Below are positions 1-64,000 of a stretch of DNA of 64,000 nt, piece by piece; the stretch's first letter is position 1, and every line of letters begins with the position of its first letter. Both the position numbers and the translations under genes were made by a program. The notes below the pieces were generated by a model, which did not search any database, was not told the origin of the DNA, and saw only the letters and a program-made list of their open reading frames with translations. The stretch is taken from positions 1,426,001 through 1,490,000 of the forward strand of contig NZ_CP030944.1 in assembly GCF_013177635.1 (NCBI RefSeq). The letters are read 5' to 3'. Source of the DNA: Arcobacter aquimarinus. GTDB lineage: Bacteria > Campylobacterota > Campylobacteria > Campylobacterales > Arcobacteraceae.

Positions 1-104
1 CTTCCAACTGCCATTTTTGATAGATTTATAGAACTACCATTTTGTTTAGATAGTATCTCTTTTTGTATTCCTGCATTTGTTAGGATACTATAGTAGTTAC
101 TCAT
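1..104 (-). CDS. phage tail fibre protein (gpH-like), 5' end only
   Basis: An ORF starts with ATG at 104-102 and runs off the left edge. The visible protein begins MSNYYSILTNAGIQKE and continues to a KMAVG segment, the pattern of the N-terminal tail-fibre domain that anchors P2 gpH-type fibres to the baseplate. Its start overlaps the gpI stop as ATGA, so it is translationally coupled. The position directly after gpI matches P2 order. The receptor-binding part lies outside the window. Confidence 0.8.
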   Translation of the reverse strand, partial: MSNYYSILTNAGIQKEILSKQNGSSINLSKMAVG

Positions 105-745
105 CTTAATAATGCCTCCCGTTTTAAAGTTAAAGTGATACATTCACTCATTTTTATAGCTACCGCTACTTTGCTATTGTGTGTAAAATCTAAATTTCTT
201 ACAGCATAAGGTAAGAGTTCTATTGTTTCACCTGTTATTGTTGCAAGTGCGTATTTTTGCTGTGCTTGAGTTTTTAGGTTGATGTTAATAAGCTCTAAGA
301 TACTTTTTGTATTTTTGTAAATTTCAACAAACTCTTCAATAATTTTTAAATCTTTATCTTCAACAGGTCTATTTAAAAAATCAACATCTATTTTGAAGTG
401 ATAAGGTAGCCCAGCATATTCAAACCACTCATAAAACTTAACATCAATATTTAATTTTTTTAGAACATCTTTTAAAGCAAATAAAGTTCCTTTTTTTCTA
501 TGCAATAAAATACTATGATCTATAATTGCTCTTTTTTCATCTAAAGTAAGTTCATTACTCCAAAAATCAACTTGATGGCTATGTGCTAGATATGGCAAAT
601 ACTTTTCATCAGCTAATTTTGGATGAGCTAAAGTAGATATCACTTGTAACTCTTCTTTTAGTTTTGCAACTCTTGTCTCATAAACTAAATCAATAGCTTT
701 TAATTTTTCATCTTCATTAATAGGCAATAGAGATATCAAACTCAT
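101..745 (-). CDS. phage baseplate/tail protein I (P2 gpI-like)
   Basis: A 214-residue protein of the P2 gpI type, a baseplate periphery component between the wedge protein gpJ and the tail fibre. The stretch LPYLAHSHQVDFWS, followed by a helix-rich section with HRKKGTLFAL near residue 85, is characteristic of this family. The ATG at 745 has a good ribosome site (AGGAG) inside the end of gpJ, and the two genes overlap by 29 bases. The stop overlaps the fibre start by ATGA. Length fits the family. Function rests on motif pattern and gene order. Confidence 0.85.
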   Translation of the reverse strand: MSLISLLPINEDEKLKAIDLVYETRVAKLKEELQVISTLAHPKLADEKYLPYLAHSHQVDFWSNELTLDEKRAIIDHSILLHRKKGTLFALKDVLKKLNIDVKFYEWFEYAGLPYHFKIDVDFLNRPVEDKDLKIIEEFVEIYKNTKSILELININLKTQAQQKYALATITGETIELLPYAVRNLDFTHNSKVAVAIKMSECITLTLKREALLR

Positions 746-1892
746 CGCACACTCCTATTTCATGTGATAATACTTCTACATTTTGCGTTGGATTTAAGAT
801 AACTACCTCTTTAACTCCACCAACTCTTAAAAAATCATTTATTTCAGATAGTGTTATTTTCTCTCCAATCTTTCGTAAAGCTTTCAAATTCTCTTGTAGA
901 TTTTCTAAAGCTTGAGTTTGAATAAGTCCATATTCTTGATTTCTCTCACAGTTTAAAACTGCTTTTATTTTAAATAGTTTTGGAGTTGCTTCTACAACTT
1001 TTACATAATCTGTAAGTGGTCTTACACTTTCACTATTTAAACTCTCTTCTATTCTTTGTTTCATAAGTTCATCTGCATTTTCAGAATAGTAGTAAACATT
1101 TACAGTACAAAATTCAGCTATTAAAGTTTTAATAGCTTCTAAAATCCCTACTTCATTTTTTCCTAAAAATAAAGGTATATAAGTAGAAAAGTCTTTTAAG
1201 CCATTTACTACTTTTATATCTTCTATTCTCTCATCAGCTTTATATGCATAAGATTTATAAGTATCTTTTGAACCTGCTGTTGATTTATCACTCATACTTA
1301 AAAGTATTCTAAATCTAAAGTCATCATCACTTTCTACATTTGAACCAGCTTTAAATTCAGAGTTTGCTTTTGCACTTAAAATGTAAGGAAGAGTTGTAAT
1401 AATATTATTTGTTTGAACATCACTACTTTGTGTATAAACTTGTAATTCTACTTTTCCAATAGCTTCAGTTTGTCCTTTTTTTATAATGATATCTTCAATC
1501 AATCTAGCCTCAAATTTACTCTCATCATCAGCTAAAGCCAAACCTTTGTTTATAGTAATATCTGTGGTTTTTGCTTCACTCAAAGAAAAAGTATAATTTG
1601 CCCAGGGCTTACTTCCTTCTAATCTTGTGCAATCAAAAGCTACTCCCCAATGATCTAAATCAGATTTTGTTGCTGTTGCTAAAAAAAATGCAAGAGCTAG
1701 TTGATTAAATTCTTGTCTTAAAAGTAACTCTCTGTATGCATTTGCTTCAATATTTGGCATAAAATCATCTGATTCAATATGTTCCCAATCAGGATATTTT
1801 TCTTTTAAAGTATCAATATTTTCTTGCTTAATTTTTAAATAATTAAGAACTTGTAGAACAGTAGGTATTGGCAAAGAATTTATATCTATCAT
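717..1892 (-). CDS. baseplate assembly protein J (P2 gpJ / Mu gp47-like)
   Basis: A 391-residue baseplate wedge protein of the gpJ family. The segment GSNVESDDDFRFRILLSMSDKS (about residues 183-204) and the nearby AGSKDTYKSYAY resemble the family signature in which a polar E-S-D-E-x-xR-R segment precedes a GS-x-x-Y segment. The N-terminal half contains the usual AFFLATATKSDLDHWG region. It lies between the gp25/W-like gene and gpI, as in P2. The start ATG at 1892 follows GAGG. Together with W it forms the ring around the tail tip. Confidence 0.9.
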   Translation of the reverse strand: MIDINSLPIPTVLQVLNYLKIKQENIDTLKEKYPDWEHIESDDFMPNIEANAYRELLLRQEFNQLALAFFLATATKSDLDHWGVAFDCTRLEGSKPWANYTFSLSEAKTTDITINKGLALADDESKFEARLIEDIIIKKGQTEAIGKVELQVYTQSSDVQTNNIITTLPYILSAKANSEFKAGSNVESDDDFRFRILLSMSDKSTAGSKDTYKSYAYKADERIEDIKVVNGLKDFSTYIPLFLGKNEVGILEAIKTLIAEFCTVNVYYYSENADELMKQRIEESLNSESVRPLTDYVKVVEATPKLFKIKAVLNCERNQEYGLIQTQALENLQENLKALRKIGEKITLSEINDFLRVGGVKEVVILNPTQNVEVLSHEIGVCDEFDISIAY

Positions 1893-1899
1893 GTTATCC

Positions 1900-2205
1900 T
1901 CACATACTATATGTTAAAGTCGTTCTATCTTGAAAAGTAACTTCACAACTCAAGCTAGAATTTACTTCATCAAAATTTGTTACAATTACACCTTCAGGAA
2001 TTAATCTATCATCCCAAGGATTCCAATTTTCATCAAAAAAACACTCATAGATATATTTTTGAAATAGTAAAACCCACTTTTGATTCATCTCTTTATCTAT
2101 AAGCTCATGAATTTTTGAACCAAAAAAAGGAAGATGAACACGACTACCAAGTGGTGTTTCAATCATTCTTTTAAAGCTTTTTTCTTTTGATGTTTTTTTA
2201 GGCAT
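1900..2205 (-). CDS. baseplate wedge protein W (gp25-like)
   Basis: A 101-residue protein with TPLGSRVHLPFFGSKIHEL at residues 17-35, the conserved T-x-xGSR-x-x-P-x-xG signature of the gpW/gp25 baseplate family. Its start overlaps the gpV stop as TAATG, and gpJ follows after 7 bases. It is expected to join J in the baseplate wedge. Length is typical. The order V-W-J-I-H is the P2 arrangement. Confidence 0.85.
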   Translation of the reverse strand: MPKKTSKEKSFKRMIETPLGSRVHLPFFGSKIHELIDKEMNQKWVLLFQKYIYECFFDENWNPWDDRLIPEGVIVTNFDEVNSSLSCEVTFQDRTTLTYSM

Positions 2206-2936
2206 TAGTCTCTACCATATCCATAATTTGAGTGATTTGTTAAATCACCCTTACTATCAGTAATATTTCCACTAATATTGGCATCTCCACCTGTAGACAA
2301 ATTTTGAGTAATATCTAAAGTCCCATCTATATTAAAAATTCCTGCTCCTCCACTTAATCCTTTTGTTGTAATACCACCTTGTATTAATGTATTTCCAATA
2401 AGATTGATTGATGTACTTTTAATAGTTGTAGTAGTAGATTCTATATCTACTGTAGGGGCTATTATTTTTGCACTTTGTCCTACATTTACAACTACTGTTT
2501 GCCCTACTTCAACATTTACACTTTCACCTACTTTTACATTTATAATCTTTGGATTTAAAACCTCTAAAGTAGAACTTTTTGTATCATAAGAGATAATTGC
2601 TCCATCCTCAAATTCAATAATTGTTTTATTCTCACTTGCACCATTTGGCTCTTTACAACCTTTATTAAATATAGATCTAAAAATAAATCCTTTGTTTGTA
2701 TCTCCAAAAGGACTTATTACTAAAACTTGCTCTCCTACTCTTATAGGAATAAATACTCTAAAAAAAGAATTTGCTAAACTCAAAACGGGTAAAAAATCAG
2801 TTACTCTTTTATCAACACCCACATCATGGACAACTACTCTTGCAAGTGCTTTACCTTCTTGATTTTTTGTGGCATCTACAGTTCCAATTTGAATGATGTT
2901 TTCTAATCTTCTTTTTAACTCAGATAAACCTATCAT
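2205..2936 (-). CDS. baseplate spike protein V (P2 gpV-like)
   Basis: A 243-residue membrane-piercing tail spike. Residues about 15-90 form the OB-fold region (GKALARVVVHDVGVDKR, FIPIRVGEQVLVISPFGD). Residues about 110-235 are a run of short beta strands rich in V, I, T and N, the triple-stranded beta-helix typical of gpV/gp45 spikes. No obvious HxH iron-binding tip is visible at the C-terminus, which ends NHSNYGYGRD. Its start overlaps the upstream holin-like gene by ATGA. Confidence 0.88.
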   Translation of the reverse strand: MIGLSELKRRLENIIQIGTVDATKNQEGKALARVVVHDVGVDKRVTDFLPVLSLANSFFRVFIPIRVGEQVLVISPFGDTNKGFIFRSIFNKGCKEPNGASENKTIIEFEDGAIISYDTKSSTLEVLNPKIINVKVGESVNVEVGQTVVVNVGQSAKIIAPTVDIESTTTTIKSTSINLIGNTLIQGGITTKGLSGGAGIFNIDGTLDITQNLSTGGDANISGNITDSKGDLTNHSNYGYGRD

Positions 2937-3250
2937 TGGCTATCCTTTTTATAGTTTTGAATAAACTCTAAAAGTCTCTTTTGAGAAGCAAGTAATACAG
3001 CTGCTCCAATCCAAGCTGTAAAAGCACTAAATGCTAAACTAAATCTTGCACTTTGAGTCCAATAAAAACAAGCCTCACCTGCTATATAACCAACTAAAAT
3101 ACCACTAATTCCACCAAAAAAAAGCAAAAAGAACTTACCTTTGATATTATCTTTTGATTTATGTTCTTCTCTGTGCAACATCCCTAAAATACCTGCAAAG
3201 AAACTAATTACAGCCATATAAATCCAAAAAATAAAATCATTTATATTCAT
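2933..3250 (-). CDS. putative holin, three membrane segments
   Basis: A 105-residue protein with three hydrophobic segments at about residues 5-25, 38-62 and 70-90 and a charged C-terminal tail (QKRLLEFIQNYKKDSQ), the layout of class I holins. It sits directly between the spanin-like genes and the spike gene, overlapping gpV by ATGA and the 34-residue gene upstream by ATGA. The position in a lysis cassette supports a role in inner-membrane permeabilisation. I do not recognise a specific holin family, so the assignment is by topology and context. Confidence 0.55.
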   Translation of the reverse strand: MNINDFIFWIYMAVISFFAGILGMLHREEHKSKDNIKGKFFLLFFGGISGILVGYIAGEACFYWTQSARFSLAFSAFTAWIGAAVLLASQKRLLEFIQNYKKDSQ

Positions 3251-3351
3251 ATTGCTACCTTTAAAATTTCAAATAGTGCTATTGTCAAAACAACAAATAT
3301 TCCTATACATAAAACTTCTTTTTGAAAATTTTTATTTTTTACTAGATTCAT
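3247..3351 (-). CDS. 34-residue one-TM protein in the lysis cassette
   Basis: A short ORF starting MNLVKNKNFQKEV with one hydrophobic segment (CIGIFVVLTIALFEIL). It overlaps both neighbours by four bases (ATGA): its start overlaps the Rz1-like stop and its stop overlaps the holin-like start. Such chaining indicates real translation. It could be an accessory holin, an antiholin or a simple coupling peptide. The function is unknown. Confidence 0.6.
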   Translation of the reverse strand: MNLVKNKNFQKEVLCIGIFVVLTIALFEILKVAI

Positions 3352-3575
3352 TTTGCACCTACACACTCTTTTAATAAGCTTTCAACTTTTAAAAAATAAA
3401 TCATCTTTTGTTTATCAGCTTCAAAGCTTCCATCACTCTTAGGTTTTAGAGGAATTGTCGCATTACATTTAACAGGAACATAGACATCTTTATAGATATA
3501 CTCTGTTTGTATTTTTGTAGCACAACCACTAAAAGCTAAAGCAAAAAGGCAAGATATTAAAATTAATTTAGTCAT
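3348..3575 (-). CDS. Rz1-like outer-membrane spanin lipoprotein
   Basis: A 75-residue protein with a signal peptide and lipobox (LAFSGC, Cys18), so it should be lipid-anchored and sorted to the outer membrane. The mature part is short, with two further cysteines (residues 38 and 71). It overlaps by 8 bases the end of a gene whose product has an N-terminal TM and a coiled coil, the expected inner-membrane partner. This pairing defines a two-component spanin that fuses the membranes in the last lysis step. Assignment is by architecture and context. Confidence 0.68.
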   Translation of the reverse strand: MTKLILISCLFALAFSGCATKIQTEYIYKDVYVPVKCNATIPLKPKSDGSFEADKQKMIYFLKVESLLKECVGAK

Positions 3576-3894
3576 TAAACAACTCCTTATAAGCTTTTAG
3601 CTCAGATTCACAAGTTTTGTCTTTTAGATAAATGTTGTTTATTTTTTCTATTATTTCAGGCTCTTTATAAGTAACTTCAACTCTCATATTTTCTATTTTT
3701 TTATTTTGTTCTTGCATCTTGTCTTCACAAGTTTTGAAGTTTGTTTTCTCTTTAATTAAATCTGTTTGTAAAGAAGTTTTTTCATCCTTTAAAGATGTAA
3801 TTTGACTATTTTTAGAAAGAAAAGTAAAAACTACAATCAAACCTAAAACAATAAATAAGATAGCTTTTAAGTCAAGCTCTTTTATAAAGTTCAT
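3568..3894 (-). CDS. Rz-like inner-membrane spanin
   Basis: A 108-residue protein with one N-terminal TM (about residues 11-26) and then a long charged, heptad-like stretch (SLKDEKTSLQTDLIKEKTN onward), a type II membrane coiled coil. This is the i-spanin layout, and the overlapping downstream gene is a lipoprotein. It is the first gene of the leftward late operon; AAGGA precedes its ATG. Two cysteines (about residues 56 and 94) could form disulfides in the periplasm. Confidence 0.65.
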   Translation of the reverse strand: MNFIKELDLKAILFIVLGLIVVFTFLSKNSQITSLKDEKTSLQTDLIKEKTNFKTCEDKMQEQNKKIENMRVEVTYKEPEIIEKINNIYLKDKTCESELKAYKELFND

Positions 3895-4069
3895 ATACTT
3901 TTATCCTTACTATAAAAAATTAACCGAACTTTACACACTTTAAATACTTACTATAAAGCAAGAATTTTTTTAAAGCTACTTTTCACAAGCATTTTTCTAA
4001 AAAACAAGAGTTTATTTTACGAAGCTTATTACCTAAGATTCCATTTTAAAATATGACAAAGGTAGAAAT
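3895..4069. promoter_or_regulatory. divergent late-promoter region with a repeated 11-mer
   Basis: This gap separates the leftward lysis/tail operon from the rightward head operon. The 11-mer CTTACTATAAA occurs at 3906-3916 and again at 3947-3957, 41 bases apart (about four helical turns). Each copy contains a TATA-like core that could serve as a -10 or as an activator site. No good -35 box is visible, which would suit promoters needing the Mor-family activator. That last link is inference. Confidence 0.45.
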
Positions 4070-4510
4070 TTGCAAGAGTATGAAGAAGAATTAAAAAAAA
4101 TACTTAAAAGTGTTACAGATAATGTAGACACATATTTTGGAGAGTTTAGTTCACTAAATGATATAAAAATAGATCCAAAAAAAATGCCTGCTATATATGT
4201 TGATTTTTTAGGTGAAGACCCTATAAACAGTTATCAACAAAAACTCTCTTTTTCTTTATATCTTGTAGCTGCTAGTTTTAGTAAAAATGAAAAAACAAGA
4301 GATGAGAAAAGATATGATATTTACTTTCTAATAAATGAAGTAAATAAAACTTTACATCTAAAACCTATCTTAGAATCTGAACCTATCAAATTAAAATCTT
4401 CAAAAAAAATACTAGATGCAAAAGCACAAAATGCCTACCTTGTGATATTTAAAAAGGACATAGAGTTCAATCTAGAAACAAATTTATTAGAAGGAGAAGA
4501 TTTTGAGTAA
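4070..4510 (+). CDS. Mu gp37-like (DUF1834-type) phage protein
   Basis: A 146-residue protein resembling the Mu gp37 group of tail/neck proteins: an N-terminal helix, a central KKMPAIYVDFLGED segment, and a C-terminal beta-rich part. It is the first gene of the rightward head operon, starting with TTG at 4070 after a weak GGTAG site, and its end overlaps the protease start by 8 bases. In Mu, gp37 lies with tail-joining genes after the capsid genes, so its place here before the protease is rearranged. Family assignment is moderate. Confidence 0.55.
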   Translation: MQEYEEELKKILKSVTDNVDTYFGEFSSLNDIKIDPKKMPAIYVDFLGEDPINSYQQKLSFSLYLVAASFSKNEKTRDEKRYDIYFLINEVNKTLHLKPILESEPIKLKSSKKILDAKAQNAYLVIFKKDIEFNLETNLLEGEDFE

Positions 4511-5303
4511 ATACATAGTTTGTAATCTTCCTATTAATCAAAATAATGAAATCAGGATAGCTGTTATTGGAGATTGGCAAGGACATCACAATGGAGCTTT
4601 TTCTTTATCAAAAGATGATTTAGAGCAAATAAAAACAAATTTTGATAATGCAAAAGTTGATGTGGTAATAGACCTAGATCACAAAACAATCTATGAAGGA
4701 ACAGGAGAAGCTTATGGATGGATAAAAGAACTATTTTTTAAAGAAGATGAATTATGGGCAAAGGTTGAGTGGCTAGAAAGTGGTTTAGAACTTATAAAAA
4801 CTAAAAAATATAAATACATAAGCCCTGTATTTTTACCAAATACAATAGAGCAAGTAACTGCACAAAATATTGGCTGGACTTTACATAGTGCTGCTTTAAC
4901 AAATCGACCTTTTATGGAAGAGCTTGGAGAAATCAAAGCAAACAACAAACAAAATCAAAAAAAGGAGGAGTCTATGACACCAGAAGAACAAAAAGAAATG
5001 GATGATTTGAAAGCTAAAGTTAAAGAGTTAGAAAACAAATTAAAAGAACAAAATGAAGATTTAGAAAAAGAGAAAGAAAAAAGTGTGGAAACTGAAGTTG
5101 ATAATGCAATAGCTTTAAACAAAGTAAGTGCTGCACAAAAAGAGACACTTATTGCTTTAGGAAAAGCAAATCCAGATGAACTTAAAAAACTTTTATCAAC
5201 AATGACTGCTATTACAGTTCCAAACAACGACATGTATGCAAATAACAACAATCAACAAAACAACAAAATAGATGTACTTAAATTAGGAGGAATAAATCAA
5301 TGA
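4503..5303 (+). CDS. prohead protease (Mu gpI-like), full-length product
   Basis: A 266-residue capsid-maturation protease. The motif VVIDLDHKTIYEGTGEAYGWI (from about residue 58), then YKYISPVF, and SAALTNRPFM near residue 137 form the Mu I protein signature. The last ~110 residues are a charged coiled coil rich in K/E, typical of a scaffold. The likely start is TTG at 4503. An in-frame start at codon 158 has a strong ribosome site and would give the scaffold alone (separate entry). It cleaves scaffold during head maturation. Confidence 0.85.
   Translation: MSKYIVCNLPINQNNEIRIAVIGDWQGHHNGAFSLSKDDLEQIKTNFDNAKVDVVIDLDHKTIYEGTGEAYGWIKELFFKEDELWAKVEWLESGLELIKTKKYKYISPVFLPNTIEQVTAQNIGWTLHSAALTNRPFMEELGEIKANNKQNQKKEESMTPEEQKEMDDLKAKVKELENKLKEQNEDLEKEKEKSVETEVDNAIALNKVSAAQKETLIALGKANPDELKKLLSTMTAITVPNNDMYANNNNQQNNKIDVLKLGGINQ
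4974..5303 (+). CDS. internal in-frame scaffold protein (Mu Z / lambda Nu3-like)
   Basis: Inside the protease gene an AAAGGAGG ribosome site (4962-4969) lies 4 bases before ATG 4974, in frame at codon 158. The product is 109 residues, beginning MTPEEQKEMDDLKAKVKELE, almost all coiled coil and charged, with a N/Q-rich tail. This matches the nested I/Z and C/Nu3 arrangement of Mu and lambda, where the scaffold is made separately from the protease C-terminus. The ribosome site is one of the strongest in the operon and has no other reason to be there. Confidence 0.75.
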   Translation: MTPEEQKEMDDLKAKVKELENKLKEQNEDLEKEKEKSVETEVDNAIALNKVSAAQKETLIALGKANPDELKKLLSTMTAITVPNNDMYANNNNQQNNKIDVLKLGGINQ

Positions 5304-5635
5304 GTAACTTCATAGGAGCAAATGTTACAAATGTAACAAAAAAAAATCAAAGTGATGTAGTTATTAAAAAAGTTATCTCAACTGTAGCAAATGTAACTTT
5401 ACCTGAAGGTGAAGAAGTTTTAGAACCAGGTCAAGTTTTAGTAACTATGAATGGTGGAGCAACTTTTGATGTAGCAGCTGTTGATGCAGAAGCAAATGGA
5501 ATTTTATGTGAGGCTTTAACAGCTACAGGAGATGCTGAAGTTTTACTAATTGGAGTTGTTAGAGAAAAATATCTAACTGGTTTAGATGTATCACATAAAG
5601 AGCATCTTTTTGCAAATAAAATAATTTTAAAATAG
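5300..5635 (+). CDS. head decoration protein
   Basis: A 111-residue beta-rich protein (LEPGQVLVTMNGGATFDVAA, NGILCEALTATGDAEVLLIGVVREKYL) with the pattern of lambda gpD-type capsid decoration proteins: a glycine-rich entry, 'gilleal' segment and 'v-l-G-v-v' segment. It lies between the protease/scaffold and capsid genes, as expected. Its start overlaps the scaffold stop by four bases (ATGA) and follows AGGAGG. It would stabilise the expanded head. Confidence 0.75.
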   Translation: MSNFIGANVTNVTKKNQSDVVIKKVISTVANVTLPEGEEVLEPGQVLVTMNGGATFDVAAVDAEANGILCEALTATGDAEVLLIGVVREKYLTGLDVSHKEHLFANKIILK

Positions 5636-5643
5636 GAGAAAAG

Positions 5644-6621
5644 ATGAAATTTAAAGATGTAATAAAGTTATGGACTTTAACAACAATTTTAACTGCAATT
5701 GAACAAATAAAAGCAGTAAATTCTAAGATATTTGATAAGTATTTTAAAGCAAATGCAAAGCCTGTTATGGGAAACACAGCAACACTAAAGATTAGAAAAG
5801 GTGCTGGAGTTGTTCTTGAAACAATACTACCAGGTGCAGAAAGATTGGTTAAAGATTTAAAAGATGTTTATGAAATCACTATCAAACTTCCAAGATTTGG
5901 TTTACAAGATACTATCTTGCCACATGAGATAAATGAGTTTGAATCACTAGAAGGTAGAGCAATAGTTGAAGCTGTATCAAAAAAAATAGCAACACTTTTA
6001 AAAGAGCATAAAGATGACTACATGACAACTTTAGAATTTATGTGTGTTGGTGCTTTATTTGGAAAAGTTGTTGATGGTTCTGGAAAAGTTCTATTTGAAT
6101 TTAGAAGTACTGCAACACCAATTGAGTTTAAAAACAAAGAGATTGATATTGCTTTAAATGAAATAGATAATGCACTTGTGGATGAGTTAGGAACTGAAGT
6201 ACCTTATGATATTTTATGTTCAAACGAGTTCTTTAACAAAGTTGTAGCAAAAGCAAAAACTGCTGGAGATTTTGAAAATAAAACTGCATCTTACATTGAT
6301 GAAGATGGAACTAGAATTTTAGTTTCACATGGAAAAAGGTTTGTTCCTTATAGAACTTCATATACTGATGAGAATGGAAACACAAAGAAATTCTTAAAAG
6401 CAAACGAAGCTATTGTAATTCCAAAATCTGAAAAAGTTTATGAAGTTGTTTATGGAAGAGCTGATCATACTGAAGCTGTAAAAGTTGCACCAAAAATGTT
6501 CTTTGCTGCTACTCCACAAGAGTTAGAAAGAGGAAAAGGATATGCAATTGATACAGAAATGAAAGCAATGCCATATTGTACAAGACCAGGTGCTTTGATT
6601 AATTTAGTTTTTTCTAACTAA
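5644..6621 (+). CDS. major capsid protein (gpE family)
   Basis: A 325-residue capsid protein of the lambda gpE/HK97-fold type. The N-terminal half has the peptide KLPRFGLQDTILPHEINEFES (about residues 81-101), matching the family's conserved P-H-x-x-x-x-x-x-x motif. Near residues 180-225 it has DELGTEVPYDILCSNEFFNK. The C-terminal TEMKAMPYCTRPGALINLVF is typical. It follows the decoration gene with AGGAG and is followed by a strong terminator, so it ends the first head operon segment. Confidence 0.88.
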   Translation: MKFKDVIKLWTLTTILTAIEQIKAVNSKIFDKYFKANAKPVMGNTATLKIRKGAGVVLETILPGAERLVKDLKDVYEITIKLPRFGLQDTILPHEINEFESLEGRAIVEAVSKKIATLLKEHKDDYMTTLEFMCVGALFGKVVDGSGKVLFEFRSTATPIEFKNKEIDIALNEIDNALVDELGTEVPYDILCSNEFFNKVVAKAKTAGDFENKTASYIDEDGTRILVSHGKRFVPYRTSYTDENGNTKKFLKANEAIVIPKSEKVYEVVYGRADHTEAVKVAPKMFFAATPQELERGKGYAIDTEMKAMPYCTRPGALINLVFSN

Positions 6622-6635
6622 AAAGCACTTTTTAT

Positions 6636-6669
6636 AAAAAGCTCATATTTTAGAAATATGGGCTTTTTT
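6636..6669 (+). terminator. intrinsic terminator after the capsid gene
   Basis: Arms AAAAAGCTCATATTT (6636-6650) and AAATATGGGCTTTTT (6654-6668) pair over 15 bases with one G-T pair and a three-base loop, followed by a T run. It separates the capsid block from the terminase/portal block. Confidence 0.9.
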
Positions 6670-6750
6670 ACTAAAAATGATAAATATATCGAATAAAAAA
6701 AGATTTTGATTTTTAAACGGGTTTTAAACGCCTTAGAAAGGATTTTTAAA

Positions 6751-7152
6751 ATGATTACAAACGAAGATTTATTAAAAGAGATAAGTGAAGATGAATTACT
6801 TCAACTTTCAGATTTAAATGCAACTGGAGAAATAAATCAAGAAGTTATAAATGATGCATTAAATGATTCAATCTCTTTTTGTGAATCTTTTATAATTTTA
6901 CCAGCTAACCCTACTCCACTTTTAAAAAAGATTATTGTTGATTTTACAATCTATGAATTAAGAAGAAAAAATGGTTTAGTTAGTGAAACTGATAAAGAGT
7001 TAAAAAAAGATAATGAAGCATATTTACTAAAAATGAGTACAGGAAGACTTCTTACAAATATAGAAGAAAAAGAGAAGGCAAAAGAGACTCCTAAAAACTT
7101 TGCTTTTATACATCACAATAAAAAAAGAGTTTCTTTTCAAGGGTTTAGATAA
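6751..7152 (+). CDS. Mu gp36-like (DUF1320) head-tail protein
   Basis: A 133-residue protein of the gp36/DUF1320 group (head-tail joining region of Mu). It starts MITNEDLLKEISEDELLQLS and has LPANPTPLLKKIIVDFTIYELRR, the usual helical arrangement in which a conserved basic Y-x-L-xR-R segment closes the core. ATG 6751 is chosen because AGAAAGGA lies 6 bases before it; the longer frame from 6706 adds a basic extension without a ribosome site. It overlaps the next gene by one base (TAATG). Confidence 0.72.
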   Translation: MITNEDLLKEISEDELLQLSDLNATGEINQEVINDALNDSISFCESFIILPANPTPLLKKIIVDFTIYELRRKNGLVSETDKELKKDNEAYLLKMSTGRLLTNIEEKEKAKETPKNFAFIHHNKKRVSFQGFR

Positions 7153-7658
7153 TGCCAAAATTGAGTAATGCAGATAGAAATAGAATATTAGCAAGAAGTT
7201 TATTTGTTGATGCAAATAAAAGCTATATAGAAATTGCTGAAACTTTAGAAGTAAGTGATAAAACTGTACAAAATTATCAAAGTAAAGATAAAGCTGAAGG
7301 TTTTGATTGGCTTACATTAAGAGCTACAAAACATATCAAAGAGACTCAAGAAACAAAAGAGAATATGTACTCTATGTTTATAACTTACATGTACCAAACT
7401 CTAAAAGAGATTAGAGAAAATGAAAAGATGAATGTTGAAAACAAGGCTCAAATGATAGTAAGCCTTGGAGATAGTTTCTCTAAAATGGGGAAAATTGCAA
7501 GACAAGAAGACCCTGAAGCTTATAAATTAGGAATTATAAAAGTAACTATTGAAAAAATATTAACTTCTTTAAAAAGAGAGCTTAGTGTTGAATGTATGGA
7601 AAAAGTTATAGAAACTGTTTATGAAATTCAAGAGGAACTAGCAAATGTCTCTATTTGA
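7152..7658 (+). CDS. phage terminase small subunit, DUF1804-like
   Basis: A 168-residue protein with an N-terminal HTH (IEIAETLEVSDKTVQNYQSKDKAEGFDW, about residues 25-52) and a helical C-terminal part, the layout of small terminase subunits of the DUF1804 group. It directly precedes the large subunit and overlaps it by 14 bases. Its role is DNA recognition and loading of the packaging motor. The family name is from pattern and context. Confidence 0.72.
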   Translation: MPKLSNADRNRILARSLFVDANKSYIEIAETLEVSDKTVQNYQSKDKAEGFDWLTLRATKHIKETQETKENMYSMFITYMYQTLKEIRENEKMNVENKAQMIVSLGDSFSKMGKIARQEDPEAYKLGIIKVTIEKILTSLKRELSVECMEKVIETVYEIQEELANVSI

Positions 7659-9375
7659 GAAATCTGAATTATTAAGTTTTTTAGATGATACATATTCAAC
7701 AGCTCGTGATAATGGTATTTCAAAATTAGGAGCTTTAAAGCTTACAAGAAAAGAGTATAAAACTTGGGTTAGTGATTTTGCAAGTGAACTAAAAGAGCAA
7801 ATCAAAGTTACAACTTTACTTGATCCTACAAAAACTAAAGAGAGAGTTGAAAAACAAAAAAGTGATTTTCACTATTTTAGAAGGACTTACTTTCCACACT
7901 ACTACAGTTTAGAAGGTAAATCAAAACTTCAAGATGAACTTGAAATTATTTATTACAAGATTATAGATCAATATAAACCTATGGGATTAAAGTTTGCAAT
8001 AGCAGCTCCAAGAGGATTTGGAAAAAGTACAGATGTGTCTATTGCTTTTCCTATTTGGTGTATTGTAAATAACTATAAACATTTTATAACACTTTTTTCA
8101 GATGCTATTGAACTAGCTGAGACTTTAGTTGAAGCAATAAAAGCTGAGTTAGAAGAAAATGAAAGACTTAAACAAGATTTTTCTAATGCTTGTGGAATTG
8201 GTAAAGTTTGGAAAATTGGAGAGATAGTTACCAATAACAATATCAAAGTAAAAGCTTATGGTAGTGGGAAAAGAGTAAGGGGAGTTAAACACGGTACTTT
8301 CAGACCAGACCTTGCCATCATAGATGATTTAGAAAATGATACAAATGTAAGAAGTAGAACTCAAAGAGATAAGCTAGAAGATTGGCTTGATGAAGCAATT
8401 GATAACTTAGGAAGTGTTGATGGTTCTATGGATATTTTATATATAGGAACTATTTTACATAGAGATAGTGTATTAGCTAGAAAACTAAAACTAGCTTTTT
8501 GGCATCCTGTAAAGTTTCGTGCTTTAGTTCAATATCCAAAAAATATAGAGCTTTGGGATGAGTACTCTAAAATCTTTAAATATGAGGGTGTACAAGAAGC
8601 TCATAACTTCTATTTAGAAAATAAAGAGTTAATGGATGAAGGAGCTGTTTTACTTTGGGATGCTGTAAGTTTAGAGTATCTTATGCAAAAAAGAGCATCT
8701 AATAACAAAGCCTTTCAAAAGGAACAACAAAATAATCCAAATAGTGAAAACCAAAAGTTTGACTCAAGCAAGTTTATAAAAATAAGCCATACACAAATGC
8801 CAAAGCTTGATTATATCTATATGGCAGTAGATGCTAAAGGTGATAGTAATCAAGGGGACTTTTGTGGAAGAGTTGCAGGTGGTATAAATCTTACTACTCA
8901 AAAACTTTATCTATTTTATTCAAAACAAAGTCGTATTAAAGGTAAAGCTGTAGTAGATGAAGTAATCAAAGATTTAAAAAGAATGAAAATAGATATGCTA
9001 GGTGGTGATAAAAATGGTGGTTTTTATATGCTTAGAGATTGGATAAAAGATGCTTGTTTTAGAGAAAAGGATTTAAAAAAAATACCTACTTTTAAATTTA
9101 CACACCATTCTCAAAATAAAGAAGACAGAATGGGAGAGCTAGAGTTCCCACTTGATGATGAAGATATTATATTTGTAGGTGATCATCCTGAGTTATTTGC
9201 ACAAATGGATGACTTTCCTGAAGCTGAAAACGATGACTTGCATGACCCACTTCAACAAGTTTATGCCATGAGTAGATTAAGAAGGTTAAAAAAAGATGCA
9301 AATAGTGGTGGAAAAAGAACCAATACAAGAAGTACCAACGCTAGACATAAAAGACCAAACAGGAGAGAAAGATAG
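7645..9375 (+). CDS. terminase large subunit (Mu gp28-like)
   Basis: A 576-residue packaging motor. It has a Walker A motif APRGFGKST (residues 121-129), a Walker B LAIIDDLE (223-230), a coupling motif LYIGTILHR (about 265-273), and a C-terminal RNase H-like nuclease with MAVDAKGD (Asp396) and MLGGDKNGG. All catalytic elements look intact. The start at 7645 has GAGGA upstream inside the small-subunit gene. The C-terminus is unusually basic (KRTNTRSTNARHKRPNRRE), possibly a DNA- or portal-contact tail. Confidence 0.92.
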   Translation: MSLFEKSELLSFLDDTYSTARDNGISKLGALKLTRKEYKTWVSDFASELKEQIKVTTLLDPTKTKERVEKQKSDFHYFRRTYFPHYYSLEGKSKLQDELEIIYYKIIDQYKPMGLKFAIAAPRGFGKSTDVSIAFPIWCIVNNYKHFITLFSDAIELAETLVEAIKAELEENERLKQDFSNACGIGKVWKIGEIVTNNNIKVKAYGSGKRVRGVKHGTFRPDLAIIDDLENDTNVRSRTQRDKLEDWLDEAIDNLGSVDGSMDILYIGTILHRDSVLARKLKLAFWHPVKFRALVQYPKNIELWDEYSKIFKYEGVQEAHNFYLENKELMDEGAVLLWDAVSLEYLMQKRASNNKAFQKEQQNNPNSENQKFDSSKFIKISHTQMPKLDYIYMAVDAKGDSNQGDFCGRVAGGINLTTQKLYLFYSKQSRIKGKAVVDEVIKDLKRMKIDMLGGDKNGGFYMLRDWIKDACFREKDLKKIPTFKFTHHSQNKEDRMGELEFPLDDEDIIFVGDHPELFAQMDDFPEAENDDLHDPLQQVYAMSRLRRLKKDANSGGKRTNTRSTNARHKRPNRRER

Positions 9376-10767
9376 ATGTTTAAAAGCATAAAAAAACTAT
9401 TTGTAAATAATAAACAACAAACAGTAAAAGTAAGAGACCTAACAAGATATAAAGATATTTTAAAACCTCTTTTTGATTTGCCTGTACATAACTCTTGGCT
9501 AGATGATGAAACCATAGATAAAATTATGAGAGATAGTACAGTAATTGCTGCAATTGGAAATAGAAAAGCAAGTACTTTAAAAAAAGAGATACTAATAGAG
9601 TGCGAAAATAGTAACTTCAAAGAGATTTTAGAAGATGCATTTAGCTTTAATGTAATAGATTCTATTTTAGATATACCTTACTATGGTTTTGGAGTATATG
9701 AGATAAATTGGGAATTTGAAAATGGCTTTTTTATTCCAACTCCAGTTGAAAGAAACTACAAAAATTTTATCTTAGATAATGGAAAAATAAAATTTAATAA
9801 TTTAGGATTTAGTGAAGATATACCATTTCACAAAGTTATTGCTGCAACATACAAAGCAAAACCAAATAAGCCTTATGGACAACCTTTAATTCAAACTCTA
9901 TTTTGGTTAGTTGAGTTTAAAAATGCTTCACTTCAATTTTGGGTAGAACTACTTGAAAGATTTGGAACTCCTTGGGTAATAGGTAAAACTGAAGGTGATA
10001 AAAATGCTTTGGCTGAAGAGATATACAATATGCTTGGTGGTGATGGAGCAGTAATAGACACAGAAGATGATATAAAAATAGAAACTGCAAAAGATGGTGG
10101 AAACTTCAAAGAGTTAGTTGAATATATAGACAATCAAATAAGAGAGGTAATCTTAGGAGGAAACTTAACTGCAAATGTACAGGGTGGTTCTTTAGCAGCT
10201 GCAAACGTGCACAATGAAGTAAGGGAAGATTTAGCTCAAGCTGATGAAAACATAGTAAATCAAATAATAAGAGAGCTTATTTGGATTTTTCAAGAATTTA
10301 ATAAAACAACAACTGTTATAAAAGGTAAATTAAAAGATAAAGATGACCCAAACAAAGAGTTAGCGGATAGAGATAAAATAATATACGATATGGGATATAA
10401 GCCTACAAAAGAGTATATAGAAACAACTTATAATATCAAAGTTACTGAAATAGAACAAAAGAATAATAGTTTAATAGCCAATAGTAACATTTCAAGAGCA
10501 AATCCAATTATTTTAAATAATCTTCCTCAAGATGAGTTAGAAAGAAACTTAAATAATATAGATTTCTCACATCTAGCACTTACATTTCAAAAGCAAATTT
10601 CAGAAATAATAAATAAAAGTGAAAGCTATGACGAAATACTGGATAATCTTTTTAAAGCTTATCCTACTTTTAACACAAAAGAGCTAGAAGATAGTTTATA
10701 TAAATATCTAGCAAATGCTTCGCTTTTAGGAGTTGCTTCAATAGAGGATGAAAATCCAAATGGTTAA
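9376..10767 (+). CDS. portal protein (Mu gp29 / DUF935 family)
   Basis: A 463-residue portal subunit. The segment IDKIMRDSTVIAAIGNRKASTLKKEILIECE, the central PYGQPLIQTLFWLVEFKNASLQFWVELLERFGTPWVIGK and LGGNLTANVQGGSLAAANVHNEVREDLAQADENIVNQ are the hallmarks of the DUF935 group of transposable phages. It starts directly at the terminase stop (TAGATG). It forms the dodecameric ring at the packaging vertex. Length is close to Mu gp29. Confidence 0.9.
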   Translation: MFKSIKKLFVNNKQQTVKVRDLTRYKDILKPLFDLPVHNSWLDDETIDKIMRDSTVIAAIGNRKASTLKKEILIECENSNFKEILEDAFSFNVIDSILDIPYYGFGVYEINWEFENGFFIPTPVERNYKNFILDNGKIKFNNLGFSEDIPFHKVIAATYKAKPNKPYGQPLIQTLFWLVEFKNASLQFWVELLERFGTPWVIGKTEGDKNALAEEIYNMLGGDGAVIDTEDDIKIETAKDGGNFKELVEYIDNQIREVILGGNLTANVQGGSLAAANVHNEVREDLAQADENIVNQIIRELIWIFQEFNKTTTVIKGKLKDKDDPNKELADRDKIIYDMGYKPTKEYIETTYNIKVTEIEQKNNSLIANSNISRANPIILNNLPQDELERNLNNIDFSHLALTFQKQISEIINKSESYDEILDNLFKAYPTFNTKELEDSLYKYLANASLLGVASIEDENPNG

Positions 10768-11935
10768 ACTAGATTTTCAAAAGACTCCACAAAGTATAGT
10801 AGATAGTCTAAAAGATAAACAACTCACACTTACTTATAATCACGATGAACTTTTAAAAGAGGCTCATAATAAAGCTTTTACAGTTGCAAAAGTTACTAGA
10901 ATGGATTTACTAAATGATATTCATAGTTCACTAGCAGATGCCATAAAAAGTGGGAAAAACTTTGAAGCTTGGAAAAAAGAGATTATACCAACTTTAGAAA
11001 AAAAAGGCTGGTGGGGAACAAAAGAGATAGCAGACCCAAAAACAGGTGAAATAAAAAAAGTAGTCATAAACTCAAATAGACTTAAAAAAATTTATACTAT
11101 AAATACAAGAGTAGCATATCAAAAACACAGATATGAACAGATGATGAAATTACCTTTATCAACATATTGGATGTATAGATGTTCTTTTTTAGAAAATTCA
11201 AGGGAAAGCCACAAGGCTATGCATGGAACTGTATTCCATAGAGACCATGAGTTTTGGGAAGAGAATTACCCACCAAATGATTATATATGTTTTTGTACAG
11301 TAACAGCTCATAGCGAAAGTGATTTAAAAAGAAGAGGATTGACTCCTACTCAAGGTCAAGTACAAAGTATAGCTTCAAAAGATTGGGCTTATAATGTAGG
11401 TAAAAATACAAACCTTACAGGATTAAAAAAGATAAATTTAGATGATTCTTTAAATAAGCTACCAAATATTTTAAGTGCAAAAAATAAAGCTTTAGAAAAC
11501 ATAAGTGAAGCTGAACTAAAAAATAGGTTTTATAAAACTCTAGGAGCAAAAGAAAACTCTTATTTTATAGACAAAACAAATGACCCAATATTTGTAAATG
11601 ATGATTTCTTTAAAAACAAAGAGATTGTTAAACTATTTAAAAAAAGCAGAAACCTTTTTATAGCTGAACTTGCAAATACTCTAAAAGACCCTGATGAAAT
11701 ATATCTTGAGTTTGAAAAATTAAGAGATACAAACGATAAATATATAGATGAAGATAGTAGAGTTGTAAAAAAGTTTATGAAGTATTATAAAACTGAAGCT
11801 GGAGCAAAAAAAGCTTTGATGGTATTAGTTGAGTATTTAAAAGACAAAACTGTAGGATTAAGTGCTTATTACATAGATAGTTCGGGAACTGTTGAAAATA
11901 AAAGAGTTGAGAAGTTAATTTATCAAAAGGATTAA
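10748..11935 (+). CDS. MuF head protein fused to a predicted PBECR-type nuclease toxin
   Basis: A 395-residue protein. Residues about 30-190 are the MuF minor-head domain: TRVAYQKHRYEQM, SRESHKAMHGTVFHRD and PPNDYICFCTV with the CxC pair C181/C183. Residues about 255-395 form a second domain (LGAKENSYFIDKTNDPI, TLKDPDEIYLE at 311-321, late KKALMVLVEY) that resembles the PBECR2 nuclease-toxin domain known at MuF C-termini. It overlaps the portal gene. ATG 10760 (codon 5) is a possible alternative start. The MuF assignment is strong; the toxin domain is by pattern only. No immunity gene is obvious next to it. Confidence 0.82.
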   Translation: MKIQMVKLDFQKTPQSIVDSLKDKQLTLTYNHDELLKEAHNKAFTVAKVTRMDLLNDIHSSLADAIKSGKNFEAWKKEIIPTLEKKGWWGTKEIADPKTGEIKKVVINSNRLKKIYTINTRVAYQKHRYEQMMKLPLSTYWMYRCSFLENSRESHKAMHGTVFHRDHEFWEENYPPNDYICFCTVTAHSESDLKRRGLTPTQGQVQSIASKDWAYNVGKNTNLTGLKKINLDDSLNKLPNILSAKNKALENISEAELKNRFYKTLGAKENSYFIDKTNDPIFVNDDFFKNKEIVKLFKKSRNLFIAELANTLKDPDEIYLEFEKLRDTNDKYIDEDSRVVKKFMKYYKTEAGAKKALMVLVEYLKDKTVGLSAYYIDSSGTVENKRVEKLIYQKD

Positions 11936-11945
11936 AGTAAGTTTA

Positions 11946-11995
11946 GGGTTAAGTTTTCGCATGGCAGAGCTTACATTGCCGTATTATCTTAACTC
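11946..11995. other. nested inverted repeat between the MuF and gpG genes
   Basis: GGGTTAAG (11946-11953) pairs with CTTAACTC (11988-11995) with one G-T pair, and inside it GGCA (11963-11966) pairs with TGCC (11977-11980). There is no clear T run directly after it. A 14-codon ORF (MAELTLPYYLNSSF) starts at 11961 inside the element and uses codons (CCG, TCC, AAC) uncommon here. It may be an RNA structure or leader peptide. The function is unknown. Confidence 0.4.
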
Positions 11996-12034
11996 ATCCT
12001 TTTAATACCAAATTGTACCACAGGAGTATAAAAA

Positions 12035-12532
12035 ATGCAAGTAATACTAAAAATAGAAAACATAGAAGCTGTAAAGAAAAAACTAGAAAATATCCAAGAC
12101 AATATAACAGATACAGCTCCACTTATGAGTGAAATTTCAAACTATCTATATACCATTGCAAAAGATAGTTTTGATGATGAAAAAGATCCAAGAGGACATA
12201 CATGGACTCCACTAGCTAACTCAACTTTAGCAAACAAAAAAAGATATGGTAAATCAAGTAATATTTTATGGTATGACGGAGGTATGCAAGGAAATCTTAT
12301 AGAAGAATCTGATAATGATAGTGCAAGAGTTGGAATAACTACTGTAAATGAAGATGACTACTTCTATCCAATGGTTCATCAATTTGGAGCAAATAATGCT
12401 GGAAGAAATAAAAAGACTAAAATAGCACAAAGGAGTTTTATGCCAATAACTCAAGATGGCGTATTATATGTTAAAACAAGCAATAAAATAGAAGAGATAG
12501 CAATAGAATTTATAGAAAGTGGTTTAAAATAA
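12035..12532 (+). CDS. virion morphogenesis protein (Mu gpG-like / tail completion)
   Basis: A 165-residue protein of the gpG/phage_tail_S family. Signatures are the FDDEKDPRGHTWTPLANSTL segment (about residues 46-65), LWYDGGMQGNL and a late VHQFGANN ... RSFMPIT. It joins head to tail. The ATG has a CAGGAG site. It ends the rightward late block, converging on the Mor-family gene, with which it overlaps by 9 bases. Confidence 0.87.
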   Translation: MQVILKIENIEAVKKKLENIQDNITDTAPLMSEISNYLYTIAKDSFDDEKDPRGHTWTPLANSTLANKKRYGKSSNILWYDGGMQGNLIEESDNDSARVGITTVNEDDYFYPMVHQFGANNAGRNKKTKIAQRSFMPITQDGVLYVKTSNKIEEIAIEFIESGLK

Positions 12533-12799
12533 AGATGGCTCACGAAGAGGTTTTGTGATAAATAGTATTTGGGCTTCACTAAGTCCATACTGTTTTGCAA
12601 GTTTTTTAGATAGTCTTTTTTCACCTAATCTTCTTTTATACTCTTCACAAATCTCATCATTTCTAAAAGTTGTTTTATAAGATGGAATGTATAGACTTGA
12701 ACCACCATGTTCTTTTATAACATCAGAAATTGTAACATCAGGACTCTTTATAAAGTTAAATAAATCTTCAAACAAATCAAAATTTGTAACTGCTGCCAT
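12524..12799 (-). CDS. Mor-family transcription activator
   Basis: A 91-residue activator of the Mu Mor/C family. The signature GGSSLYIPSYKTTFRNDEICEEYK (about residues 31-54) covers the short beta strand used for dimer and DNA contact, followed by the HTH KRLSKKLAKQYGLSEAQILFITK. In Mu, Mor turns on the C gene and C turns on late genes; only one such gene is visible here, so it may do both. It is the last gene of the early strand and appears to have its own promoter. It overlaps the gpG end. Confidence 0.9.
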   Translation of the reverse strand: MAAVTNFDLFEDLFNFIKSPDVTISDVIKEHGGSSLYIPSYKTTFRNDEICEEYKRRLGEKRLSKKLAKQYGLSEAQILFITKPLREPSLF

Positions 12800-12823
12800 T
12801 TTTAACCTCCATAAAAATAATGG

Positions 12824-12852
12824 ATTATACCCAAATAAATAACATTATGCAA
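12824..12852 (-). promoter_or_regulatory. putative promoter of the Mor-family gene
   Basis: On the minus strand TTGCAT (12852-12847) and TATAAT (12829-12824) are 17 bases apart, upstream of a GGAGG ribosome site. Just upstream, the direct repeats GAAATACTTAT (12878-12888) and GAAATATACTTAT (12908-12920) are about three helical turns apart and could be protein-binding sites. Confidence 0.5.
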
Positions 12853-12941
12853 TAAATAAGATATATTATTTCTATTTGAAATACTTATAAAATATTTATT
12901 ACAATATGAAATATACTTATGTAATAGTGTTGTTTTTCTTT

Positions 12942-13319
12942 TTATCTCATGTTTTCTAAAGCTACAATAACTTTTGTAGCATCATTCTTTGTTAAAGTAA
13001 TCATCTCTTTTTTTACTATCTTTGAAACAAAACTATTTAAGGCATTTTGACTTTTATCTTTAGCTTTTAAATACCAAGTATCATATATCTTTTTTAGTTG
13101 AGCTTCAGTAGGTTTTGAAAAAGGAATATCACTTACATTTCTATTGCAAAAATCTAAAAGTAGTTTTAGTTCATCTATACTTAGCTTAGTTGTACTATCA
13201 ACTCCAAAGCGAGAGAGCATAAATTCTTTTCGAACTTCATCATCTATAAAAACATTATGTTTAGCTATTTGAATCTTTTGAATAAGGCTTTTTTTATAAG
13301 ATTGTTGTTTGTTTGTCAT
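12942..13319 (-). CDS. GemA / Mu gp16-like regulatory protein (DUF1018)
   Basis: A 125-residue basic protein of the gp16/GemA group. It starts with a lysine-rich helix, then LIQKIQIAKHNVFIDDEVRKEFM with RFGVDSTTKLSIDELKLLLDFC, the family core. GemA of Mu modulates host gene expression and DNA supercoiling; the exact role here is not shown by sequence. It lies between the AAA ATPase and the Mor-family gene, as in other transposable phages. AAAGGA precedes the ATG. The upstream gap holds the iteron-like repeats. Confidence 0.78.
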   Translation of the reverse strand: MTNKQQSYKKSLIQKIQIAKHNVFIDDEVRKEFMLSRFGVDSTTKLSIDELKLLLDFCNRNVSDIPFSKPTEAQLKKIYDTWYLKAKDKSQNALNSFVSKIVKKEMITLTKNDATKVIVALENMR

Positions 13320-13334
13320 AGTTTTTCCTTTTTC

Positions 13335-13415
13335 TATACAACCTTTACAACCTATACAACCCCTATAATATAAGCCTTTGTTTGTGGTAGTTGTAGTGGT
13401 TGTAGCGGTTGCATT
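13335..13415. repeat. inverted array of 9-bp iteron-like repeats (3 + 3)
   Basis: Three tandem 9-mers TATACAACC, TTTACAACC, TATACAACC occupy 13335-13361. After an AT-rich centre with TATAAT (13364-13369), three 9-mers in the opposite orientation (cores AGTTGTA, GGTTGTA, GGTTGCA) occupy 13389-13415, the last reaching into the ATPase stop. In RNA the two halves could pair. TTTACAACC recurs exactly at 24266-24274 in the prophage-end cluster. Confidence 0.75.
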
Positions 13416-14322
13416 AAATTAAAGTATAAGTTATAGGTTTACCTTTTTTTTCTTGGTATTTACTCCAAAACTTATCAGTAAACTTATCCAAAGTATCCCT
13501 TGCCGTTTTATCTGTTTTTTCATATCCGATTTGATTTAAAAGTTCAGTTTGTCCTAATCCATCAGGATTTTTCTTTAATATCTCTTTTGCTTTTCTTACA
13601 AAATTTTCTTCATATTCACTCATGGTGGCATAAACTTCATCCAGTTTTGAGAGTTCTAAAGTTTTGGTACTTACACTAACTCCAATATCTTTTACAAGGT
13701 TCCGTGAGTGTGTTACATTTAACATCAAATGTAGCATATTTTCTTCTCTAGCTTTTTGAATCATTTCATAAACATTATCGGGAGAGTTTATAAATACTTG
13801 AACTCCTGATATTGTACTTCCTGATTTTGTTGCATGATGCATTATGATAACAGTTGCACCTGCATCTCTTATTCTCATAATAATCTTCATAAATTCTTCA
13901 GATTGACTTTTACTATCTGTATCTACAAAATCCTTTGTAGTTTCAAATACAAAAGTTACATCTTTATAATTATCTCTCTTTGCCTCCTCATCTATTTGTC
14001 TTAAGTAGTCAATAGGAGAGCAGCTAATCTTTGCACGACTAACATATTCAACTTTGGGATGATTTATTAATTTATCATCTATTTTTCTCTCAGCTAAAGA
14101 GCTAAGTCCATTATCCATGTCTACATAGATAATTCTTCTTATGTCGTTTCTTTTTGCTAAAGTTGTAGTAATTCCATATCCAAGCCATGTTTTACCTTGT
14201 TTAGGTGGAGAATATATCAGAGATACACTATTAGAGTATAAAAAATCTTTAATATATTCTACTTTTTCACCCAAAGAAAAATCTTCTTTAACTAAAGTAT
14301 TTCCTTTTAAAAAATTAAACAT
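13414..14322 (-). CDS. RecA-fold AAA ATPase (RepA-like)
   Basis: An ATPase of 302 residues from the ATG at 14322. SLIYSPPKQGKTWLGYG (about residues 35-51) is the Walker A, IIYVDMDNG and VTFVFETTKDF match Walker B-type strands, and IIMHHATKSGSTISGVQVFINSPDNV matches the sensor/loop region of the RepA/AAA_25 hexameric ATPase group. The C-terminal ~65 residues look like a winged helix. A GTG at 14331 is an alternative start. It may help phage replication; Mu itself has no clear counterpart. It lies just before the iteron-like array. Confidence 0.75.
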   Translation of the reverse strand: MFNFLKGNTLVKEDFSLGEKVEYIKDFLYSNSVSLIYSPPKQGKTWLGYGITTTLAKRNDIRRIIYVDMDNGLSSLAERKIDDKLINHPKVEYVSRAKISCSPIDYLRQIDEEAKRDNYKDVTFVFETTKDFVDTDSKSQSEEFMKIIMRIRDAGATVIIMHHATKSGSTISGVQVFINSPDNVYEMIQKAREENMLHLMLNVTHSRNLVKDIGVSVSTKTLELSKLDEVYATMSEYEENFVRKAKEILKKNPDGLGQTELLNQIGYEKTDKTARDTLDKFTDKFWSKYQEKKGKPITYTLI

Positions 14323-14626
14323 TTTTATCACTCACTTTCTCTAATTTCTCTTTTAACCATTTTTCTAATTTTGCTTTATCATCAGAACTTACTCTCTCAA
14401 GCAAAATATCAAAGTCATGTTTTTGATTAGTTCTTCCATATTTAAACTCCCAAAATAAGACTTTTAAAAGCCATTTTAGAAGTTCGTCTTCTTTTGCATC
14501 TTTTGTAATAGAGTTAAAATAGTTCATAAACTCATCAACTTTATCATAGGTGCAAATATGTACTTGCATTCTCTTATAAGCTTCATCTAGTTTTTTATTT
14601 CCTGTATCAACTGTTAGTATGTTCAT
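14315..14626 (-). CDS. unknown early phage protein
   Basis: A 103-residue protein from ATG 14626 (MNILTVDTGNKKLDEAY), chosen because AGGAG lies upstream; a longer frame reaches 14668 without a ribosome site. It is mostly helical and charged, with WLLKVLFWEFKYGRTNQKHDF in the middle and a lysine-rich end. No family is recognised. It overlaps the ATPase by 8 bases and the upstream coiled-coil gene by 20, so it is translated within the early operon. Confidence 0.6.
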   Translation of the reverse strand: MNILTVDTGNKKLDEAYKRMQVHICTYDKVDEFMNYFNSITKDAKEDELLKWLLKVLFWEFKYGRTNQKHDFDILLERVSSDDKAKLEKWLKEKLEKVSDKNV

Positions 14627-14819
14627 TTTTCTTTCTCTCCTCGTAATACCATCTTTGAAATTTCTCAAGTTCTAACTCTAAATGTTTATTTGAACTCTTA
14701 ATTTTTCTAAGTTCATTTTGTGTATCTTTAACTCTAAACTCTGCTTTTAGCCACATATCATAAAGTTCTTCTTTTGTAATTGTTTTAAGAAATTCTTCTT
14801 TTTCTATAATCTCACCCAT
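14607..14819 (-). CDS. small coiled-coil early protein
   Basis: A 70-residue, strongly charged protein (EELYDMWLKAEFRVKDTQNE, SNKHLELELEKFQRWYYEER) that is predicted helical or coiled-coil over most of its length. It could bind a partner ATPase or DNA-associated protein, but no family is recognised. A hairpin (14844-14869) lies in its leader. It belongs to the early operon. Confidence 0.6.
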   Translation of the reverse strand: MGEIIEKEEFLKTITKEELYDMWLKAEFRVKDTQNELRKIKSSNKHLELELEKFQRWYYEERKKNEHTNS

Positions 14820-14843
14820 CTTTACTCCTACTTAATAATCTCA

Positions 14844-14869
14844 ATAGAACAGCTCGTAAGCTGCTCTAT
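14844..14869. other. hairpin in the early operon
   Basis: ATAGAACAGCT (14844-14854) and AGCTGCTCTAT (14859-14869) pair over 11 bases with one mismatch or G-T pair and a four-base loop. No T run follows on either strand. It lies between the 36- and 70-residue genes and may affect RNA processing or translation. Confidence 0.6.
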
Positions 14870-14881
14870 GAAACTACTCCC

Positions 14882-14992
14882 TCATCTTGACGAGTAATCT
14901 TTCACAACAGTAAAACCATTGTCTTTCAACTCTTTCAGGGCTTCTTGCTCTTTTTCTTTATATTTTTTATTCTCGTCAGATTGGGGTATCAT
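14882..14992 (-). CDS. 36-residue early protein
   Basis: A short ORF starting MIPQSDENKKYKEKEQEALK and ending DYSSR. It overlaps the upstream gene by ATGA, supporting real translation. The protein is charged and helical at the N-terminus, with a small NGFTVVKDY end. No function is recognised. The hairpin at 14844-14869 lies just downstream. Confidence 0.55.
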   Translation of the reverse strand: MIPQSDENKKYKEKEQEALKELKDNGFTVVKDYSSR

Positions 14993-15309
14993 TCTCTACC
15001 ATCCGACGAATATCCAAAAGCTTTATAATTCACTGCAAGTTTCTTATTACTATCATTTCCTGCATAATCTTTAAATCCTTCATTCATTTCTTTTTTATGT
15101 ATCTCTTTAGCAAGACTAATGTCAGAATCTAAAAAACTATTAGTTTCATTAATATCAAACCAATCAACAGCTTGATTTAATACCTCTTCAACTGTATCAC
15201 CTGTAAAAACTACAACTTCATCAAGGACAAGTCTATACTTGCCTTTTTTACACTGTAAATTAAAGTTATTGGAATTTTCTTTTAAAATTTCAAATAGTTC
15301 TTCTATCAT
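14989..15309 (-). CDS. unknown early phage protein
   Basis: A 106-residue protein beginning MIEELFEILKENSNNF. The ATG at 15309 is chosen because AGGAGG is 7 bases upstream and because it overlaps the preceding gene's stop as TAATG; the ATG two codons earlier sits too close to the ribosome site. The first half resembles a small alpha/beta fold (GKYRLVLDEVVVFTGDTVEEVLNQAVDWF). It looks like a phage accessory protein with no assigned role. Confidence 0.6.
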   Translation of the reverse strand: MIEELFEILKENSNNFNLQCKKGKYRLVLDEVVVFTGDTVEEVLNQAVDWFDINETNSFLDSDISLAKEIHKKEMNEGFKDYAGNDSNKKLAVNYKAFGYSSDGRE

Positions 15310-15485
15310 TACCATTCCTCCTCACTATCATCCTCCTCTGACATCTCAAAATCAGGACAATCTCTTATTTCATCATCTAGATAATTTCCATAAGCCTTAC
15401 ATTCAAAAGTTCCATCTGTATAATCACTTCCTTTATATTTACAGTTGAAGCAACAGTTTGTTGCTATTCTTATCATAGTTCCCAT
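15309..15485 (-). CDS. 58-residue cysteine-containing early protein
   Basis: A short ORF starting MGTMIRIATNCCFNCKYKG with cysteines in NCCFNC, FECKAYG and IRDCPDFE, suggesting a small zinc ribbon, then an acidic tail (SEEDDSEEEW). GAGG lies 7 bases upstream of ATG 15485; its start overlaps the end of the 41-residue gene and its stop overlaps the next start (TAATG). Function is unknown. Confidence 0.62.
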   Translation of the reverse strand: MGTMIRIATNCCFNCKYKGSDYTDGTFECKAYGNYLDDEIRDCPDFEMSEEDDSEEEW

Positions 15486-15598
15486 CTTTTAACCTCTTCA
15501 AGCTTTCTATACGCAGCAGGGAAGATAAACTTCTTGTTTATATCTGCTTCCTCTGCTCTTTCTCTTTCTTCCCAATAATATGCTTCTTGTGGATTCAT
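15473..15598 (-). CDS. 41-residue early protein
   Basis: A short ORF starting MNPQEAYYWEERERAEEAD and ending EEVKRWEL. It overlaps the endolysin stop by ATGA and the next gene by 13 bases. The peptide is charged and helical. No family is recognised. The chained overlaps, not similarity, are the evidence that it is translated. Confidence 0.55.
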   Translation of the reverse strand: MNPQEAYYWEERERAEEADINKKFIFPAAYRKLEEVKRWEL

Positions 15599-16161
15599 CT
15601 CAAAGCCTTTAAATACTCCAAGCTTTCTGCTATTGCTTCACAAAATCCTGCTGTAAGACTTCCTTGATTAAAACATAGTTCCCCATTTATAAGTTCATCA
15701 TCGTTATCTATAAAAAAAGGTTCTGTTATTATGCAAGGAGCATTTGTATATCTAAGCATATAACCACCTCTATCTTCAGCTGTTTTAGGTTTTATACCTC
15801 TATCTTTATTTTTTAAAACTGCTAATATATTTTTTTGAAAAATAGTAGCTATAGCTTTACCTTTTATAGATTTGTGATAATAAAGTGTTTCACAACCATT
15901 TGCTTGTTTATTAAAAGCATTACAATGTAACTCTATTACCAAATCAGGTTTTTGAGCATTTACTTCATTTGGTAAATTCTGTAAAGTTGTTTTTCTATAC
16001 ATAACAACTATTTCGTGTTGGTCAAAATTAAATAAGTTCCCAAAATTATGCTCAATATCATGTGCAAGTTTTTGATTAAATTCAAACTCTGTAGTTCCAT
16101 AAGTGCTATTCATAGCACCTTTAGATCTTTCTTGATGTCCTATTACTACTGCTACTTTCAT
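15595..16161 (-). CDS. endolysin, N-acetylmuramoyl-L-alanine amidase (Amidase_3)
   Basis: A 188-residue zinc amidase that cuts the lactyl-peptide bond of peptidoglycan. The Amidase_3 residues are visible: VVIGHQ (His9), an acidic residue near TTEFEF (Glu25/27), VIELHCNA (His79), and the catalytic glutamate in IITEPFF (Glu147). No signal peptide is present, so export should need the holin. Unusually it lies in the early operon, about 12 kb from the holin/spanin genes. Its start overlaps the DUF3164 stop. Confidence 0.85.
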   Translation of the reverse strand: MKVAVVIGHQERSKGAMNSTYGTTEFEFNQKLAHDIEHNFGNLFNFDQHEIVVMYRKTTLQNLPNEVNAQKPDLVIELHCNAFNKQANGCETLYYHKSIKGKAIATIFQKNILAVLKNKDRGIKPKTAEDRGGYMLRYTNAPCIITEPFFIDNDDELINGELCFNQGSLTAGFCEAIAESLEYLKALR

Positions 16162-17003
16162 TATTTCTCTCCTATATTATTTCCTGCTTCTTGCCAACAT
16201 TTTTCCTCTTCTTTTGCATATGCTAAAGCTTCATCTATACTCTTACCTTCATCAAATAGTTTTCTCCAGTAATAATCATCTCCAGCTTCAATAAATACAA
16301 ATTTATTTTCTCTTCTTAAAAGATTTCTTTTCCATTTTATAAACTCAATACTTTTTTGAATTACTGTGTCTTGTATAGGAAGAGCTGCAAGATCTAAAAC
16401 AATTCCTTCCCACATTCCATCTAGTTTTAATTCCTCTTTTTGTCTAAGATTTATGTAAGATTTTGTACCTGTCGTAATTCTTGCACTTTGTAATAGTTCA
16501 ACTCCTTCTTTCCAAAATGGATGTTCAAATCCCCAATTTATAAGCTTTTGGATATCTCTATCATCATATTTTCCATTTTTAGGCTCTAATGCACCTAGAA
16601 CAATAGTTTTTATGTCATTGTCTTCAATATCTTTTATTTTTAAATTTGCATACTGTAGAAACTTTTCTTTTGCAAGTTCAACTTTCACTTGGTTATAGTC
16701 AATAAGATTATTTACAGAAATTTTAAATTCTTTCGTTCCATTAAAAGACTTCAAAGTTATTCTTTCTGTTTTTCCTTTCAATCTTTCGATGTTATATTCT
16801 TCCCTTAGATTGTCTAAAAAAGCGTAACATTCGCTATAAACAAAATCTTTATATTCCAAAATAGCAGCTTGAAGTTTCAAACCTTTAGCATGGATTTTTT
16901 CTACAAGTTCATCTTCAAGTTGTTCATCAATATCTATCCTAGCAGGATGTTTATATTCACCTGTTTTATCCTGCCACCAACCCTTATCATCTATAATTGG
17001 CAT
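16161..17003 (-). CDS. DUF3164 family phage protein (Mu gp08-like)
   Basis: A 280-residue protein with a typical DUF3164 start: GWWQDKTGEYKHPARIDID and then DELVEKIHAKGLKLQAAILEYKDF. The family occurs in the early region of transposable phages; its role is not established. The last ~80 residues (from about 200) add RNLLRRENKFVFIEAGDDYYW and may be a second domain, making it longer than I expect for the family. AAGGAG precedes the ATG. Confidence 0.75.
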   Translation of the reverse strand: MPIIDDKGWWQDKTGEYKHPARIDIDEQLEDELVEKIHAKGLKLQAAILEYKDFVYSECYAFLDNLREEYNIERLKGKTERITLKSFNGTKEFKISVNNLIDYNQVKVELAKEKFLQYANLKIKDIEDNDIKTIVLGALEPKNGKYDDRDIQKLINWGFEHPFWKEGVELLQSARITTGTKSYINLRQKEELKLDGMWEGIVLDLAALPIQDTVIQKSIEFIKWKRNLLRRENKFVFIEAGDDYYWRKLFDEGKSIDEALAYAKEEEKCWQEAGNNIGEK

Positions 17004-17028
17004 ATTTTCTCCTTATAATTTATTTTAT

Positions 17029-17064
17029 TGAGTACTCACTAAAGCTATCTTTTTTAAGATAGCT
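17029..17064. other. palindrome TGAGTACTCA and adjacent hairpin
   Basis: TGAGTACTCA (17029-17038) is a perfect 10-bp palindrome; the same 10-mer is at 21687-21696 in the early control region. Next to it AGCTATCTT (17043-17051) and AAGATAGCT (17056-17064) form a 9-bp stem with a four-base loop. The hairpin lies right after the stop of the 82-residue gene and may be an attenuator or processing site. Confidence 0.55.
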
Positions 17065-17313
17065 CTATGAATGCTCTTCTTTATCATCTCCACCAAGTGG
17101 ATATTTTTTACAACTTTTATCATTTGCTTTTTGTGTAAGTAGCCTTATGTTTTCTCTTTGATCTACGATACTTAAACCTAGAAGTAAGGCTATTTTTCTA
17201 CACATTTGTTCTGCTTGTCCTTCATTTAAAATAATCCCTATCTCTTCATTATGTAGCTGGATAATATGTTCTTCATCTTTTCTTAATTTTCTTACTTCAA
17301 TATCACTATTCAT
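17065..17313 (-). CDS. unknown small early protein
   Basis: An 82-residue protein beginning MNSDIEVRKLRKDEEHIIQL, with a central NEEIGIILNEGQAEQMCRKIALLLGL segment and a charged tail. Its ribosome site (AAGGAG) lies in the end of the upstream one-TM gene, and the two overlap as ATGA. No family is recognised. It precedes DUF3164 in the operon. Confidence 0.55.
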   Translation of the reverse strand: MNSDIEVRKLRKDEEHIIQLHNEEIGIILNEGQAEQMCRKIALLLGLSIVDQRENIRLLTQKANDKSCKKYPLGGDDKEEHS

Positions 17314-17426
17314 TTTTTCTCCTTGAAAGGTATTTTATTTTTATCTTTTCTTTTATTTCCTGCAACCTCTGCTGCAACATAGCCAGCTATAAACCACGCA
17401 AAACAAAGTATTAAAGTTATTTCCAT
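17310..17426 (-). CDS. 38-residue one-TM early protein
   Basis: A short ORF starting MEITLILCFAWFIAGYVAAE, one membrane segment followed by a basic tail (GNKRKDKNKIPFKEKK). Its 3' end encodes the ribosome site for the next gene and overlaps it as ATGA. A small membrane protein near early genes could be a superinfection-exclusion or coupling peptide. The function is unknown. Confidence 0.55.
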   Translation of the reverse strand: MEITLILCFAWFIAGYVAAEVAGNKRKDKNKIPFKEKK

Positions 17427-17428
17427 TG

Positions 17429-17656
17429 TCACTCTTCTATCTCCTTTAAAAGCTGGATTAGGTCTGTAGTGGAACTTTCCACACCTATTATTTCTTGTTT
17501 GTAATATTCTTTGATTTTTGAGTATATTTTTTGGGGATTTGGATATTGTTTTCTTGCAACTAAACTAATAGTTGTTTTGGATAAACCTAACTCTTTGGCA
17601 ACCTTACCTATGGACTTTTCTTTTATTTTTTCTTTAAGTATTTTTAATGAATCCAT
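17429..17656 (-). CDS. small HTH DNA-binding protein
   Basis: A 75-residue protein with an HTH at about residues 16-42: IGKVAKELGLSKTTISLVARKQYPNP, an XRE/Cro-like pattern. The C-terminal part is a short charged helix. It lies directly after the winged-helix-like gene in the early operon (13-base overlap). It may regulate early transcription; the target is unknown. Confidence 0.68.
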   Translation of the reverse strand: MDSLKILKEKIKEKSIGKVAKELGLSKTTISLVARKQYPNPQKIYSKIKEYYKQEIIGVESSTTDLIQLLKEIEE

Positions 17657-18282
17657 AAGTGTTTCATTTCAGGCTCACCTTTTATATATGCGCCTTTTAA
17701 TAGTTCTTCTTTAACTTTTTTAGCATTTTCTACATTAAATTTATAGATTAATTTATCATCTTTTCTTTTTCTTCTTTCATACCATTTATCTTCTAATTTT
17801 TCATTTATATATCCCTCAACAATACCTAATTTAATAAGTCTTTTCCACCATTTTCTCAAACCTCCATTTGCACAATTTGCTTTTAAACATATTTCTTCAA
17901 AAGTTAATTCAGTAGCATCAATAGCAGTTAAAATATTCATAAGTGTTTTTGGATAAACTATTTTTTCTTTTCTTTTAATAGAAGTTTCTATTTTTGTTTT
18001 TAGATTTGGGTCGTATAAAGTATTACCATTTAATTTAGGTGCAAAAATTCCAGTATCTTTTATCAATCTATATTGAATTTCAGTAAAAGGCTTTCTTGAT
18101 TTTCCTTCAAATTTAATATAATTTGCTTCCTCTAAAACTTTTAAATAAGCTTTAAAATTTGAATAACTTATATTAAATATAATAAAAATATCACCTACTC
18201 TAAATCTCTTATTTCTTCTTATGTAGTTCCAAATTTTATTTTTAACATTTTGTTTATATTTAATCTTTTTGTCTAGTTCCAT
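17644..18282 (-). CDS. predicted winged-helix protein of unknown function
   Basis: A 212-residue basic protein. Residues about 15-75 (NKIWNYIRRNKRFRVGDIF, then ISYSNFKAYLKVLEEANYIKF) look like a winged helix, and a second similar unit appears at about 110-150 (LMNILTAIDATELTFEEICLK ... WWKRLIKLGIVEGYI). Two winged helices suggest DNA binding. It overlaps the MuB-like gene by 23 bases, so it may help transposition or regulation. No named family is recognised. Confidence 0.55.
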   Translation of the reverse strand: MELDKKIKYKQNVKNKIWNYIRRNKRFRVGDIFIIFNISYSNFKAYLKVLEEANYIKFEGKSRKPFTEIQYRLIKDTGIFAPKLNGNTLYDPNLKTKIETSIKRKEKIVYPKTLMNILTAIDATELTFEEICLKANCANGGLRKWWKRLIKLGIVEGYINEKLEDKWYERRKRKDDKLIYKFNVENAKKVKEELLKGAYIKGEPEMKHLWIH

Positions 18283-18970
18283 GATCTACTCCACTTTGAA
18301 TAAATATCTTTAAATCAGCACTTTCATATCCATTTAATTCACAATATTTTTCAAGCCTAATTAGTAAAACTCTTATATTTCTAAGATTTGGATATTTAAC
18401 TAAAAAATGATTGATTAAATCATCTTCAATTTTTACATCACTAAGCTCACAAAACTTTTTTATATCTTCTTTTCCAATTGGTTTAAACTCTACTAATTCA
18501 ACTATCCTTGAATAATAGTGTCTATGCTTCTTAAACTTTGCATTAGCCTCTTCCATTCCTATAAAAAATACTATTACACCAGTTTCATCATGTATGTCTC
18601 TTAATAATTCTAAAACTTCATTTTTTGTAGATTTTAGTATTGCATCAACTTCATCAATTATTATGATTCTAGGCTCATTTAATAATGATTCAACTACTCT
18701 TCGATATAAATATGAGGCTTGACCTTGAGAGTCTAAATTAAGCTCTATACATATTTCTCTAAGTAGTGAAGATTTAGTCCAAGTTTGAACAGCTCTAAAA
18801 AGTAAAGCATCTTCTTGAGCTGTAATTTTTTCTAAACTTATTGTTTTACCAAGTCCATAATTTCCATAACCTAAACCCATTTTGGGTGCACTCAATGGTA
18901 ACTCTTTTAGCCCTTGAACTGATTCATTTAACTTGATATAATTTTGCGTTAAAAGAAATTCTTCTTTCAT
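18260..18970 (-). CDS. MuB-like transposition target ATPase
   Basis: A 236-residue AAA+ ATPase. It has Walker A GNYGLGKT (residues 36-43), Walker B IIIIDEVD (102-109) and a sensor segment IVFFIGMEEAN. The C-terminal part resembles the helical MuB C-domain. MuB-type proteins bind target DNA, stimulate the transposase and confer target immunity. It follows the transposase in the order A then B, as in Mu. It is shorter than Mu MuB (312 residues); the N-terminal HTH appendix is missing. Confidence 0.88.
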   Translation of the reverse strand: MKEEFLLTQNYIKLNESVQGLKELPLSAPKMGLGYGNYGLGKTISLEKITAQEDALLFRAVQTWTKSSLLREICIELNLDSQGQASYLYRRVVESLLNEPRIIIIDEVDAILKSTKNEVLELLRDIHDETGVIVFFIGMEEANAKFKKHRHYYSRIVELVEFKPIGKEDIKKFCELSDVKIEDDLINHFLVKYPNLRNIRVLLIRLEKYCELNGYESADLKIFIQSGVDHGTRQKD

Positions 18971-19013
18971 GTTAACTCCTGTTTATTTATTTAAGTCCGC
19001 CAAGACTCGAACA

Positions 19014-19033
19014 GGAAGAGACATATCTCTTCC
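19014..19033. other. hairpin between transposase and MuB-like genes
   Basis: GGAAGAGA (19014-19021) and TCTCTTCC (19026-19033) form a perfect 8-bp stem with a CATA loop, abutting the transposase stop at 19034. No T run follows, so it is more likely an attenuator or RNA-processing site than a full terminator. Confidence 0.6.
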
Positions 19034-21142
19034 CTATCCAACCTTCGCCTCTTTTTCAGCCATTTCCCATATATCAGGATATTTGGCTGCTAGTTTTTTA
19101 GTTGTATCATCAACCATATTGTTTTTTAAATCCCATAAAAAACGGTCAAAATAACTATTAAATGTAGGTCTTCCACTAGGAAGTATTTTTGTAGGTTTTC
19201 CCTCCTCATCTTTTTGTTTAAAGTCATATCTATTTGAAGTTTCAAGCTCTTTTTTGTCTTTTTCTTCAAACATAATTGAATCATTAAGTAATCTATCTAC
19301 AGTTTCAGTATGTTTTGTAACAGCTACTGTTTTTGTTTCTATTACATCTCTAACTGCATCTATTCTATCCATGATGGTTACATCTTTAATAGCTTGAGCT
19401 TCTTTGATAATTTTGTCCATCTGTCTCATTAATTGTTGAGATTTTTTCTTAGCCCCTCGAACTGCATATCTATCTTTTCCCATATGTTCTAAATCTTCAG
19501 CTATACAAATAGGATTCATATTTTCATCATAAACTAAAACATAACCCATATCTCGACCAGCCATAATATAAACATGATGTCCTGTAAACTCAACTAGATC
19601 AATGTGAGCATAATTACATCCATCATATGCAATTCCTTTTTTACCAACTCTTCTAATCACACTTTCACCAAGTAATAAATCTAGCATTCTAATATCAGGT
19701 ATTGATTCAACTGGTGTTGAGTCGCTATTCCATTTGTTTATTGGTTTTGTTTTAATTCCTTTATGTTCTCTTTGTTCGTAAAGCTTATCAACCCAGTTAT
19801 CAATCCAACTTTGTAAACCATCAGCACTTTCAAGTATTGTTAAATCAAGTCCTATATTCTCTTTTTTAATTTTCCAAGCATCCCTAAAAACCTTTTTCTC
19901 TTCATCCGTTTTAAGTGCCTGTTCTTTTCTCCATTTCTCTTGAGCTTTTATTTTATCTGCAAAAGATTTTCTACTTTGTAGTTCTTTTCTCTCAGCTACA
20001 CTATGTCCAATATATCCTGGAATTTGTTCAAATAATTCTCGGGCTAAAGTTCCAAATACTCTCTCAACATGAGGTTTACAATCCCCACTAAATGGAGGTA
20101 CTATATTCATATTGATTTTTAAATTAGTACATATTGTTTCAAAGTGATTAGATGTATAATCTCGTCCATTATCAATAACAACATTTTCAGGAATACCCAG
20201 TTTTAAAATAGCTTTTCGTAAAAGCTGAGAAATACTATAAGCACTAGAAGTATCAGCTACATGAAATACAACTCTTCTACTAAATACATCAATAGCAGCT
20301 AGAACTGTATATCTTTTCCCATCATCACAAATAACATCAGCTGGAGTTGAGTCAAGCTCCCAATATTGATTTTTATAAGTTGCTTTTGCATCAGCAGAAC
20401 CATAAGCTGCTAAAAACTTATTTTTTGCACTATCAGGAGATTTTGAAAACTCAAATAAAACTGGATTTTTTCTTTTCCATTCTCTAAAATAGTTATTCAA
20501 AGCATCATAACTAGGCATTGCATCTCCAAAGGTATGACACATATTTCTATATATCTCACTAATTCTAGGACGACTTGCTCTTAAAAAATATCGTTCTGCT
20601 GTCTCTTTTTGTATTTCATTAAGAGCTTTTACACCTTTTACAGCTCCCCTTGAGTCAATAAATGATTCAACAATATTCAACCCCTTATCTTCCGCTTCTT
20701 TATACTTTCTTATCCAATCATTTAATTGTTTTACACTCACTTTTCCTAAAATATCAAAGCTAATATCATTTTTTAATGTTTGTTCTAACCACTGTTTTTG
20801 ATTAAGAGTTGAATTCCTTTTTTTATAAAAATCTATCAACCTACATTTTGTAATTGCTAGTTTTTGCTTATCAGGATGTGCTAAAAGATACTTTTTTGTA
20901 AAATTTGCTTTTGAAATGTTAGTAGTTTTATTCTCTTTGATTTCATCTTTTAGTTTTACGCCAAGCTCACGGAGTTTCTCTTTATATCTATCAGGTAAAT
21001 CATCAAACTTATAATGTTTAACTGGTTTTGCACTTCCTTCGACTTTTTTTGATTCACAAGGAATTAGTTTTAGAGCGTTAGAAATTGCTTGTTGAGAAAT
21101 ACCTAATTTATCACTCAAAAATTTTTCAGTAAACAATTCCAT
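19034..21142 (-). CDS. MuA-like DDE transposase
   Basis: A 702-residue transposase that cuts the phage ends and joins them to target DNA. The N-terminal Mu-type HTH (LSDKLGISQQAISNAL) is followed by DNA-binding domains. The catalytic core shows D264 (WELDSTPAD), D324 (VIDNGRDYT) and E360 (CKPHVERVFG), with 35 residues between the last two, the classic DD(35)E. The segment after residue 480 matches the MuA beta-barrel and the basic C-terminus that contacts MuB. It lies between the Ner-like and MuB-like genes. Confidence 0.94.
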   Translation of the reverse strand: MELFTEKFLSDKLGISQQAISNALKLIPCESKKVEGSAKPVKHYKFDDLPDRYKEKLRELGVKLKDEIKENKTTNISKANFTKKYLLAHPDKQKLAITKCRLIDFYKKRNSTLNQKQWLEQTLKNDISFDILGKVSVKQLNDWIRKYKEAEDKGLNIVESFIDSRGAVKGVKALNEIQKETAERYFLRASRPRISEIYRNMCHTFGDAMPSYDALNNYFREWKRKNPVLFEFSKSPDSAKNKFLAAYGSADAKATYKNQYWELDSTPADVICDDGKRYTVLAAIDVFSRRVVFHVADTSSAYSISQLLRKAILKLGIPENVVIDNGRDYTSNHFETICTNLKINMNIVPPFSGDCKPHVERVFGTLARELFEQIPGYIGHSVAERKELQSRKSFADKIKAQEKWRKEQALKTDEEKKVFRDAWKIKKENIGLDLTILESADGLQSWIDNWVDKLYEQREHKGIKTKPINKWNSDSTPVESIPDIRMLDLLLGESVIRRVGKKGIAYDGCNYAHIDLVEFTGHHVYIMAGRDMGYVLVYDENMNPICIAEDLEHMGKDRYAVRGAKKKSQQLMRQMDKIIKEAQAIKDVTIMDRIDAVRDVIETKTVAVTKHTETVDRLLNDSIMFEEKDKKELETSNRYDFKQKDEEGKPTKILPSGRPTFNSYFDRFLWDLKNNMVDDTTKKLAAKYPDIWEMAEKEAKVG

Positions 21143-21143
21143 T

Positions 21144-21377
21144 CTACACCTCCCAAGGAAGTGGACCTATCCATACTTTGTCTTTTTTTAGCTGAGCTAT
21201 GATTTTTTTTACATCACCACTTTTATTTGAACTATCTTTTTTCCCAGTTGCTTCTCCTGAGAATACTTGATATAGTGTTTTTCTATCAACTTTATAAGCT
21301 TTTGCATAAGCTTGTGGAGAAAATCCTCTACTATCAAACCTCTCTCTCAAGCTCATCTCTTTAAGTATCTTTTTCAT
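21144..21377 (-). CDS. Ner-like HTH regulator
   Basis: A 77-residue protein with an HTH at SPQAYAKAYKVDRKTLYQVFSGE (about residues 20-42). Its place directly upstream of the transposase matches ner of Mu, which represses early and repressor promoters. It ends one base before the transposase start. The family assignment is by position and HTH pattern; a Cro-like protein is also possible. Confidence 0.7.
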   Translation of the reverse strand: MKKILKEMSLRERFDSRGFSPQAYAKAYKVDRKTLYQVFSGEATGKKDSSNKSGDVKKIIAQLKKDKVWIGPLPWEV

Positions 21378-21380
21378 AAA

Positions 21381-21569
21381 CTAACCTTTAATCAATTTCT
21401 CATTTTCTATAAATTCACATAGCTCTTTTTTACCTTGAAGCTCTTTTACTTTTACAAATATAAGCTCCACTTTTATAGGATCAAACCTATGTCTTGCAAC
21501 AAAATACTTATGTCCATTTCTCTGTTTTACTTCACTATCTATTCCATAAAAACCACACTCTAATAACAT
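21381..21569 (-). CDS. first small gene of the early operon
   Basis: A 62-residue protein starting MLLECGFYGIDSEVKQRNGH, an alpha/beta-looking small protein with no recognised family. Its ribosome site is AGGAG, 8 bases before the ATG. As the first gene after the early control region it marks the start of the leftward transcript. Confidence 0.6.
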   Translation of the reverse strand: MLLECGFYGIDSEVKQRNGHKYFVARHRFDPIKVELIFVKVKELQGKKELCEFIENEKLIKG

Positions 21570-21609
21570 TTCTAAACTCCTAAATTAAAATATAAAATAC
21601 TCACAAAAA

Positions 21610-21718
21610 ATGAAAATTTTCATCTTGTGCTTTGCACTCTCTTTTGAGAATATTCACGGTTAAGTCCTTATTTGATACTATTTTGCTGAGTACTCAAAAC
21701 ATCAATATAAGGACTTAA
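21610..21718. promoter_or_regulatory. early control region with operator-like palindromes
   Basis: A 14-bp palindrome ATGAAAATTTTCAT lies at 21610-21623. The inverted pair TTAAGTCCTTAT (21660-21671) and ATAAGGACTTAA (21707-21718) flanks the palindrome TGAGTACTCA (21687-21696). The right copy contains the AAGGA ribosome site of the gene at 21721, so a protein bound there could not coexist with translation initiation complexes on active transcript. These should be operators for the repressor and/or Ner-like protein. Confidence 0.7.
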
Positions 21719-21720
21719 TA

Positions 21721-21927
21721 ATGGATACAATCTCTCGAAAAGAATTTGAAGATAGATTAGACTTTGAACAAAAAGTAACTGATGCAAAAATTTCAGCACT
21801 TTTAAATATCCTAAAAAAAACAGACCCAAAAATATGGGAAAAGTTCGCTAATGAACTTGATGAAGAACTTTCTAAAAGAAAAATTTCTCCAGGAGAAGAT
21901 TGTTTAGGATATAGGTTTCAAGATTGA
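21721..21927 (+). CDS. small rightward gene in the control region
   Basis: A 68-residue acidic protein starting MDTISRKEFEDRLDFEQKVT, helical with a KFANELDEELSKRK segment. It is divergent from the early operon and its ribosome site lies in the right operator half. No family is recognised. It may be a small regulator or an anti-repressor; this is only suggested by position. It overlaps by 10 bases the convergent gene. Confidence 0.55.
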   Translation: MDTISRKEFEDRLDFEQKVTDAKISALLNILKKTDPKIWEKFANELDEELSKRKISPGEDCLGYRFQD

Positions 21928-22124
21928 GACCTATATTTCACCATTTCTTTATTCTCAAGTTTGTCATATTTTTCTAAAAATGCAATAATCTCTTCTTTAT
22001 CAGTCATATAAACAGGTATTTGTCGTCCATCTTCTTTTATATATTTATATATTGGACTATGTTTTTCTCGACCTATCTCTTCTTGAATTTGTAAACATAA
22101 CAATTTATCTTTCTCTCTTAACAT
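21918..22124 (-). CDS. small leftward gene in the control region
   Basis: A 68-residue protein from ATG 22124 (MLREKDKLLCLQIQEEIGRE), chosen for the AAGGAG 6 bases upstream; a longer frame reaches 22175. The C-terminal part (GRQIPVYMTDKEEIIAFLEKYDKL) is helical. No family is recognised. Operator-like TTAAGCCCTC (22148-22157) and AAGGACTTAA (22176-22185) lie upstream. Confidence 0.55.
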   Translation of the reverse strand: MLREKDKLLCLQIQEEIGREKHSPIYKYIKEDGRQIPVYMTDKEEIIAFLEKYDKLENKEMVKYRSQS

Positions 22125-22508
22125 TTCTTTCTCCTTAATATCTAAAGTTAAGCCCTCTTGAAAATCGCAAAACAAAAGGACTTAAGAATAAATATTTATT
22201 TTGATACATTTGTGTAGCTCCTACACCTCAATATGAATTTACTCCAATACCAAAGTTCCTTCCAGCTACTGTACGCCCTCAATGTCTTATCTTATTTTAT
22301 ACTCCTAAAGATTTAAGCGGTCGGAGTAAATAACCAAACATATTAAAAAAATTATATTCACAAGAAAAAATAATAAAAAACTTATATTTTTATCCGCCTT
22401 GTGATATAATTTCTCTCTTATGTGTGGGAAATTATGAGGGAATTATAAAACAAATTGTTTCATTTGTCAAGCATTTTGAAACATTTTATTTCATTTAAAG
22501 GATTGAAT
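22125..22508. other. repressor upstream region: operators, structured island, promoter
   Basis: This 384-base gap holds operator-like sites at 22148-22157 and 22176-22185; a small hairpin GTGTAG/CTACAC (22212-22226); and a GC-richer island bounded by ATTTACTCC (22237-22245) and GGAGTAAAT (22323-22331), which may be a small RNA or gene remnant. An extended -10 (TGATATAAT ending 22410) suits the repressor. The inverted pair TGTTTCA (22456-22462) / TGAAACA (22477-22483) precedes the repressor start. Confidence 0.5.
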
Positions 22509-23165
22509 ATGGATAAAGAAATTGTAGGAGAACGCTTTGAACGGGCTTTAGATTTCATTTATGGCGATAAAAACAATAAAAAAATTTCAGAAAAATATGA
22601 AATAACTCAACAATCGGTAGGTCAATTAAAAAAGAAAAAAGCTATAAATGAAACAATTTCTTTCATTTGTGAGAATGAAATGATAAATCTAAATTGGATA
22701 CAAACAGGTAAGGGAGAAATGTTTGTTTCTGAAAATAATGAAATTCAAAAAAATGATGATAATTACCATATTGAATTATTAAATGTTAGAGCTGGAGCTG
22801 GTGAAGGGATATACAATTATGTAATAGAAACTGTTGATACTATCTCTCTTGATAAAAGCTTCTTTAGAACACCTATAAACACAAATAAAGTTAAAGGTAT
22901 CCAAGTAGATGGTGATAGCATGGAACCAACATTAAGAGATGGAGACTACGTACTAATAGATGAAAATACAACATTTGGAGTAAATGGGATCTATGCTATC
23001 CAACTTGGTGGGCAAATACTTATAAAAAGACTCCAGTTCAAAATGGACGGAACTATACTAATCATCTCAGACAATACAAAATATGAAATTGAAACTTTCA
23101 ATCCAAAAGAAAACCAACTACCTTTTCAAGTATTAGGTCTAAAAGTTTTAAGTATTCAAAAATAA
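22509..23165 (+). CDS. S24-family phage repressor (CI-like)
   Basis: A 218-residue repressor from ATG 22509 (AAAGGA upstream; a longer frame reaches back to 22455 through the operators). Residues 1-65 hold an HTH (ISEKYEITQQSVGQLKKKKAIN). The C-terminal S24 peptidase-like domain has VDGDSMEPTLRDGDYVL with Ser137 and ILIKRL with Lys173, and a likely cleavage site at VRAGAGEG (Ala-Gly about 95-98). It should maintain lysogeny and be inactivated by RecA-stimulated self-cleavage, if intact. TGAAACA occurs again inside its own 5' part. Confidence 0.88.
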   Translation: MDKEIVGERFERALDFIYGDKNNKKISEKYEITQQSVGQLKKKKAINETISFICENEMINLNWIQTGKGEMFVSENNEIQKNDDNYHIELLNVRAGAGEGIYNYVIETVDTISLDKSFFRTPINTNKVKGIQVDGDSMEPTLRDGDYVLIDENTTFGVNGIYAIQLGGQILIKRLQFKMDGTILIISDNTKYEIETFNPKENQLPFQVLGLKVLSIQK

Positions 23166-23186
23166 ATTTAAAAATCAAGGAGAAAA

Positions 23187-24140
23187 ATGCCACAAATATT
23201 AAATATCACATCTATTGAAGATATAGAAAAAGTAAAAGAAGCTATTTTAAATAATGAAGATTTTGAATTAGGAAATGTAGAGCCTATAAAGCATATTATA
23301 AAATTAGATGGTGGAAGATTTCAAAATTATGATGTAAATTATATAACTTCAGATGTTGCAAAAATAATATTAATTCATCAAAAAAATTTTACAAAACTTT
23401 TAAATGAAATTGAAAGTAAATTTGATATAACATTTACTGATAATGAAAAAGAATTGAAATTTAAACTACAATCTGGTTCATTAGATATTTTTAGTAATTT
23501 ATTCAGCGAGGAGGCAATAAGAAATATGGATAGCAAACATAAAATGTGGACACTTATAACTATTGCAGGTCTTATTGTTGGTGCTATTAGTGTTGGAGCG
23601 TATATTTCCCACTTAGATAACCAAGTACAATCTCATGAAAGAATAGAAATAGCAAAAATTGAAAATCAAGACAGAAATAATGAAAGAGAGGCAACAAAAC
23701 AATATTTCGATGGACTTCTTGAAATAAATAAATCTTTAGTTCAAAATAAAAATATCCAAGATGCAATAAATACTCCTAAAAAAGAGACTCTAGGTATATT
23801 AAAAGATGGAGAAGTATATAAAATAGCAAATAACACCTCACTTACAAAAAATGATACATCAAGATTTGACTATATTGCACCAAATATCCAAGATATTGAA
23901 GAAGAAGTTGAAAATATTTATACACTTGAATATTATAATTTTGTAAGAGAAGGGAAAATGTTTAAAATAGTAGGTATTTCTCCACTAGCAAATAGTGAAA
24001 CTATATCCGCAGAAAAAAGAATGAGGCTTATGTCTAAAGCAGAAACTCAACAACAAGTTAAACTAAAAATAAAAATTGTCAAAGATGGGGCAACTAAAAA
24101 ACCTATTAAAGCCTTTATTTTAGACTATATAGAAAACTAA
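23187..24140 (+). CDS. unknown one-TM protein in the lysogeny module
   Basis: A 317-residue protein with no recognised family. The first ~110 residues look like a soluble domain (EPIKHIIKLDGGRFQNYDVNY ... FTKLLNEIESKFDI). One TM lies at about residues 119-140 (MWTLITIAGLIVGAISVGAYI), then a charged coiled-coil-like stretch and a C-terminal beta-rich part (LGILKDGEVYKI, MFKIVGISPLANSE). It lies 21 bases after the repressor on the same strand with AAGGAG, so it should be expressed in lysogens. A lysogenic conversion or superinfection-exclusion role is plausible inference. Confidence 0.6.
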   Translation: MPQILNITSIEDIEKVKEAILNNEDFELGNVEPIKHIIKLDGGRFQNYDVNYITSDVAKIILIHQKNFTKLLNEIESKFDITFTDNEKELKFKLQSGSLDIFSNLFSEEAIRNMDSKHKMWTLITIAGLIVGAISVGAYISHLDNQVQSHERIEIAKIENQDRNNEREATKQYFDGLLEINKSLVQNKNIQDAINTPKKETLGILKDGEVYKIANNTSLTKNDTSRFDYIAPNIQDIEEEVENIYTLEYYNFVREGKMFKIVGISPLANSETISAEKRMRLMSKAETQQQVKLKIKIVKDGATKKPIKAFILDYIEN

Positions 24141-24151
24141 TCTTATAATTA

Positions 24152-24197
24152 TTTGCTTATAAAATGTATGTAACCTATCCAACATTTTATAAGCAAA
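24152..24197. terminator. inverted repeat / terminator after the lysogeny module
   Basis: TTTGCTTATAAAATGT (24152-24167) and ACATTTTATAAGCAAA (24182-24197) are perfect 16-base inverted arms with a 14-base loop, followed by ACTTTTAC. It likely ends the repressor/unknown-gene transcript. Confidence 0.75.
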
Positions 24198-24274
24198 ACT
24201 TTTACAATTTAGGTTGTATTGCTAAAGTTGTATTAGTTGTATTGCTCAGGTTGTATTACTCTACTTTTACAACC
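24198..24274. repeat. TTGTA-type repeats at the immunity-side prophage end
   Basis: ACTTTTACAA occurs at 24198-24207 and 24263-24272. Between them four GTTGTATT octamers (24213, 24227, 24236, 24250) form two tandem 23-bp units (24213-24235, 24236-24258) matching at 21 of 23 positions. TTTACAACC (24266-24274) also occurs in the 13.3 kb array. They may be transposase end-binding sites. Confidence 0.65.
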
Positions 24275-24275
24275 A

Positions 24276-24610
24276 TTTCATCCTCTTAAAATCATCAAAA
24301 AAGCAGCTCAAATTTTCCACACTTTTTTATATTAGATTATTACGAATATATCGGCTCTGTAGCTTTGTTTTGTAGTATAAAATTTCTAGTAGATTTATAT
24401 AAAAATAGCCAGATAGGGAAAATTGTACAAAAAAACTATACACATACATTTTTACAACTGCCCATAAAAAAGGCTCACAAATCCCACTAAATCGAAGCTA
24501 ATCCAAAAAAATGCCCTTTAAACTAGCACTTACTTTTCAACATAACCCTCACAATTAAAATAGTAATTGTTAAGATTTTTTTATTTTGTAATTTAGTTTT
24601 AATAATCATA
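24276..24610. other. gene-free stretch between prophage end and ovoA
   Basis: No ORF with a ribosome site is supported here. One more GTTGTA-like site lies near 24452-24459 (TTTTACAACTG, plus strand). The prophage-chromosome junction should lie in this stretch or at its left border, but the 5-bp target duplication cannot be found because the other end is outside the window. Confidence 0.4.
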
Positions 24611-24653
24611 AAAATTATTGTACTAAAACTTAAAAGTTTTGTACAATAATTTT
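24611..24653 (-). terminator. terminator of the ovoA transcript
   Basis: AAAATTATTGTA (from 24611) and TACAATAATTTT (ending 24653) plus inner AAAACTT/AAGTTTT arms form a long hairpin with a small bulge; on the minus strand it is followed by TTTTTATG. It sits 8 bases beyond the ovoA stop. Confidence 0.7.
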
Positions 24654-24661
24654 GTTAAGAT

Positions 24662-26755
24662 TTAATCTTTTTTCTTCCAAATAGTCATTTGAGAAATAGT
24701 ATGTTGATATTTTCTTGCTGTTTCCTTTATAACAAAAGGTACATCTATGATATCAAGTAATTCAAATTGAGATGATAAATTATTTTTTAAACTATCTAAA
24801 GTGCTAATCTCTTTATTATCTTTTATATATCCACCAAGCCAGTTCTCTTTTGGTGTATAATCTTCTAGCCAAGTATATGGGCTTAATAAAACCAATAAAC
24901 CATCTTTATTTATTCTTGATGGAATATCATCTAAAAATTTTTGAGGATAGTATAATCTATCTATTAGATTTGAACAAAAAACTAAATCAAAGCCACTATA
25001 AATATCTTTTAAATTACAAGCATCTCCTTGCATAAAGCTTACTTTATTTTTAATTTGTTCTAATCCTAAATCCTTTAAAGAAACAGATTTTTCTTCAAAT
25101 AATTCACCCTCTTTTTTGATTTTATAAATTAATGAGTCATAATTTTTTAATTTTACTCCCACGTTTATAAAGTTTGCACTAAAATCTATTCCTAATACTT
25201 CATCGAAAGTTTTAGCTAATTCAAAAGATGCTCTTCCAACAGAACAACCTAAATCTAAGGCTTTTGAAGTTTTTATATTTTTTATATATGGATTTAATAA
25301 CTCAACAGAATTTACACAAAAATTCTTAACTCCAAAATTTTCATTTCCATAATGAAACTCACAATATTGAGAAATAAGTTCATCAGTTTCATAAACATTA
25401 TCATTTAATTTTGTTCTATACTCATTTGAAGAGTTTACATATCTAAAACCTGCATGTTGAAAAAAGTGTTTTCTAAAGGCATATCTTGACTCTTTTAAAG
25501 TCTCATTTCCTAAACTAATAAACGAGCCACCTTTTATAAGTGCGTGTCTATCATCATAAGTTGGAGTTGTAAAATCATCATAAATAGGATGAGGAACAAA
25601 ATCGTCAAAAGGATAAATAGGTGTTAAAGTCCATTGCCAAACATTTCCAACAACATCATAAAACTCATCAAATTTATACTTATTTACAGGCGATTGATTA
25701 AACTGAATTAAACCAATATTTGCCTCTTTGTTTCCTGCATCTACAAAATCATAAAGTCTATAATACTCATCTTCACTTGGAAGTCTAACTTCAATTCCTA
25801 GTTTCTGACTTTTATATTTACAAAATGCTTCTGCTTCATATAAATTTACATCTACAGGATAATTAAGTGGAAGAGAAACTACTCTATTTATCTCTCTTAA
25901 AAAATAGTTTTCATCCTCTTTTATCCAAAAAGTTGGATGTTTTGCATTTGTATAACCTAACCATTCTCTTCCCTCTTTTGAAAAAAATTCAGGTTTGTTA
26001 TAACCATCTTCTTTTACAAACTCTAAAAATTCTCCATTTGAAACAAGATATTTAGAAGCTTTAAAATCATCTATTTTTGACGCATGATATGAAAATTCAT
26101 TATCCCAACCATAAAAAATAGGATTTTTTCTATCCTTTTGTAAAATAACAGCTCCACCTTTTACATCTATTAATTCATTTATTGGATAATCATTTGAAGA
26201 TTCATTTGAATACGTAAAAATTTCATCTTTTTTTAAATATTTAATATCAAGTTCTCTAAGTAAAACAGAACTCGTTTCTATATGAATATTTTCATGTTCA
26301 ATTCCCATCAAAATTATCCACATAGAAGAATCCCAATTTATAGGAATAGTAAACTCTATATTATCAATCAACTTTAAAATTATGTTTTTAACTTTTTGTC
26401 TATAATCTTTTATCTCTTCAAATTTTGGCCATTTATAATTTCCAGAATTTAAATCATCCCAACTCATTTCATCAACACCAATGGCAAATATTGATTCAAA
26501 TTCAGGATTAACTCTTTGTTTTATTATATTTGCTAAAATCAATTTATTTATAAAAAATGTGGCTGTATGCCCATAATAAAAAATCAAAGGATGTCTTAAT
26601 CTATTTGGTTGTTCATAAATAAAATCTTTCTCTTTTAATAAATCAAATAGTTTTTCATCTAGCTCATAAGTTTGTAAAAACTGTTTTTTTATCTCTTCTC
26701 TTTTTTCTTCTATTGAACCTGTATTTAAATTTACACTATTTTTTATATAATTCAT
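24662..26755 (-). CDS. ovoA: OvoA: 5-histidylcysteine sulfoxide synthase / 4-mercaptohistidine N-methyltransferase
   Basis: A 697-residue fusion enzyme of ovothiol biosynthesis: it joins histidine and cysteine oxidatively using mononuclear iron and then N-methylates the product. Domain order fits OvoA: DinB-like N-terminus with iron motif HENIHIE (H154, H158, E160) and H63; FGE-sulfatase domain (about 200-430; YDVVGNVWQWT, IKGGSFISLG, AFRKHFFQHAGFRY); C-terminal SAM methyltransferase with LDLGCSVGRAS (from about 500). EgtB lacks the C-terminal methyltransferase, which separates the two. AAAGGAG precedes the ATG. No PLP lyase (OvoB) is adjacent. Confidence 0.92.
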   Translation of the reverse strand: MNYIKNSVNLNTGSIEEKREEIKKQFLQTYELDEKLFDLLKEKDFIYEQPNRLRHPLIFYYGHTATFFINKLILANIIKQRVNPEFESIFAIGVDEMSWDDLNSGNYKWPKFEEIKDYRQKVKNIILKLIDNIEFTIPINWDSSMWIILMGIEHENIHIETSSVLLRELDIKYLKKDEIFTYSNESSNDYPINELIDVKGGAVILQKDRKNPIFYGWDNEFSYHASKIDDFKASKYLVSNGEFLEFVKEDGYNKPEFFSKEGREWLGYTNAKHPTFWIKEDENYFLREINRVVSLPLNYPVDVNLYEAEAFCKYKSQKLGIEVRLPSEDEYYRLYDFVDAGNKEANIGLIQFNQSPVNKYKFDEFYDVVGNVWQWTLTPIYPFDDFVPHPIYDDFTTPTYDDRHALIKGGSFISLGNETLKESRYAFRKHFFQHAGFRYVNSSNEYRTKLNDNVYETDELISQYCEFHYGNENFGVKNFCVNSVELLNPYIKNIKTSKALDLGCSVGRASFELAKTFDEVLGIDFSANFINVGVKLKNYDSLIYKIKKEGELFEEKSVSLKDLGLEQIKNKVSFMQGDACNLKDIYSGFDLVFCSNLIDRLYYPQKFLDDIPSRINKDGLLVLLSPYTWLEDYTPKENWLGGYIKDNKEISTLDSLKNNLSSQFELLDIIDVPFVIKETARKYQHTISQMTIWKKKD

Positions 26756-26777
26756 TTTTCTCCTTTTATACTCTTAT

Positions 26778-29000
26778 TCAAATTAATTTATCTAAAAATT
26801 CTAATTTTTTTATTTTATTGTTTTTTTCAAACTCTTTGTATATATTTAATAGTTGATTTAACTCACTTTGCCCCAAAAATTCAATATGACTTTCCAATTT
26901 TATAACTACATCTTTAATATCTATTTTTAATAAACATTTAACTATATAATTTTCAATTAAAACCATACCCAATCTTTTTATAGATTTAGTTCTTTCTAAT
27001 ATTTCTAAAGCTTCATTTGTAGCTTTTAAAACTTCATTACAAAGAGTAACATCCATATCATTTGAAATTTTATATAAGATATTTAAAGCAAAATTGTGTA
27101 AAACAATAGGCATTTCATCTCTATCTCCAACTGATTCTTTTAAAATCATACCTAAACGACCAAGTTTTATTGATTTATTTATAATTTTTTCTTCTTTAAT
27201 TTTTTGTAAAATATATTTAAATCTATAAGAAATAGCCATATTTACAAAAGTAGCTCCATATTCAAAAGCTCCTAAAGCTGGTATTGCTAGGCATCTTTTA
27301 TAAAAATTTATTGCTTCATCATAATTTTCATCCCATTCATTAAGATTTGCTTTAATATTATAAAAATGCCACAACCATAAAGGTTCATTTTCATCATTAT
27401 GTGAAAATAAAAGTTTTTCTAATTTATCTAAAGATTCTATTGCTTCTTGTTTTAAAGCTTCATTTCTTTGACTAATTATAATCCAAGCTGCTTTTCTTTG
27501 ATAATATCTTATTTCAATATCTGAAGGTTTTTCATTTTTTCCTAAATTTAACTTTTTAGGTAATGTTTCATAAGCTTTTTCAAACTGTCCCATTCTTTCA
27601 TATAAAGAACAAATATTTAAAGCATACTTATTTGGATTTATTTCATATAAATATTGATTTAACAAAATTGCTTGTTCAAAATGACCATTTCTTTCAAATA
27701 AAAAAGCTAAATTATTTAAAGCTTCTATTGATAGTTTTCTATAATATGAATTATTTGAACTCTCAAAAGTATTCACATCATTAAAATCAAACATATATCC
27801 AGCTATTTCAAACCAATAATAGTTTATCAATTCATACTGCTGAGTATTTTTAGTTGAACTGATAAATTTTTCTAAAATCTTTATAGTTCTTTTTTTATCT
27901 AAAACTATATCTTTTACATAATAATATAAAATCAAAAGAGATATAGGATTTTCAAAAATAGAGATGCATTCTTCTATATGATTTCTTAAATAATAAGCAA
28001 TTCTTCTTTCTTCATCACTTAAATCTTTATATGTAACATTTGAAGTAAAAAATATTTGTAAAGATTTTTCTTGAGCTAAAAACTTGAAATCATCAAAACT
28101 TCGATTTATAAAGTTTTGAAAACCAAAAATCAATTGATTTTTCGAATCATTTTCTTCTTTTATAAAATTCTTTCCACAATATTCAAAAAGTTCTAAAGAG
28201 ATAAAATTTTTCTTATCTCTTTGTTTTAATAAAATTGTAGAACATAATTGCAATAAAAAATAAAATTTTTGTTCTTTTGAAGACAATAACATTTCAACAT
28301 CACATTTTTTAGAAATAATTTCTGGTTTTATTGTTTCAATATTTAAAATATCAAACTTATTTAATCTTTTTGTTACATTCTGAAGTTTGTCATTTCTTAT
28401 GTAAAAATTTACATTTGAGAATTTATTTAAAATTCTACTTGTAAAAATTTTCCAAAGCCAGTGTTCTGAATTTTCTAAATCAAAATTATAAAGATGTATT
28501 ATTGTTTTCTTATCAAAATTTGATAAAGCTAACTCTAATTTTCTTAATTTTCTAATATCTTTATTAAACCAAGAAGATATTAATTTTTTAAATTCATTTC
28601 CCTCTGCTTCTAAAATAGATGGCATCATCAAAAGACCAAAGAAAAAAACAAGTACAAAAAACAAAGAAATAAAATCATTAATTTCCCAAGAAAAAGGTGT
28701 TTCAAAAACTATTTTCTTAAAAAAATCTTCATAAATAGAAACAGATAAAAATGCTATTAATATAACTAAAACAGAAAGAATTGATATAAACATAGAAAAA
28801 AACTTCTTTTTCAAAAAATAGAAAAAAGAAGAATTCCCTGATATTAAATTTATATCTGATTCAAATTTATCTAAAGTATCACCTTCACAATAGGTAATAA
28901 AAAGTTCACTATTTTTTTTTATTACACAGGTTTCATCAATAGTTTTTCTTTTTGAATCACATAATTTTGACAAATGTATATAACAACTATTTTGAATCAT
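26778..29000 (-). CDS. membrane-anchored TPR-like protein, unknown function
   Basis: A 740-residue protein. Two TM segments lie at about residues 67-90 and 108-128 (FSMFISILSVLVILIAFLS; ISLFFVLVFFFGLLMMPS). The large C-terminal part is helical with TPR-like units (EALNNLAFLFERNGHFEQAILLNQYLYEINPN, YALNICSLYERMGQFEKAYETL, NYDEAINFYKRCLAI), suggesting a cytoplasmic protein-interaction scaffold. It overlaps the gamma-glutamylcyclotransferase-like gene by 14 bases and precedes ovoA by 22, so the four leftward genes look like one operon. No named family is recognised. Confidence 0.65.
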   Translation of the reverse strand: MIQNSCYIHLSKLCDSKRKTIDETCVIKKNSELFITYCEGDTLDKFESDINLISGNSSFFYFLKKKFFSMFISILSVLVILIAFLSVSIYEDFFKKIVFETPFSWEINDFISLFFVLVFFFGLLMMPSILEAEGNEFKKLISSWFNKDIRKLRKLELALSNFDKKTIIHLYNFDLENSEHWLWKIFTSRILNKFSNVNFYIRNDKLQNVTKRLNKFDILNIETIKPEIISKKCDVEMLLSSKEQKFYFLLQLCSTILLKQRDKKNFISLELFEYCGKNFIKEENDSKNQLIFGFQNFINRSFDDFKFLAQEKSLQIFFTSNVTYKDLSDEERRIAYYLRNHIEECISIFENPISLLILYYYVKDIVLDKKRTIKILEKFISSTKNTQQYELINYYWFEIAGYMFDFNDVNTFESSNNSYYRKLSIEALNNLAFLFERNGHFEQAILLNQYLYEINPNKYALNICSLYERMGQFEKAYETLPKKLNLGKNEKPSDIEIRYYQRKAAWIIISQRNEALKQEAIESLDKLEKLLFSHNDENEPLWLWHFYNIKANLNEWDENYDEAINFYKRCLAIPALGAFEYGATFVNMAISYRFKYILQKIKEEKIINKSIKLGRLGMILKESVGDRDEMPIVLHNFALNILYKISNDMDVTLCNEVLKATNEALEILERTKSIKRLGMVLIENYIVKCLLKIDIKDVVIKLESHIEFLGQSELNQLLNIYKEFEKNNKIKKLEFLDKLI

Positions 29001-29562
29001 TGTAATTTTTTGTTCCTTCTCTTGCTGCTTTATTTTGTGTAGGATCTGTAAAACTATAATCTCCTGCTTTTAAAACAAATGGATAATTCTCAAAAATTTG
29101 TTCAAAATTTTCTTTAAACTCTTCATCATAATTTTCTAAAGCATCTTTTACTATTTGGGTATATTTTAAAGGAATAAAAGAATTTTTGTCATCTTTTTTT
29201 GCTAATTTATCTTCTTTTGTAGTCATAAAAGCTATTAAATCATCATCTATATTTTTTGTTAATATAGACTCTTTTTTTATAATTATACAACTGTAGTTTT
29301 TTTCTCTAAGTTTTAAAACTTCTAGCTCTTCTTCTGTAATTTTTATTACAACTCCATATAAAATAGAATTTTCATTTTTTTGTATATTTAAAAAAACTCC
29401 ATTTACAATACCATCTTCAAACTTTATTGATTCAATAGCATTCCAAACTCTTTCATAACCTTTTATTTTTACACTTATTAAATCATTTTGAGTTAATACC
29501 CTTTTAAAAGATTTTTGAGCTGAAGATAGATTTATTAAAGAGCCAAAACCAAATAAATACAT
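28987..29562 (-). CDS. gamma-glutamylcyclotransferase-like (AIG2/ChaC superfamily)
   Basis: A 191-residue protein with the N-terminal LFGFGSLINLSSAQ that corresponds to the YGSLxN substrate loop of this superfamily. The central strand GVFLNIQKNENSILYGVVIKITEEELEVLKLREKNY resembles the AIG2 core with its acidic catalytic region. The enzymes release 5-oxoproline from gamma-glutamyl peptides. The neighbouring ovothiol gene makes a thiol-metabolism link possible, but substrate is not shown by sequence. It is 2 bases from rraA. Confidence 0.68.
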   Translation of the reverse strand: MYLFGFGSLINLSSAQKSFKRVLTQNDLISVKIKGYERVWNAIESIKFEDGIVNGVFLNIQKNENSILYGVVIKITEEELEVLKLREKNYSCIIIKKESILTKNIDDDLIAFMTTKEDKLAKKDDKNSFIPLKYTQIVKDALENYDEEFKENFEQIFENYPFVLKAGDYSFTDPTQNKAAREGTKNYNDSK

Positions 29563-29564
29563 AA

Positions 29565-30044
29565 TTACACCAACTTCTCTTTACAAATAACTATTCCATC
29601 TACATCAACATAAATATAATCACCTGAATTCACTTCAACTTCATCAATAACTAAAGGAACACCAATTTGTCCATCTTGTACAGGAATATATTTTCTAGGA
29701 CAAGTTCCTTTTGCAACTAATCCAATATCAAATTCTTTAGTAGTAATCGTATCTCGTACATAACCATTTACAATAATTCCTTCATATTTATTATCATTAG
29801 CAAATTTCATTAAATTATCACCTACAACTGCAAAATATCTCATGTTTACATCAACTACAACAACTTTTCCAACTCCATTATTGTTTTTTAATAAAGCAGC
29901 TAAATCTTTATTGTTTTTATCTAATTTAACAGTTATTATTTCTCCTTTAAATTTTTTATTACCGCCATAAAACTTAAAATCAGGTCCTAAAACTTCAGTT
30001 TTTTCACTAAAGTTATCACATAAATCAGCTGTAAAAAATCCCAT
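29565..30044 (-). CDS. rraA: RraA family protein
   Basis: A 159-residue protein of the RraA fold. It has TADLCDNF near the N-terminus, GVGKVVVVDVNMRYFAVVGDNLMKFANDN and IVNGYVRDTITTKEFDIGLVAKGTCPRK, matching the conserved G-D-n-l-x-x-A and n-G-x-v-R-D motifs. RraA inhibits RNase E in E. coli; Campylobacterota generally lack typical RNase E, and related proteins are HMG/CHA aldolases, so the role here is uncertain. Length is typical. Confidence 0.85.
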   Translation of the reverse strand: MGFFTADLCDNFSEKTEVLGPDFKFYGGNKKFKGEIITVKLDKNNKDLAALLKNNNGVGKVVVVDVNMRYFAVVGDNLMKFANDNKYEGIIVNGYVRDTITTKEFDIGLVAKGTCPRKYIPVQDGQIGVPLVIDEVEVNSGDYIYVDVDGIVICKEKLV

Positions 30045-30148
30045 AAATCATCCTTAATTATAAATCTTAATAAATTCTATTATTATTCCATTTTACTATT
30101 AAATTTTTCTTATTTAATCTCTATTGCACATTATTTATATAAATAAGT

Positions 30149-30154
30149 TATAAT
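30149..30154 (+). promoter_or_regulatory. -10 element of the lipoprotein gene
   Basis: TATAAT in AAGTTATAATC, 26 bases before the ATG at 30180, with an AAAAAAGG ribosome site between. No good -35 box, which is common in this group. Confidence 0.55.
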
Positions 30155-30179
30155 CTTAACAATAAAAAAAAGGTTATCT

Positions 30180-31163
30180 ATGAAAAAATTATTTTCTATT
30201 TCTTTAATAATTGTTTTATCTTATTTTTTTACTGGATGTAGTTCTAAAAAACTAACAGTTAGAACACTTCATCCTTCAAAAATTGAAAAAGAAAAAATAA
30301 ATGTAGTTAAAATTGAAAGATTTAGAAATGATGATGTAAATCAAACACTTAGTTTAGAAAATAAAATAGTAAATAAAATTGTCGATAACAAAAGAGTTTT
30401 TACCTTAAAAAATGATATTTTTGGAGTTGATGCCATAATTACTGGAGAAGTTTTAAACTCTTCTGTTAGTTTTCAAACATATTATAAAGAAGAAATTGAT
30501 TATTCAAGATGTAGATACTACAGATATGATGAAAAACATAAAAGAAAAGATTGTATAGAGTATTCTATTAGATATATCCCTTGTGAAAATAGAGAATACA
30601 ACGTAACTACAAATGTACAGCTAATACAACCAATAACAAATAAAATAATTTTTTCAAAAACCTATGATAAATCTAGTTTAGACAATGTATGTTTTGATAG
30701 ACCTTATCCTTTTAATATGGTTTTATCTTCAGAAAAATATAGGGTAAATTCACAAATAGCAAATGAAATATCAAACGATATAATTGATGATATTTCTCCT
30801 CATTATGTCTATTTTAATATAAATATTATAGAAGAACTTGATGAAAATAATCTTTCTTATACAAAAGAGCAAAGAAAAAGATTTGAAAATATTGTTGAAT
30901 TAATTAATAATACAAATTTAGATATTGCAAAAACTCAACTTGAAATTTTGGATAAAGAGTTAAACCAAAATAGTTTTGAAGTTATATATAATCTTGCTTT
31001 AATTTATGAAGCATCAGGAAAATTAGAAATTGCAAACAACTTATATAATGAAGCAAAAATGAAAACTATTAATATTGAATATTTAGATTTAATAAATTAT
31101 GGGATAAATAGAACAAATCTTAATCTAGAAGAAAAAATAAAAGCCAAATCTCAATTGCCGTAA
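30180..31163 (+). CDS. lipoprotein with helical repeat-like C-terminus
   Basis: A 327-residue secreted lipoprotein: signal peptide and lipobox FFTGC (Cys20). Residues about 25-205 are beta-rich (INVVKIERFRNDDVNQTLS, DAIITGEVLNSSVSFQTYYK), with cysteine-bearing CRYYRYDEKHKRKDC; this half is reminiscent of periplasmic domains that assemble surface transport parts. The C-terminus has a TPR-like unit (VIYNLALIYEASGKLEIANNLYNEAK). It lies alone and divergent from rraA. The role is unknown. Confidence 0.65.
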   Translation: MKKLFSISLIIVLSYFFTGCSSKKLTVRTLHPSKIEKEKINVVKIERFRNDDVNQTLSLENKIVNKIVDNKRVFTLKNDIFGVDAIITGEVLNSSVSFQTYYKEEIDYSRCRYYRYDEKHKRKDCIEYSIRYIPCENREYNVTTNVQLIQPITNKIIFSKTYDKSSLDNVCFDRPYPFNMVLSSEKYRVNSQIANEISNDIIDDISPHYVYFNINIIEELDENNLSYTKEQRKRFENIVELINNTNLDIAKTQLEILDKELNQNSFEVIYNLALIYEASGKLEIANNLYNEAKMKTINIEYLDLINYGINRTNLNLEEKIKAKSQLP

Positions 31164-31197
31164 AGCTTTATAAAATGGCTATTTACCAACTTTTAAC

Positions 31198-31203
31198 TAT
31201 AAT
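31198..31203 (+). promoter_or_regulatory. -10 element of the Fe-S protein / lgt operon
   Basis: TATAAT in TTAACTATAATTTTTG, 53 bases before the GTG start at 31256. No recognisable -35 box. Confidence 0.5.
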
Positions 31204-31255
31204 TTTTGTATATTAAATTTTTATTATAAATATTAAAAATTTTAAAGGTTATAAA

Positions 31256-32554
31256 GTGGCTATAAAAAAATTTGATTACACAGCTATTAGTGATGACTGT
31301 GTAAAATGTGGAAAATGTAAACCTGTTTGTACAATCTTTAATATAAATCAAGATGAAGCTACAAGTCCTAGAGGATTTATAGATTTATTGGGAGCTTATA
31401 AAAGAGATGAATTAGAATTAGATAAAACTGCAAAAGATATATTTGAATCATGTTTTTTATGTACAAACTGCGTAGAAGTTTGTCCTAATGATTTACCAAC
31501 TGATATGATAATAGAACAAGTTCGTTCAGATATTGCTCAAAAATATGGAATAGCTTGGTATAAAAGATTGTTTTTTTATTTATTAAGACATAGAAAAACT
31601 ATGGATTTATTATCAAAAATGGGTTGGATGTTTCAAACTTGTGCTTTAAAAATAGATAAAGCGAAGCAATCAGCATTGCCTAGATTTTCACTTCCTATTG
31701 TAAAAAAAGATAGAGCATTACCATTTGCAGATAGTACGAGTTTTTTAAATAAATATCCAGCAAATATAAAAGCTTTAAATAAGAAAGAAGAAGTTGACAA
31801 AAAAAACAAAGTTGCAATTTTTATTGGTTGTATGAGTAACTATACTTATACAAATACGGGTGATTCATTAGTAAAAATTCTGAAAAAACTAGAATTAGAT
31901 ATTATGATTCCTAAAAAACAATTGTGCTGTGGTGCACCTGCGTATTTTACAGGAGCATTTGATACAGTTGATTATTTAGTAAAACACAATATTGAATATT
32001 TTGAATCATGGATAGATGAAGTTGATGCTGTGATTATTCCAGAAGCAACATGTAGTGCTATGATAAATAAAGATTGGGAACACTATTTACACGATCAACC
32101 TGAATGGAAAGAAAGAGCCACTAAAATTTCTTCTAAAATTTTCTTAGCAACAAAATGGCTTGAAAATAATACAGATTTAAGAAATATGCTAGCAAATACA
32201 GGTAAAAAATTTGACCAACTTGTTACTTATCATGACCCATGTCACGCTAAAAAAATGCAAGGTGTTTGGCAAGAACCAAGAAATCTTTTAAAACAAAATT
32301 ATGTTTTAACTGAAATGAGCGATTCAAATAGATGTTGTGGATTTGGTGGAGTTACTATGCAAACTGAAAAATATGATTTTGCTAAAGCAGCAGGTGCTCC
32401 AAAAGCAGCAATGATAAGAGATACTAAAGCTCAAATTGTAAGTGCCGAATGTAGTGCATGTAGAATGCAAATAACAAATTCTTTACATTTAGCAAATGTT
32501 GACGTGCAATTTAAAAATCCTATTGAATTAATTGCTGAAGCATTGGAAGATTAA
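31256..32554 (+). CDS. GlcF/GlpC-type Fe-S oxidoreductase subunit
   Basis: A 432-residue iron-sulfur protein starting with GTG (AAAGG upstream). Two 4Fe-4S motifs lie near the N-terminus: CVKCGKCKPVC (from about residue 15) and CFLCTNCVEVCP (about 67-78). Two CCG-type domains follow with CCGAPAYF (near residue 223) and CCGFGGVTMQTEKYDFAK (near 361), a signature of glycolate oxidase/heterodisulfide-reductase-like subunits. It should accept electrons from a FAD-dependent dehydrogenase, whose gene is not nearby. It is followed closely by lgt. Confidence 0.85.
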   Translation: MAIKKFDYTAISDDCVKCGKCKPVCTIFNINQDEATSPRGFIDLLGAYKRDELELDKTAKDIFESCFLCTNCVEVCPNDLPTDMIIEQVRSDIAQKYGIAWYKRLFFYLLRHRKTMDLLSKMGWMFQTCALKIDKAKQSALPRFSLPIVKKDRALPFADSTSFLNKYPANIKALNKKEEVDKKNKVAIFIGCMSNYTYTNTGDSLVKILKKLELDIMIPKKQLCCGAPAYFTGAFDTVDYLVKHNIEYFESWIDEVDAVIIPEATCSAMINKDWEHYLHDQPEWKERATKISSKIFLATKWLENNTDLRNMLANTGKKFDQLVTYHDPCHAKKMQGVWQEPRNLLKQNYVLTEMSDSNRCCGFGGVTMQTEKYDFAKAAGAPKAAMIRDTKAQIVSAECSACRMQITNSLHLANVDVQFKNPIELIAEALED

Positions 32555-32557
32555 AAT

Positions 32558-33370
32558 ATGGAATTTTGGCAAAATATCTATTCTCATTTTAATCCAGTTG
32601 CATTTAACTTAGGGGATATTGCTGTTCATTGGTATGGAATTATGTATGCTCTTGCTTTATTAAGTGCAATATTTATAGCTAAATGGTTTATAAAAAAAGA
32701 CAAGCTTCCAATATCAAATGATTTGTTTGATTCGTATATTTGGTGGGCAGAAATTGGTGTAATTTTAGGAGCAAGAATTGGTTACATAATTTTTTATGAT
32801 ACAAATCCTATTTATTATTTAACTCATCCATGGCAAATATTCAATCCTTATATAAATGGTGTTTATGTAGGTATTTCAGGTATGAGTTATCATGGTGCAT
32901 TTTTTGGATTTATAATCGCATCTTATTTATTTTGTAGAAAAAATAAAATATCTTTTTGGTTTGTAACAGACATTGCTGTACTTGGAGTTAGTGCAGCTTA
33001 TGTATTTGGAAGAATTGGAAACTTTTTCAACCAAGAATTAATTGGTCGGACAACAGATGTTCCTTGGGCAATATATGTTGATGGTATTCTAAGACATCCT
33101 TCTCAAATTTATGAAGCAATACTTGAAGGATTAATTGTTTTTGCAATACTTGTTTATCTCAGAAAAAGAAAAACATTCGATGGTCAATTAGCATTAATGT
33201 ATGGGATTTTATATTCTATAGCTAGGATCATAGCAGAATTCTTTAGAGAACCTGATTATCAATTAGGTTTTTTATATAGCAATTGGCTTACAATGGGAAT
33301 ATTACAATCTTTAATTATTTTAGGAATTTGTATAGTTATTTATATGAGCAAAAAAAAACTAAATAGTTAA
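32558..33370 (+). CDS. lgt: prolipoprotein diacylglyceryl transferase
   Basis: A 270-residue inner-membrane enzyme that attaches diacylglycerol to the lipobox cysteine of prolipoproteins. The Lgt signature GRIGNFFNQELIGRTTD (from residue 151) is intact, and HGAFFGF contains the conserved histidine. Seven or so hydrophobic segments are visible (about residues 22-40, 60-77, 100-123, 134-150, 187-203, 210-226, 243-262). The last four residues and the stop are in a perfect palindrome shared with the convergent gene. Confidence 0.95.
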   Translation: MEFWQNIYSHFNPVAFNLGDIAVHWYGIMYALALLSAIFIAKWFIKKDKLPISNDLFDSYIWWAEIGVILGARIGYIIFYDTNPIYYLTHPWQIFNPYINGVYVGISGMSYHGAFFGFIIASYLFCRKNKISFWFVTDIAVLGVSAAYVFGRIGNFFNQELIGRTTDVPWAIYVDGILRHPSQIYEAILEGLIVFAILVYLRKRKTFDGQLALMYGILYSIARIIAEFFREPDYQLGFLYSNWLTMGILQSLIILGICIVIYMSKKKLNS

Positions 33371-33386
33371 TTAACTATTTAGTTTT
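33355..33386. terminator. bidirectional terminator spanning both stop codons
   Basis: A perfect 32-bp palindrome: AAAACTAAATAGTTAA (33355-33370) followed immediately by its complement. The lgt TAA is at 33368-33370 and the opposite gene's TAA starts at 33371-33373, so both proteins end with the same residues (KLNS). A T-rich tract follows each way. Confidence 0.85.
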
Positions 33387-33643
33387 ATCTCTTTAGTATA
33401 TCCAGATTCGATAGCTAGTTCTACAATCTTATTTTTTAATAAATCAATTCTCCAACCATGCCTACTTGCAAAATTTTCTATTTCTATTTCTCTTTGTTCT
33501 GGTGTACAAAAAACAAAAATCCTCTTTAAAAAAGGTTTTGGAACTTGTATAGCTATTAGTTGAAAATAATTCTCTTTACAGCTTCTTGAACAAAAAGCTT
33601 TACTCATAGCAATCTTTTTTTTGCAAAATGGGCAATGGGACAT
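33371..33643 (-). CDS. small zinc-finger-like protein
   Basis: A 90-residue protein beginning MSHCPFCKKKIAMSKAFCSRSCKENYF, with four cysteines (4, 7, 18, 22) in a CxxC-x10-CxxxC arrangement that should bind zinc. The rest is helical (VFCTPEQREIEIENFASRHGW). A conserved protein type in this bacterial group, with no role I can name. It overlaps the preceding gene by one base (TAATG). Confidence 0.65.
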   Translation of the reverse strand: MSHCPFCKKKIAMSKAFCSRSCKENYFQLIAIQVPKPFLKRIFVFCTPEQREIEIENFASRHGWRIDLLKNKIVELAIESGYTKEIKLNS

Positions 33644-33837
33644 TACTTATTACCTTTAATTATTAGTTTGTAAAACTTAGCATTAGTTATATCTTGAAGA
33701 AACTTAGGTTCTACTTCATGTAAAGCAATTATTTCAATCACCTTACCATCCATAATCCAGCCCTTATTTGTATCTTCTATCTTATGTTCTTCAAACATTT
33801 TGATTAATTCTTGCTTAGGAACAATCATTTCTTCCAT
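33643..33837 (-). CDS. conserved small protein of unknown function
   Basis: A 64-residue protein starting MEEMIVPKQELIKMFEEHKIED, with a central KGWIMDGKVIEIIALHEVEPKFL. The fold looks helical then beta. Its stop overlaps the zinc-finger-like gene start, indicating a two-gene operon. No family is recognised. Confidence 0.55.
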   Translation of the reverse strand: MEEMIVPKQELIKMFEEHKIEDTNKGWIMDGKVIEIIALHEVEPKFLQDITNAKFYKLIIKGNK

Positions 33838-33875
33838 ATTATAACTTTATTAATTGGATTTTGCAAACAATATCA

Positions 33876-34580
33876 CTAACTATTTTTACTAATATCGATT
33901 GTATAACCCTTATTAGAATGATTTTTTATAATTTCGTAATAAGTTTTTTGTCTAATCTTATTCACAATATTTCTCATAGTATAAATAGACATATCTTTGC
34001 CTTTCCATACTACATCTTTTATTGTATCGTAATCAGTAATTTCATTTCTTCTTGTAATTAATAGTTTTAAAAATGATTTTTCTAATCTAGTAAAATCAAT
34101 TAATATACCACCAGATTTAAAAAACTGGTCTCTATATTCATCAAAATATATACCATTTTCAAACTCTATTTTATCACCTCTTTTTGTCTGATTTAAACAC
34201 ATAATAACAGCTAATTTTACATCTTTCGCTCTTAAAGGCTTAGATAAAAAAGTATAAGCACCTGAATTAATTGCTGTAACTATATTTTCATTATCATCAG
34301 AACTAGATATAACTATTTTTGGTAAAGTTGGTGCTACTTGAAATAATTGAGAACACAATTCAGAAAATGAAATACTCTCATTGTCTGCATCAATAATACA
34401 CATATCATAATTATTTGAACAAGCCAAAGATAAAGCATCTTCAATAGTTGAAACCATTTTCAACTCTTTAAAATAATCATCAAATTCACTTTCAATAGCT
34501 TGTTTAACAGATGCATCATTACTTATAAAAAGTAGCTTAGCATTGTATAACTTTCTTATATTTCTTACTGTTTTTAACAT
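33876..34580 (-). CDS. OmpR-type response regulator
   Basis: A 234-residue two-component regulator. The receiver domain has the phosphoacceptor in MCIIDAD (Asp64), an S/T-type switch near VISSSDD and the lysine in FLSKPLR (Lys114). The C-terminal winged helix includes LTRLEKSFLKLLITRRNEITDYDTI and SIYTMRNIVNKIRQK. No histidine kinase is adjacent, so it is an orphan regulator. It has a near-consensus promoter. Confidence 0.85.
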   Translation of the reverse strand: MLKTVRNIRKLYNAKLLFISNDASVKQAIESEFDDYFKELKMVSTIEDALSLACSNNYDMCIIDADNESISFSELCSQLFQVAPTLPKIVISSSDDNENIVTAINSGAYTFLSKPLRAKDVKLAVIMCLNQTKRGDKIEFENGIYFDEYRDQFFKSGGILIDFTRLEKSFLKLLITRRNEITDYDTIKDVVWKGKDMSIYTMRNIVNKIRQKTYYEIIKNHSNKGYTIDISKNS

Positions 34581-34613
34581 AATATTACTCTTTAATAATT
34601 GGTTTAAGGTATA

Positions 34614-34642
34614 ATAATAACAAAAATTTCTTTATTTGTCAA
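34614..34642 (-). promoter_or_regulatory. promoter of the response regulator gene
   Basis: Minus-strand TTGACA (34642-34637) and TATTAT (34619-34614) with a 17-base spacer. This is the closest match to the general sigma-70 consensus seen in the window. Confidence 0.7.
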
Positions 34643-34674
34643 AGAAAAAATTATAATTTAGACAAATTTTATCT

Positions 34675-37359
34675 TTATTTAAGTTCTTGCCAAGAATCAC
34701 CAATAGCAACTGAAACTTTCAATGGAACATTTAAACTATATATTTTTTCCATAATTGCCTTTAAATCGTTAGATACATCTTCTAGAACTTCCTCTTTTAT
34801 TTCAAAAATTAATTCGTCATGAATTTGTAAAAGCAATCTCATATTATTGTTATTTTTATATTTTTCATATATTTTTACCATAGAAAGCTTAATCAAATCA
34901 GCAGCACTTCCTTGAAATAATGTATTTACAGCTTCCCTTAAATATGCAGCTTTCATCATTGCATTTGCAGAATCAAAATCAAACAATCTTTTTCTATTTA
35001 ATAATGTTTTTACATAACCATTTGTATAAGCAAAATCTTCAATAGATTTTAAATAATCCTTTACACTTTTAAAAGCTTCAAAATATGAGTCGATATAAAG
35101 TTTAGCTTCTTTAGATGGAATTCCTAAAGTATCACCAAGTTTTTTACTTCCCATTCCATATAATAATCCAAAGTTTATAGATTTTGCAATATTCCTTTTC
35201 TCTTTTGCTAATTCTGCTCCAAAAATTTTTACAGCTGTTTGATAGTGGATATCTAAATCATTTTTGAATGCTTCAACTAAAGCATCATCTTGACTAAAAT
35301 GAGCTAAAAGTCTTAATTCAATTTGAGAATAATCTACTCCCACTAATTTATAGCCATTTTCAGGAATAAATGCTTGTCTAATTTGTAATAAAGAATCACT
35401 TCCAACTGGAATATTTTGTAAATTTGGATTTTTTGAACTTAATCTTCCTGTTGCAGTTCCTGTATGTAAAAATGAAGTATGTATTCTATTATCTTTATTT
35501 TTTAAACCAAGTTCTAATAAAGGTTCAATATAAGTTGATTGTAATTTATAAGCTTCTCTATATTTTAAAAGTAAAGGAATTACAGGATGTTCATTTACTA
35601 AACTGCTTAAAACTGCTTCATCTGTACTATATCCAGTTTTTGTTTTTTTAGATGTTGGTAAACCTAAAGTTTCAAATAAAACTACACCTAATTGTTTAGT
35701 CGAGTTTATATTAAATTCAACACCACTTATTTCATGTATTTTAGAAGTTAATTCACTAATATATTTATTACTTTTTTCTTTATACTCTTTTAGAAGTTCA
35801 ACATCAATTTTTATTCCATTATTTTCCATTTCAGCAAGAACATAAATAAAATCAAATTCAACATCAAATGCTAATTTTAAAATCTCTTCTTCATTTTTTT
35901 CTTTAAAAATTTCTAGCTGTCTATTAAATAATTTTAAAGTCATTAATGCATCTTCTGCAGCATATTCACATGCTTTTGAAATTTCTACATTTGAAAAATT
36001 TTCACCTTTTTTTACAACATCAGAAAAACTAATCATTTTATGTCTAAAATGTTTATCAATCTGATAATCAAGCCCTACTTTTTCATTTGTATTTAAAAGC
36101 CATGATAAAATCATAGTATCTGCATAAAGTTTAAGTTCAATGTCAAAATTATGTTTAATTACTTGATAATCATATTTAAAATTTTGTAAAACTAATTTAT
36201 ATCTATTTAATTGAACAATAGCTTGATAAGCTGCCTCTTTTGAGATTTGATTTCCTACACCTAAATATGAATGTGCAATTGGAACATAATATGCTTTGTT
36301 TTCTTCAAAAGCAAAAGAAAAGCCTACAATTTTAGCTTTTGTCACATCGATATCTGTAGTTTCAGTATCAAAAGAGATTATAGAATCCCTTGGAATTGTA
36401 TTTATAACTAAAGATAAATTATGTTCATTATCAAGTAAAATATACTCGATTTTATCCTCTTTTTTTACCTCTTTTGGGATTTCTGTTTTATAAGACATTC
36501 CATTTTTATTTACTTTTTCTAAAATTTTGTGCATATCATATTTGATTAAAATATCACTAATTCTTAAAATTGGATTTTCAACAGGTAAGACAAACTCATC
36601 AAGATTATCAATCACATGACAATCTGTTGATAAAGTTACAAGTTTTTTAGAGATAAATGCCATCTCTTTACCTTCAAGAAGTAACTCTTTAGTTCTTTTT
36701 TTAGTAATATTTTCAATATTTTCATAAATATTTTCTAAAGTTCCAAACTCTTTGATTAAAGCTTCTGCTGTTTTTGCTCCAATTCCTTTTACTCCTGGAA
36801 TATTATCAGCACTATCCCCTAATAATGATTGATAATCAGTAAATTGAGAAGGATGAACTCCATACTTTTCAAAACATTTATCTTCATTAATAATTACTTT
36901 TTTTGTTGGGTCAAATAAATAAACTTTATCATCATCTATTAATTGATATAAATCTTTATCGTGAGAAACAATTCTTACTTCTAAATCTTTTTGTTTTGCA
37001 TCATGAGCAATTGAAGCAACTATATCATCTGCTTCAAATCCTGTTCTAATTGCAGTTTTAAATCCCATTTGTTCAATCCAAGAAATTGCAATTGGAAGTT
37101 GTTTTAGTAAATCTTCTGGAACATCAGGTCTATGTGCTTTATATTCATCATAAAGCTCATTTCTAAAAGTATTTCCTTTTGCATCAAGTGCAAAAACAAT
37201 ATAATCTGTTTGAAAATCTTTTCCAATATTTGATATAAAATTAATAAAACCTGTTAAAAGTCCTGTTGGGAAACCTTCTCTTGAACGTAATGGTGGAAGT
37301 GCAAAATAACTTCTAAATAAAAAGCCAAATGTATCTATTACTGTAATTGTTTTTTTCAT
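34675..37359 (-). CDS. polA: DNA polymerase I
   Basis: An 894-residue polymerase for repair and Okazaki-fragment processing. The N-terminal 5'-3' exonuclease domain has TIRTGFEADDIVA-type and LLGDSADNIPGVKGIG motifs. The 3'-5' exonuclease appears intact (SFDTETTDIDV; later QNFKYDYQVIKH and CEYAAEDALMTLKLF). The polymerase domain shows motif A LVGVDYSQIELRLLAHFS, the O-helix region KRNIAKSINFGLLYGMGSKK and motif C LLLQIHDELIFEI. Full length. Confidence 0.97.
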   Translation of the reverse strand: MKKTITVIDTFGFLFRSYFALPPLRSREGFPTGLLTGFINFISNIGKDFQTDYIVFALDAKGNTFRNELYDEYKAHRPDVPEDLLKQLPIAISWIEQMGFKTAIRTGFEADDIVASIAHDAKQKDLEVRIVSHDKDLYQLIDDDKVYLFDPTKKVIINEDKCFEKYGVHPSQFTDYQSLLGDSADNIPGVKGIGAKTAEALIKEFGTLENIYENIENITKKRTKELLLEGKEMAFISKKLVTLSTDCHVIDNLDEFVLPVENPILRISDILIKYDMHKILEKVNKNGMSYKTEIPKEVKKEDKIEYILLDNEHNLSLVINTIPRDSIISFDTETTDIDVTKAKIVGFSFAFEENKAYYVPIAHSYLGVGNQISKEAAYQAIVQLNRYKLVLQNFKYDYQVIKHNFDIELKLYADTMILSWLLNTNEKVGLDYQIDKHFRHKMISFSDVVKKGENFSNVEISKACEYAAEDALMTLKLFNRQLEIFKEKNEEEILKLAFDVEFDFIYVLAEMENNGIKIDVELLKEYKEKSNKYISELTSKIHEISGVEFNINSTKQLGVVLFETLGLPTSKKTKTGYSTDEAVLSSLVNEHPVIPLLLKYREAYKLQSTYIEPLLELGLKNKDNRIHTSFLHTGTATGRLSSKNPNLQNIPVGSDSLLQIRQAFIPENGYKLVGVDYSQIELRLLAHFSQDDALVEAFKNDLDIHYQTAVKIFGAELAKEKRNIAKSINFGLLYGMGSKKLGDTLGIPSKEAKLYIDSYFEAFKSVKDYLKSIEDFAYTNGYVKTLLNRKRLFDFDSANAMMKAAYLREAVNTLFQGSAADLIKLSMVKIYEKYKNNNNMRLLLQIHDELIFEIKEEVLEDVSNDLKAIMEKIYSLNVPLKVSVAIGDSWQELK

Positions 37360-37397
37360 ATAAATCTCTTTTGTTTACTTGTTTAAAGTTTTTATAT

Positions 37398-37403
37398 TAT
37401 AAT
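37398..37403 (+). promoter_or_regulatory. -10 element of kdsB
   Basis: TATAAT in TATTATAATAATG, about 42 bases before the kdsB ATG at 37445 in the divergent polA-kdsB gap. No clear -35 box. Confidence 0.5.
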
Positions 37404-37444
37404 AATGTCACTAAAAACAAGGTTTTATAACAAAAGGAATGTAA

Positions 37445-38170
37445 ATGATAATTATACCTGCAAGATTAAATTCTAGTAGATTTGCAAATAAAATAATGGT
37501 TGATATTTTAGGATTGCCAATGGTAATTAGAACAGCTCGTCAAGTTAGTAATTTAGATAAAGTAGTAATTGCAACAGATTCTCAAGAAGTTGTAGATTTA
37601 GCTAAAGAGTATGGATTTGATGCTGTAATGACTTCTTCATCACATCAAAGCGGAACAGATAGGATAAATGAAGCTGTTAATATTTTAAATCTAAGTGATG
37701 ATGAAATTATTGTAAATGTTCAAGCAGATGAACCTTTTATAGAACCAGATGTTGTAGAATCTGTAATAAATAGAGTAAAAAAAATAAAAGAAAATGATGA
37801 AGATATTATGATTACATCTTGTTTCAAAGAAATAAGTTCAGAATTAGCTGATGATGCAAATCATGTAAAAGTAATTTTAGATGAACACTCAAACGCAATA
37901 TATTTTTCAAGAGCTAAAATTCCATATCATAGAGACCACTATGAAACATCAAACTATAATGGTCATTTAGGCATTTATGGTTTCACTAAAAAGTCATTAA
38001 ATAATTTTTGTAAGTTAACTCCTTCTAAACTTGAAAACATAGAAAAACTAGAACAATTAAGAGCAATAGACAATGGATTTAAGATTGCTATGGTAAAAGT
38101 TAACTCTAAATCTTTTGGAATTGATACTCAAGAAGATTTAAATAATGCTATAAAAATATTTGGAAAATAA
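37445..38170 (+). CDS. kdsB: 3-deoxy-manno-octulosonate cytidylyltransferase
   Basis: A 241-residue enzyme that activates KDO as CMP-KDO for lipopolysaccharide core synthesis. It has the N-terminal nucleotide loop IIIPARLNSSRFANK, the VVIATDSQEVVDLA segment, SGTDRINEA and NVQADEPFI, all KdsB hallmarks. Length is near the family's ~245. The ATG has AAAGGA upstream. It is alone on its strand. Confidence 0.93.
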   Translation: MIIIPARLNSSRFANKIMVDILGLPMVIRTARQVSNLDKVVIATDSQEVVDLAKEYGFDAVMTSSSHQSGTDRINEAVNILNLSDDEIIVNVQADEPFIEPDVVESVINRVKKIKENDEDIMITSCFKEISSELADDANHVKVILDEHSNAIYFSRAKIPYHRDHYETSNYNGHLGIYGFTKKSLNNFCKLTPSKLENIEKLEQLRAIDNGFKIAMVKVNSKSFGIDTQEDLNNAIKIFGK

Positions 38171-38265
38171 CAAATTTATGTGTTAAAAATCCATTTTCTT
38201 TAAAATAAAGTTTTTTTAAAGCAGTTTTATGTAAAACTAATTTTAATTTAAAAGAAGGTGGAGTT

Positions 38266-40248
38266 ATGCATTATGATGTTTACATCATAGATAATCTTGT
38301 AAAATTTAATGATTTTAAAGAATATTCTAAAGATAAAATAAAAAATGTAAATGTTTCTTTGTTTTTCCATTTTCAAGATTTAATAGAACAAATAGAATTT
38401 GTAGATATTTTAATTGTTCATATAGACTCTATGGAATATTTTAATATTATTGAAAAATATTTAAAAACAGAACCTTATACTATTTTTATTATAAACGATA
38501 ATTCAGATTTAAAAAATATTCCTAATTCTAAGAAATATGATATTTTATATAATCCTTTAGATTTTGATAAACTAATTTATAAAATTAAACTTTACACTGA
38601 TAATATAAGAAATCACTTACAACTCAAAAAAGAAGAAGAATTTTCTAACTCAATTATTAATAATATTAATTATCCAATTTTTTCTATAGATGCTGAACAA
38701 ATAATTTTTGCAAATGATCATTTTTATGAACTAACAAACTGTTATTCAACGGAAGAATTAAATGAAAAATATAAAAATCACAGAAATATATTTGAAAAAG
38801 AAGAAGGATGTATTACAAACTTAAATAATGAATTATTAAATAATTCAAAAGATAAAAATTTAAAAGTTTGTTTAAAAGATGCGCAAAATAAAAAGAGATT
38901 TTTTTCAATTCAAAAAATTTATCTTTCTCATAATGATACAAGTATCATAGTTTTAAATGATATAAGTCATGAAGTGGAACATAAACATGAATTATATAAA
39001 CTTCTTTATACAGATAATCTAACAAAATTTCCCAATCGTGCAAAACTAATAGAAGATTTACAAAATAATACTATTAATTTAAAAGCTGTAGCGTTATTAA
39101 ATATAAACTCTTTTAAAGAAGTAAATGATTTTTTTGGTCATAAAGTTGGTGATTCAATATTAATAGATGTTGCAAAATTACTTTCGAATAGTATTAGAAA
39201 TTGTGATTATTTAAAACTATATAAATTTCCATCTGATAACTATTGTATAGTTAGTACTATTGAATCAAAAGATGATTTTATTGAGTTGATTAAAAAAATA
39301 ATAGAATCTATTTATAAAAAAGTTTTTACTTTTGAACACTATGAAATTGATATTAGAATGACTGCTGGAATATCTTTTTCAGATAAAAACAATAAATTAA
39401 TTACAGCTGATATTGCATTACAAACTGCAAAAAAAGACCATAAAGATTATTTGATTTTTTATGATGAATTAGATAAATTTCAAGAATATGAAAATAATAT
39501 GTTCTGGACAAAAAAACTAAAATCTGCCTTTATAAATGATAATATTGAAGTATATTTTCAACCTTTAGTAAATAATGAAACTTTGAATGTTGATAAATAT
39601 GAGTGTTTAGTAAGGTTAATTGATGAAGATGGAAAAGTTGTAGCACCATTTTTCTTTTTAGATATTTCAAAAAAATCTAATCAATACACAAAGCTTACAA
39701 AAATTGTAATAGAAAAGTCATTTAAAAAATTTGAAAATTTACCTTTTGAATTTTCTGTTAATATTTCCTATGAAGATATAGAAAATGTCGGCTTTTTGGA
39801 TTTTATAAAAGAAATGTTAAAAAAATACGATGTAAAAAATCGAGTTGTATTTGAAATTTTAGAAGATGAAAATATTAAAAATTATAATCTTTTAACTTCA
39901 TTTATAGATGAAATCAAAAATTTAGGATGTAAAGTTGCAATTGATGACTTTGGAAGTGGATATTCTAATTTTGAGCATTTATTAAAAATGAATGTAGACT
40001 ATTTAAAAATAGATTCATCTTTAATAAAAAATATTGCAAAAAATGAAAATTCATATAAAATTGCAAAAACTATTATTGAATTTGCTAAAAATTTAAATCT
40101 AAAAACTATTGCTGAATATGTAGAAAATGAGGAAATATTTAATATAATAAAAGAATTAGGAGCTACGTATTCGCAAGGATATTATTTTTCTGCACCAATT
40201 CCAGAGCCTAATATTTATGAATTTAAAAAAAAGATAACTAATGAATAA
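38266..40248 (+). CDS. PAS-GGDEF-EAL protein, likely c-di-GMP phosphodiesterase
   Basis: A 660-residue protein. The first ~115 residues resemble a degenerate receiver; a PAS domain follows (IINNINYPIFSIDAEQIIFANDHFYELTN). The GGDEF-like domain (about 240-400) has lost its active-site motif (KFPSDNYCIV in its place), so it is not a cyclase. The EAL domain has ECLVRL in place of the EAL motif core, plus DDFGSGYSNFEHL and KIDSSLIKNI and AEYVENEE, so phosphodiesterase activity is likely. It overlaps the next gene by 8 bases. Confidence 0.85.
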   Translation: MHYDVYIIDNLVKFNDFKEYSKDKIKNVNVSLFFHFQDLIEQIEFVDILIVHIDSMEYFNIIEKYLKTEPYTIFIINDNSDLKNIPNSKKYDILYNPLDFDKLIYKIKLYTDNIRNHLQLKKEEEFSNSIINNINYPIFSIDAEQIIFANDHFYELTNCYSTEELNEKYKNHRNIFEKEEGCITNLNNELLNNSKDKNLKVCLKDAQNKKRFFSIQKIYLSHNDTSIIVLNDISHEVEHKHELYKLLYTDNLTKFPNRAKLIEDLQNNTINLKAVALLNINSFKEVNDFFGHKVGDSILIDVAKLLSNSIRNCDYLKLYKFPSDNYCIVSTIESKDDFIELIKKIIESIYKKVFTFEHYEIDIRMTAGISFSDKNNKLITADIALQTAKKDHKDYLIFYDELDKFQEYENNMFWTKKLKSAFINDNIEVYFQPLVNNETLNVDKYECLVRLIDEDGKVVAPFFFLDISKKSNQYTKLTKIVIEKSFKKFENLPFEFSVNISYEDIENVGFLDFIKEMLKKYDVKNRVVFEILEDENIKNYNLLTSFIDEIKNLGCKVAIDDFGSGYSNFEHLLKMNVDYLKIDSSLIKNIAKNENSYKIAKTIIEFAKNLNLKTIAEYVENEEIFNIIKELGATYSQGYYFSAPIPEPNIYEFKKKITNE

Positions 40249-41566
40249 AGAAGTTTTAAAAGATATTTCAGTTTTATATGTAGAAGATGAAAATGATGTT
40301 AGAGAATTTACTTCTAAATTATTGAGTTCTTTACTAAAAAAAGTTTATACAGCACAAAATGGTCTTGAAGGTCTTGAAATTTTTGAAGAAAATAAAGAGA
40401 ATATAGATTTAATAATTTCAGATATTAATATGCCTAAAATGAATGGTTTAGAAATGTGTGAAAATATTAGAAAAATAAATAATGAAATTCCGTTAGTAAT
40501 TACAAGTGCTCATAATGATATAAGTTTTTTAAAAAAAGCTATTGATGTTGGTGTGAATACTTATGCCATGAAACCTATTGACTTATATCAGTTGATTGAA
40601 AGTATTATAAAAGCAATGGAACCTATTTTATTAAAAAAAAGATTAGTTGAATTAAATCTTTCTTTAGAAAGTAAAATAGAGCAAGAAATAAGTAAAATAA
40701 AGTCTATTTTAGATGCTCAAGACAATATAATAATTGTTACAAATAAAGAAGAAATTACTAATGTTAATAAAAAGTTTTTAAATTTTTTTAATATAACTGA
40801 TTTTGATAATTTTATTTCAAATAAAAAAAATATTTTTGATTTTTTTGAAGAAGAATTTGGTTTTATAACCAAAGAACAAATAAAGAAACATGATTGTTGG
40901 GTTAAATATATTAAAGATTTACACGAAATAGATAGAATTGTCAAAATAAAGAATTCTTTAGGTGAAGAAAAGATTTTTGCTATAAATGTTGATTATTATG
41001 AAAACAAAGATAATTATTATGTCTTCTCTCTAACTGATATAACAAAATTAAAAGAGAAATCTAACTTATTAGAATATCAAGCAAGTCATGATAAATTAAC
41101 TGGATTATTTAATAGAAATAAATTTGATGAAATTTATACAAAAGAATTAAAAAGAGCTAAAAGATATAAAAACAATCTTTCAATGATATTGTTTGATATT
41201 GATGATTTCAAATATGTAAACGATACATTTGGACATCAAATAGGTGATGAAGTTTTAAAAGAAATATCAAAATTACTTTCAAATACTATTAGAGAAACTG
41301 ATATTTCAGTAAGATGGGGAGGAGAAGAATTTTTAATTCTTCTTCCGCAAACAGATTTATTTGGTGCTCAAGCTGTTGCTGAAAAATTAAGACTAAATAT
41401 AAAAAATGAAGTAATTACTCAAAAACAACTGAATATAACTGCTAGTTTTGGTGTAACACAGATGAATGATGAAATAGATGATGAAAATTTATTTGTATCA
41501 AGATGTGATAAACTTCTTTATAAAGCTAAAAATAGTGGTAAGAATATAGTAATAGCAGAAAAATAA
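40241..41566 (+). CDS. response regulator-PAS-GGDEF diguanylate cyclase
   Basis: A 441-residue c-di-GMP synthase. The receiver has VLYVEDENDVREF and phosphoacceptor Asp61 (LIISDINMPKMNG), with the switch region VITSAHND and lysine MKPIDL. A PAS-like middle part follows, then a GGDEF domain with RWGGEEFLILL (GGEEF at 360-364) and the usual DKLTGLFNRNKF. It overlaps the EAL gene; the pair likely controls synthesis and breakdown of c-di-GMP together. Confidence 0.9.
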   Translation: MNKEVLKDISVLYVEDENDVREFTSKLLSSLLKKVYTAQNGLEGLEIFEENKENIDLIISDINMPKMNGLEMCENIRKINNEIPLVITSAHNDISFLKKAIDVGVNTYAMKPIDLYQLIESIIKAMEPILLKKRLVELNLSLESKIEQEISKIKSILDAQDNIIIVTNKEEITNVNKKFLNFFNITDFDNFISNKKNIFDFFEEEFGFITKEQIKKHDCWVKYIKDLHEIDRIVKIKNSLGEEKIFAINVDYYENKDNYYVFSLTDITKLKEKSNLLEYQASHDKLTGLFNRNKFDEIYTKELKRAKRYKNNLSMILFDIDDFKYVNDTFGHQIGDEVLKEISKLLSNTIRETDISVRWGGEEFLILLPQTDLFGAQAVAEKLRLNIKNEVITQKQLNITASFGVTQMNDEIDDENLFVSRCDKLLYKAKNSGKNIVIAEK

Positions 41567-41580
41567 ACTGCTATACTATA
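41545..41580. terminator. shared hairpin between the cyclase gene and lptB
   Basis: ATAGCAG (41552-41558) and CTGCTAT (41568-41574), extended by TATAGTA and ACTATA with one bulge, form a hairpin over the cyclase stop, in the gap to the convergent lptB. No strong T run. Confidence 0.5.
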
Positions 41581-41584
41581 AATA

Positions 41585-42307
41585 TTAAAAATTAAAATCT
41601 TCTCCTAAATAATGTTCTCTAACTTTTGAATCATTTTTTATCTCTTCACTTGTTCCACTTGAAAGTAAAGCTCCTGCTTTCATAACATAAGCTCTATCAC
41701 ATATTTGTAAAGTTTCTCTTACATTATGGTCTGTAATTAAAACTCCAATATTTATTTTAGTTAATTGATGAATTATTTCTTGAATATCTTTAACTGCTAT
41801 TGGATCAACACCTGCAAAAGGTTCATCCAAAAGTAAAAATTTTGGTTGAGATACTAAGGCTCTTGCAATTTCTGTTCTTCTTCTCTCTCCTCCTGAAAGA
41901 GAAATCCCTTTCCTTTGACGAATAGGTTCAATATTAAAAAGTTCAAGTAACTCTTCTACTCTTTTATGTTGCTCCTCTTTATCTTTTGTTATAACTTCAG
42001 CAGCTAGCATTAAATTATCTTCAACTGATAAATCTTTAAATATTGAAGATTCTTGAGGTAAATATCCTATTCCTTTTATTGCTCTTTTATGTAAAGGTAA
42101 CGATGTTATATCTTTATCATCAAAATATACATTTCCACTTGTTGGTTTAACTAATCCACAAACTGTATAAAATGTTGTTGTTTTTCCAGCTCCATTAGGT
42201 CCTAATAATCCAACAATTTCTCCTGATTTTACTTCAAGTGAAATCCCATGTAATATCTGTGTTTTTTTTATAGTTTTTGTTATATCTTTTATATGTAATT
42301 TATGCAT
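41585..42307 (-). CDS. lptB: LPS export ABC transporter ATPase
   Basis: A 240-residue ABC ATPase powering lipopolysaccharide extraction. It has Walker A GPNGAGKTT, Q-loop LPQESSIFKDLSVEDNL, signature LSGGERRRTEIARAL, Walker B FLLLDEPFAGVDP and switch His in LITDHNVRE, with the LptB-type RAYVMKAGALLSSGTSEEI end. Its start overlaps tsaE by 8 bases. Other lpt genes are elsewhere. Confidence 0.93.
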   Translation of the reverse strand: MHKLHIKDITKTIKKTQILHGISLEVKSGEIVGLLGPNGAGKTTTFYTVCGLVKPTSGNVYFDDKDITSLPLHKRAIKGIGYLPQESSIFKDLSVEDNLMLAAEVITKDKEEQHKRVEELLELFNIEPIRQRKGISLSGGERRRTEIARALVSQPKFLLLDEPFAGVDPIAVKDIQEIIHQLTKINIGVLITDHNVRETLQICDRAYVMKAGALLSSGTSEEIKNDSKVREHYLGEDFNF

Positions 42308-42716
42308 TTATTTTATATAGCCTTTTATTATCTTTTTTTTCTATTTCAATCAAAATTACTCGATATCCGTAATCATTAAGTAGTATTTCTAGTTTTTCAT
42401 CACCCCACTCTACAAAATGAACACCATTTTTTTCAAACTCTTCAAGCATCCCAAGAGATATAAATTCATTTAATGTTTTATTATAAACATCATAGTGAAA
42501 AATATGATTTGAATAAATTGCTTGTAATGAAAAAGTAGGAGAAGTAACTAAGTCATTTAAGCCTAAAGATTTTACATAATTTTTAACAAGTGTAGTTTTT
42601 CCACTTGCTAAATCACCTCTTAAAATTACTACACTATTTTCTTTTTCAATAATTTTTTTCAACTCGTCAATTAAAATAGTCAAATTATCAAGTTCAAGTT
42701 CAAACTCTTTTTTCAA
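42300..42716 (-). CDS. tsaE: tRNA threonylcarbamoyladenosine biosynthesis protein TsaE
   Basis: A 138-residue ATPase for t6A37 tRNA modification. It has Walker A LRGDLASGKTTLVKN, LVTSPTFSLQAIY and HYDVYNK, the FVEWGDE segment and a short C-terminus. Starts with TTG at 42716 after AGGTT in the trpD end. Length fits the family (about 130-150). Confidence 0.9.
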   Translation of the reverse strand: MKKEFELELDNLTILIDELKKIIEKENSVVILRGDLASGKTTLVKNYVKSLGLNDLVTSPTFSLQAIYSNHIFHYDVYNKTLNEFISLGMLEEFEKNGVHFVEWGDEKLEILLNDYGYRVILIEIEKKDNKRLYKINA

Positions 42717-42724
42717 ATTAAAAC

Positions 42725-43708
42725 CTAACTTAATTGTTGTGATACTTTTATAATCTGTTCTAATTTTGCTTGAGCTGCACCACTTATAATTGCAGCTTTT
42801 GCAATATCTATACCATCTTTAAAATCTCTTGCTTTTTCATCAACAATTAAAGCAGCAGCAGCATTTATTAGTACAATATCAAGTTTAGCACCAACAATTT
42901 TTTTAGACAAAATATCTCTTGTTAATTTTGCATTAAATTCTGGCCCTTCACCTATAATATCTTCCTTTGATGCCATTGGAATTCCATAATCTTCAGGGTT
43001 AATTTCAATATCTTCTATTTTTCCATTTGTTAATAAAGTTGCATAAGTAACATCCGAAACAGAAATTTCATCCATTCCATCATTTGAAGCCAATATCATT
43101 GCCCTTTTACTATCAAGTAAATCAAGAGCAGTTGCGATTCTATTTATATAGTTCTTATCAAATACTCCAATAACCTGTTTTGTAACACCAGCTGGATTAC
43201 ATAAAGGTCCTAAAATATTCATAATAGTTCTATGTGGAATTGTTTTTCTAACAGGAGTTATAAATTTCATAGCAGGATGATGATTTGCTGCAAACATGAA
43301 ACCAAAACCTGTCTCTTCAAGCATTTTTGCAGTTGCTTCTAAACTCAAATTTAAATTTATTCCCATAGCTTCAAGCATATCTGCACTTCCAGATTTACTT
43401 GTAACACTTCTATTTCCATGTTTTGCTACATAACAACCACAAGCTGCAAGTAAAATAGAAACTGTACTAGAAATATTAAAACTATAACTTTTATCTCCAC
43501 CAGTTCCTACAATATCAATAGCTTTTTTTCTTAAATCTTCATGAATAGGTAAAGGAATAAAATGATCTCTCATAGCACTAGCAGCTCCAGCTATTTCTGC
43601 TGCTGTCTCACCTCTTTCATAAAGTTCAAGCAAATATTCTCTTATCTCTTCTTGAGTTAATCTATTTTCAAAAATATCATCAAATTTCAATTTTGTTGTG
43701 TTAAACAT
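42725..43708 (-). CDS. trpD: anthranilate phosphoribosyltransferase
   Basis: A 327-residue tryptophan-pathway enzyme that adds phosphoribose to anthranilate. It has VGTGGDKSYSFNISSTVSILLA, KHGNRSVTSKSGSADMLEAMGIN and FMFAANHHPAMKFITPVRKTIPHRTIMNILGPLCNPA, all family hallmarks. It is separate from trpB (54 kb), so the trp genes are scattered. It lies in a run with the S4 protein and tsaE. Confidence 0.95.
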   Translation of the reverse strand: MFNTTKLKFDDIFENRLTQEEIREYLLELYERGETAAEIAGAASAMRDHFIPLPIHEDLRKKAIDIVGTGGDKSYSFNISSTVSILLAACGCYVAKHGNRSVTSKSGSADMLEAMGINLNLSLEATAKMLEETGFGFMFAANHHPAMKFITPVRKTIPHRTIMNILGPLCNPAGVTKQVIGVFDKNYINRIATALDLLDSKRAMILASNDGMDEISVSDVTYATLLTNGKIEDIEINPEDYGIPMASKEDIIGEGPEFNAKLTRDILSKKIVGAKLDIVLINAAAALIVDEKARDFKDGIDIAKAAIISGAAQAKLEQIIKVSQQLS

Positions 43709-43709
43709 A

Positions 43710-43958
43710 TTAGATTATCCTTTGTACATATTCATCTATTTTTGATTTAGGTGTTGACTTTGTTGTTGGTATTTGTAAAATTTTAAATTTCTCTATTTTT
43801 TCAAGATATCTAATCTCTATTATATCTCCAACCTTTACCTCTTTTGCTTTTTTTACAGCTTGCTCATTTAAAAAAACAACCTTATGTTCAAGCATATCCT
43901 CAGCTACGGCTCTTCGTTTTGTAATATTAACGGCATTTAAAAACTTATCTATTCTCAT
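43710..43958 (-). CDS. S4-domain RNA-binding protein (Hsp15/RqcP-like)
   Basis: An 82-residue protein that is essentially one S4 domain: MRIDKFLNAVNITKRRAVAEDMLEHKVVFLNEQAVKKAKEVKVGDIIEIRY. Such proteins bind structured RNA on the ribosome; relatives act in ribosome-associated quality control or heat-shock recycling of 50S subunits. It ends one base before the trpD start. Confidence 0.82.
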   Translation of the reverse strand: MRIDKFLNAVNITKRRAVAEDMLEHKVVFLNEQAVKKAKEVKVGDIIEIRYLEKIEKFKILQIPTTKSTPKSKIDEYVQRII

Positions 43959-44054
43959 AAGATAAATTATATCTAATTTTTATTAAATGATACTTTCAAT
44001 ATTATTTAGATAAAATAATTAATTATTTAATAGTTTTTTTCTTTATGGAGACTG

Positions 44055-46157
44055 ATGTATAAAAAATTTTTGATTTTCTCACTTTTAACTTCATTGATAA
44101 AAGCAAATGAATATAACTTTGATTTACTAGATGATGTATTTGATTTAGATTTAGAACAATTACAACATATAAAAGTTATTTCTGCTTCAAAAATTTCACA
44201 AAATCTAAATACAACTCCTGCAAAAATGATAGTTGTTACAAAAGAACAAATTGAACAAAGAGGATACAGAAGTCTTAATGAATTATTAAACGATCTGCCA
44301 TCAATTCAAATACTAAATCATGCTGATAGTGGAATAATGAATCAAATTGGTATTCGTGGTATGATGGGAAATAATTATTTTAAAGTGCTTCAAGATGGGA
44401 TAGAAATAAATCAAACTGATGGTGAAATAATGAGTATTTCTATGCAATATCCTCTTTTTGGCATAGAAAGAGTAGAAATACTTTATGGAGCTGCCTCTGT
44501 TTTATATGGAGCTGATGCTATGAGTGGTGTTATAAATCTAATTAGCTCAACAAAACAAAATAGTCAACTTGGAGTTTGGACAGGTGAACGAGGTTATAAA
44601 TACTTTTATGCAACACAAGCTTTGAAATTAAATGAAGGCTTATTCTCTTATAAAGCTCATTTTCATACAGATCAAGATTATAATTTAGATAAAGAATATC
44701 CAAATGATTATTTAGGAAATGAAAGTCATGATTTTAAACCTCAAGAGACAAAATCTGCGAGTTTAAGATATGAAAAAGATGGTTTTGATACAGGAATTAA
44801 CTATAGATATTTTTCAGAGTCAACTTTAACTGCAATGAATGGAAAAAATTCTCTTTCAAATATGTTTGATAAAAATGCAAATTTAAATAGTGAGTTATTT
44901 AGTACTTTTATTAGATATAAAAGCACTTTATTTAAAGAAATAGAATCAACGACTACATTAAGTTATGAATCAACAGAACTACTAAAAAATAGCTATTTTA
45001 GAAATAGGTATACAGATTATAAACCTGGTTATAAATACTCAAAATCTCAAAGATATTCATTTGAAGAGACTCTAAATAAAAATTATAAAAATCATAATCT
45101 TACTTTTGGAAGTTCAATTGAATGGTTTAAATCAATTCCCATGACTTATGACTTACCAACACAATCTTTATCAAATGTTTTTATTAGTGGTTCTAATAAT
45201 GAAATAAAAGCTCCAATATTTGAAGAAAAATGGAATAATATTGCTTTTTATTTACAAGATCAAATAACGTTAAATGAAAATTTTCAATTATCACTTGCAA
45301 CTCGTTATGACAAAAATTCTTCTTATGAATCAACTTTTAATCCAAGAATTGCACTTATATATTCAAAAGACTCATTAACTCAAAAATTAATATATTCACA
45401 AGCTTTTCTAGCTCCTTCAAATTATAATAAATATAAAATTTATGGAACGCCTTTGAGAGCTAATTCCTTATCTGATGGGAATAAATATGAAACAGATACT
45501 TTTAGGGTTCCAAATCCTGATTTAAAACCAGAAAAAAGTAAAAGTTATGAATATAATTTTGAATACTTATTAAATAAAAATCATTTAATTTCATTTTCAA
45601 CATACTATACAACTGTGAAAGATTTAGTTTTAATCGAAGAAAAAATACCTGAACAAGCATATTTTCTTCCAAATACTACAATTCTTGATCCAAGAGGAGC
45701 AAAAAATGCTGCGAACTCATATATTTATGGTGGAGATATTTCATATAATGGTCACTCATATTTTTCGGGATATGATATAAATTATTGGTTAAATTATAGT
45801 TATGTAAATGGTAAAATAGATTATGACTATGATTATGAATTACCTTTTTTTACATCCCATATATTTAAAGCAGGAAGTACGTTTAGATATAAAGATTTTA
45901 CAATTTCACCATCTATTCGATGGCTTGGACCTGTAAATGCTTCCCATTACACAGATGGAAAACTATCAAGAGTAGATGGTTATTTTATAACAGATATTTA
46001 CAGTAGTTACAATTTAGATAAAAAGCAGAAAATATCACTTAAAATTGATAATTTATTTGATAAACACTATTATGGTGTTAGATATAACACTTCATCAAAA
46101 TATGTTACGCCACAAAATACCCAAATGGTATTTTTAGCTTATACAATTAATTTTTAG
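44055..46157 (+). CDS. TonB-dependent outer-membrane receptor
   Basis: A 700-residue receptor with a signal peptide (about 1-18). A plug domain is visible (KISQNLNTTPAKMIVVTKEQIEQRGYRSLNELLNDLPSIQIL, then IGIRGMMGNNYFKVLQDG and VEILYGAASVLYGADAMSGVINLI), followed by a 22-strand barrel ending in the aromatic YTINF. The ligand is not evident; iron or cobalamin carriers are typical. It is followed after 7 bases by a YfiR-GGDEF gene, suggesting coupled sensing. Confidence 0.9.
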   Translation: MYKKFLIFSLLTSLIKANEYNFDLLDDVFDLDLEQLQHIKVISASKISQNLNTTPAKMIVVTKEQIEQRGYRSLNELLNDLPSIQILNHADSGIMNQIGIRGMMGNNYFKVLQDGIEINQTDGEIMSISMQYPLFGIERVEILYGAASVLYGADAMSGVINLISSTKQNSQLGVWTGERGYKYFYATQALKLNEGLFSYKAHFHTDQDYNLDKEYPNDYLGNESHDFKPQETKSASLRYEKDGFDTGINYRYFSESTLTAMNGKNSLSNMFDKNANLNSELFSTFIRYKSTLFKEIESTTTLSYESTELLKNSYFRNRYTDYKPGYKYSKSQRYSFEETLNKNYKNHNLTFGSSIEWFKSIPMTYDLPTQSLSNVFISGSNNEIKAPIFEEKWNNIAFYLQDQITLNENFQLSLATRYDKNSSYESTFNPRIALIYSKDSLTQKLIYSQAFLAPSNYNKYKIYGTPLRANSLSDGNKYETDTFRVPNPDLKPEKSKSYEYNFEYLLNKNHLISFSTYYTTVKDLVLIEEKIPEQAYFLPNTTILDPRGAKNAANSYIYGGDISYNGHSYFSGYDINYWLNYSYVNGKIDYDYDYELPFFTSHIFKAGSTFRYKDFTISPSIRWLGPVNASHYTDGKLSRVDGYFITDIYSSYNLDKKQKISLKIDNLFDKHYYGVRYNTSSKYVTPQNTQMVFLAYTINF

Positions 46158-46164
46158 GAAAATT

Positions 46165-47712
46165 ATGAAATTATTTATTTATATTATTAGTATATTTTTA
46201 CTTTTTACAAATCTTCATTCAAAAGATATGAAAGAAGAACAAATAAAAGTTGTTTATACTTATAATTTCATGAAAAACATTACTTGGCAAAATGAAACAA
46301 AAATAGACAAATATCGATTATTAGTAGTTTCAAAAAATAAAACTTTAGAAAATATGTTTTTAATGTTAGCTGCAAGAAAACAATTAAAAAATAAAAATTT
46401 AGAAGTTTTAATTTATGATGAAAAAGAAGAGTATAAAAATATTCATGCAATCTATATAGATGAAAATTTTTTAGAAATTTATGAAAAACTATTTTTTAAA
46501 TATGAAAAAGAAAATACTCTATTTATTAGTGACAATTTTAAAGACAAAAAACAAGTTATGATAAATTTACTAAAAGAAGAAACAAAAGTTACTTTTGAGA
46601 TAAATAAGGCAAATATACTAAATCGTTCTTTAGAAATTTCATCAAACCTTATACTTTTAGGTGGAACGGAAATTGATGTGGCAAAACTTTATAAAAGTTC
46701 TCAAGATGCACTAAAAGAACAAAAAGAGACTATTAACTCATTAAATCAAAAAATTGAAAATAAAAATTTAGAATTAATAAATAAAGTAAAAGCTATAAAT
46801 GAACAAAAGTCAATAATTAACACTCAAACTAAAAATATTAAAAATTATGAACAAAAATTATCTACACAAGAAGAACTTTTACAAAAACAAACAAAATTAC
46901 TGGAAGAACAAAAAATTCAATTAGAAGAGATTTATAAAAATATAGAATTTCAAAAAGAAAAACTTTCAAATGCTGTTTTAGATGTAAATGAAAAAGAAAA
47001 AATAGTAGAATCATTAATTAATTTGCAAAAAGAGAAACAACAAGAATTTGAAGAAACAAAAAAAGATTTAGAATTTCTAAATTTACAAATTCAAGAACAA
47101 AAGAAAAATTTATTACTTAAAGAGAATGTTATTTCTAATCAAAAAAATATTATTACTATTATGGGATTATTATCCATGATAATTATTATTTTAGGATTAA
47201 ATGGTATAAGACAAAATAGACTTTTAAAAAGTCTATCTCAAATAGATACGTTAAGTGGATTATATAATAGAAGATTTATGAATCAAAGAATAGAAGAAGA
47301 GATTTCAAAATATAAAAGATATGAAACTCCTTTTTCCATACTTTTGGTGGATGTTGACTTTTTCAAAAAAATAAATGATAACTACGGTCATGATAAAGGT
47401 GATTTAGTAATTAAAAAAATATCAACTTTGATGCAACAAAACACTAGAGATACAGATATTAATGCTAGATGGGGAGGAGAAGAATTTTTAATTTTAGTTC
47501 CTAATAGTAATTTAGAAGGAGCACTAACTCTTGCTAATAATTTAAAACAAATTATTGAAAAAACAAATTTTGAGACAAAAGAGAAAATAACAGTTAGTAT
47601 AGGGGTTTCAACTTTTAATGAAAACCTTAATCAAGAAGAGCTATTAAAACTTGCAGATAATGCACTTTATAAAGCAAAAAACAATGGTAGAAATAAAGTT
47701 GAATTTGCTTAA
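46165..47712 (+). CDS. YfiR-like sensor fused to a GGDEF diguanylate cyclase
   Basis: A 515-residue protein: signal peptide; YfiR/DUF4154 periplasmic domain (VVYTYNFMKNITWQNETKI, YIDENFLEIYEKLF, VTFEINKANILNRSLEISSNLILLG); a long coiled coil (about 170-325); one TM near residues 330-348; and a cytoplasmic GGDEF domain with GGEEF at 437-441. In P. aeruginosa YfiR acts on a separate cyclase; here both are one chain, beside the TonB receptor. A periplasmic signal could control c-di-GMP directly. Confidence 0.85.
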   Translation: MKLFIYIISIFLLFTNLHSKDMKEEQIKVVYTYNFMKNITWQNETKIDKYRLLVVSKNKTLENMFLMLAARKQLKNKNLEVLIYDEKEEYKNIHAIYIDENFLEIYEKLFFKYEKENTLFISDNFKDKKQVMINLLKEETKVTFEINKANILNRSLEISSNLILLGGTEIDVAKLYKSSQDALKEQKETINSLNQKIENKNLELINKVKAINEQKSIINTQTKNIKNYEQKLSTQEELLQKQTKLLEEQKIQLEEIYKNIEFQKEKLSNAVLDVNEKEKIVESLINLQKEKQQEFEETKKDLEFLNLQIQEQKKNLLLKENVISNQKNIITIMGLLSMIIIILGLNGIRQNRLLKSLSQIDTLSGLYNRRFMNQRIEEEISKYKRYETPFSILLVDVDFFKKINDNYGHDKGDLVIKKISTLMQQNTRDTDINARWGGEEFLILVPNSNLEGALTLANNLKQIIEKTNFETKEKITVSIGVSTFNENLNQEELLKLADNALYKAKNNGRNKVEFA

Positions 47713-47777
47713 CTTTATTTATAACTTGTTTTAGTTAGAATATCACCTTTAAAATAATGTAACCATAGGATAAATTT

Positions 47778-49019
47778 ATGAGTAAAAAAGATGTTAAAAA
47801 AGTAGTTTTAGCGTATAGTGGAGGTCTTGATACTTCTATTATTTTAAAATGGCTTCAAGATGAGTATAAAGCTGAAGTTATCACTTTTACAGCTGATTTA
47901 GGTCAAGGTGAAGAAGTTGAACCTGCAAGAGTTAAAGCAATTGCTTGTGGTATCAAACCTGAAAATGTATATATTTTAGATATTAAAGAAGAGTTTGTAA
48001 AAGATTATGTTTTCCCTATGTTTAGAGCAAATGCAATTTATGAAGGTGAATATTTATTAGGAACTTCAATTGCTAGACCATTAATTGCAAAAAAATTAAT
48101 TGATATTGCAAATGAAACTGGTGCAGATGCAGTTTCACATGGAGCTACAGGAAAAGGAAATGACCAAGTTAGATTTGAAATTGGTGCATTAGCATTAAGA
48201 CCTGATATCAAAGTGATTGCTCCTTGGAGAGAATGGGATTTAAACTCAAGAGAAAGTCTACTTGAATATGCAAGAAAAAATGGTATTGAAATTTCTCAAA
48301 AACACGTTGATGAAAATGGAAATCCAAAAGTAAGTCCTTATTCTATGGATGCAAATTTACTACATATCTCTTATGAAGGTTTACATTTAGAAAATCCAAA
48401 TAATGAGCCAGAAGATTCAATGTGGTTATGGACAACTGCTCCAGAAAAAGCTCCAGATGAGGCTGAATATTTAACATTAACATATAAAAATGGTGACCCA
48501 GTTGCTATTGACGGTGTTGAAATGTCACCAGCAACACTACTTGCTAAATTAAATGAATTAGGTAATAAACACGGTATTGGAAGAGTTGATATCGTTGAAA
48601 ATAGATATGTTGGTATGAAAGCTCGTGGTTGTTATGAAACTCCAGGTGGAACTATCATGTTAAAAGCTCACAGAGCAATCGAATCTATTTGTTTAGATAG
48701 AGAAGCTGCTCACTTAAAAGATGAGTTAATGCCAAGATATGCTAAGTTAATTTACCAAGGATACTGGTTCTCACCTGAGAGAGAAATGCTTCAAGCTGCT
48801 ATTGATGCAACTCAAAAAAATGTTGAAGGTACTGTAAGAATTAAATTATACAAAGGTAACGTAACAGTTGTAGGAAGAGATTCAAAAAGATCTTTATATA
48901 ATGATGCTTATTCAACATTTGAAAAAGATGAAGTTTATAACCAAAAAGATGCAGAAGGATTTATCAGACTTAATGCTTTAAGATTTATCATTGCTGGTAA
49001 AAACCCAAACAGAGAATAA
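47778..49019 (+). CDS. argG: argininosuccinate synthase
   Basis: A 413-residue enzyme that joins citrulline and aspartate using ATP. It has [17 protein letters not shown] (P-loop), [15 protein letters not shown] and [21 protein letters not shown]. Length is typical for the short ArgG type. AGGA precedes the ATG. A strong terminator follows. Arginine genes are otherwise not nearby. Confidence 0.97.
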
Positions 49020-49037
49020 TTTTCTTTTATTTTAGTT

Positions 49038-49069
49038 AAAAAGGTGGTTTTTTTAAGCCACCTTTTTTT
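49038..49069 (+). terminator. argG terminator
   Basis: AAAAAGGTGG (49038-49047) pairs with CCACC plus T run (49058-49069), with a T/A-rich loop. An intrinsic terminator with seven Ts. Confidence 0.88.
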
Positions 49070-49087
49070 ATTGCTACTTTTTATTGA

Positions 49088-49093
49088 TATAAT
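49088..49093 (+). promoter_or_regulatory. -10 element of the gamma-carbonic-anhydrase gene
   Basis: TATAAT, preceded by TGA as an extended -10, 33 bases before the GTG at 49126; an AAGGAG ribosome site lies between. Confidence 0.55.
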
Positions 49094-49125
49094 CCTCTTC
49101 TAAAAATAAAGCTAAGGAGAAAGCT

Positions 49126-49626
49126 GTGATTTTAAAATTTAAAGAATTTTACCCCCAAATTCATCCAAGTGCTTGGATTGCACCAAGTGCTGATTTAATA
49201 GGAAATATTCAAGTTGGTGAAGATTCATCGGTTTGGTTTGGATGTGTAATTCGTTCTGATGTAAATGAAGTAAGAATTGGTAAAAATACAAATATTCAAG
49301 ATTTATCTTGTATTCATACTGATACAAATACTAAAACAATTATTGGAGACAATGTAACAATTGGGCATAAAGTTATGCTTCATGGTTGCAAAATTGAAGA
49401 TAATTGTCTAATTGGAATGAGTGCAACAATTTTAGATAATGCTATAATTGGAGAAGGAAGCATAGTAGGAGCAAATTCACTTGTAACTGCTGGAAAAGTA
49501 TTTCCTCCAAGAAGTATGATTATGGGCAGTCCTGCAAAAGTTGTAAAAGAATTAACACAAGAAGATGTTGATAAACTTATAGCTCACGCTGGACATTATG
49601 TAGAATATAAAAACGATTATAGATAA
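49126..49626 (+). CDS. gamma-carbonic-anhydrase-like LbH protein
   Basis: A 166-residue left-handed beta-helix protein starting with GTG. Hexapeptide repeats run through (IGNIQVGEDSSVWFGCVIRSDVNEVRIGKNTNIQDLSCIHTD), and the zinc-ligand histidine region THTD-like IHTD, IGHKVMLHGCKI is present. The family includes active carbonic anhydrases and acyl transferases (PaaY/YrdA), so the reaction is unsure. It is one gene between argG and dut, with its own promoter. Confidence 0.88.
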   Translation: MILKFKEFYPQIHPSAWIAPSADLIGNIQVGEDSSVWFGCVIRSDVNEVRIGKNTNIQDLSCIHTDTNTKTIIGDNVTIGHKVMLHGCKIEDNCLIGMSATILDNAIIGEGSIVGANSLVTAGKVFPPRSMIMGSPAKVVKELTQEDVDKLIAHAGHYVEYKNDYR

Positions 49627-49630
49627 AAAT

Positions 49631-49656
49631 AAATAATAGGTTTAAACCTATTATTT
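49631..49656. terminator. palindromic terminator over the dut stop
   Basis: A perfect 26-bp palindrome, AAATAATAGGTTT followed by its complement, between the convergent carbonic-anhydrase-like and dut genes. The dut TAA (49653-49651) is inside it. Confidence 0.7.
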
Positions 49657-50577
49657 ACATTTGTTATACTCTTCTTTTAATTTGTTATATAAATCATCAA
49701 AACTTACATCTTCCATTTTTTCTAATAAATCAACCATTACAACATTATCTTCATTTCCATTCCAAACTTTTATATAATGTCCTTCTTTATATCCATTATC
49801 TTGTCTAAATTGATTTAAACAATTTTTCCCAATATAAAGTTTTTGTAACCACATAAAAGATAATCCTGAGATTTTACAACATCTAAAAAATTGGTCAATA
49901 AATCTTTCAATTCCACTAAATGAAGGCATATTACCCGTATCAATTGCTAAAGCTATGTAAGATAATTTTTCAGCTTCTTTAACCATAAGTTTTACATCAA
50001 TATCCTGAGTAGCTTCATAAATACAATGTGTATTTACTAAAGAGACTGCTTTTGGAACATTTGTTTCTTGTAAAATATAAGACATTAAAAAATGCCAAAT
50101 ATCTACAAGTTCGACATGAATATTATTCATATCTGGATCAGAATTTATATTTTTCCAATGCTTCCAAGGTGTTGATTCAATAAGTTCAGCCACTTCCATA
50201 TGAATACATCTAAGCCAATTTATCTCTTTTGCAAATTTATTTACACCTAATTCCCAATTTTTTCCATTTGTTGAATCATTTAATTTTTTTTGTAATAAAA
50301 ACATCTCTTCAAGTTTATGAGGAAATGATGAAACTTCTTCAAGTAAAGTAGCAAGTGGTAAACACTCTTCTATAACTTTATCTAATGTACTATTTGTTGG
50401 TAGTAGCTCTTTTTCACCATTTAAAAGATGTAAAATTAAAGATACCAAATAAGGTACTTCATTTTTCTCTTCCCAAGATAAAACATCATCAGATGAAACA
50501 CCTGTATATTGCATAAAATCTTCAATTGTTAAAAAACCAAGTGTTTTTATACTCTCTTTAAAATCTTTATATAACAA
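49651..50577 (-). CDS. dut: dimeric dUTP diphosphatase with an N-terminal extension
   Basis: A 308-residue all-alpha dUTPase that removes dUTP. The core starts about residue 86: KLEEMFLLQKKLND, then EINWLRCIHMEVAELIESTPWKHW (E128, E131) and VELVDIWHFLMS (E156, D159), the metal-binding pairs. The first ~60 residues are extra, with LTIEDFMQYTGVSSDDVLSWEEKNEVPYLV, which looks like an HTH. The core is typical; the extension is unusual and may regulate or anchor the enzyme. Confidence 0.85.
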   Translation of the reverse strand: MLYKDFKESIKTLGFLTIEDFMQYTGVSSDDVLSWEEKNEVPYLVSLILHLLNGEKELLPTNSTLDKVIEECLPLATLLEEVSSFPHKLEEMFLLQKKLNDSTNGKNWELGVNKFAKEINWLRCIHMEVAELIESTPWKHWKNINSDPDMNNIHVELVDIWHFLMSYILQETNVPKAVSLVNTHCIYEATQDIDVKLMVKEAEKLSYIALAIDTGNMPSFSGIERFIDQFFRCCKISGLSFMWLQKLYIGKNCLNQFRQDNGYKEGHYIKVWNGNEDNVVMVDLLEKMEDVSFDDLYNKLKEEYNKCK

Positions 50578-50579
50578 AT

Positions 50580-52073
50580 TTAACTCCTATTTAGTGGTAA
50601 TTCTATAATAAATTTTGCTCCAATATCACTATTACAAACAGATATTTTACCTAAACTATGCTGTTCAATTATAGTTTTGCTCATATATAATCCTAATCCT
50701 GTACCATTTTTATTTGTTTTTGTTGAAAAATATGGATCAAATATTTTATCAATAACTTTTGGATTTATTCCACCTGCATTATCTTCTAATTCAATATATA
50801 AATTATTATTTTTTTCATAACTATAAATATTTATAATTCTATTTTCAATATTTTTTTCAAGCATTGCATCACATGAATTTTTTGCAAGATTTATAAAAAC
50901 TTGTACCATTTCATTTAAAAAAATCTCAACCAAAGAAGTAGATTCATTTTTATATTCCACTTTTATAGAGTTTATTTTAAATAAATATGATAAAAAGTCT
51001 ATAGATTTGTTTATAACATTTTCTATATAAACTTCTTCTTTTTTCTTATTTGGTTTAAAATAATCTCTAAAATCATCAATTGTTTTTGACATATAATCAA
51101 GTTGCTTTGTAACTTGTAAAACAACATCATTTAAAATTTCATCTGTTATTTCACCCTGAATTTCTTTTAATAAAGGTAATTTTTGAATTAAAATAGAAAC
51201 AGCTTGTAATGGTTGTCTCCATTGATGTGCAATCATACTTATCATTTCACCTAATGCTGCTGATTTTGATTGTTCTACCAAAAGATTTTGTTGATTTTTA
51301 AGTTTTTTTTGAAAAGTTATATCTTCATTTATAGCATCATAACTTATTATGTTTCCATCATCATCAAAATTTGGATGAATTGTTGTTTTAAGCCAATAAT
51401 AATCTTTGTTTTTCTTAAGATTTTTTATTTCTCCCTGCCACATTTCACCTGTTTTTATTGTATTCCATAAATTTTCAAAAAAATCTTTTTGCATATCTGG
51501 ATGATTTAAAAGATTATAAGATTTACCAATAAGTTCAAATGGTTCATAACCTGAAATTTTACAAAAAGCACTAGAAACACTTATTATTATTCCATTTAAA
51601 TCACATCTTGACATAATCACATATTTATCTACTATATCAATAGATTTATTTAAAGCACTTTGAATTTGCTCAATAGATTTTGAATATATATCTAATAAAA
51701 CTGAAAATATTTTTTGAAAATAAAAATTTATTTTTTCAATTAAATCAAAAGATTCTAGTTTATTTTCAAAAACAAAATTAATCATAGAGTCTTTAAATGC
51801 TGAAAAAAGTAAAAAAAGCTCATTTATTTTCATATTTTTCTTTTTTAAATATTTTAAAAAATCAATAACTGAAGAGTTTTTCCCATACTCTTCCTCTTTT
51901 CTTACAACCAATATAAAATGCTCAATAAGTGAAAATGAATATCTTTTTATAAATAAATTTTCATCAATAGAATAAATTTTTATTAAATCTAAAACCACTG
52001 GTATTTTAATCCAAGTTCTAATAATAGCAATTTTATTTTTTTCTATTTGTTCAACAAATTGGATTATATTCAT
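50580..52073 (-). CDS. PAS-type sensor histidine kinase
   Basis: A 497-residue kinase without TM segments. After an N-terminal helical domain (about 1-145) comes a PAS-PAC unit (SRCDLNGIIISVSSAFCKISGYEPFELIGKSYNLLNHPDM), the H-box ISMIAHQWRQPLQAVSILIQ, and an ATPase domain with VFINLAKNSCDAML, YIELEDNAGGI and GTGLGLYMSKTIIEQH. Soluble, so it likely senses redox or a ligand in the cytoplasm. No regulator is adjacent. Confidence 0.88.
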   Translation of the reverse strand: MNIIQFVEQIEKNKIAIIRTWIKIPVVLDLIKIYSIDENLFIKRYSFSLIEHFILVVRKEEEYGKNSSVIDFLKYLKKKNMKINELFLLFSAFKDSMINFVFENKLESFDLIEKINFYFQKIFSVLLDIYSKSIEQIQSALNKSIDIVDKYVIMSRCDLNGIIISVSSAFCKISGYEPFELIGKSYNLLNHPDMQKDFFENLWNTIKTGEMWQGEIKNLKKNKDYYWLKTTIHPNFDDDGNIISYDAINEDITFQKKLKNQQNLLVEQSKSAALGEMISMIAHQWRQPLQAVSILIQKLPLLKEIQGEITDEILNDVVLQVTKQLDYMSKTIDDFRDYFKPNKKKEEVYIENVINKSIDFLSYLFKINSIKVEYKNESTSLVEIFLNEMVQVFINLAKNSCDAMLEKNIENRIINIYSYEKNNNLYIELEDNAGGINPKVIDKIFDPYFSTKTNKNGTGLGLYMSKTIIEQHSLGKISVCNSDIGAKFIIELPLNRS

Positions 52074-52082
52074 TCTTATTTA

Positions 52083-52259
52083 CTACTTATTATGATTTTT
52101 TAAACTAAAAAACTTACAAGCTTCTCCACTTGAATTTTTTACAGTGATTGAGGGAAGAACAGGAGATTTAAATCCATAAGCATTACAACCATGAGGTCTT
52201 GAAGCTTCCCACGTTACGAAATAATATACACACTTTTGACAAACTACTCTTTTTTCCAT
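52083..52259 (-). CDS. 58-residue Cys-rich conserved small protein
   Basis: A short ORF starting MEKRVVCQKCVYYFVTWEAS, then RPHGCNAYGFKSPVLPSITV and GEACKFFSL. Cysteines at 7, 10, 25 and 48 suggest zinc binding. It lies 12 bases after recR and before the kinase; its ribosome site is weak, so it may be coupled to recR. I believe this is a conserved type in Campylobacterota, but no function is known to me. Confidence 0.65.
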   Translation of the reverse strand: MEKRVVCQKCVYYFVTWEASRPHGCNAYGFKSPVLPSITVKNSSGEACKFFSLKNHNK

Positions 52260-52271
52260 TTTTAATTATTT

Positions 52272-52844
52272 TTATATCTCTACTTTACTTTGTATTGCTT
52301 TTGACAATGATAAGATATCAACATTTTCTAAACTAACTCCTGTTGGAACACCTTGTGCTATTTTTGTAAATTTTATATCAAAATCTTTAAGTTTATCTTC
52401 TATAAATAAAATAAATGCATCATTTGCAATTGATGGAGTTATTGCAAAGAGTATATTTTTAACTTCATTATTTATTATAAATTTTTGTAAAGATAAAATC
52501 ACATCTTGATCCAATTCTTCAATTACAAAATATTTTCCATCAAATTGATTTGAATCTTCAATAACAAATATATCTTTCGCACTTTGAACAATACATAATT
52601 TTTCATTGTCTCTACTTTCATCAAGACAAACTTCACAAATTTCATGCTCACTCATAGAACCACATCTTGAGCATTTTGTAATATTCTTCAAAGCATTTTC
52701 TATACTATGAGCTATTTTAATCCCACAATAATTATCGTTCATAACAATATGATAAGCTAAACGTAAAGCTGATTTTTTACCAATTGTAGGTAAAGATTCA
52801 AAAGCTTCAACTAGTTCATAAAATTTTTCTAATCCTTTATTCAT
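52272..52844 (-). CDS. recR: recombination mediator RecR
   Basis: A 190-residue protein for RecFOR recombinational repair. It has the N-terminal HhH FESLPTIGKKSALRLAYHI, a zinc finger with C58, C61, C70, C73 (CSRCGSMSEHEICEVC) and a Toprim domain (CIVQSAKDIFVIEDSNQFDGKYFVI). Length is typical. The downstream small Cys gene appears co-transcribed. Confidence 0.94.
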   Translation of the reverse strand: MNKGLEKFYELVEAFESLPTIGKKSALRLAYHIVMNDNYCGIKIAHSIENALKNITKCSRCGSMSEHEICEVCLDESRDNEKLCIVQSAKDIFVIEDSNQFDGKYFVIEELDQDVILSLQKFIINNEVKNILFAITPSIANDAFILFIEDKLKDFDIKFTKIAQGVPTGVSLENVDILSLSKAIQSKVEI

Positions 52845-52930
52845 GGAAAGAATTATATCTAAGATTTATAATAATTTAGATAAAATCGCGGTTTGCATAA
52901 ATATAATTATTTTTTTAAGGGAGATAAAAA

Positions 52931-54046
52931 TTGACTGAAATAGATTATTATGAATTACTAGAAATTAGTAAAAATTCAGATAAAAGTACAATCAAAAAAG
53001 CCTATAGACAAATGGCTATGAAATATCATCCTGATAAAAATCCAGGGGATAATGAAGCTGAAGAAAAATTTAAAGCTATAAATGAAGCCTATCAAGTATT
53101 AAGTGATGAAGAAAAAAGGGCTCTTTATGATAGATATGGTAAAGCTGGACTAGAAGGACATGGTCAAAGAGGAGGATTCTCTGGAGGATTTGATGATTTA
53201 AGTTCTGTTTTTGAAGAGATGTTTGGATTTGGTTCAAGTTCAAGAGGAAGAAAACAAAGAAAATCATATAACTATAATTTAGATGTAACAATTGAAGTAA
53301 AATTAGATTTCAACGAAGCTGTATTTGGTTGCAAAAAAGAGATAAACTATAAATACAAAACAGCTTGTAAATCTTGTAAAGGTACAGGTGCTAAAGATGG
53401 TAAAATGTCTACTTGTTCTATGTGTAATGGTCATGGACAGATTCATTCTAGACAAGGTTTTATGACTTTTGCACAAACTTGTCCAAAATGTGGTGGAAGT
53501 GGTCAAGCTTCAACTGATTCTTGTAAATCTTGTGGTGGAACTGGATATGATGAAATAAAAGACAATTTCAAAGTTGATATTCCAGAAGGTGTAAATGATG
53601 GAATGAGAATAAGAGTTTCAAATAAAGGAAATATTGCTCCTGATGGCTCACGTGGTGATTTATATTTACAAGTAAAAGTTAAAGAAGATGCCCATTTTGT
53701 AAGACATGATGATGATATATATTATGAAGCACCTATTTTCTTCACTCAAGTTGCTCTTGGAGGAAAAATTAAAATTCCAAGCCTAAGAGGTGAACTAGAA
53801 CTTGAAATTCCAAAAGGTGCAAAAGATAAACAACAATTTACATTTAAAGGTGAAGGTGTTAAATCTGTTCAAGGATATGGAAAAGGTAATTTAATTGTTC
53901 AAATTAAAATAGAGTATCCTAAATCATTAAATGATGAACAAAAAGAGCTTTTAGAAAAACTTCAAGAGAGTTTTGGAATAGAGAGTAAACCTCATGAATC
54001 AACATTCGAATCAATGTTTGATAAAGTAAAAAAATGGTTTTCATAA
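52931..54046 (+). CDS. dnaJ: chaperone DnaJ
   Basis: A 371-residue Hsp40. The J domain has HPD at 33-35; a G/F-rich region follows (GLEGHGQRGGFSGGFDDL); then four CxxCxGxG zinc motifs (CKSCKGTG, CSMCNGHG, CPKCGGSG, CKSCGGTG) and a C-terminal substrate domain. It starts with TTG at 52931 after AAGGGAG. dnaK/grpE are not adjacent. It is followed by trpB after 28 bases. Confidence 0.95.
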   Translation: MTEIDYYELLEISKNSDKSTIKKAYRQMAMKYHPDKNPGDNEAEEKFKAINEAYQVLSDEEKRALYDRYGKAGLEGHGQRGGFSGGFDDLSSVFEEMFGFGSSSRGRKQRKSYNYNLDVTIEVKLDFNEAVFGCKKEINYKYKTACKSCKGTGAKDGKMSTCSMCNGHGQIHSRQGFMTFAQTCPKCGGSGQASTDSCKSCGGTGYDEIKDNFKVDIPEGVNDGMRIRVSNKGNIAPDGSRGDLYLQVKVKEDAHFVRHDDDIYYEAPIFFTQVALGGKIKIPSLRGELELEIPKGAKDKQQFTFKGEGVKSVQGYGKGNLIVQIKIEYPKSLNDEQKELLEKLQESFGIESKPHESTFESMFDKVKKWFS

Positions 54047-54074
54047 TAAATTAAATTATAAAAAAAGGAAATAA

Positions 54075-55292
54075 ATGAACAAATCATATTTAGAAACTAT
54101 GCCTGATAACAATGGTTTTTTTGGTAAATTTGGAGGTTCATTTATTCCTCCTGCATTAGAAAAACCTTTTGAAGAGATAAAACAAGCTTATAAAGAATTA
54201 AAAAATTCGCCTAAATTTATAGAAGATTTAAGATATGTAAGAAAGCACTATCAAGGAAGACCTACTCCAATTTCATTTGCTAAAAATCTTACAAACTTTT
54301 GTGGTGGAGCAAAAATCTATCTAAAAAGAGAAGATTTAAACCATACAGGTGCTCATAAATTAAATCATTGTATGGCTGAAGTTATTTTAGCTAAACATTT
54401 AGGGAAGAAAAAAGTAATAGCTGAAACAGGTGCTGGTCAACATGGTGTTGCACTTGCAACTGCGGCAGCTTATTTTGGACTTGAATGTGAAATTCATATG
54501 GGTGAAGTTGATATTGCAAAAGAGCATCCAAATGTAGTAAGAATGAAAATTCTTGGAGCAAAAGTGATTCCTGCAACCCATGGACTTAAAACTTTAAAAG
54601 AAGCTGTTGATTCAGCATTTGAAGCATATTTAGCAGATACGCAAAACTCTATTTATTGTATTGGCTCTGTTGTTGGTCCTCATCCTTTTCCTATGATGGT
54701 AAGAGATTTTCAAAGTGTAATTGGATTTGAATCACGAGAACAGTTTTTAGAACATGAAAATAAACTTCCTGACAATGTAGTTGCTTGTGTTGGAGGTGGA
54801 AGTAATGCAATGGGAATTTTTTCTGGATTTATCGATGATAAACAAGTTGAGCTTTATGGTGTTGAACCAATGGGAAAAGGTGATAAAATTGGAGAGCATT
54901 CTGCATCTTTAACTTATGGAGAAGAAGGAATAATGCATGGATTTAATTCTATCATGTTAAAAGATGAACAAGGAAATCCAGCACCTGTTTACTCAATAGG
55001 AAGTGGAATTGATTATCCTAGTGTTGGACCAGAACACGCTTATTTAAAAGAATCAGGAAGAAGTAAAGTTGGTCTTTGCGATGATAATGAAGCTGTTGAT
55101 GCTTTTTATAAATTATCTCAACTAGAAGGAATTATTCCAGCACTTGAATCAGCTCATGCAGTTGGATTTGCTATGAAATTAGCAAAAACTCTGGATAAAG
55201 AAAAAACTATTTTAGTAAGTTTAAGTGGTCGAGGGGATAAAGATATTGATTTTGTTATTAATAACTACCCTATTCCAAATTCAAAATTTTAA
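54075..55292 (+). CDS. trpB: tryptophan synthase beta chain
   Basis: A 405-residue PLP enzyme that joins indole and serine. The PLP lysine is in HTGAHKLNH (Lys95); [14 protein letters not shown] and [12 protein letters not shown] bind the cofactor phosphate. Length suits the standard TrpB. trpA is not beside it, and trpD is at 43 kb, so the pathway is scattered. AAAAGGA precedes the ATG. Confidence 0.97.
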
Positions 55293-55301
55293 GGCTAAAT
55301 A

Positions 55302-55898
55302 ATGATACATTTAGAATATATAGGCTCAAGAGCTGTAATAAGTCAACATGGCATATCTTTTAAAGAAGGTAAAAAAGATAAATTTATCTATTTACCTTAT
55401 GTTTATGAAATTTTAAATTCAATAAATAGTAGCTATGAGCTTAATAAAAAACATTCATATCAAATTAAAATTGATAATTTAGCGTATGAAAAACTATATT
55501 TATATCTAATTTCAATTAATCCAAATATCAATACTGAAATAGAAGATAGATTAAATAATTACTTAAATCATTTAGATGAAGAAGAACAAGAAGTTTCAAA
55601 TAGAGTTAGTTTATCTGATTTTGAAAAAAATGTTTATATTTCAAATTTAAAATTAATGAGAAATTATAAAATACAAAGAGCAAAAAATAAGATTTTCTAC
55701 TTCTATTGTACTAAAGCCATTGTAGAAATAATTAAAACAAATAAAATAAAAAAAATTGAGTTACCATTTAGTGAAAAATTTTGGCATGTTTTAAAAACGA
55801 TTCAAGGTAAATTAGCACTTGAAAAAATCACTTCAAACATTTCAACTCAAGAAAAAGATGATATTTTATTAATTAATCTTACTACAAATATTTATTAA
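55302..55898 (+). CDS. conserved protein of unknown function
   Basis: A 198-residue protein starting MIHLEYIGSRAVISQHGISF, with FIYLPYVYEILNSINSSYEL and a basic, helical middle (NYKIQRAKNKIFYFYCTKAIVEIIKT). It follows trpB by 10 bases, so it is likely co-transcribed. No family is recognised. It converges on and overlaps the next gene by 4 bases. Confidence 0.6.
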   Translation: MIHLEYIGSRAVISQHGISFKEGKKDKFIYLPYVYEILNSINSSYELNKKHSYQIKIDNLAYEKLYLYLISINPNINTEIEDRLNNYLNHLDEEEQEVSNRVSLSDFEKNVYISNLKLMRNYKIQRAKNKIFYFYCTKAIVEIIKTNKIKKIELPFSEKFWHVLKTIQGKLALEKITSNISTQEKDDILLINLTTNIY

Positions 55899-56557
55899 AA
55901 TTGTTTAATTATATTTTTATTGAAATTTTCTAATTCTTTATATTTGTACATTAATTCTTGGTATTTTAAATTGTAATCATTATATAAAAATGAGTAATCA
56001 TTTTTCTCATTTTTATACTTATCATAACCTTTTTTAGAACTATTTGATAAAGCACTTATAAAATTAAAAGAATCAACTTTTGTTAATATCTCATCCAATT
56101 TATCTTGAGATATTACATCTGTTGAAGTACTTGTTAAATTATTAATCTTTTGAGAAATAGATTCTTGTAATAAATCAAATAAATTATTTCTATTTTTTGA
56201 ACTTAAAAATATACTTTTATCATTATATCTATCACTTAAATAAGAATAACCTAACTCAAAAGGTTGTCCTAAAACTGTATTAAATAAAGCTTTTCCTAAA
56301 ATTTCATCATTTGAAAACAGAGTTGTAAGTCTTAAATTCTTTGCCATATTTTTTTCATCTTCACTAACAAACAAAGTTTCTATTTCTTCTAAACTAATAC
56401 CTTTTATATTTTCATAAGTTAAACTATTTGTTTTAGAAGTTTTGTTTTCAACTCTTTTATCAACTAAATTATTTAAAAAACTATTAACCTCTTCTTTTAT
56501 TGTAGCATCAGATTTTAAAGAGTTAGAAATTAATAAATTATAATTTGAATTTATCAT
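55895..56557 (-). CDS. unknown helical protein
   Basis: A 220-residue protein rich in N, K, S and E, predicted mostly helical, with NVEN-type linkers and a C-terminal coiled-coil-like end (YNLKYQELMYKYKELENFNKN). It starts one base after the stop of the DUF455 gene, so it shares that operon. No signal peptide or known domain is seen. Confidence 0.55.
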   Translation of the reverse strand: MINSNYNLLISNSLKSDATIKEEVNSFLNNLVDKRVENKTSKTNSLTYENIKGISLEEIETLFVSEDEKNMAKNLRLTTLFSNDEILGKALFNTVLGQPFELGYSYLSDRYNDKSIFLSSKNRNNLFDLLQESISQKINNLTSTSTDVISQDKLDEILTKVDSFNFISALSNSSKKGYDKYKNEKNDYSFLYNDYNLKYQELMYKYKELENFNKNIIKQF

Positions 56558-57376
56558 TTAATTACAATCCTCTTTTTTTGATAATTTTTTTAATTCGTTA
56601 CAAGAAAAACCAGCTTGTTTTCTAGCATCAAAATTCAAATCCATTTTTCTTTTTGTACTTCCTGGAAAAACTTCTTCTATTATTTTCATATATGTAGTTT
56701 CTGGTTCTACATTCAGTCTTTCACACTCGTACTTGAACCAAATATCACCTTTTTTTACATGATCAACTTCTTCTTTTAATATAATATTTAGAACTTCTAA
56801 AAACTTCATATTAAATTCATCTCTATTTGAGTTTAATTTTTCCATTATTTTAGGATTTTGATCAAGTCCATTTGCTTCAAGATATCTAGGAACTGCTGCC
56901 ATTCTTCGCAAAAATTCAGGAGTAGCTTCCATCGCTTCAAAAAGATTTTTGTGTACAGGGAAATCTCCATAAACACCATTTAATTCAGTTAATAAATTTT
57001 CAAGCATTAAAAAATGTCTTATTTCATCATCAGCTACTTCTAACCAATCTTTATAATATTGTATTGGCATATTTTTAAATCTCAAGGCTGCATCTAAAGC
57101 TAAATCAATTGCTGAATATTCAATATGTAAAATTGTATGAACTAAATATCTTTTCCCTTCAATTGATTTGAAATTTTTAATAGGTGGAAGTTCTGTTGGT
57201 TTAACTATTTCTAAAAAAGTGGCATAAGATGGCTTATCAAAAACATAAGGTTCGTATGAATTATCAAAAAAAGTTTCATTATTTAAAAACTTTTGATAAA
57301 AGAATTTAAACTTTTCAATCTTATTTTGTGGTTCGCTTGTTAATAAAACTTCTTCAAGTGTATTAAAATAATCCAT
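56558..57376 (-). CDS. DUF455 ferritin-like protein
   Basis: A 272-residue four-helix ferritin-like protein. Motifs are HTILHIEYSAIDLALDAALRF (E and H ligands), DEIRHFLMLENLLTELN, and LEEVDHVKKGDIWFKY-like ILKEEVDHVKKGDIWF, which together supply the E/ExxH di-iron ligands. DUF455 proteins are suspected di-iron oxygenases; some relatives modify tRNA, but the substrate here is unknown. Its promoter is divergent from the MBL gene. Confidence 0.82.
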   Translation of the reverse strand: MDYFNTLEEVLLTSEPQNKIEKFKFFYQKFLNNETFFDNSYEPYVFDKPSYATFLEIVKPTELPPIKNFKSIEGKRYLVHTILHIEYSAIDLALDAALRFKNMPIQYYKDWLEVADDEIRHFLMLENLLTELNGVYGDFPVHKNLFEAMEATPEFLRRMAAVPRYLEANGLDQNPKIMEKLNSNRDEFNMKFLEVLNIILKEEVDHVKKGDIWFKYECERLNVEPETTYMKIIEEVFPGSTKRKMDLNFDARKQAGFSCNELKKLSKKEDCN

Positions 57377-57394
57377 AAATAACCTCTTTTTTGA

Positions 57395-57400
57395 TATAAT
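57395..57400 (+). promoter_or_regulatory. -10 element of the MBL hydrolase gene
   Basis: TATAAT in TTTGATATAATC. The transcript should begin near 57407, downstream of the ATG at 57403, so the gene start is the next in-frame ATG at 57430. Confidence 0.6.
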
Positions 57401-57429
57401 CTATGAATTTTAGCAAAGTAAGGTTTAAA

Positions 57430-58023
57430 ATGGATATAAAAGTACAAGCTATGGGTGATTATCAAACAAATTGTTATATTGTAACAATTAATGAAAAAGA
57501 TATAATTATCGACCCAGGAGTAAACGCTCTTTCTTGGATAAAAAACAATGTAAAAAATCCAATCGCTGTATTAAATACACATGGACATTTTGATCATATT
57601 TGGTCAAATCAAATAGTGAAAGAGACTTATAATATAAAATTATATACTCCAAGAGATGATGAATTTATGTTGACTTTAGATCCTTATGGATTAGGAATGC
57701 CTCCTTCTTATGCTGATGTTTTAGTAAATCCTGATGAAGAGATAGAACTTGAAGGGATAAAAATAAAATTTCATCATTTTCCAGGTCATACACCTGGTTG
57801 TAGTGCTTTACAAATAGATAAACATTTATTTACTGGAGATTTTATTTTTAAAGGAACTATAGGAAGATTTGATTTTCCTAACTCTGATGCTACACTAATG
57901 AAACGAAGTTTAAATAAAATACTAAAATGGAGTGAAGATTTTCATATTTATCCAGGTCATGGGGATAAAACAACACTTAAAAATGAAATAGAATCTTTAA
58001 AACAATGGGAAAAATATATTTAA
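57430..58023 (+). CDS. MBL-fold hydrolase (glyoxalase II-like)
   Basis: A 197-residue metallo-beta-lactamase-fold hydrolase. It has the metal motif NTHGHFDHIW (HxHxDH type), GHTPGC and a final YPGHGDKTTL. Start chosen at 57430 for AAGG 6 bases upstream and the -10 position; a longer frame at 57403 is less likely. Relatives hydrolyse S-lactoylglutathione-type thioesters, but substrate is unknown. It is followed by two GGDEF-like genes. Confidence 0.85.
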   Translation: MDIKVQAMGDYQTNCYIVTINEKDIIIDPGVNALSWIKNNVKNPIAVLNTHGHFDHIWSNQIVKETYNIKLYTPRDDEFMLTLDPYGLGMPPSYADVLVNPDEEIELEGIKIKFHHFPGHTPGCSALQIDKHLFTGDFIFKGTIGRFDFPNSDATLMKRSLNKILKWSEDFHIYPGHGDKTTLKNEIESLKQWEKYI

Positions 58024-58039
58024 ATAAAGGCTAAAGAAA

Positions 58040-58942
58040 ATGAATCTATCTTGTGAGACAATAATAAATGAGAATGAAAAATTAAAACTTTCTGATTTAG
58101 AAAAAAGCTGTTTAAATATTTTTGATTATTTAAATTTACATCATAATATAAAATTATTAAAAATAAATATTAAAAAAAATGATACTATAGAAAACTTATT
58201 TAGTTGTTGCAATGATAATGTTAATTATCATATAAATAGTTTAGATTTTAAACAAAACTGTGATACTGAAATGATTTTTGAATTCTTATCTGAAACTTTA
58301 GAAGAATATGAAAATATAAAAGAAAATCTAAATTTTATAAAATTATCTCTACAAATTTTTTCTCAATCTTTGTACAATAAATATATGGAAAAAACTTTAA
58401 ATGAGCTCTCTTTAGTTGATTCTGTAACAGGTTCTTATAATAGATGTTATTTAAATAATTATGTTGGAAATCTACTAAGTTTATCAAATAGAGAACAAAA
58501 AAAAATAGCTTTTGTAAAAATTGCTATTGATCAATTTAAAGCAGTAATTGATGAATTTGATTATGAAATAGGTGATAAAGTTTTAAAGTGTTTAGCTAAA
58601 AGTTTAAAAGATAGTATAAGAGAATCTGATATTGTTATTAAAATTTCTAATGATGAATTTTTAGTTATTTTATTAAATGTTATTAATGAAAACAATGCTA
58701 TAATCATAACACAAAAACTTATTAATAACTTTAGTCAAGAGAAAGTTATAATAAATGAAGATAATAAACAGACATTGATGAAAACTATTTGTGGTGGTAT
58801 TTCAATATATCCTGATAATGCTACAACTATAGAAGAAATTATAAAAAAATCTGATATTGCTCTTTATGAAGCTAGAAATAGAGGAAGAAGTCAATTCTTC
58901 TTATTTAATGAAGAAGATACAAATAAAATAGATTTTTTTTAG
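58040..58942 (+). CDS. GGDEF-like protein with altered active site (SNDEF)
   Basis: A 300-residue protein with an N-terminal helical/sensory part (about 1-120) and a C-terminal GGDEF-domain fold: VDSVTGSYNRCYL, VKIAIDQFKAVIDEFDYEIGDKVLKCLAK. The signature motif reads SNDEF (203-207) instead of GGDEF, so cyclase activity is doubtful. It is a tandem paralog of the next gene, with AAAATG start. It could bind c-di-GMP or GTP as a regulator. Confidence 0.78.
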   Translation: MNLSCETIINENEKLKLSDLEKSCLNIFDYLNLHHNIKLLKINIKKNDTIENLFSCCNDNVNYHINSLDFKQNCDTEMIFEFLSETLEEYENIKENLNFIKLSLQIFSQSLYNKYMEKTLNELSLVDSVTGSYNRCYLNNYVGNLLSLSNREQKKIAFVKIAIDQFKAVIDEFDYEIGDKVLKCLAKSLKDSIRESDIVIKISNDEFLVILLNVINENNAIIITQKLINNFSQEKVIINEDNKQTLMKTICGGISIYPDNATTIEEIIKKSDIALYEARNRGRSQFFLFNEEDTNKIDFF

Positions 58943-58949
58943 GAGAAAA

Positions 58950-59924
58950 ATGAAAAATAGAATTCTAGAACTAATAAAATTATCTGCTAATAATGAAACT
59001 GCTTATAAATCTTTAGAAAGTATTTTTACTCTTCATGAACAATTGCAATATGCAACAAATATCAAACAAGTAGCTGATGATATCTTTAGTTGGTTAAATA
59101 AAGAATTCAAAATTGATAATATGGTATTTTCATTATTTGATATAAATAAAAATATGAAAGAAGTAATTTTAACAAAAGGTGAAGAGTTTTATTTAGATGA
59201 TGATTTTTCACATTTTTTTATTATAAATACTCATACAAGCCTTAATGCAACACTATCTTTTAGTGTAAGTTCTAAAGTTCATCATAAAATAATTGAAGAC
59301 AAATATCCTATGATTGAGGCAGCCTTTTTTCAAGTTTCACCTATAGTTCAAAGCGCTATTTTAAAGAAAAATTATATTGAATCTTCATCATTAGATTCTG
59401 TTACGAATGTTTACAATAGAAATTATTTAATAGAAAATCTTACAACTCATTTAAGACTTTCAAACAACAAACAAAATGAAATCTATTTTTTAATGATTGG
59501 AATTGATCATTTTAAGGCAGTAATTGATGAATTTGATTATGATGTAGCTGATAAAGTTTTAATAGAACTTGCAAAAGTTATTCACTCTAATATTAATGAA
59601 TTTGATATGGTTGGAAGATTAAATGGAGATGAATTTTTAGTTTCAGTTTTAAATCATACGAGTGAATATCAAGTGGAACAACTTGCAAAAAAAATAATTT
59701 CAGATTTTGCTGAAATTGCTATTTTAGTAAATGAAGAAAAAAAACAATATCTTAAAAAAACAATTTGTATAGGATTTGAGATATATAAATTAAATTCAGA
59801 TATTACAATAACAGAATGTATCAAAAATGCAGATATAGCTCTTTATGAAGCAAAAAACAAAGGAAGAAGTCAACTTTTTAAATTTAGTGACCTAAGTGCT
59901 GAAGATACTATTGATTTATTTTAA
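58950..59924 (+). CDS. GGDEF-like protein with NGDEF motif
   Basis: A 324-residue protein. Its first ~140 residues look GAF-like (VADDIFSWLNKEFKIDNMVFSLFDINKN). The GGDEF fold has LDSVTNVYNRNYLI, FLMIGIDHFKAVIDEFDYDVADKVLIELAK and the motif NGDEF (225-229), closer to active than its neighbour's SNDEF. The two genes share a distinctive IDEFDYE/D-aDKVL segment, evidence of tandem duplication. An AGGAG site precedes the ATG. Confidence 0.78.
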   Translation: MKNRILELIKLSANNETAYKSLESIFTLHEQLQYATNIKQVADDIFSWLNKEFKIDNMVFSLFDINKNMKEVILTKGEEFYLDDDFSHFFIINTHTSLNATLSFSVSSKVHHKIIEDKYPMIEAAFFQVSPIVQSAILKKNYIESSSLDSVTNVYNRNYLIENLTTHLRLSNNKQNEIYFLMIGIDHFKAVIDEFDYDVADKVLIELAKVIHSNINEFDMVGRLNGDEFLVSVLNHTSEYQVEQLAKKIISDFAEIAILVNEEKKQYLKKTICIGFEIYKLNSDITITECIKNADIALYEAKNKGRSQLFKFSDLSAEDTIDLF

Positions 59925-59940
59925 TAAATAGTATCTTTTA
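59902..59940 (+). terminator. terminator overlapping the 3' end of the NGDEF gene
   Basis: AAGATACTATT (59902-59912) pairs with AATAGTATCTT (ending 59937), followed by TTTTACTTTTTTT. The left arm lies inside the coding region and the stop is in the loop. Confidence 0.75.
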
Positions 59941-59946
59941 CTTTTT

Positions 59947-60861
59947 TTATAAAATTTTTCTAGCTTTTATATAAACTCTTTTTGGAGCTGGATAACCTTC
60001 AACTGTTTTTGTTTTATCATTCTCATCTAAAAAATCTTCCAAACTTTGATCAAATGACCACTCAGTTTTTCTTTGTTCTTCACTTGTTGTAACTGTAGTA
60101 GCTATTACTTCAATACTTTCAAACCCTGCTCTTTCAAGCCAATTTTTAAGTGCAGGAATTGTTGGAATAAAATAAATATTCGGAATTTTTGAATATCTTT
60201 TATTTGGTGTTAAACAAATTTCATCATCTCCATCAATCATAAAAGTATCAATTAAAATTTCACCTTTACTATTCAATCCTCGTGCAAGTGATTTTAATGT
60301 TCCAACAGGATCAGGTCTATGATATAAAACTCCAAGCATAAAAATAAAATCAAATTTATGGTTATAAAATTCTAGATGCTCAACACCTAACATTTCATAA
60401 ATAATATCAGATTTTACAAAATGATTTATAAATTCAAATTGGTGTAAAGTCAAAGGACTCGGGTCAAATCCAATTAATCTTTTAGGTTTATCTTCAAGCA
60501 TTCTAAACATATAATATCCATTGTTACACCCAATATCTGCAACAACTTTATCTTTAAGATTAAAATATGGACGTATCAAATTATATTTAATATTGCTTTG
60601 CCATTCACTATCTATTTCTAAACCAAAAACTTTAAAAGGACCTTTTCTCCAAGGAATTAATTTTTTAGCAGTTTCTAAAATAATTTCATATTCTTCTTGT
60701 GTTAAATCCTCTTTTTCTCCAACACTAAACCAATCCCCATAATCTATTTTTAAATCAGCTTTTTCTATTTTACAAGCTTCTTGAAGTTGTAAATACCAAG
60801 GCTCAACATTTTTCCAAGTACGACATTCTTGTTTTTTATTTTGTAATATTTCTAAATTCAT
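59947..60861 (-). CDS. cmoB: tRNA U34 carboxymethyltransferase CmoB
   Basis: A 304-residue enzyme that transfers a carboxymethyl group from carboxy-SAM to 5-hydroxyuridine 34 of tRNA. Signatures are KLIPWRKGPF, VADIGCNNGYYMFRM (SAM motif), LIGFDPSPLTLHQFEFIN, FDFIFMLGVLYHRPDPVGTLKSL and FIPTIPALKNWLERAGFE. The start MNLEILQNKKQEC at 60861 fits; a longer frame reaches 60933 with no ribosome site. cmoA is not adjacent. Confidence 0.93.
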   Translation of the reverse strand: MNLEILQNKKQECRTWKNVEPWYLQLQEACKIEKADLKIDYGDWFSVGEKEDLTQEEYEIILETAKKLIPWRKGPFKVFGLEIDSEWQSNIKYNLIRPYFNLKDKVVADIGCNNGYYMFRMLEDKPKRLIGFDPSPLTLHQFEFINHFVKSDIIYEMLGVEHLEFYNHKFDFIFMLGVLYHRPDPVGTLKSLARGLNSKGEILIDTFMIDGDDEICLTPNKRYSKIPNIYFIPTIPALKNWLERAGFESIEVIATTVTTSEEQRKTEWSFDQSLEDFLDENDKTKTVEGYPAPKRVYIKARKIL

Positions 60862-60958
60862 GGCGTAATTATAAATTTTTAAGATAAAATTCCATCTTAA
60901 ATTAATAAGGATAACACAAAATTGACATTTCATTAACGCTGAGTTAACTTCTTATTAA

Positions 60959-60964
60959 TATAAT
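60959..60964 (+). promoter_or_regulatory. -10 element of ccsBA
   Basis: TATAAT in TTAATATAATCAACC, 34 bases before the TTG start at 60998, in the divergent cmoB-ccsBA gap; an AAAAAGGA ribosome site lies between. Confidence 0.55.
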
Positions 60965-60997
60965 CAACCATAAAATTTAAAATAAAAAGGATATTTT

Positions 60998-63736
60998 TTG
61001 AAGCTTAACGATGTCTTATTTTCATTTAAGACTACACTAATTTTACTTGTCATTTTGGCAATTGGTGCTGGATATGCCACTTTTATTGAAAATGATTTTG
61101 GTACATCTTCAGCAAGAGTTTTAGTTTACAACAATCTTTGGTATGAGGCTATTCTTGTATTAACAACTATAAATCTAACTGGAATAATTTTTAAATATAA
61201 AATGTGGAAAAGTAAAGCACGATTCATTTTCCACTCATCTTTTGTAATTATTCTTATTGGTGCAGGAATAACAAGATATTTTGGATATGAAGGTATTATG
61301 CAAATACCAGAAGGGCAAACTGTAAATAAAATGCACTCTTTAGAGCCTTATTTACAAGTTACTATAAAAGATGGTGATAAAGTTTATTACCAAGATTTTC
61401 AAGAAGAATTTACCTCTTTATTTCCTGAATTAAACAAATTTTCTCATCAAATCTCTTTTGAAAATAAATTATTAGAAATAAATTATAAAGATTTTATGTT
61501 TGCTAAAAAAGAACAAGCTAGCATGGGTCTTTTAAGTGTTCAAGTAACTCTTGATGGAAAAACTCAAGATATAAGACTTCCAGGCTTAAGAGGACAACAA
61601 GGACTACCAAGAGATTTAACTTTTGATAACATTGTAGTTACTTTAGAATATGGTTCAAAAATTATTGATTTACCTTTTGCTATTAAATTGAATGATTTTC
61701 AACTTGATAGATATCCAGGAAGTATGTCACCTTCATCTTATGCCTCTGAAGTTACAGTTATAAAAGAGGATGGAAAATCTTATGATTATAGAATTTTTAT
61801 GAATAGAACTCTAAATGAAGGAAACTTTTTATTTTTCCAAAGTTCATATTTCCCTGATGAAACAGGTACAGTATTATCAGTAAATAATGATCCAGGGAAG
61901 TGGCCTACATATTTAGGATATTTCTTATTAACTCTTGGATTATTTTTAAATTTCTTTGATAAAAAATCAAGATTTTGGAAATTAACAAAATTTGTAAGTG
62001 GTAAAAACTTAGCTTCTATTGCTATTATTTTTGCATGTACATTTGTATCAACTTCTTTACAAGCAAATGAAACAAAAGAAGTTGATACTACAGCACAAAC
62101 TGTTGATTACTTAAATAAATTAAAAGATGAATCTTTACAAACATCTGAAAAATTTGGAAGACTTGTTGTTCAAAGTAACGCAGGAAGAATGAAACCTCTT
62201 TCTACTTTAAATAGAGAAATTATTCAAAAATTAAGTGGAAAAGCAACTTTCTTAGGAATGACTCCTGATCAATTAATTTTAGGAATGTTATCTAAACCTG
62301 ATGTTTGGAAAGATGTAAAAATGATAAAAATCCAAACTCCTAAATTAAAAAAATTTTTAGGTGTTAATGAAAATGAAAAATATGTAGCTTTTTCTGAAGT
62401 ATTTAGAAATGGTGAATATTTATTAGCAGCTGAAGCAGAAAAAGCACTTCTTACCAAACCTATTGATAGAGGAACTTATGAAAGAGATATAATAAAACTT
62501 GATGAAAGATTAAATATCATGTATTCTGTATTTAATGGTTCATTGTTAAATATATATCCAAAAGTAAAAGATGGCTCATCAGAAGATGATAATTATAAAT
62601 GGTATTCACCTCTTGAAGCAATGCAAGTTTTTTCAGGGCAAAATCAAGCAGCAGTAGAAAGTATTACAAGAGGATTTATAAATGCTATTGTTGAAAATAA
62701 ATGGGAAGATGTAAATAATTTTATTAATATGATATCTTTATATCAAGAAAAAGTAGGAGTTGATGTTATTCTTCCAAAATCAAAAATTGATGCAGAAATT
62801 TGGTTTAATAAATTAGATATTTTCTTTAAATTAACTCTTGCTTATGTATTATTGGGTCTTGTTATGTTAGCTGTTGCATTTATTGTGATATTTAAGCCTA
62901 CATTTGAACCTAAAAAAACAACTACAATTTTCTTTATAATACTAGCTACATTATTCTCTTTACATACTTTTGGTATGGGTTATAGATGGGTATTATCAGG
63001 TCATGCACCATGGTCAAATATTTATGAGACATTAGTTTATATTTCTTGGTCAGCAATATTTGCAGGAGTTATTTTCTTTAGAAAATCTCTTTTAGCTTTA
63101 AGTGCTGCTGTTATTATTGCTGGAATTTTTATGTTCACAGCTCATTTAACAGATGTTGACCCTCAAATTACAACTTTAGTACCTGTGTTAAAATCATATT
63201 GGTTAACTATTCATGTTTCAATTTTAACAGCATCTTATGGATTCTTTGGACTTAGTGCAATTTTAGGATTCTTAACTTTAATAATGTTTATATTTAGAAA
63301 AAACAGACCTCATTTAGATGGTATTATTAAACATGTAACAGCAATTAATGAAATATCTTTAATTATTGGATTAGCAGCGATTACAATTGGAAACTTCCTT
63401 GGTGGAGTTTGGGCAAATGAATCATGGGGAAGATACTGGGGATGGGATCCAAAAGAGACTTGGGCTTATGTATCAATTGTAGTTTATGCAATAGTAATTC
63501 ACTTAAGATTTGTAAAAGCACTTAATACTCCATTTGTATTTGCAACAGCATCATTATTAGCTTTTGCTTCAATTTTAATGACTTATTTGGGAGTAAACTT
63601 CTACTTATCAGGAATGCACTCTTATGCAACAGGTGATCCAGTACCAATTCCTACATGGGCTTATGTTACATTTACAATAGTAATTCTTACTATTTTACTT
63701 GCTATAAAAAATAAAGATTTAAAAGAATCTATCTAA
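60998..63736 (+). CDS. ccsBA: cytochrome c biogenesis fusion protein CcsBA
   Basis: A 912-residue fusion of CcsB (ResB) and CcsA (ResC) that exports heme and attaches it to apocytochrome c in System II. The N-terminal half is ResB-like (MKLNDVLFSFKTTLILLVILAI, IFHSSFVIILIGAGITRYFGYEG), with a periplasmic domain; the C-terminal half has many TMs and the heme-binding tryptophan-rich WGRYWGWDPKETWAYVS (from about residue 810). Start is TTG with AAAAAGGA. The single fused gene is typical of Campylobacterota. Confidence 0.95.
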   Translation: MKLNDVLFSFKTTLILLVILAIGAGYATFIENDFGTSSARVLVYNNLWYEAILVLTTINLTGIIFKYKMWKSKARFIFHSSFVIILIGAGITRYFGYEGIMQIPEGQTVNKMHSLEPYLQVTIKDGDKVYYQDFQEEFTSLFPELNKFSHQISFENKLLEINYKDFMFAKKEQASMGLLSVQVTLDGKTQDIRLPGLRGQQGLPRDLTFDNIVVTLEYGSKIIDLPFAIKLNDFQLDRYPGSMSPSSYASEVTVIKEDGKSYDYRIFMNRTLNEGNFLFFQSSYFPDETGTVLSVNNDPGKWPTYLGYFLLTLGLFLNFFDKKSRFWKLTKFVSGKNLASIAIIFACTFVSTSLQANETKEVDTTAQTVDYLNKLKDESLQTSEKFGRLVVQSNAGRMKPLSTLNREIIQKLSGKATFLGMTPDQLILGMLSKPDVWKDVKMIKIQTPKLKKFLGVNENEKYVAFSEVFRNGEYLLAAEAEKALLTKPIDRGTYERDIIKLDERLNIMYSVFNGSLLNIYPKVKDGSSEDDNYKWYSPLEAMQVFSGQNQAAVESITRGFINAIVENKWEDVNNFINMISLYQEKVGVDVILPKSKIDAEIWFNKLDIFFKLTLAYVLLGLVMLAVAFIVIFKPTFEPKKTTTIFFIILATLFSLHTFGMGYRWVLSGHAPWSNIYETLVYISWSAIFAGVIFFRKSLLALSAAVIIAGIFMFTAHLTDVDPQITTLVPVLKSYWLTIHVSILTASYGFFGLSAILGFLTLIMFIFRKNRPHLDGIIKHVTAINEISLIIGLAAITIGNFLGGVWANESWGRYWGWDPKETWAYVSIVVYAIVIHLRFVKALNTPFVFATASLLAFASILMTYLGVNFYLSGMHSYATGDPVPIPTWAYVTFTIVILTILLAIKNKDLKESI

Positions 63737-63742
63737 AAAATT

Positions 63743-63770
63743 AAAAGGAGCTAATAATTAGCTCCTTTTT
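63743..63770 (+). terminator. ccsBA terminator
   Basis: AAAAGGAGCTAA (63743-63754) pairs with TTAGCTCCTTTT (63758-63769), three-base loop, T run after. An intrinsic terminator. Confidence 0.9.
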
Positions 63771-63823
63771 AAATCACTTCTTAAAATATAAATTTTTTAA
63801 CCTTCTTAATATCATTATTTTCA

Positions 63824-63829
63824 TATAAT
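63824..63829 (+). promoter_or_regulatory. -10 element of the last gene
   Basis: TATAAT in TTCATATAATTTCC, 29 bases before the ATG at 63858. Confidence 0.5.
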
Positions 63830-63857
63830 TTCCTAATTCGTAGACTATAGGAAACTC

Positions 63858-64000
63858 ATGCAAGTAGATAAAATAAAAGATATTATCATTTATACAAAAA
63901 ATCTTAATGTACTTTATGTCGAAGATAGTTTTTCTGTTCAACAGCAAACAATGAAAATGCTCTCCTCTTTTTTTAAAAAGATAGAACTTGCTAACAATGG
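63858..64000 (+). CDS. response regulator, 5' end only
   Basis: A protein beginning MQVDKIKDIIIYTKNLNVLY that runs off the right edge. The visible 47 residues contain VLYVEDSFSVQQQTMKMLSSFF, the first strand and acidic pair of a receiver domain. The output domain is outside the window. It resembles the receiver of the cyclase at 40241, so a GGDEF output is possible but unproven. The start has AGGAAAC upstream. Confidence 0.8.
   Translation, partial: MQVDKIKDIIIYTKNLNVLYVEDSFSVQQQTMKMLSSFFKKIELANN

Follow-up and report, generated by a model that had tools for sequence, protein, structure and literature searches.

What reads the inverted array of six 9-bp repeats that lies between a gene for a putative ATPase and a gemA/gp16-like gene in a Mu-like prophage of Arcobacter aquimarinus, and for what purpose? 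The window analyzed here, a 64,000-nucleotide stretch of the genome (contig NZ_CP030944.1, positions 1,426,001 to 1,490,000), contains the locus together with the early end of the prophage. Taken as a whole, the reading that we favor by a modest degree is that the repeats are iterons for the winged helix of the adjacent ATPase, forming an origin-like assembly site.

Layout of the array and its flanking genes

The features of the locus, in window coordinates, are as follows.

12942-13319, minus strand: gemA/gp16-like gene, downstream of the array (GemA/Gp16, PF06252, E 6e-10)
13337-13361, plus strand: arm 2 as counted along the direction of transcription, with TACAACC as a direct box three times (13337-13343, 13346-13352 and 13355-13361) with a 9-bp period
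13362-13388, no strand assigned: AT-rich core of 27 bp between the arms, minus strand ACAAACAAAGGCTTATATTATAG
13389-13413, minus strand: arm 1, three boxes of opposite orientation with a 9-bp period, the outer box abutting the ATPase stop codon
13414-14331, minus strand: ATPase gene, 305 aa, phrog_6357 (E 1e-67), with a RecA-fold core at residues 22-231
13417-13617, minus strand: C-terminal winged helix of the ATPase, residues 239-305, with the recognition helix at residues 275-283 and Arg278 encoded at 13498-13500

The initial annotation had described three repeats followed by three in reverse orientation around an AT-rich core with TATAAT, flanked by an ATPase and Gp16, and all of these elements were confirmed. 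On the plus strand, the boxes of arm 1 read AGTTGTA (13389-13395), GGTTGTA (13398-13404) and an imperfect GGTTGCA (13407-13413), corresponding on the minus strand to TACAACT, TACAACC and TGCAACC, respectively. The TATAAT is located at 13364-13369, and arm 2 stops short of the gemA ribosome-binding region. Both halves were recovered by Tandem Repeats Finder, and the 25-nt arms are 80% complementary. A two-box pattern matched 10 times in the window, compared with a mean of 1.2 and a maximum of 4 over 100 shuffles, and a scan of the whole 2.52-Mb genome returned exact matches at this locus only. Comparison with a relative that retains an empty site (G005, flanks 96% identical) gave a prophage of ~35.0 kb, with the array 11.1 kb from the early end; its placement in the middle of the prophage was loose.

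The family of the ATPase, phrog_6357, is annotated as being of unknown function, and its member in phage CAM-P21 as a hypothetical protein. The AlphaFold model of the full protein (pLDDT 91.8, 53 sequences) contains a RecA fold at residues 22-231, matching RadA (8rxc) with Z 19.1 and rmsd 3.8 over 203 aligned residues and DnaB-type helicases with Z about 18. A distinct winged-helix domain occupies residues 239-305. Modeled in isolation, the winged helix (pLDDT 92.2) gave generic winged-helix matches with Z about 8; phage P4 alpha was not among the matches listed for this model, which is no argument against similarity. A Pfam scan of the ATPase detected no primase domain.

Conservation of the boxes next to the ATPase

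Conservation was examined at 111 ATPase loci sampled from Campylobacterota, Gammaproteobacteria and uncultured viruses. A triple repeat was scored where six or more of the nine columns were invariant among three successive 9-mers, between positions -90 and +140 of the ATPase stop, with no box assumed. A strong 9-bp triple repeat was present at 60 of the 111 loci. Shuffling produced such a repeat in 2 of 1110 cases, and none was seen in the 111 in-gene controls. Removal of near-duplicates left the array at 46 of 84 loci. The comparison of related prophages proposed in the initial annotation therefore found the array kept beside the ATPase. Arrays below the cut-off, or beyond one small gene, occur at L014, L018, L085, L171, L183 and L198, and no array was detectable at L104, L172 or in phage CAM-P21. 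L018 and L021 have further repeat triples in their late genes; these were set aside, since they lie inside coding frames and are probably codon repeats.

In relatives, the architecture 3' of the homologous ATPase remains constant while the boxes diverge, as listed below.

TACAACC: the window, G025, L010, L016, L017
TACGACC: G030, G007
mixed TACCACC/TACAACC: L011
AATACC: L013
TACAACTTC: L021
ACAACA: L043, L045
ACCAC: L113, L122, L123

The array lies directly 3' of the ATPase stop in most relatives. Close relatives share AAAG(C/G)C in the core, which ranges from 3 to about 30 bp in other relatives.

A strict form of the array, TACAACNNNTACAAC-N3..33-GTTGTANNNGTTGTA, was found on 12 of 2.9 million viral contigs and, in a set of 84,980 genomes, on 12 stretches, including Thiomicrorhabdus and Glaciecola; nearly all of these are at or near this ATPase, the exceptions being three Geobacter-type loci. 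On Geobacter-type contigs, a 3+3 array directly follows an 816-aa Toprim/DUF3987 protein (L097:3812-3867, L098:4200-4255 and L101:4200-4255). The L101 contig, labeled Anaerolineaceae, is identical at this place, and its binning may be wrong. The Toprim/DUF3987 protein is unrelated to the ATPase, and these arrays point in the same direction as the iteron reading.

The initial annotation had also raised an RNA hairpin formed from the two halves. A structured RNA or a cruciform, in which the arms would pair in the early mRNA or in the DNA and the fold itself would be the functional unit, accords with the folding of the window array (z -5.7 and -4.8 as RNA, -2.9 and -2.4 as DNA) and with arms that match level by level in some heterogeneous arrays (TACCACC/GGTGGTA in G030b, TATACAT/ATGTATA in L089). 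However, about 20 of the 46 non-redundant arrays lack a second arm, L207 (GTTGTCAAAGTTGTAAACGTTGTAG) and L199 (three copies of TACGACTGC) being examples, and the arms are not paired level by level in L013, G007b and L122. Moreover, Helicobacter- and Campylobacter-type phages carry three boxes within the ATPase coding tail, where they encode TTPTTLTTP or TTTDTTITT. Since many arrays are one-armed and some lie in coding sequence, the hairpin is not the conserved unit; arrays survive as three direct boxes alone or within the coding tail, indicating that the DNA boxes are what is kept. Across 17 arrays, the antisense strand folded better in 11, which leaves no consistently favored strand and no preference for that of the mRNA; Rfam gave no match in 12800-14400. 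We therefore consider a functional fold improbable.

Covariation of the winged helix and the boxes

Sliding nucleotide identity revealed that the winged helix and the array move together as a cassette between phages with differing ATPase cores. Between the window and L011, identity is 0.70-0.88 in the core, 0.57-0.68 in the winged helix and array, and 0.83-0.88 at the start of gemA; between L017 and G002, it is mostly 0.85-0.97 in the core (lowest 0.72), 0.60-0.75 in the cassette and 0.89 in the next block. The pairings of the window with L017 and of L011 with G002 have cores at 0.40-0.71 and cassettes at 0.82-0.97, with the exception of one array block at 0.65 in the latter. Linkage alone may explain part of this co-exchange, because the winged helix and the array are adjacent; in the comparison of the window with L017, the exchanged tract continues into gemA.

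Across 42 non-redundant loci, array similarity tracked winged-helix identity when core identity was controlled for (partial rho 0.39, permutation p 0.0005), compared with a partial rho of 0.02 for core identity when the winged helix was controlled for. The presence of an array also depended on winged-helix type (Fisher p 0.0004). Apart from a redundancy filter, these statistics treat related phages as independent. No such repeats were found beside the DRNGKR-type winged helix among the loci examined. The boxes also vary with the recognition helix, in a correlation drawn from few lineages: ACGAC or AATAC boxes are found where Arg278 is replaced by Asn (L012, L044, L013 and L199), and ACAAC boxes accompany Arg278-type proteins with few exceptions (ACCAC with Arg in L113, L122 and L123). 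Judged from these sequence patterns and the structural models, the array is very probably bound physically by the winged helix of the ATPase. The iteron interpretation offered in the initial annotation thus gains support from conserved 9-bp direct repeats that are tied to the winged helix of the adjacent ATPase.

The same annotation had suggested an internal transposase site, which brings in the ends of the prophage.

L008:9510 (TGTTAAAACGC...): late prophage end, in a comEC-like gene, from the G005 empty site
near window 24542 (...TTTTCAACA): early prophage end, from the G005 empty site
24212-24274, no strand assigned: further TACAACC-type boxes, clustered ~270-330 bp in from the early end, with spacings of 14, 9 and 14 bp

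In the 104 kb around the prophage, GTTGTA clusters are limited to the array and to 24212-24274, and the early-end cluster is conserved in relatives. On account of these early-end boxes, the array was at first taken for an internal end-like or enhancer-like site for the Mu-type transposase, and this was dropped because the late end is free of TACAAC boxes and the array tracks the winged helix of the ATPase. The early-end cluster is also built differently from the array, with 14/9/14 spacing on a fixed scaffold, and it keeps TACAAC in G030, where the first central array has TACGAC. Finally, the central array stays beside the ATPase across phyla, as judged by gene order. We now regard a transposase site as very unlikely. 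A candidate transposase site is offered by the AAATGTATGTGT motif, which occurs at both prophage ends (L008:9548-9580; window about 24440-24455 and 24157-24200).

Other features of the ends were observed. At the insertion in the comEC-like gene (L008:9510, window 24542), ~370 bp of host sequence is absent relative to G005, and no 5-bp target duplication is visible. In G007 (L060:4736-5115), the early-end cluster consists of five tandem blocks of ~80 bp on the scaffold AAAAGTAGAGCAA..CTAGCAA..TTTGAGCAA, with hexamers that are alike within a block and differ between blocks (GTAAAC, TGTAAC, AGTAAA, TATAAC and TACAAC). The late end of the prophage also carries a second S24-type repressor-like gene (L008:9612-10259) and a HEPN-domain gene (L008:10323-10985).

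Binding by the winged helix would also fit an operator, at which the ATPase, or a Rha-type paralog with the same winged helix, controls gemA, mor or its own operon. The array is within the gemA leader in most close relatives, and Rha-type regulators in other phages end in a winged-helix family related to that of the ATPase (L207:7223-7927 and L019:9138-9845; also L189, L190, L200 and L202). However, the constant neighbor of the array is the upstream ATPase, whereas the downstream gene varies (gemA, a small secreted-like protein in L086, and others), and some arrays lie within the ATPase coding tail. In addition, TATAAT is not conserved, promoter scans of the locus remained at background level, and the accompanying scan found no terminator. 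Use as an operator is the main rival to an origin or helicase-loading function; we consider it unlikely though worth weighing as the primary role, and possible as a secondary one.

In Mu, gemA is a gyrase-related gene. Its adjacency here and the internal position of the array would suit an architectural site that uses the bound ATPase, either organizing domains through gyrase, like the Mu strong gyrase site, at which end synapsis depends on preferential cleavage by gyrase, or acting in a partition-like manner; in outline, an ATPase on a multi-box site is reminiscent of partition complexes. The position of the array varies, however, and no ParB-type partner was seen, and we give such a site very little weight, slightly less than the transposase. 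Like the strong gyrase site and the end and enhancer sites of Mu, the array is a distinctive DNA element of a transposable phage genome, placed in its interior or close to its ends. Unlike the Mu sites, it is tied to the ATPase gene, and unlike the Mu end sites its TACAACC boxes are missing from the late end. To our knowledge, Mu lacks this ATPase gene.

A possible assembly site for the ATPase

If the array consists of iterons for the ATPase, each subunit would dock on one box by its winged helix. With three boxes per arm, the full 3+3 array could seat up to six subunits, arranged as two facing sets or as a single hexamer about the AT-rich core. By turning over ATP, the RecA-type ring might then melt or remodel the DNA at the core, or load a helicase. 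The outcome would be a site of the P4 alpha or pRN1 type, origin-like or serving replisome assembly, inside a transposable phage.

In phage P4 the box length is 9 bp, and crr is located near the gene. According to PMC4234260 (citing Ziegelin and Lanka 1995 and Yeo et al. 2002), the P4 alpha protein is a replication ATPase that recognizes short repeated boxes through an origin-binding winged helix at its C terminus. The present ATPase resembles P4 alpha in having a C-terminal winged helix, confidently modeled both in the full protein and alone (pLDDT 91.8 and 92.2), and short direct-repeat boxes nearby; it differs in that P4 alpha combines a Toprim primase with an SF3-type helicase, whereas this is a 305-aa RecA-fold protein without a primase, from a phage with a Mu-type transposase. 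The pRN1 protein ORF904 likewise ends in a winged helix, and its stem-loop origin lies just 3' of the replication gene, with an architecture that is kept while the sequence diverges; the replication protein of phage BIP-1 is a parallel case (PMC4234260). The array here is also directly downstream of a putative replication gene and diverges in sequence within a constant architecture. In contrast, ORF904 combines a prim-pol with an SF3 helicase, and its origin has no iterons and requires an intact stem-loop, whereas here the direct boxes are conserved and the one-armed arrays show that a stem-loop is not common to all members. We do not assign the system to the P4 or pRN1 class, as it has neither an SF3-type helicase nor a primase and not every member keeps a stem-loop. 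A relation to the RSF1010 RepA helicase may exist: RepA is also a RecA-type ATPase, although its sequence matches weakly (1g8y, E 0.26). RepA is not known to have a winged helix, and the iterons of the RSF1010 oriV are bound by a separate protein, RepC; here, unlike in RSF1010, the DNA-binding domain is fused to the ATPase.

Other points count against the favored reading. Mu-type phages replicate by transposition, for which an origin is not required, and the winged-helix family is partly fused to Rha-type regulators, which would fit a regulatory role. By analogy with the known systems, an origin or helicase-loading function, as opposed to an architectural or regulatory use of the bound ATPase, is a plausible prospect on which we would put slightly less than even weight. 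The further proposal that a large group of transposable, Mu-like phages carries an initiator-like module, comprising a RecA-fold ATPase, a fused iteron-binding winged helix and cognate iterons, which starts or restarts replication at a fixed internal site, so that transposition is not the sole source of DNA, is speculative, and we think it rather unlikely as it stands.

The open-access papers searched contained no description of iterons or a comparable array in Mu-like phages, and the present results suggest that these transposable phages may carry an origin-like loading site that has seemingly gone undescribed. A function is thereby proposed for the hypothetical gene phrog_6357 together with its DNA target, across Campylobacterota and Gammaproteobacteria. 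Should the site load a helicase or replisome, it would represent a replication step absent from the Mu model. If the initiator-like module exists, cassette swaps of winged helix and boxes would alter replicon specificity or prevent cross-talk between co-resident phages. These natural swaps also provide matched and mismatched pairs for studying DNA choice by winged helices.

Several relatives carry further features around the array. In G007 (L060, about 14313-17816), the ATPase gene is split by an insert of ~2.6 kb, and both downstream arrays are retained. L089:3880-4130 contains two tandem arrays. The boxes of the first read TATACAT, and behind it stands a truncated copy of the gemA start, as would result from a duplication of the array together with the gemA leader. 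In L015 and L059 (near 6000-6150), L014 (near 7300-7450) and L052 (near 16590-16700), a very short ORF on the opposite strand lies between the array and gemA; it has a ribosome-binding site and encodes a hydrophobic peptide of ~22-27 aa that resembles small membrane peptides.
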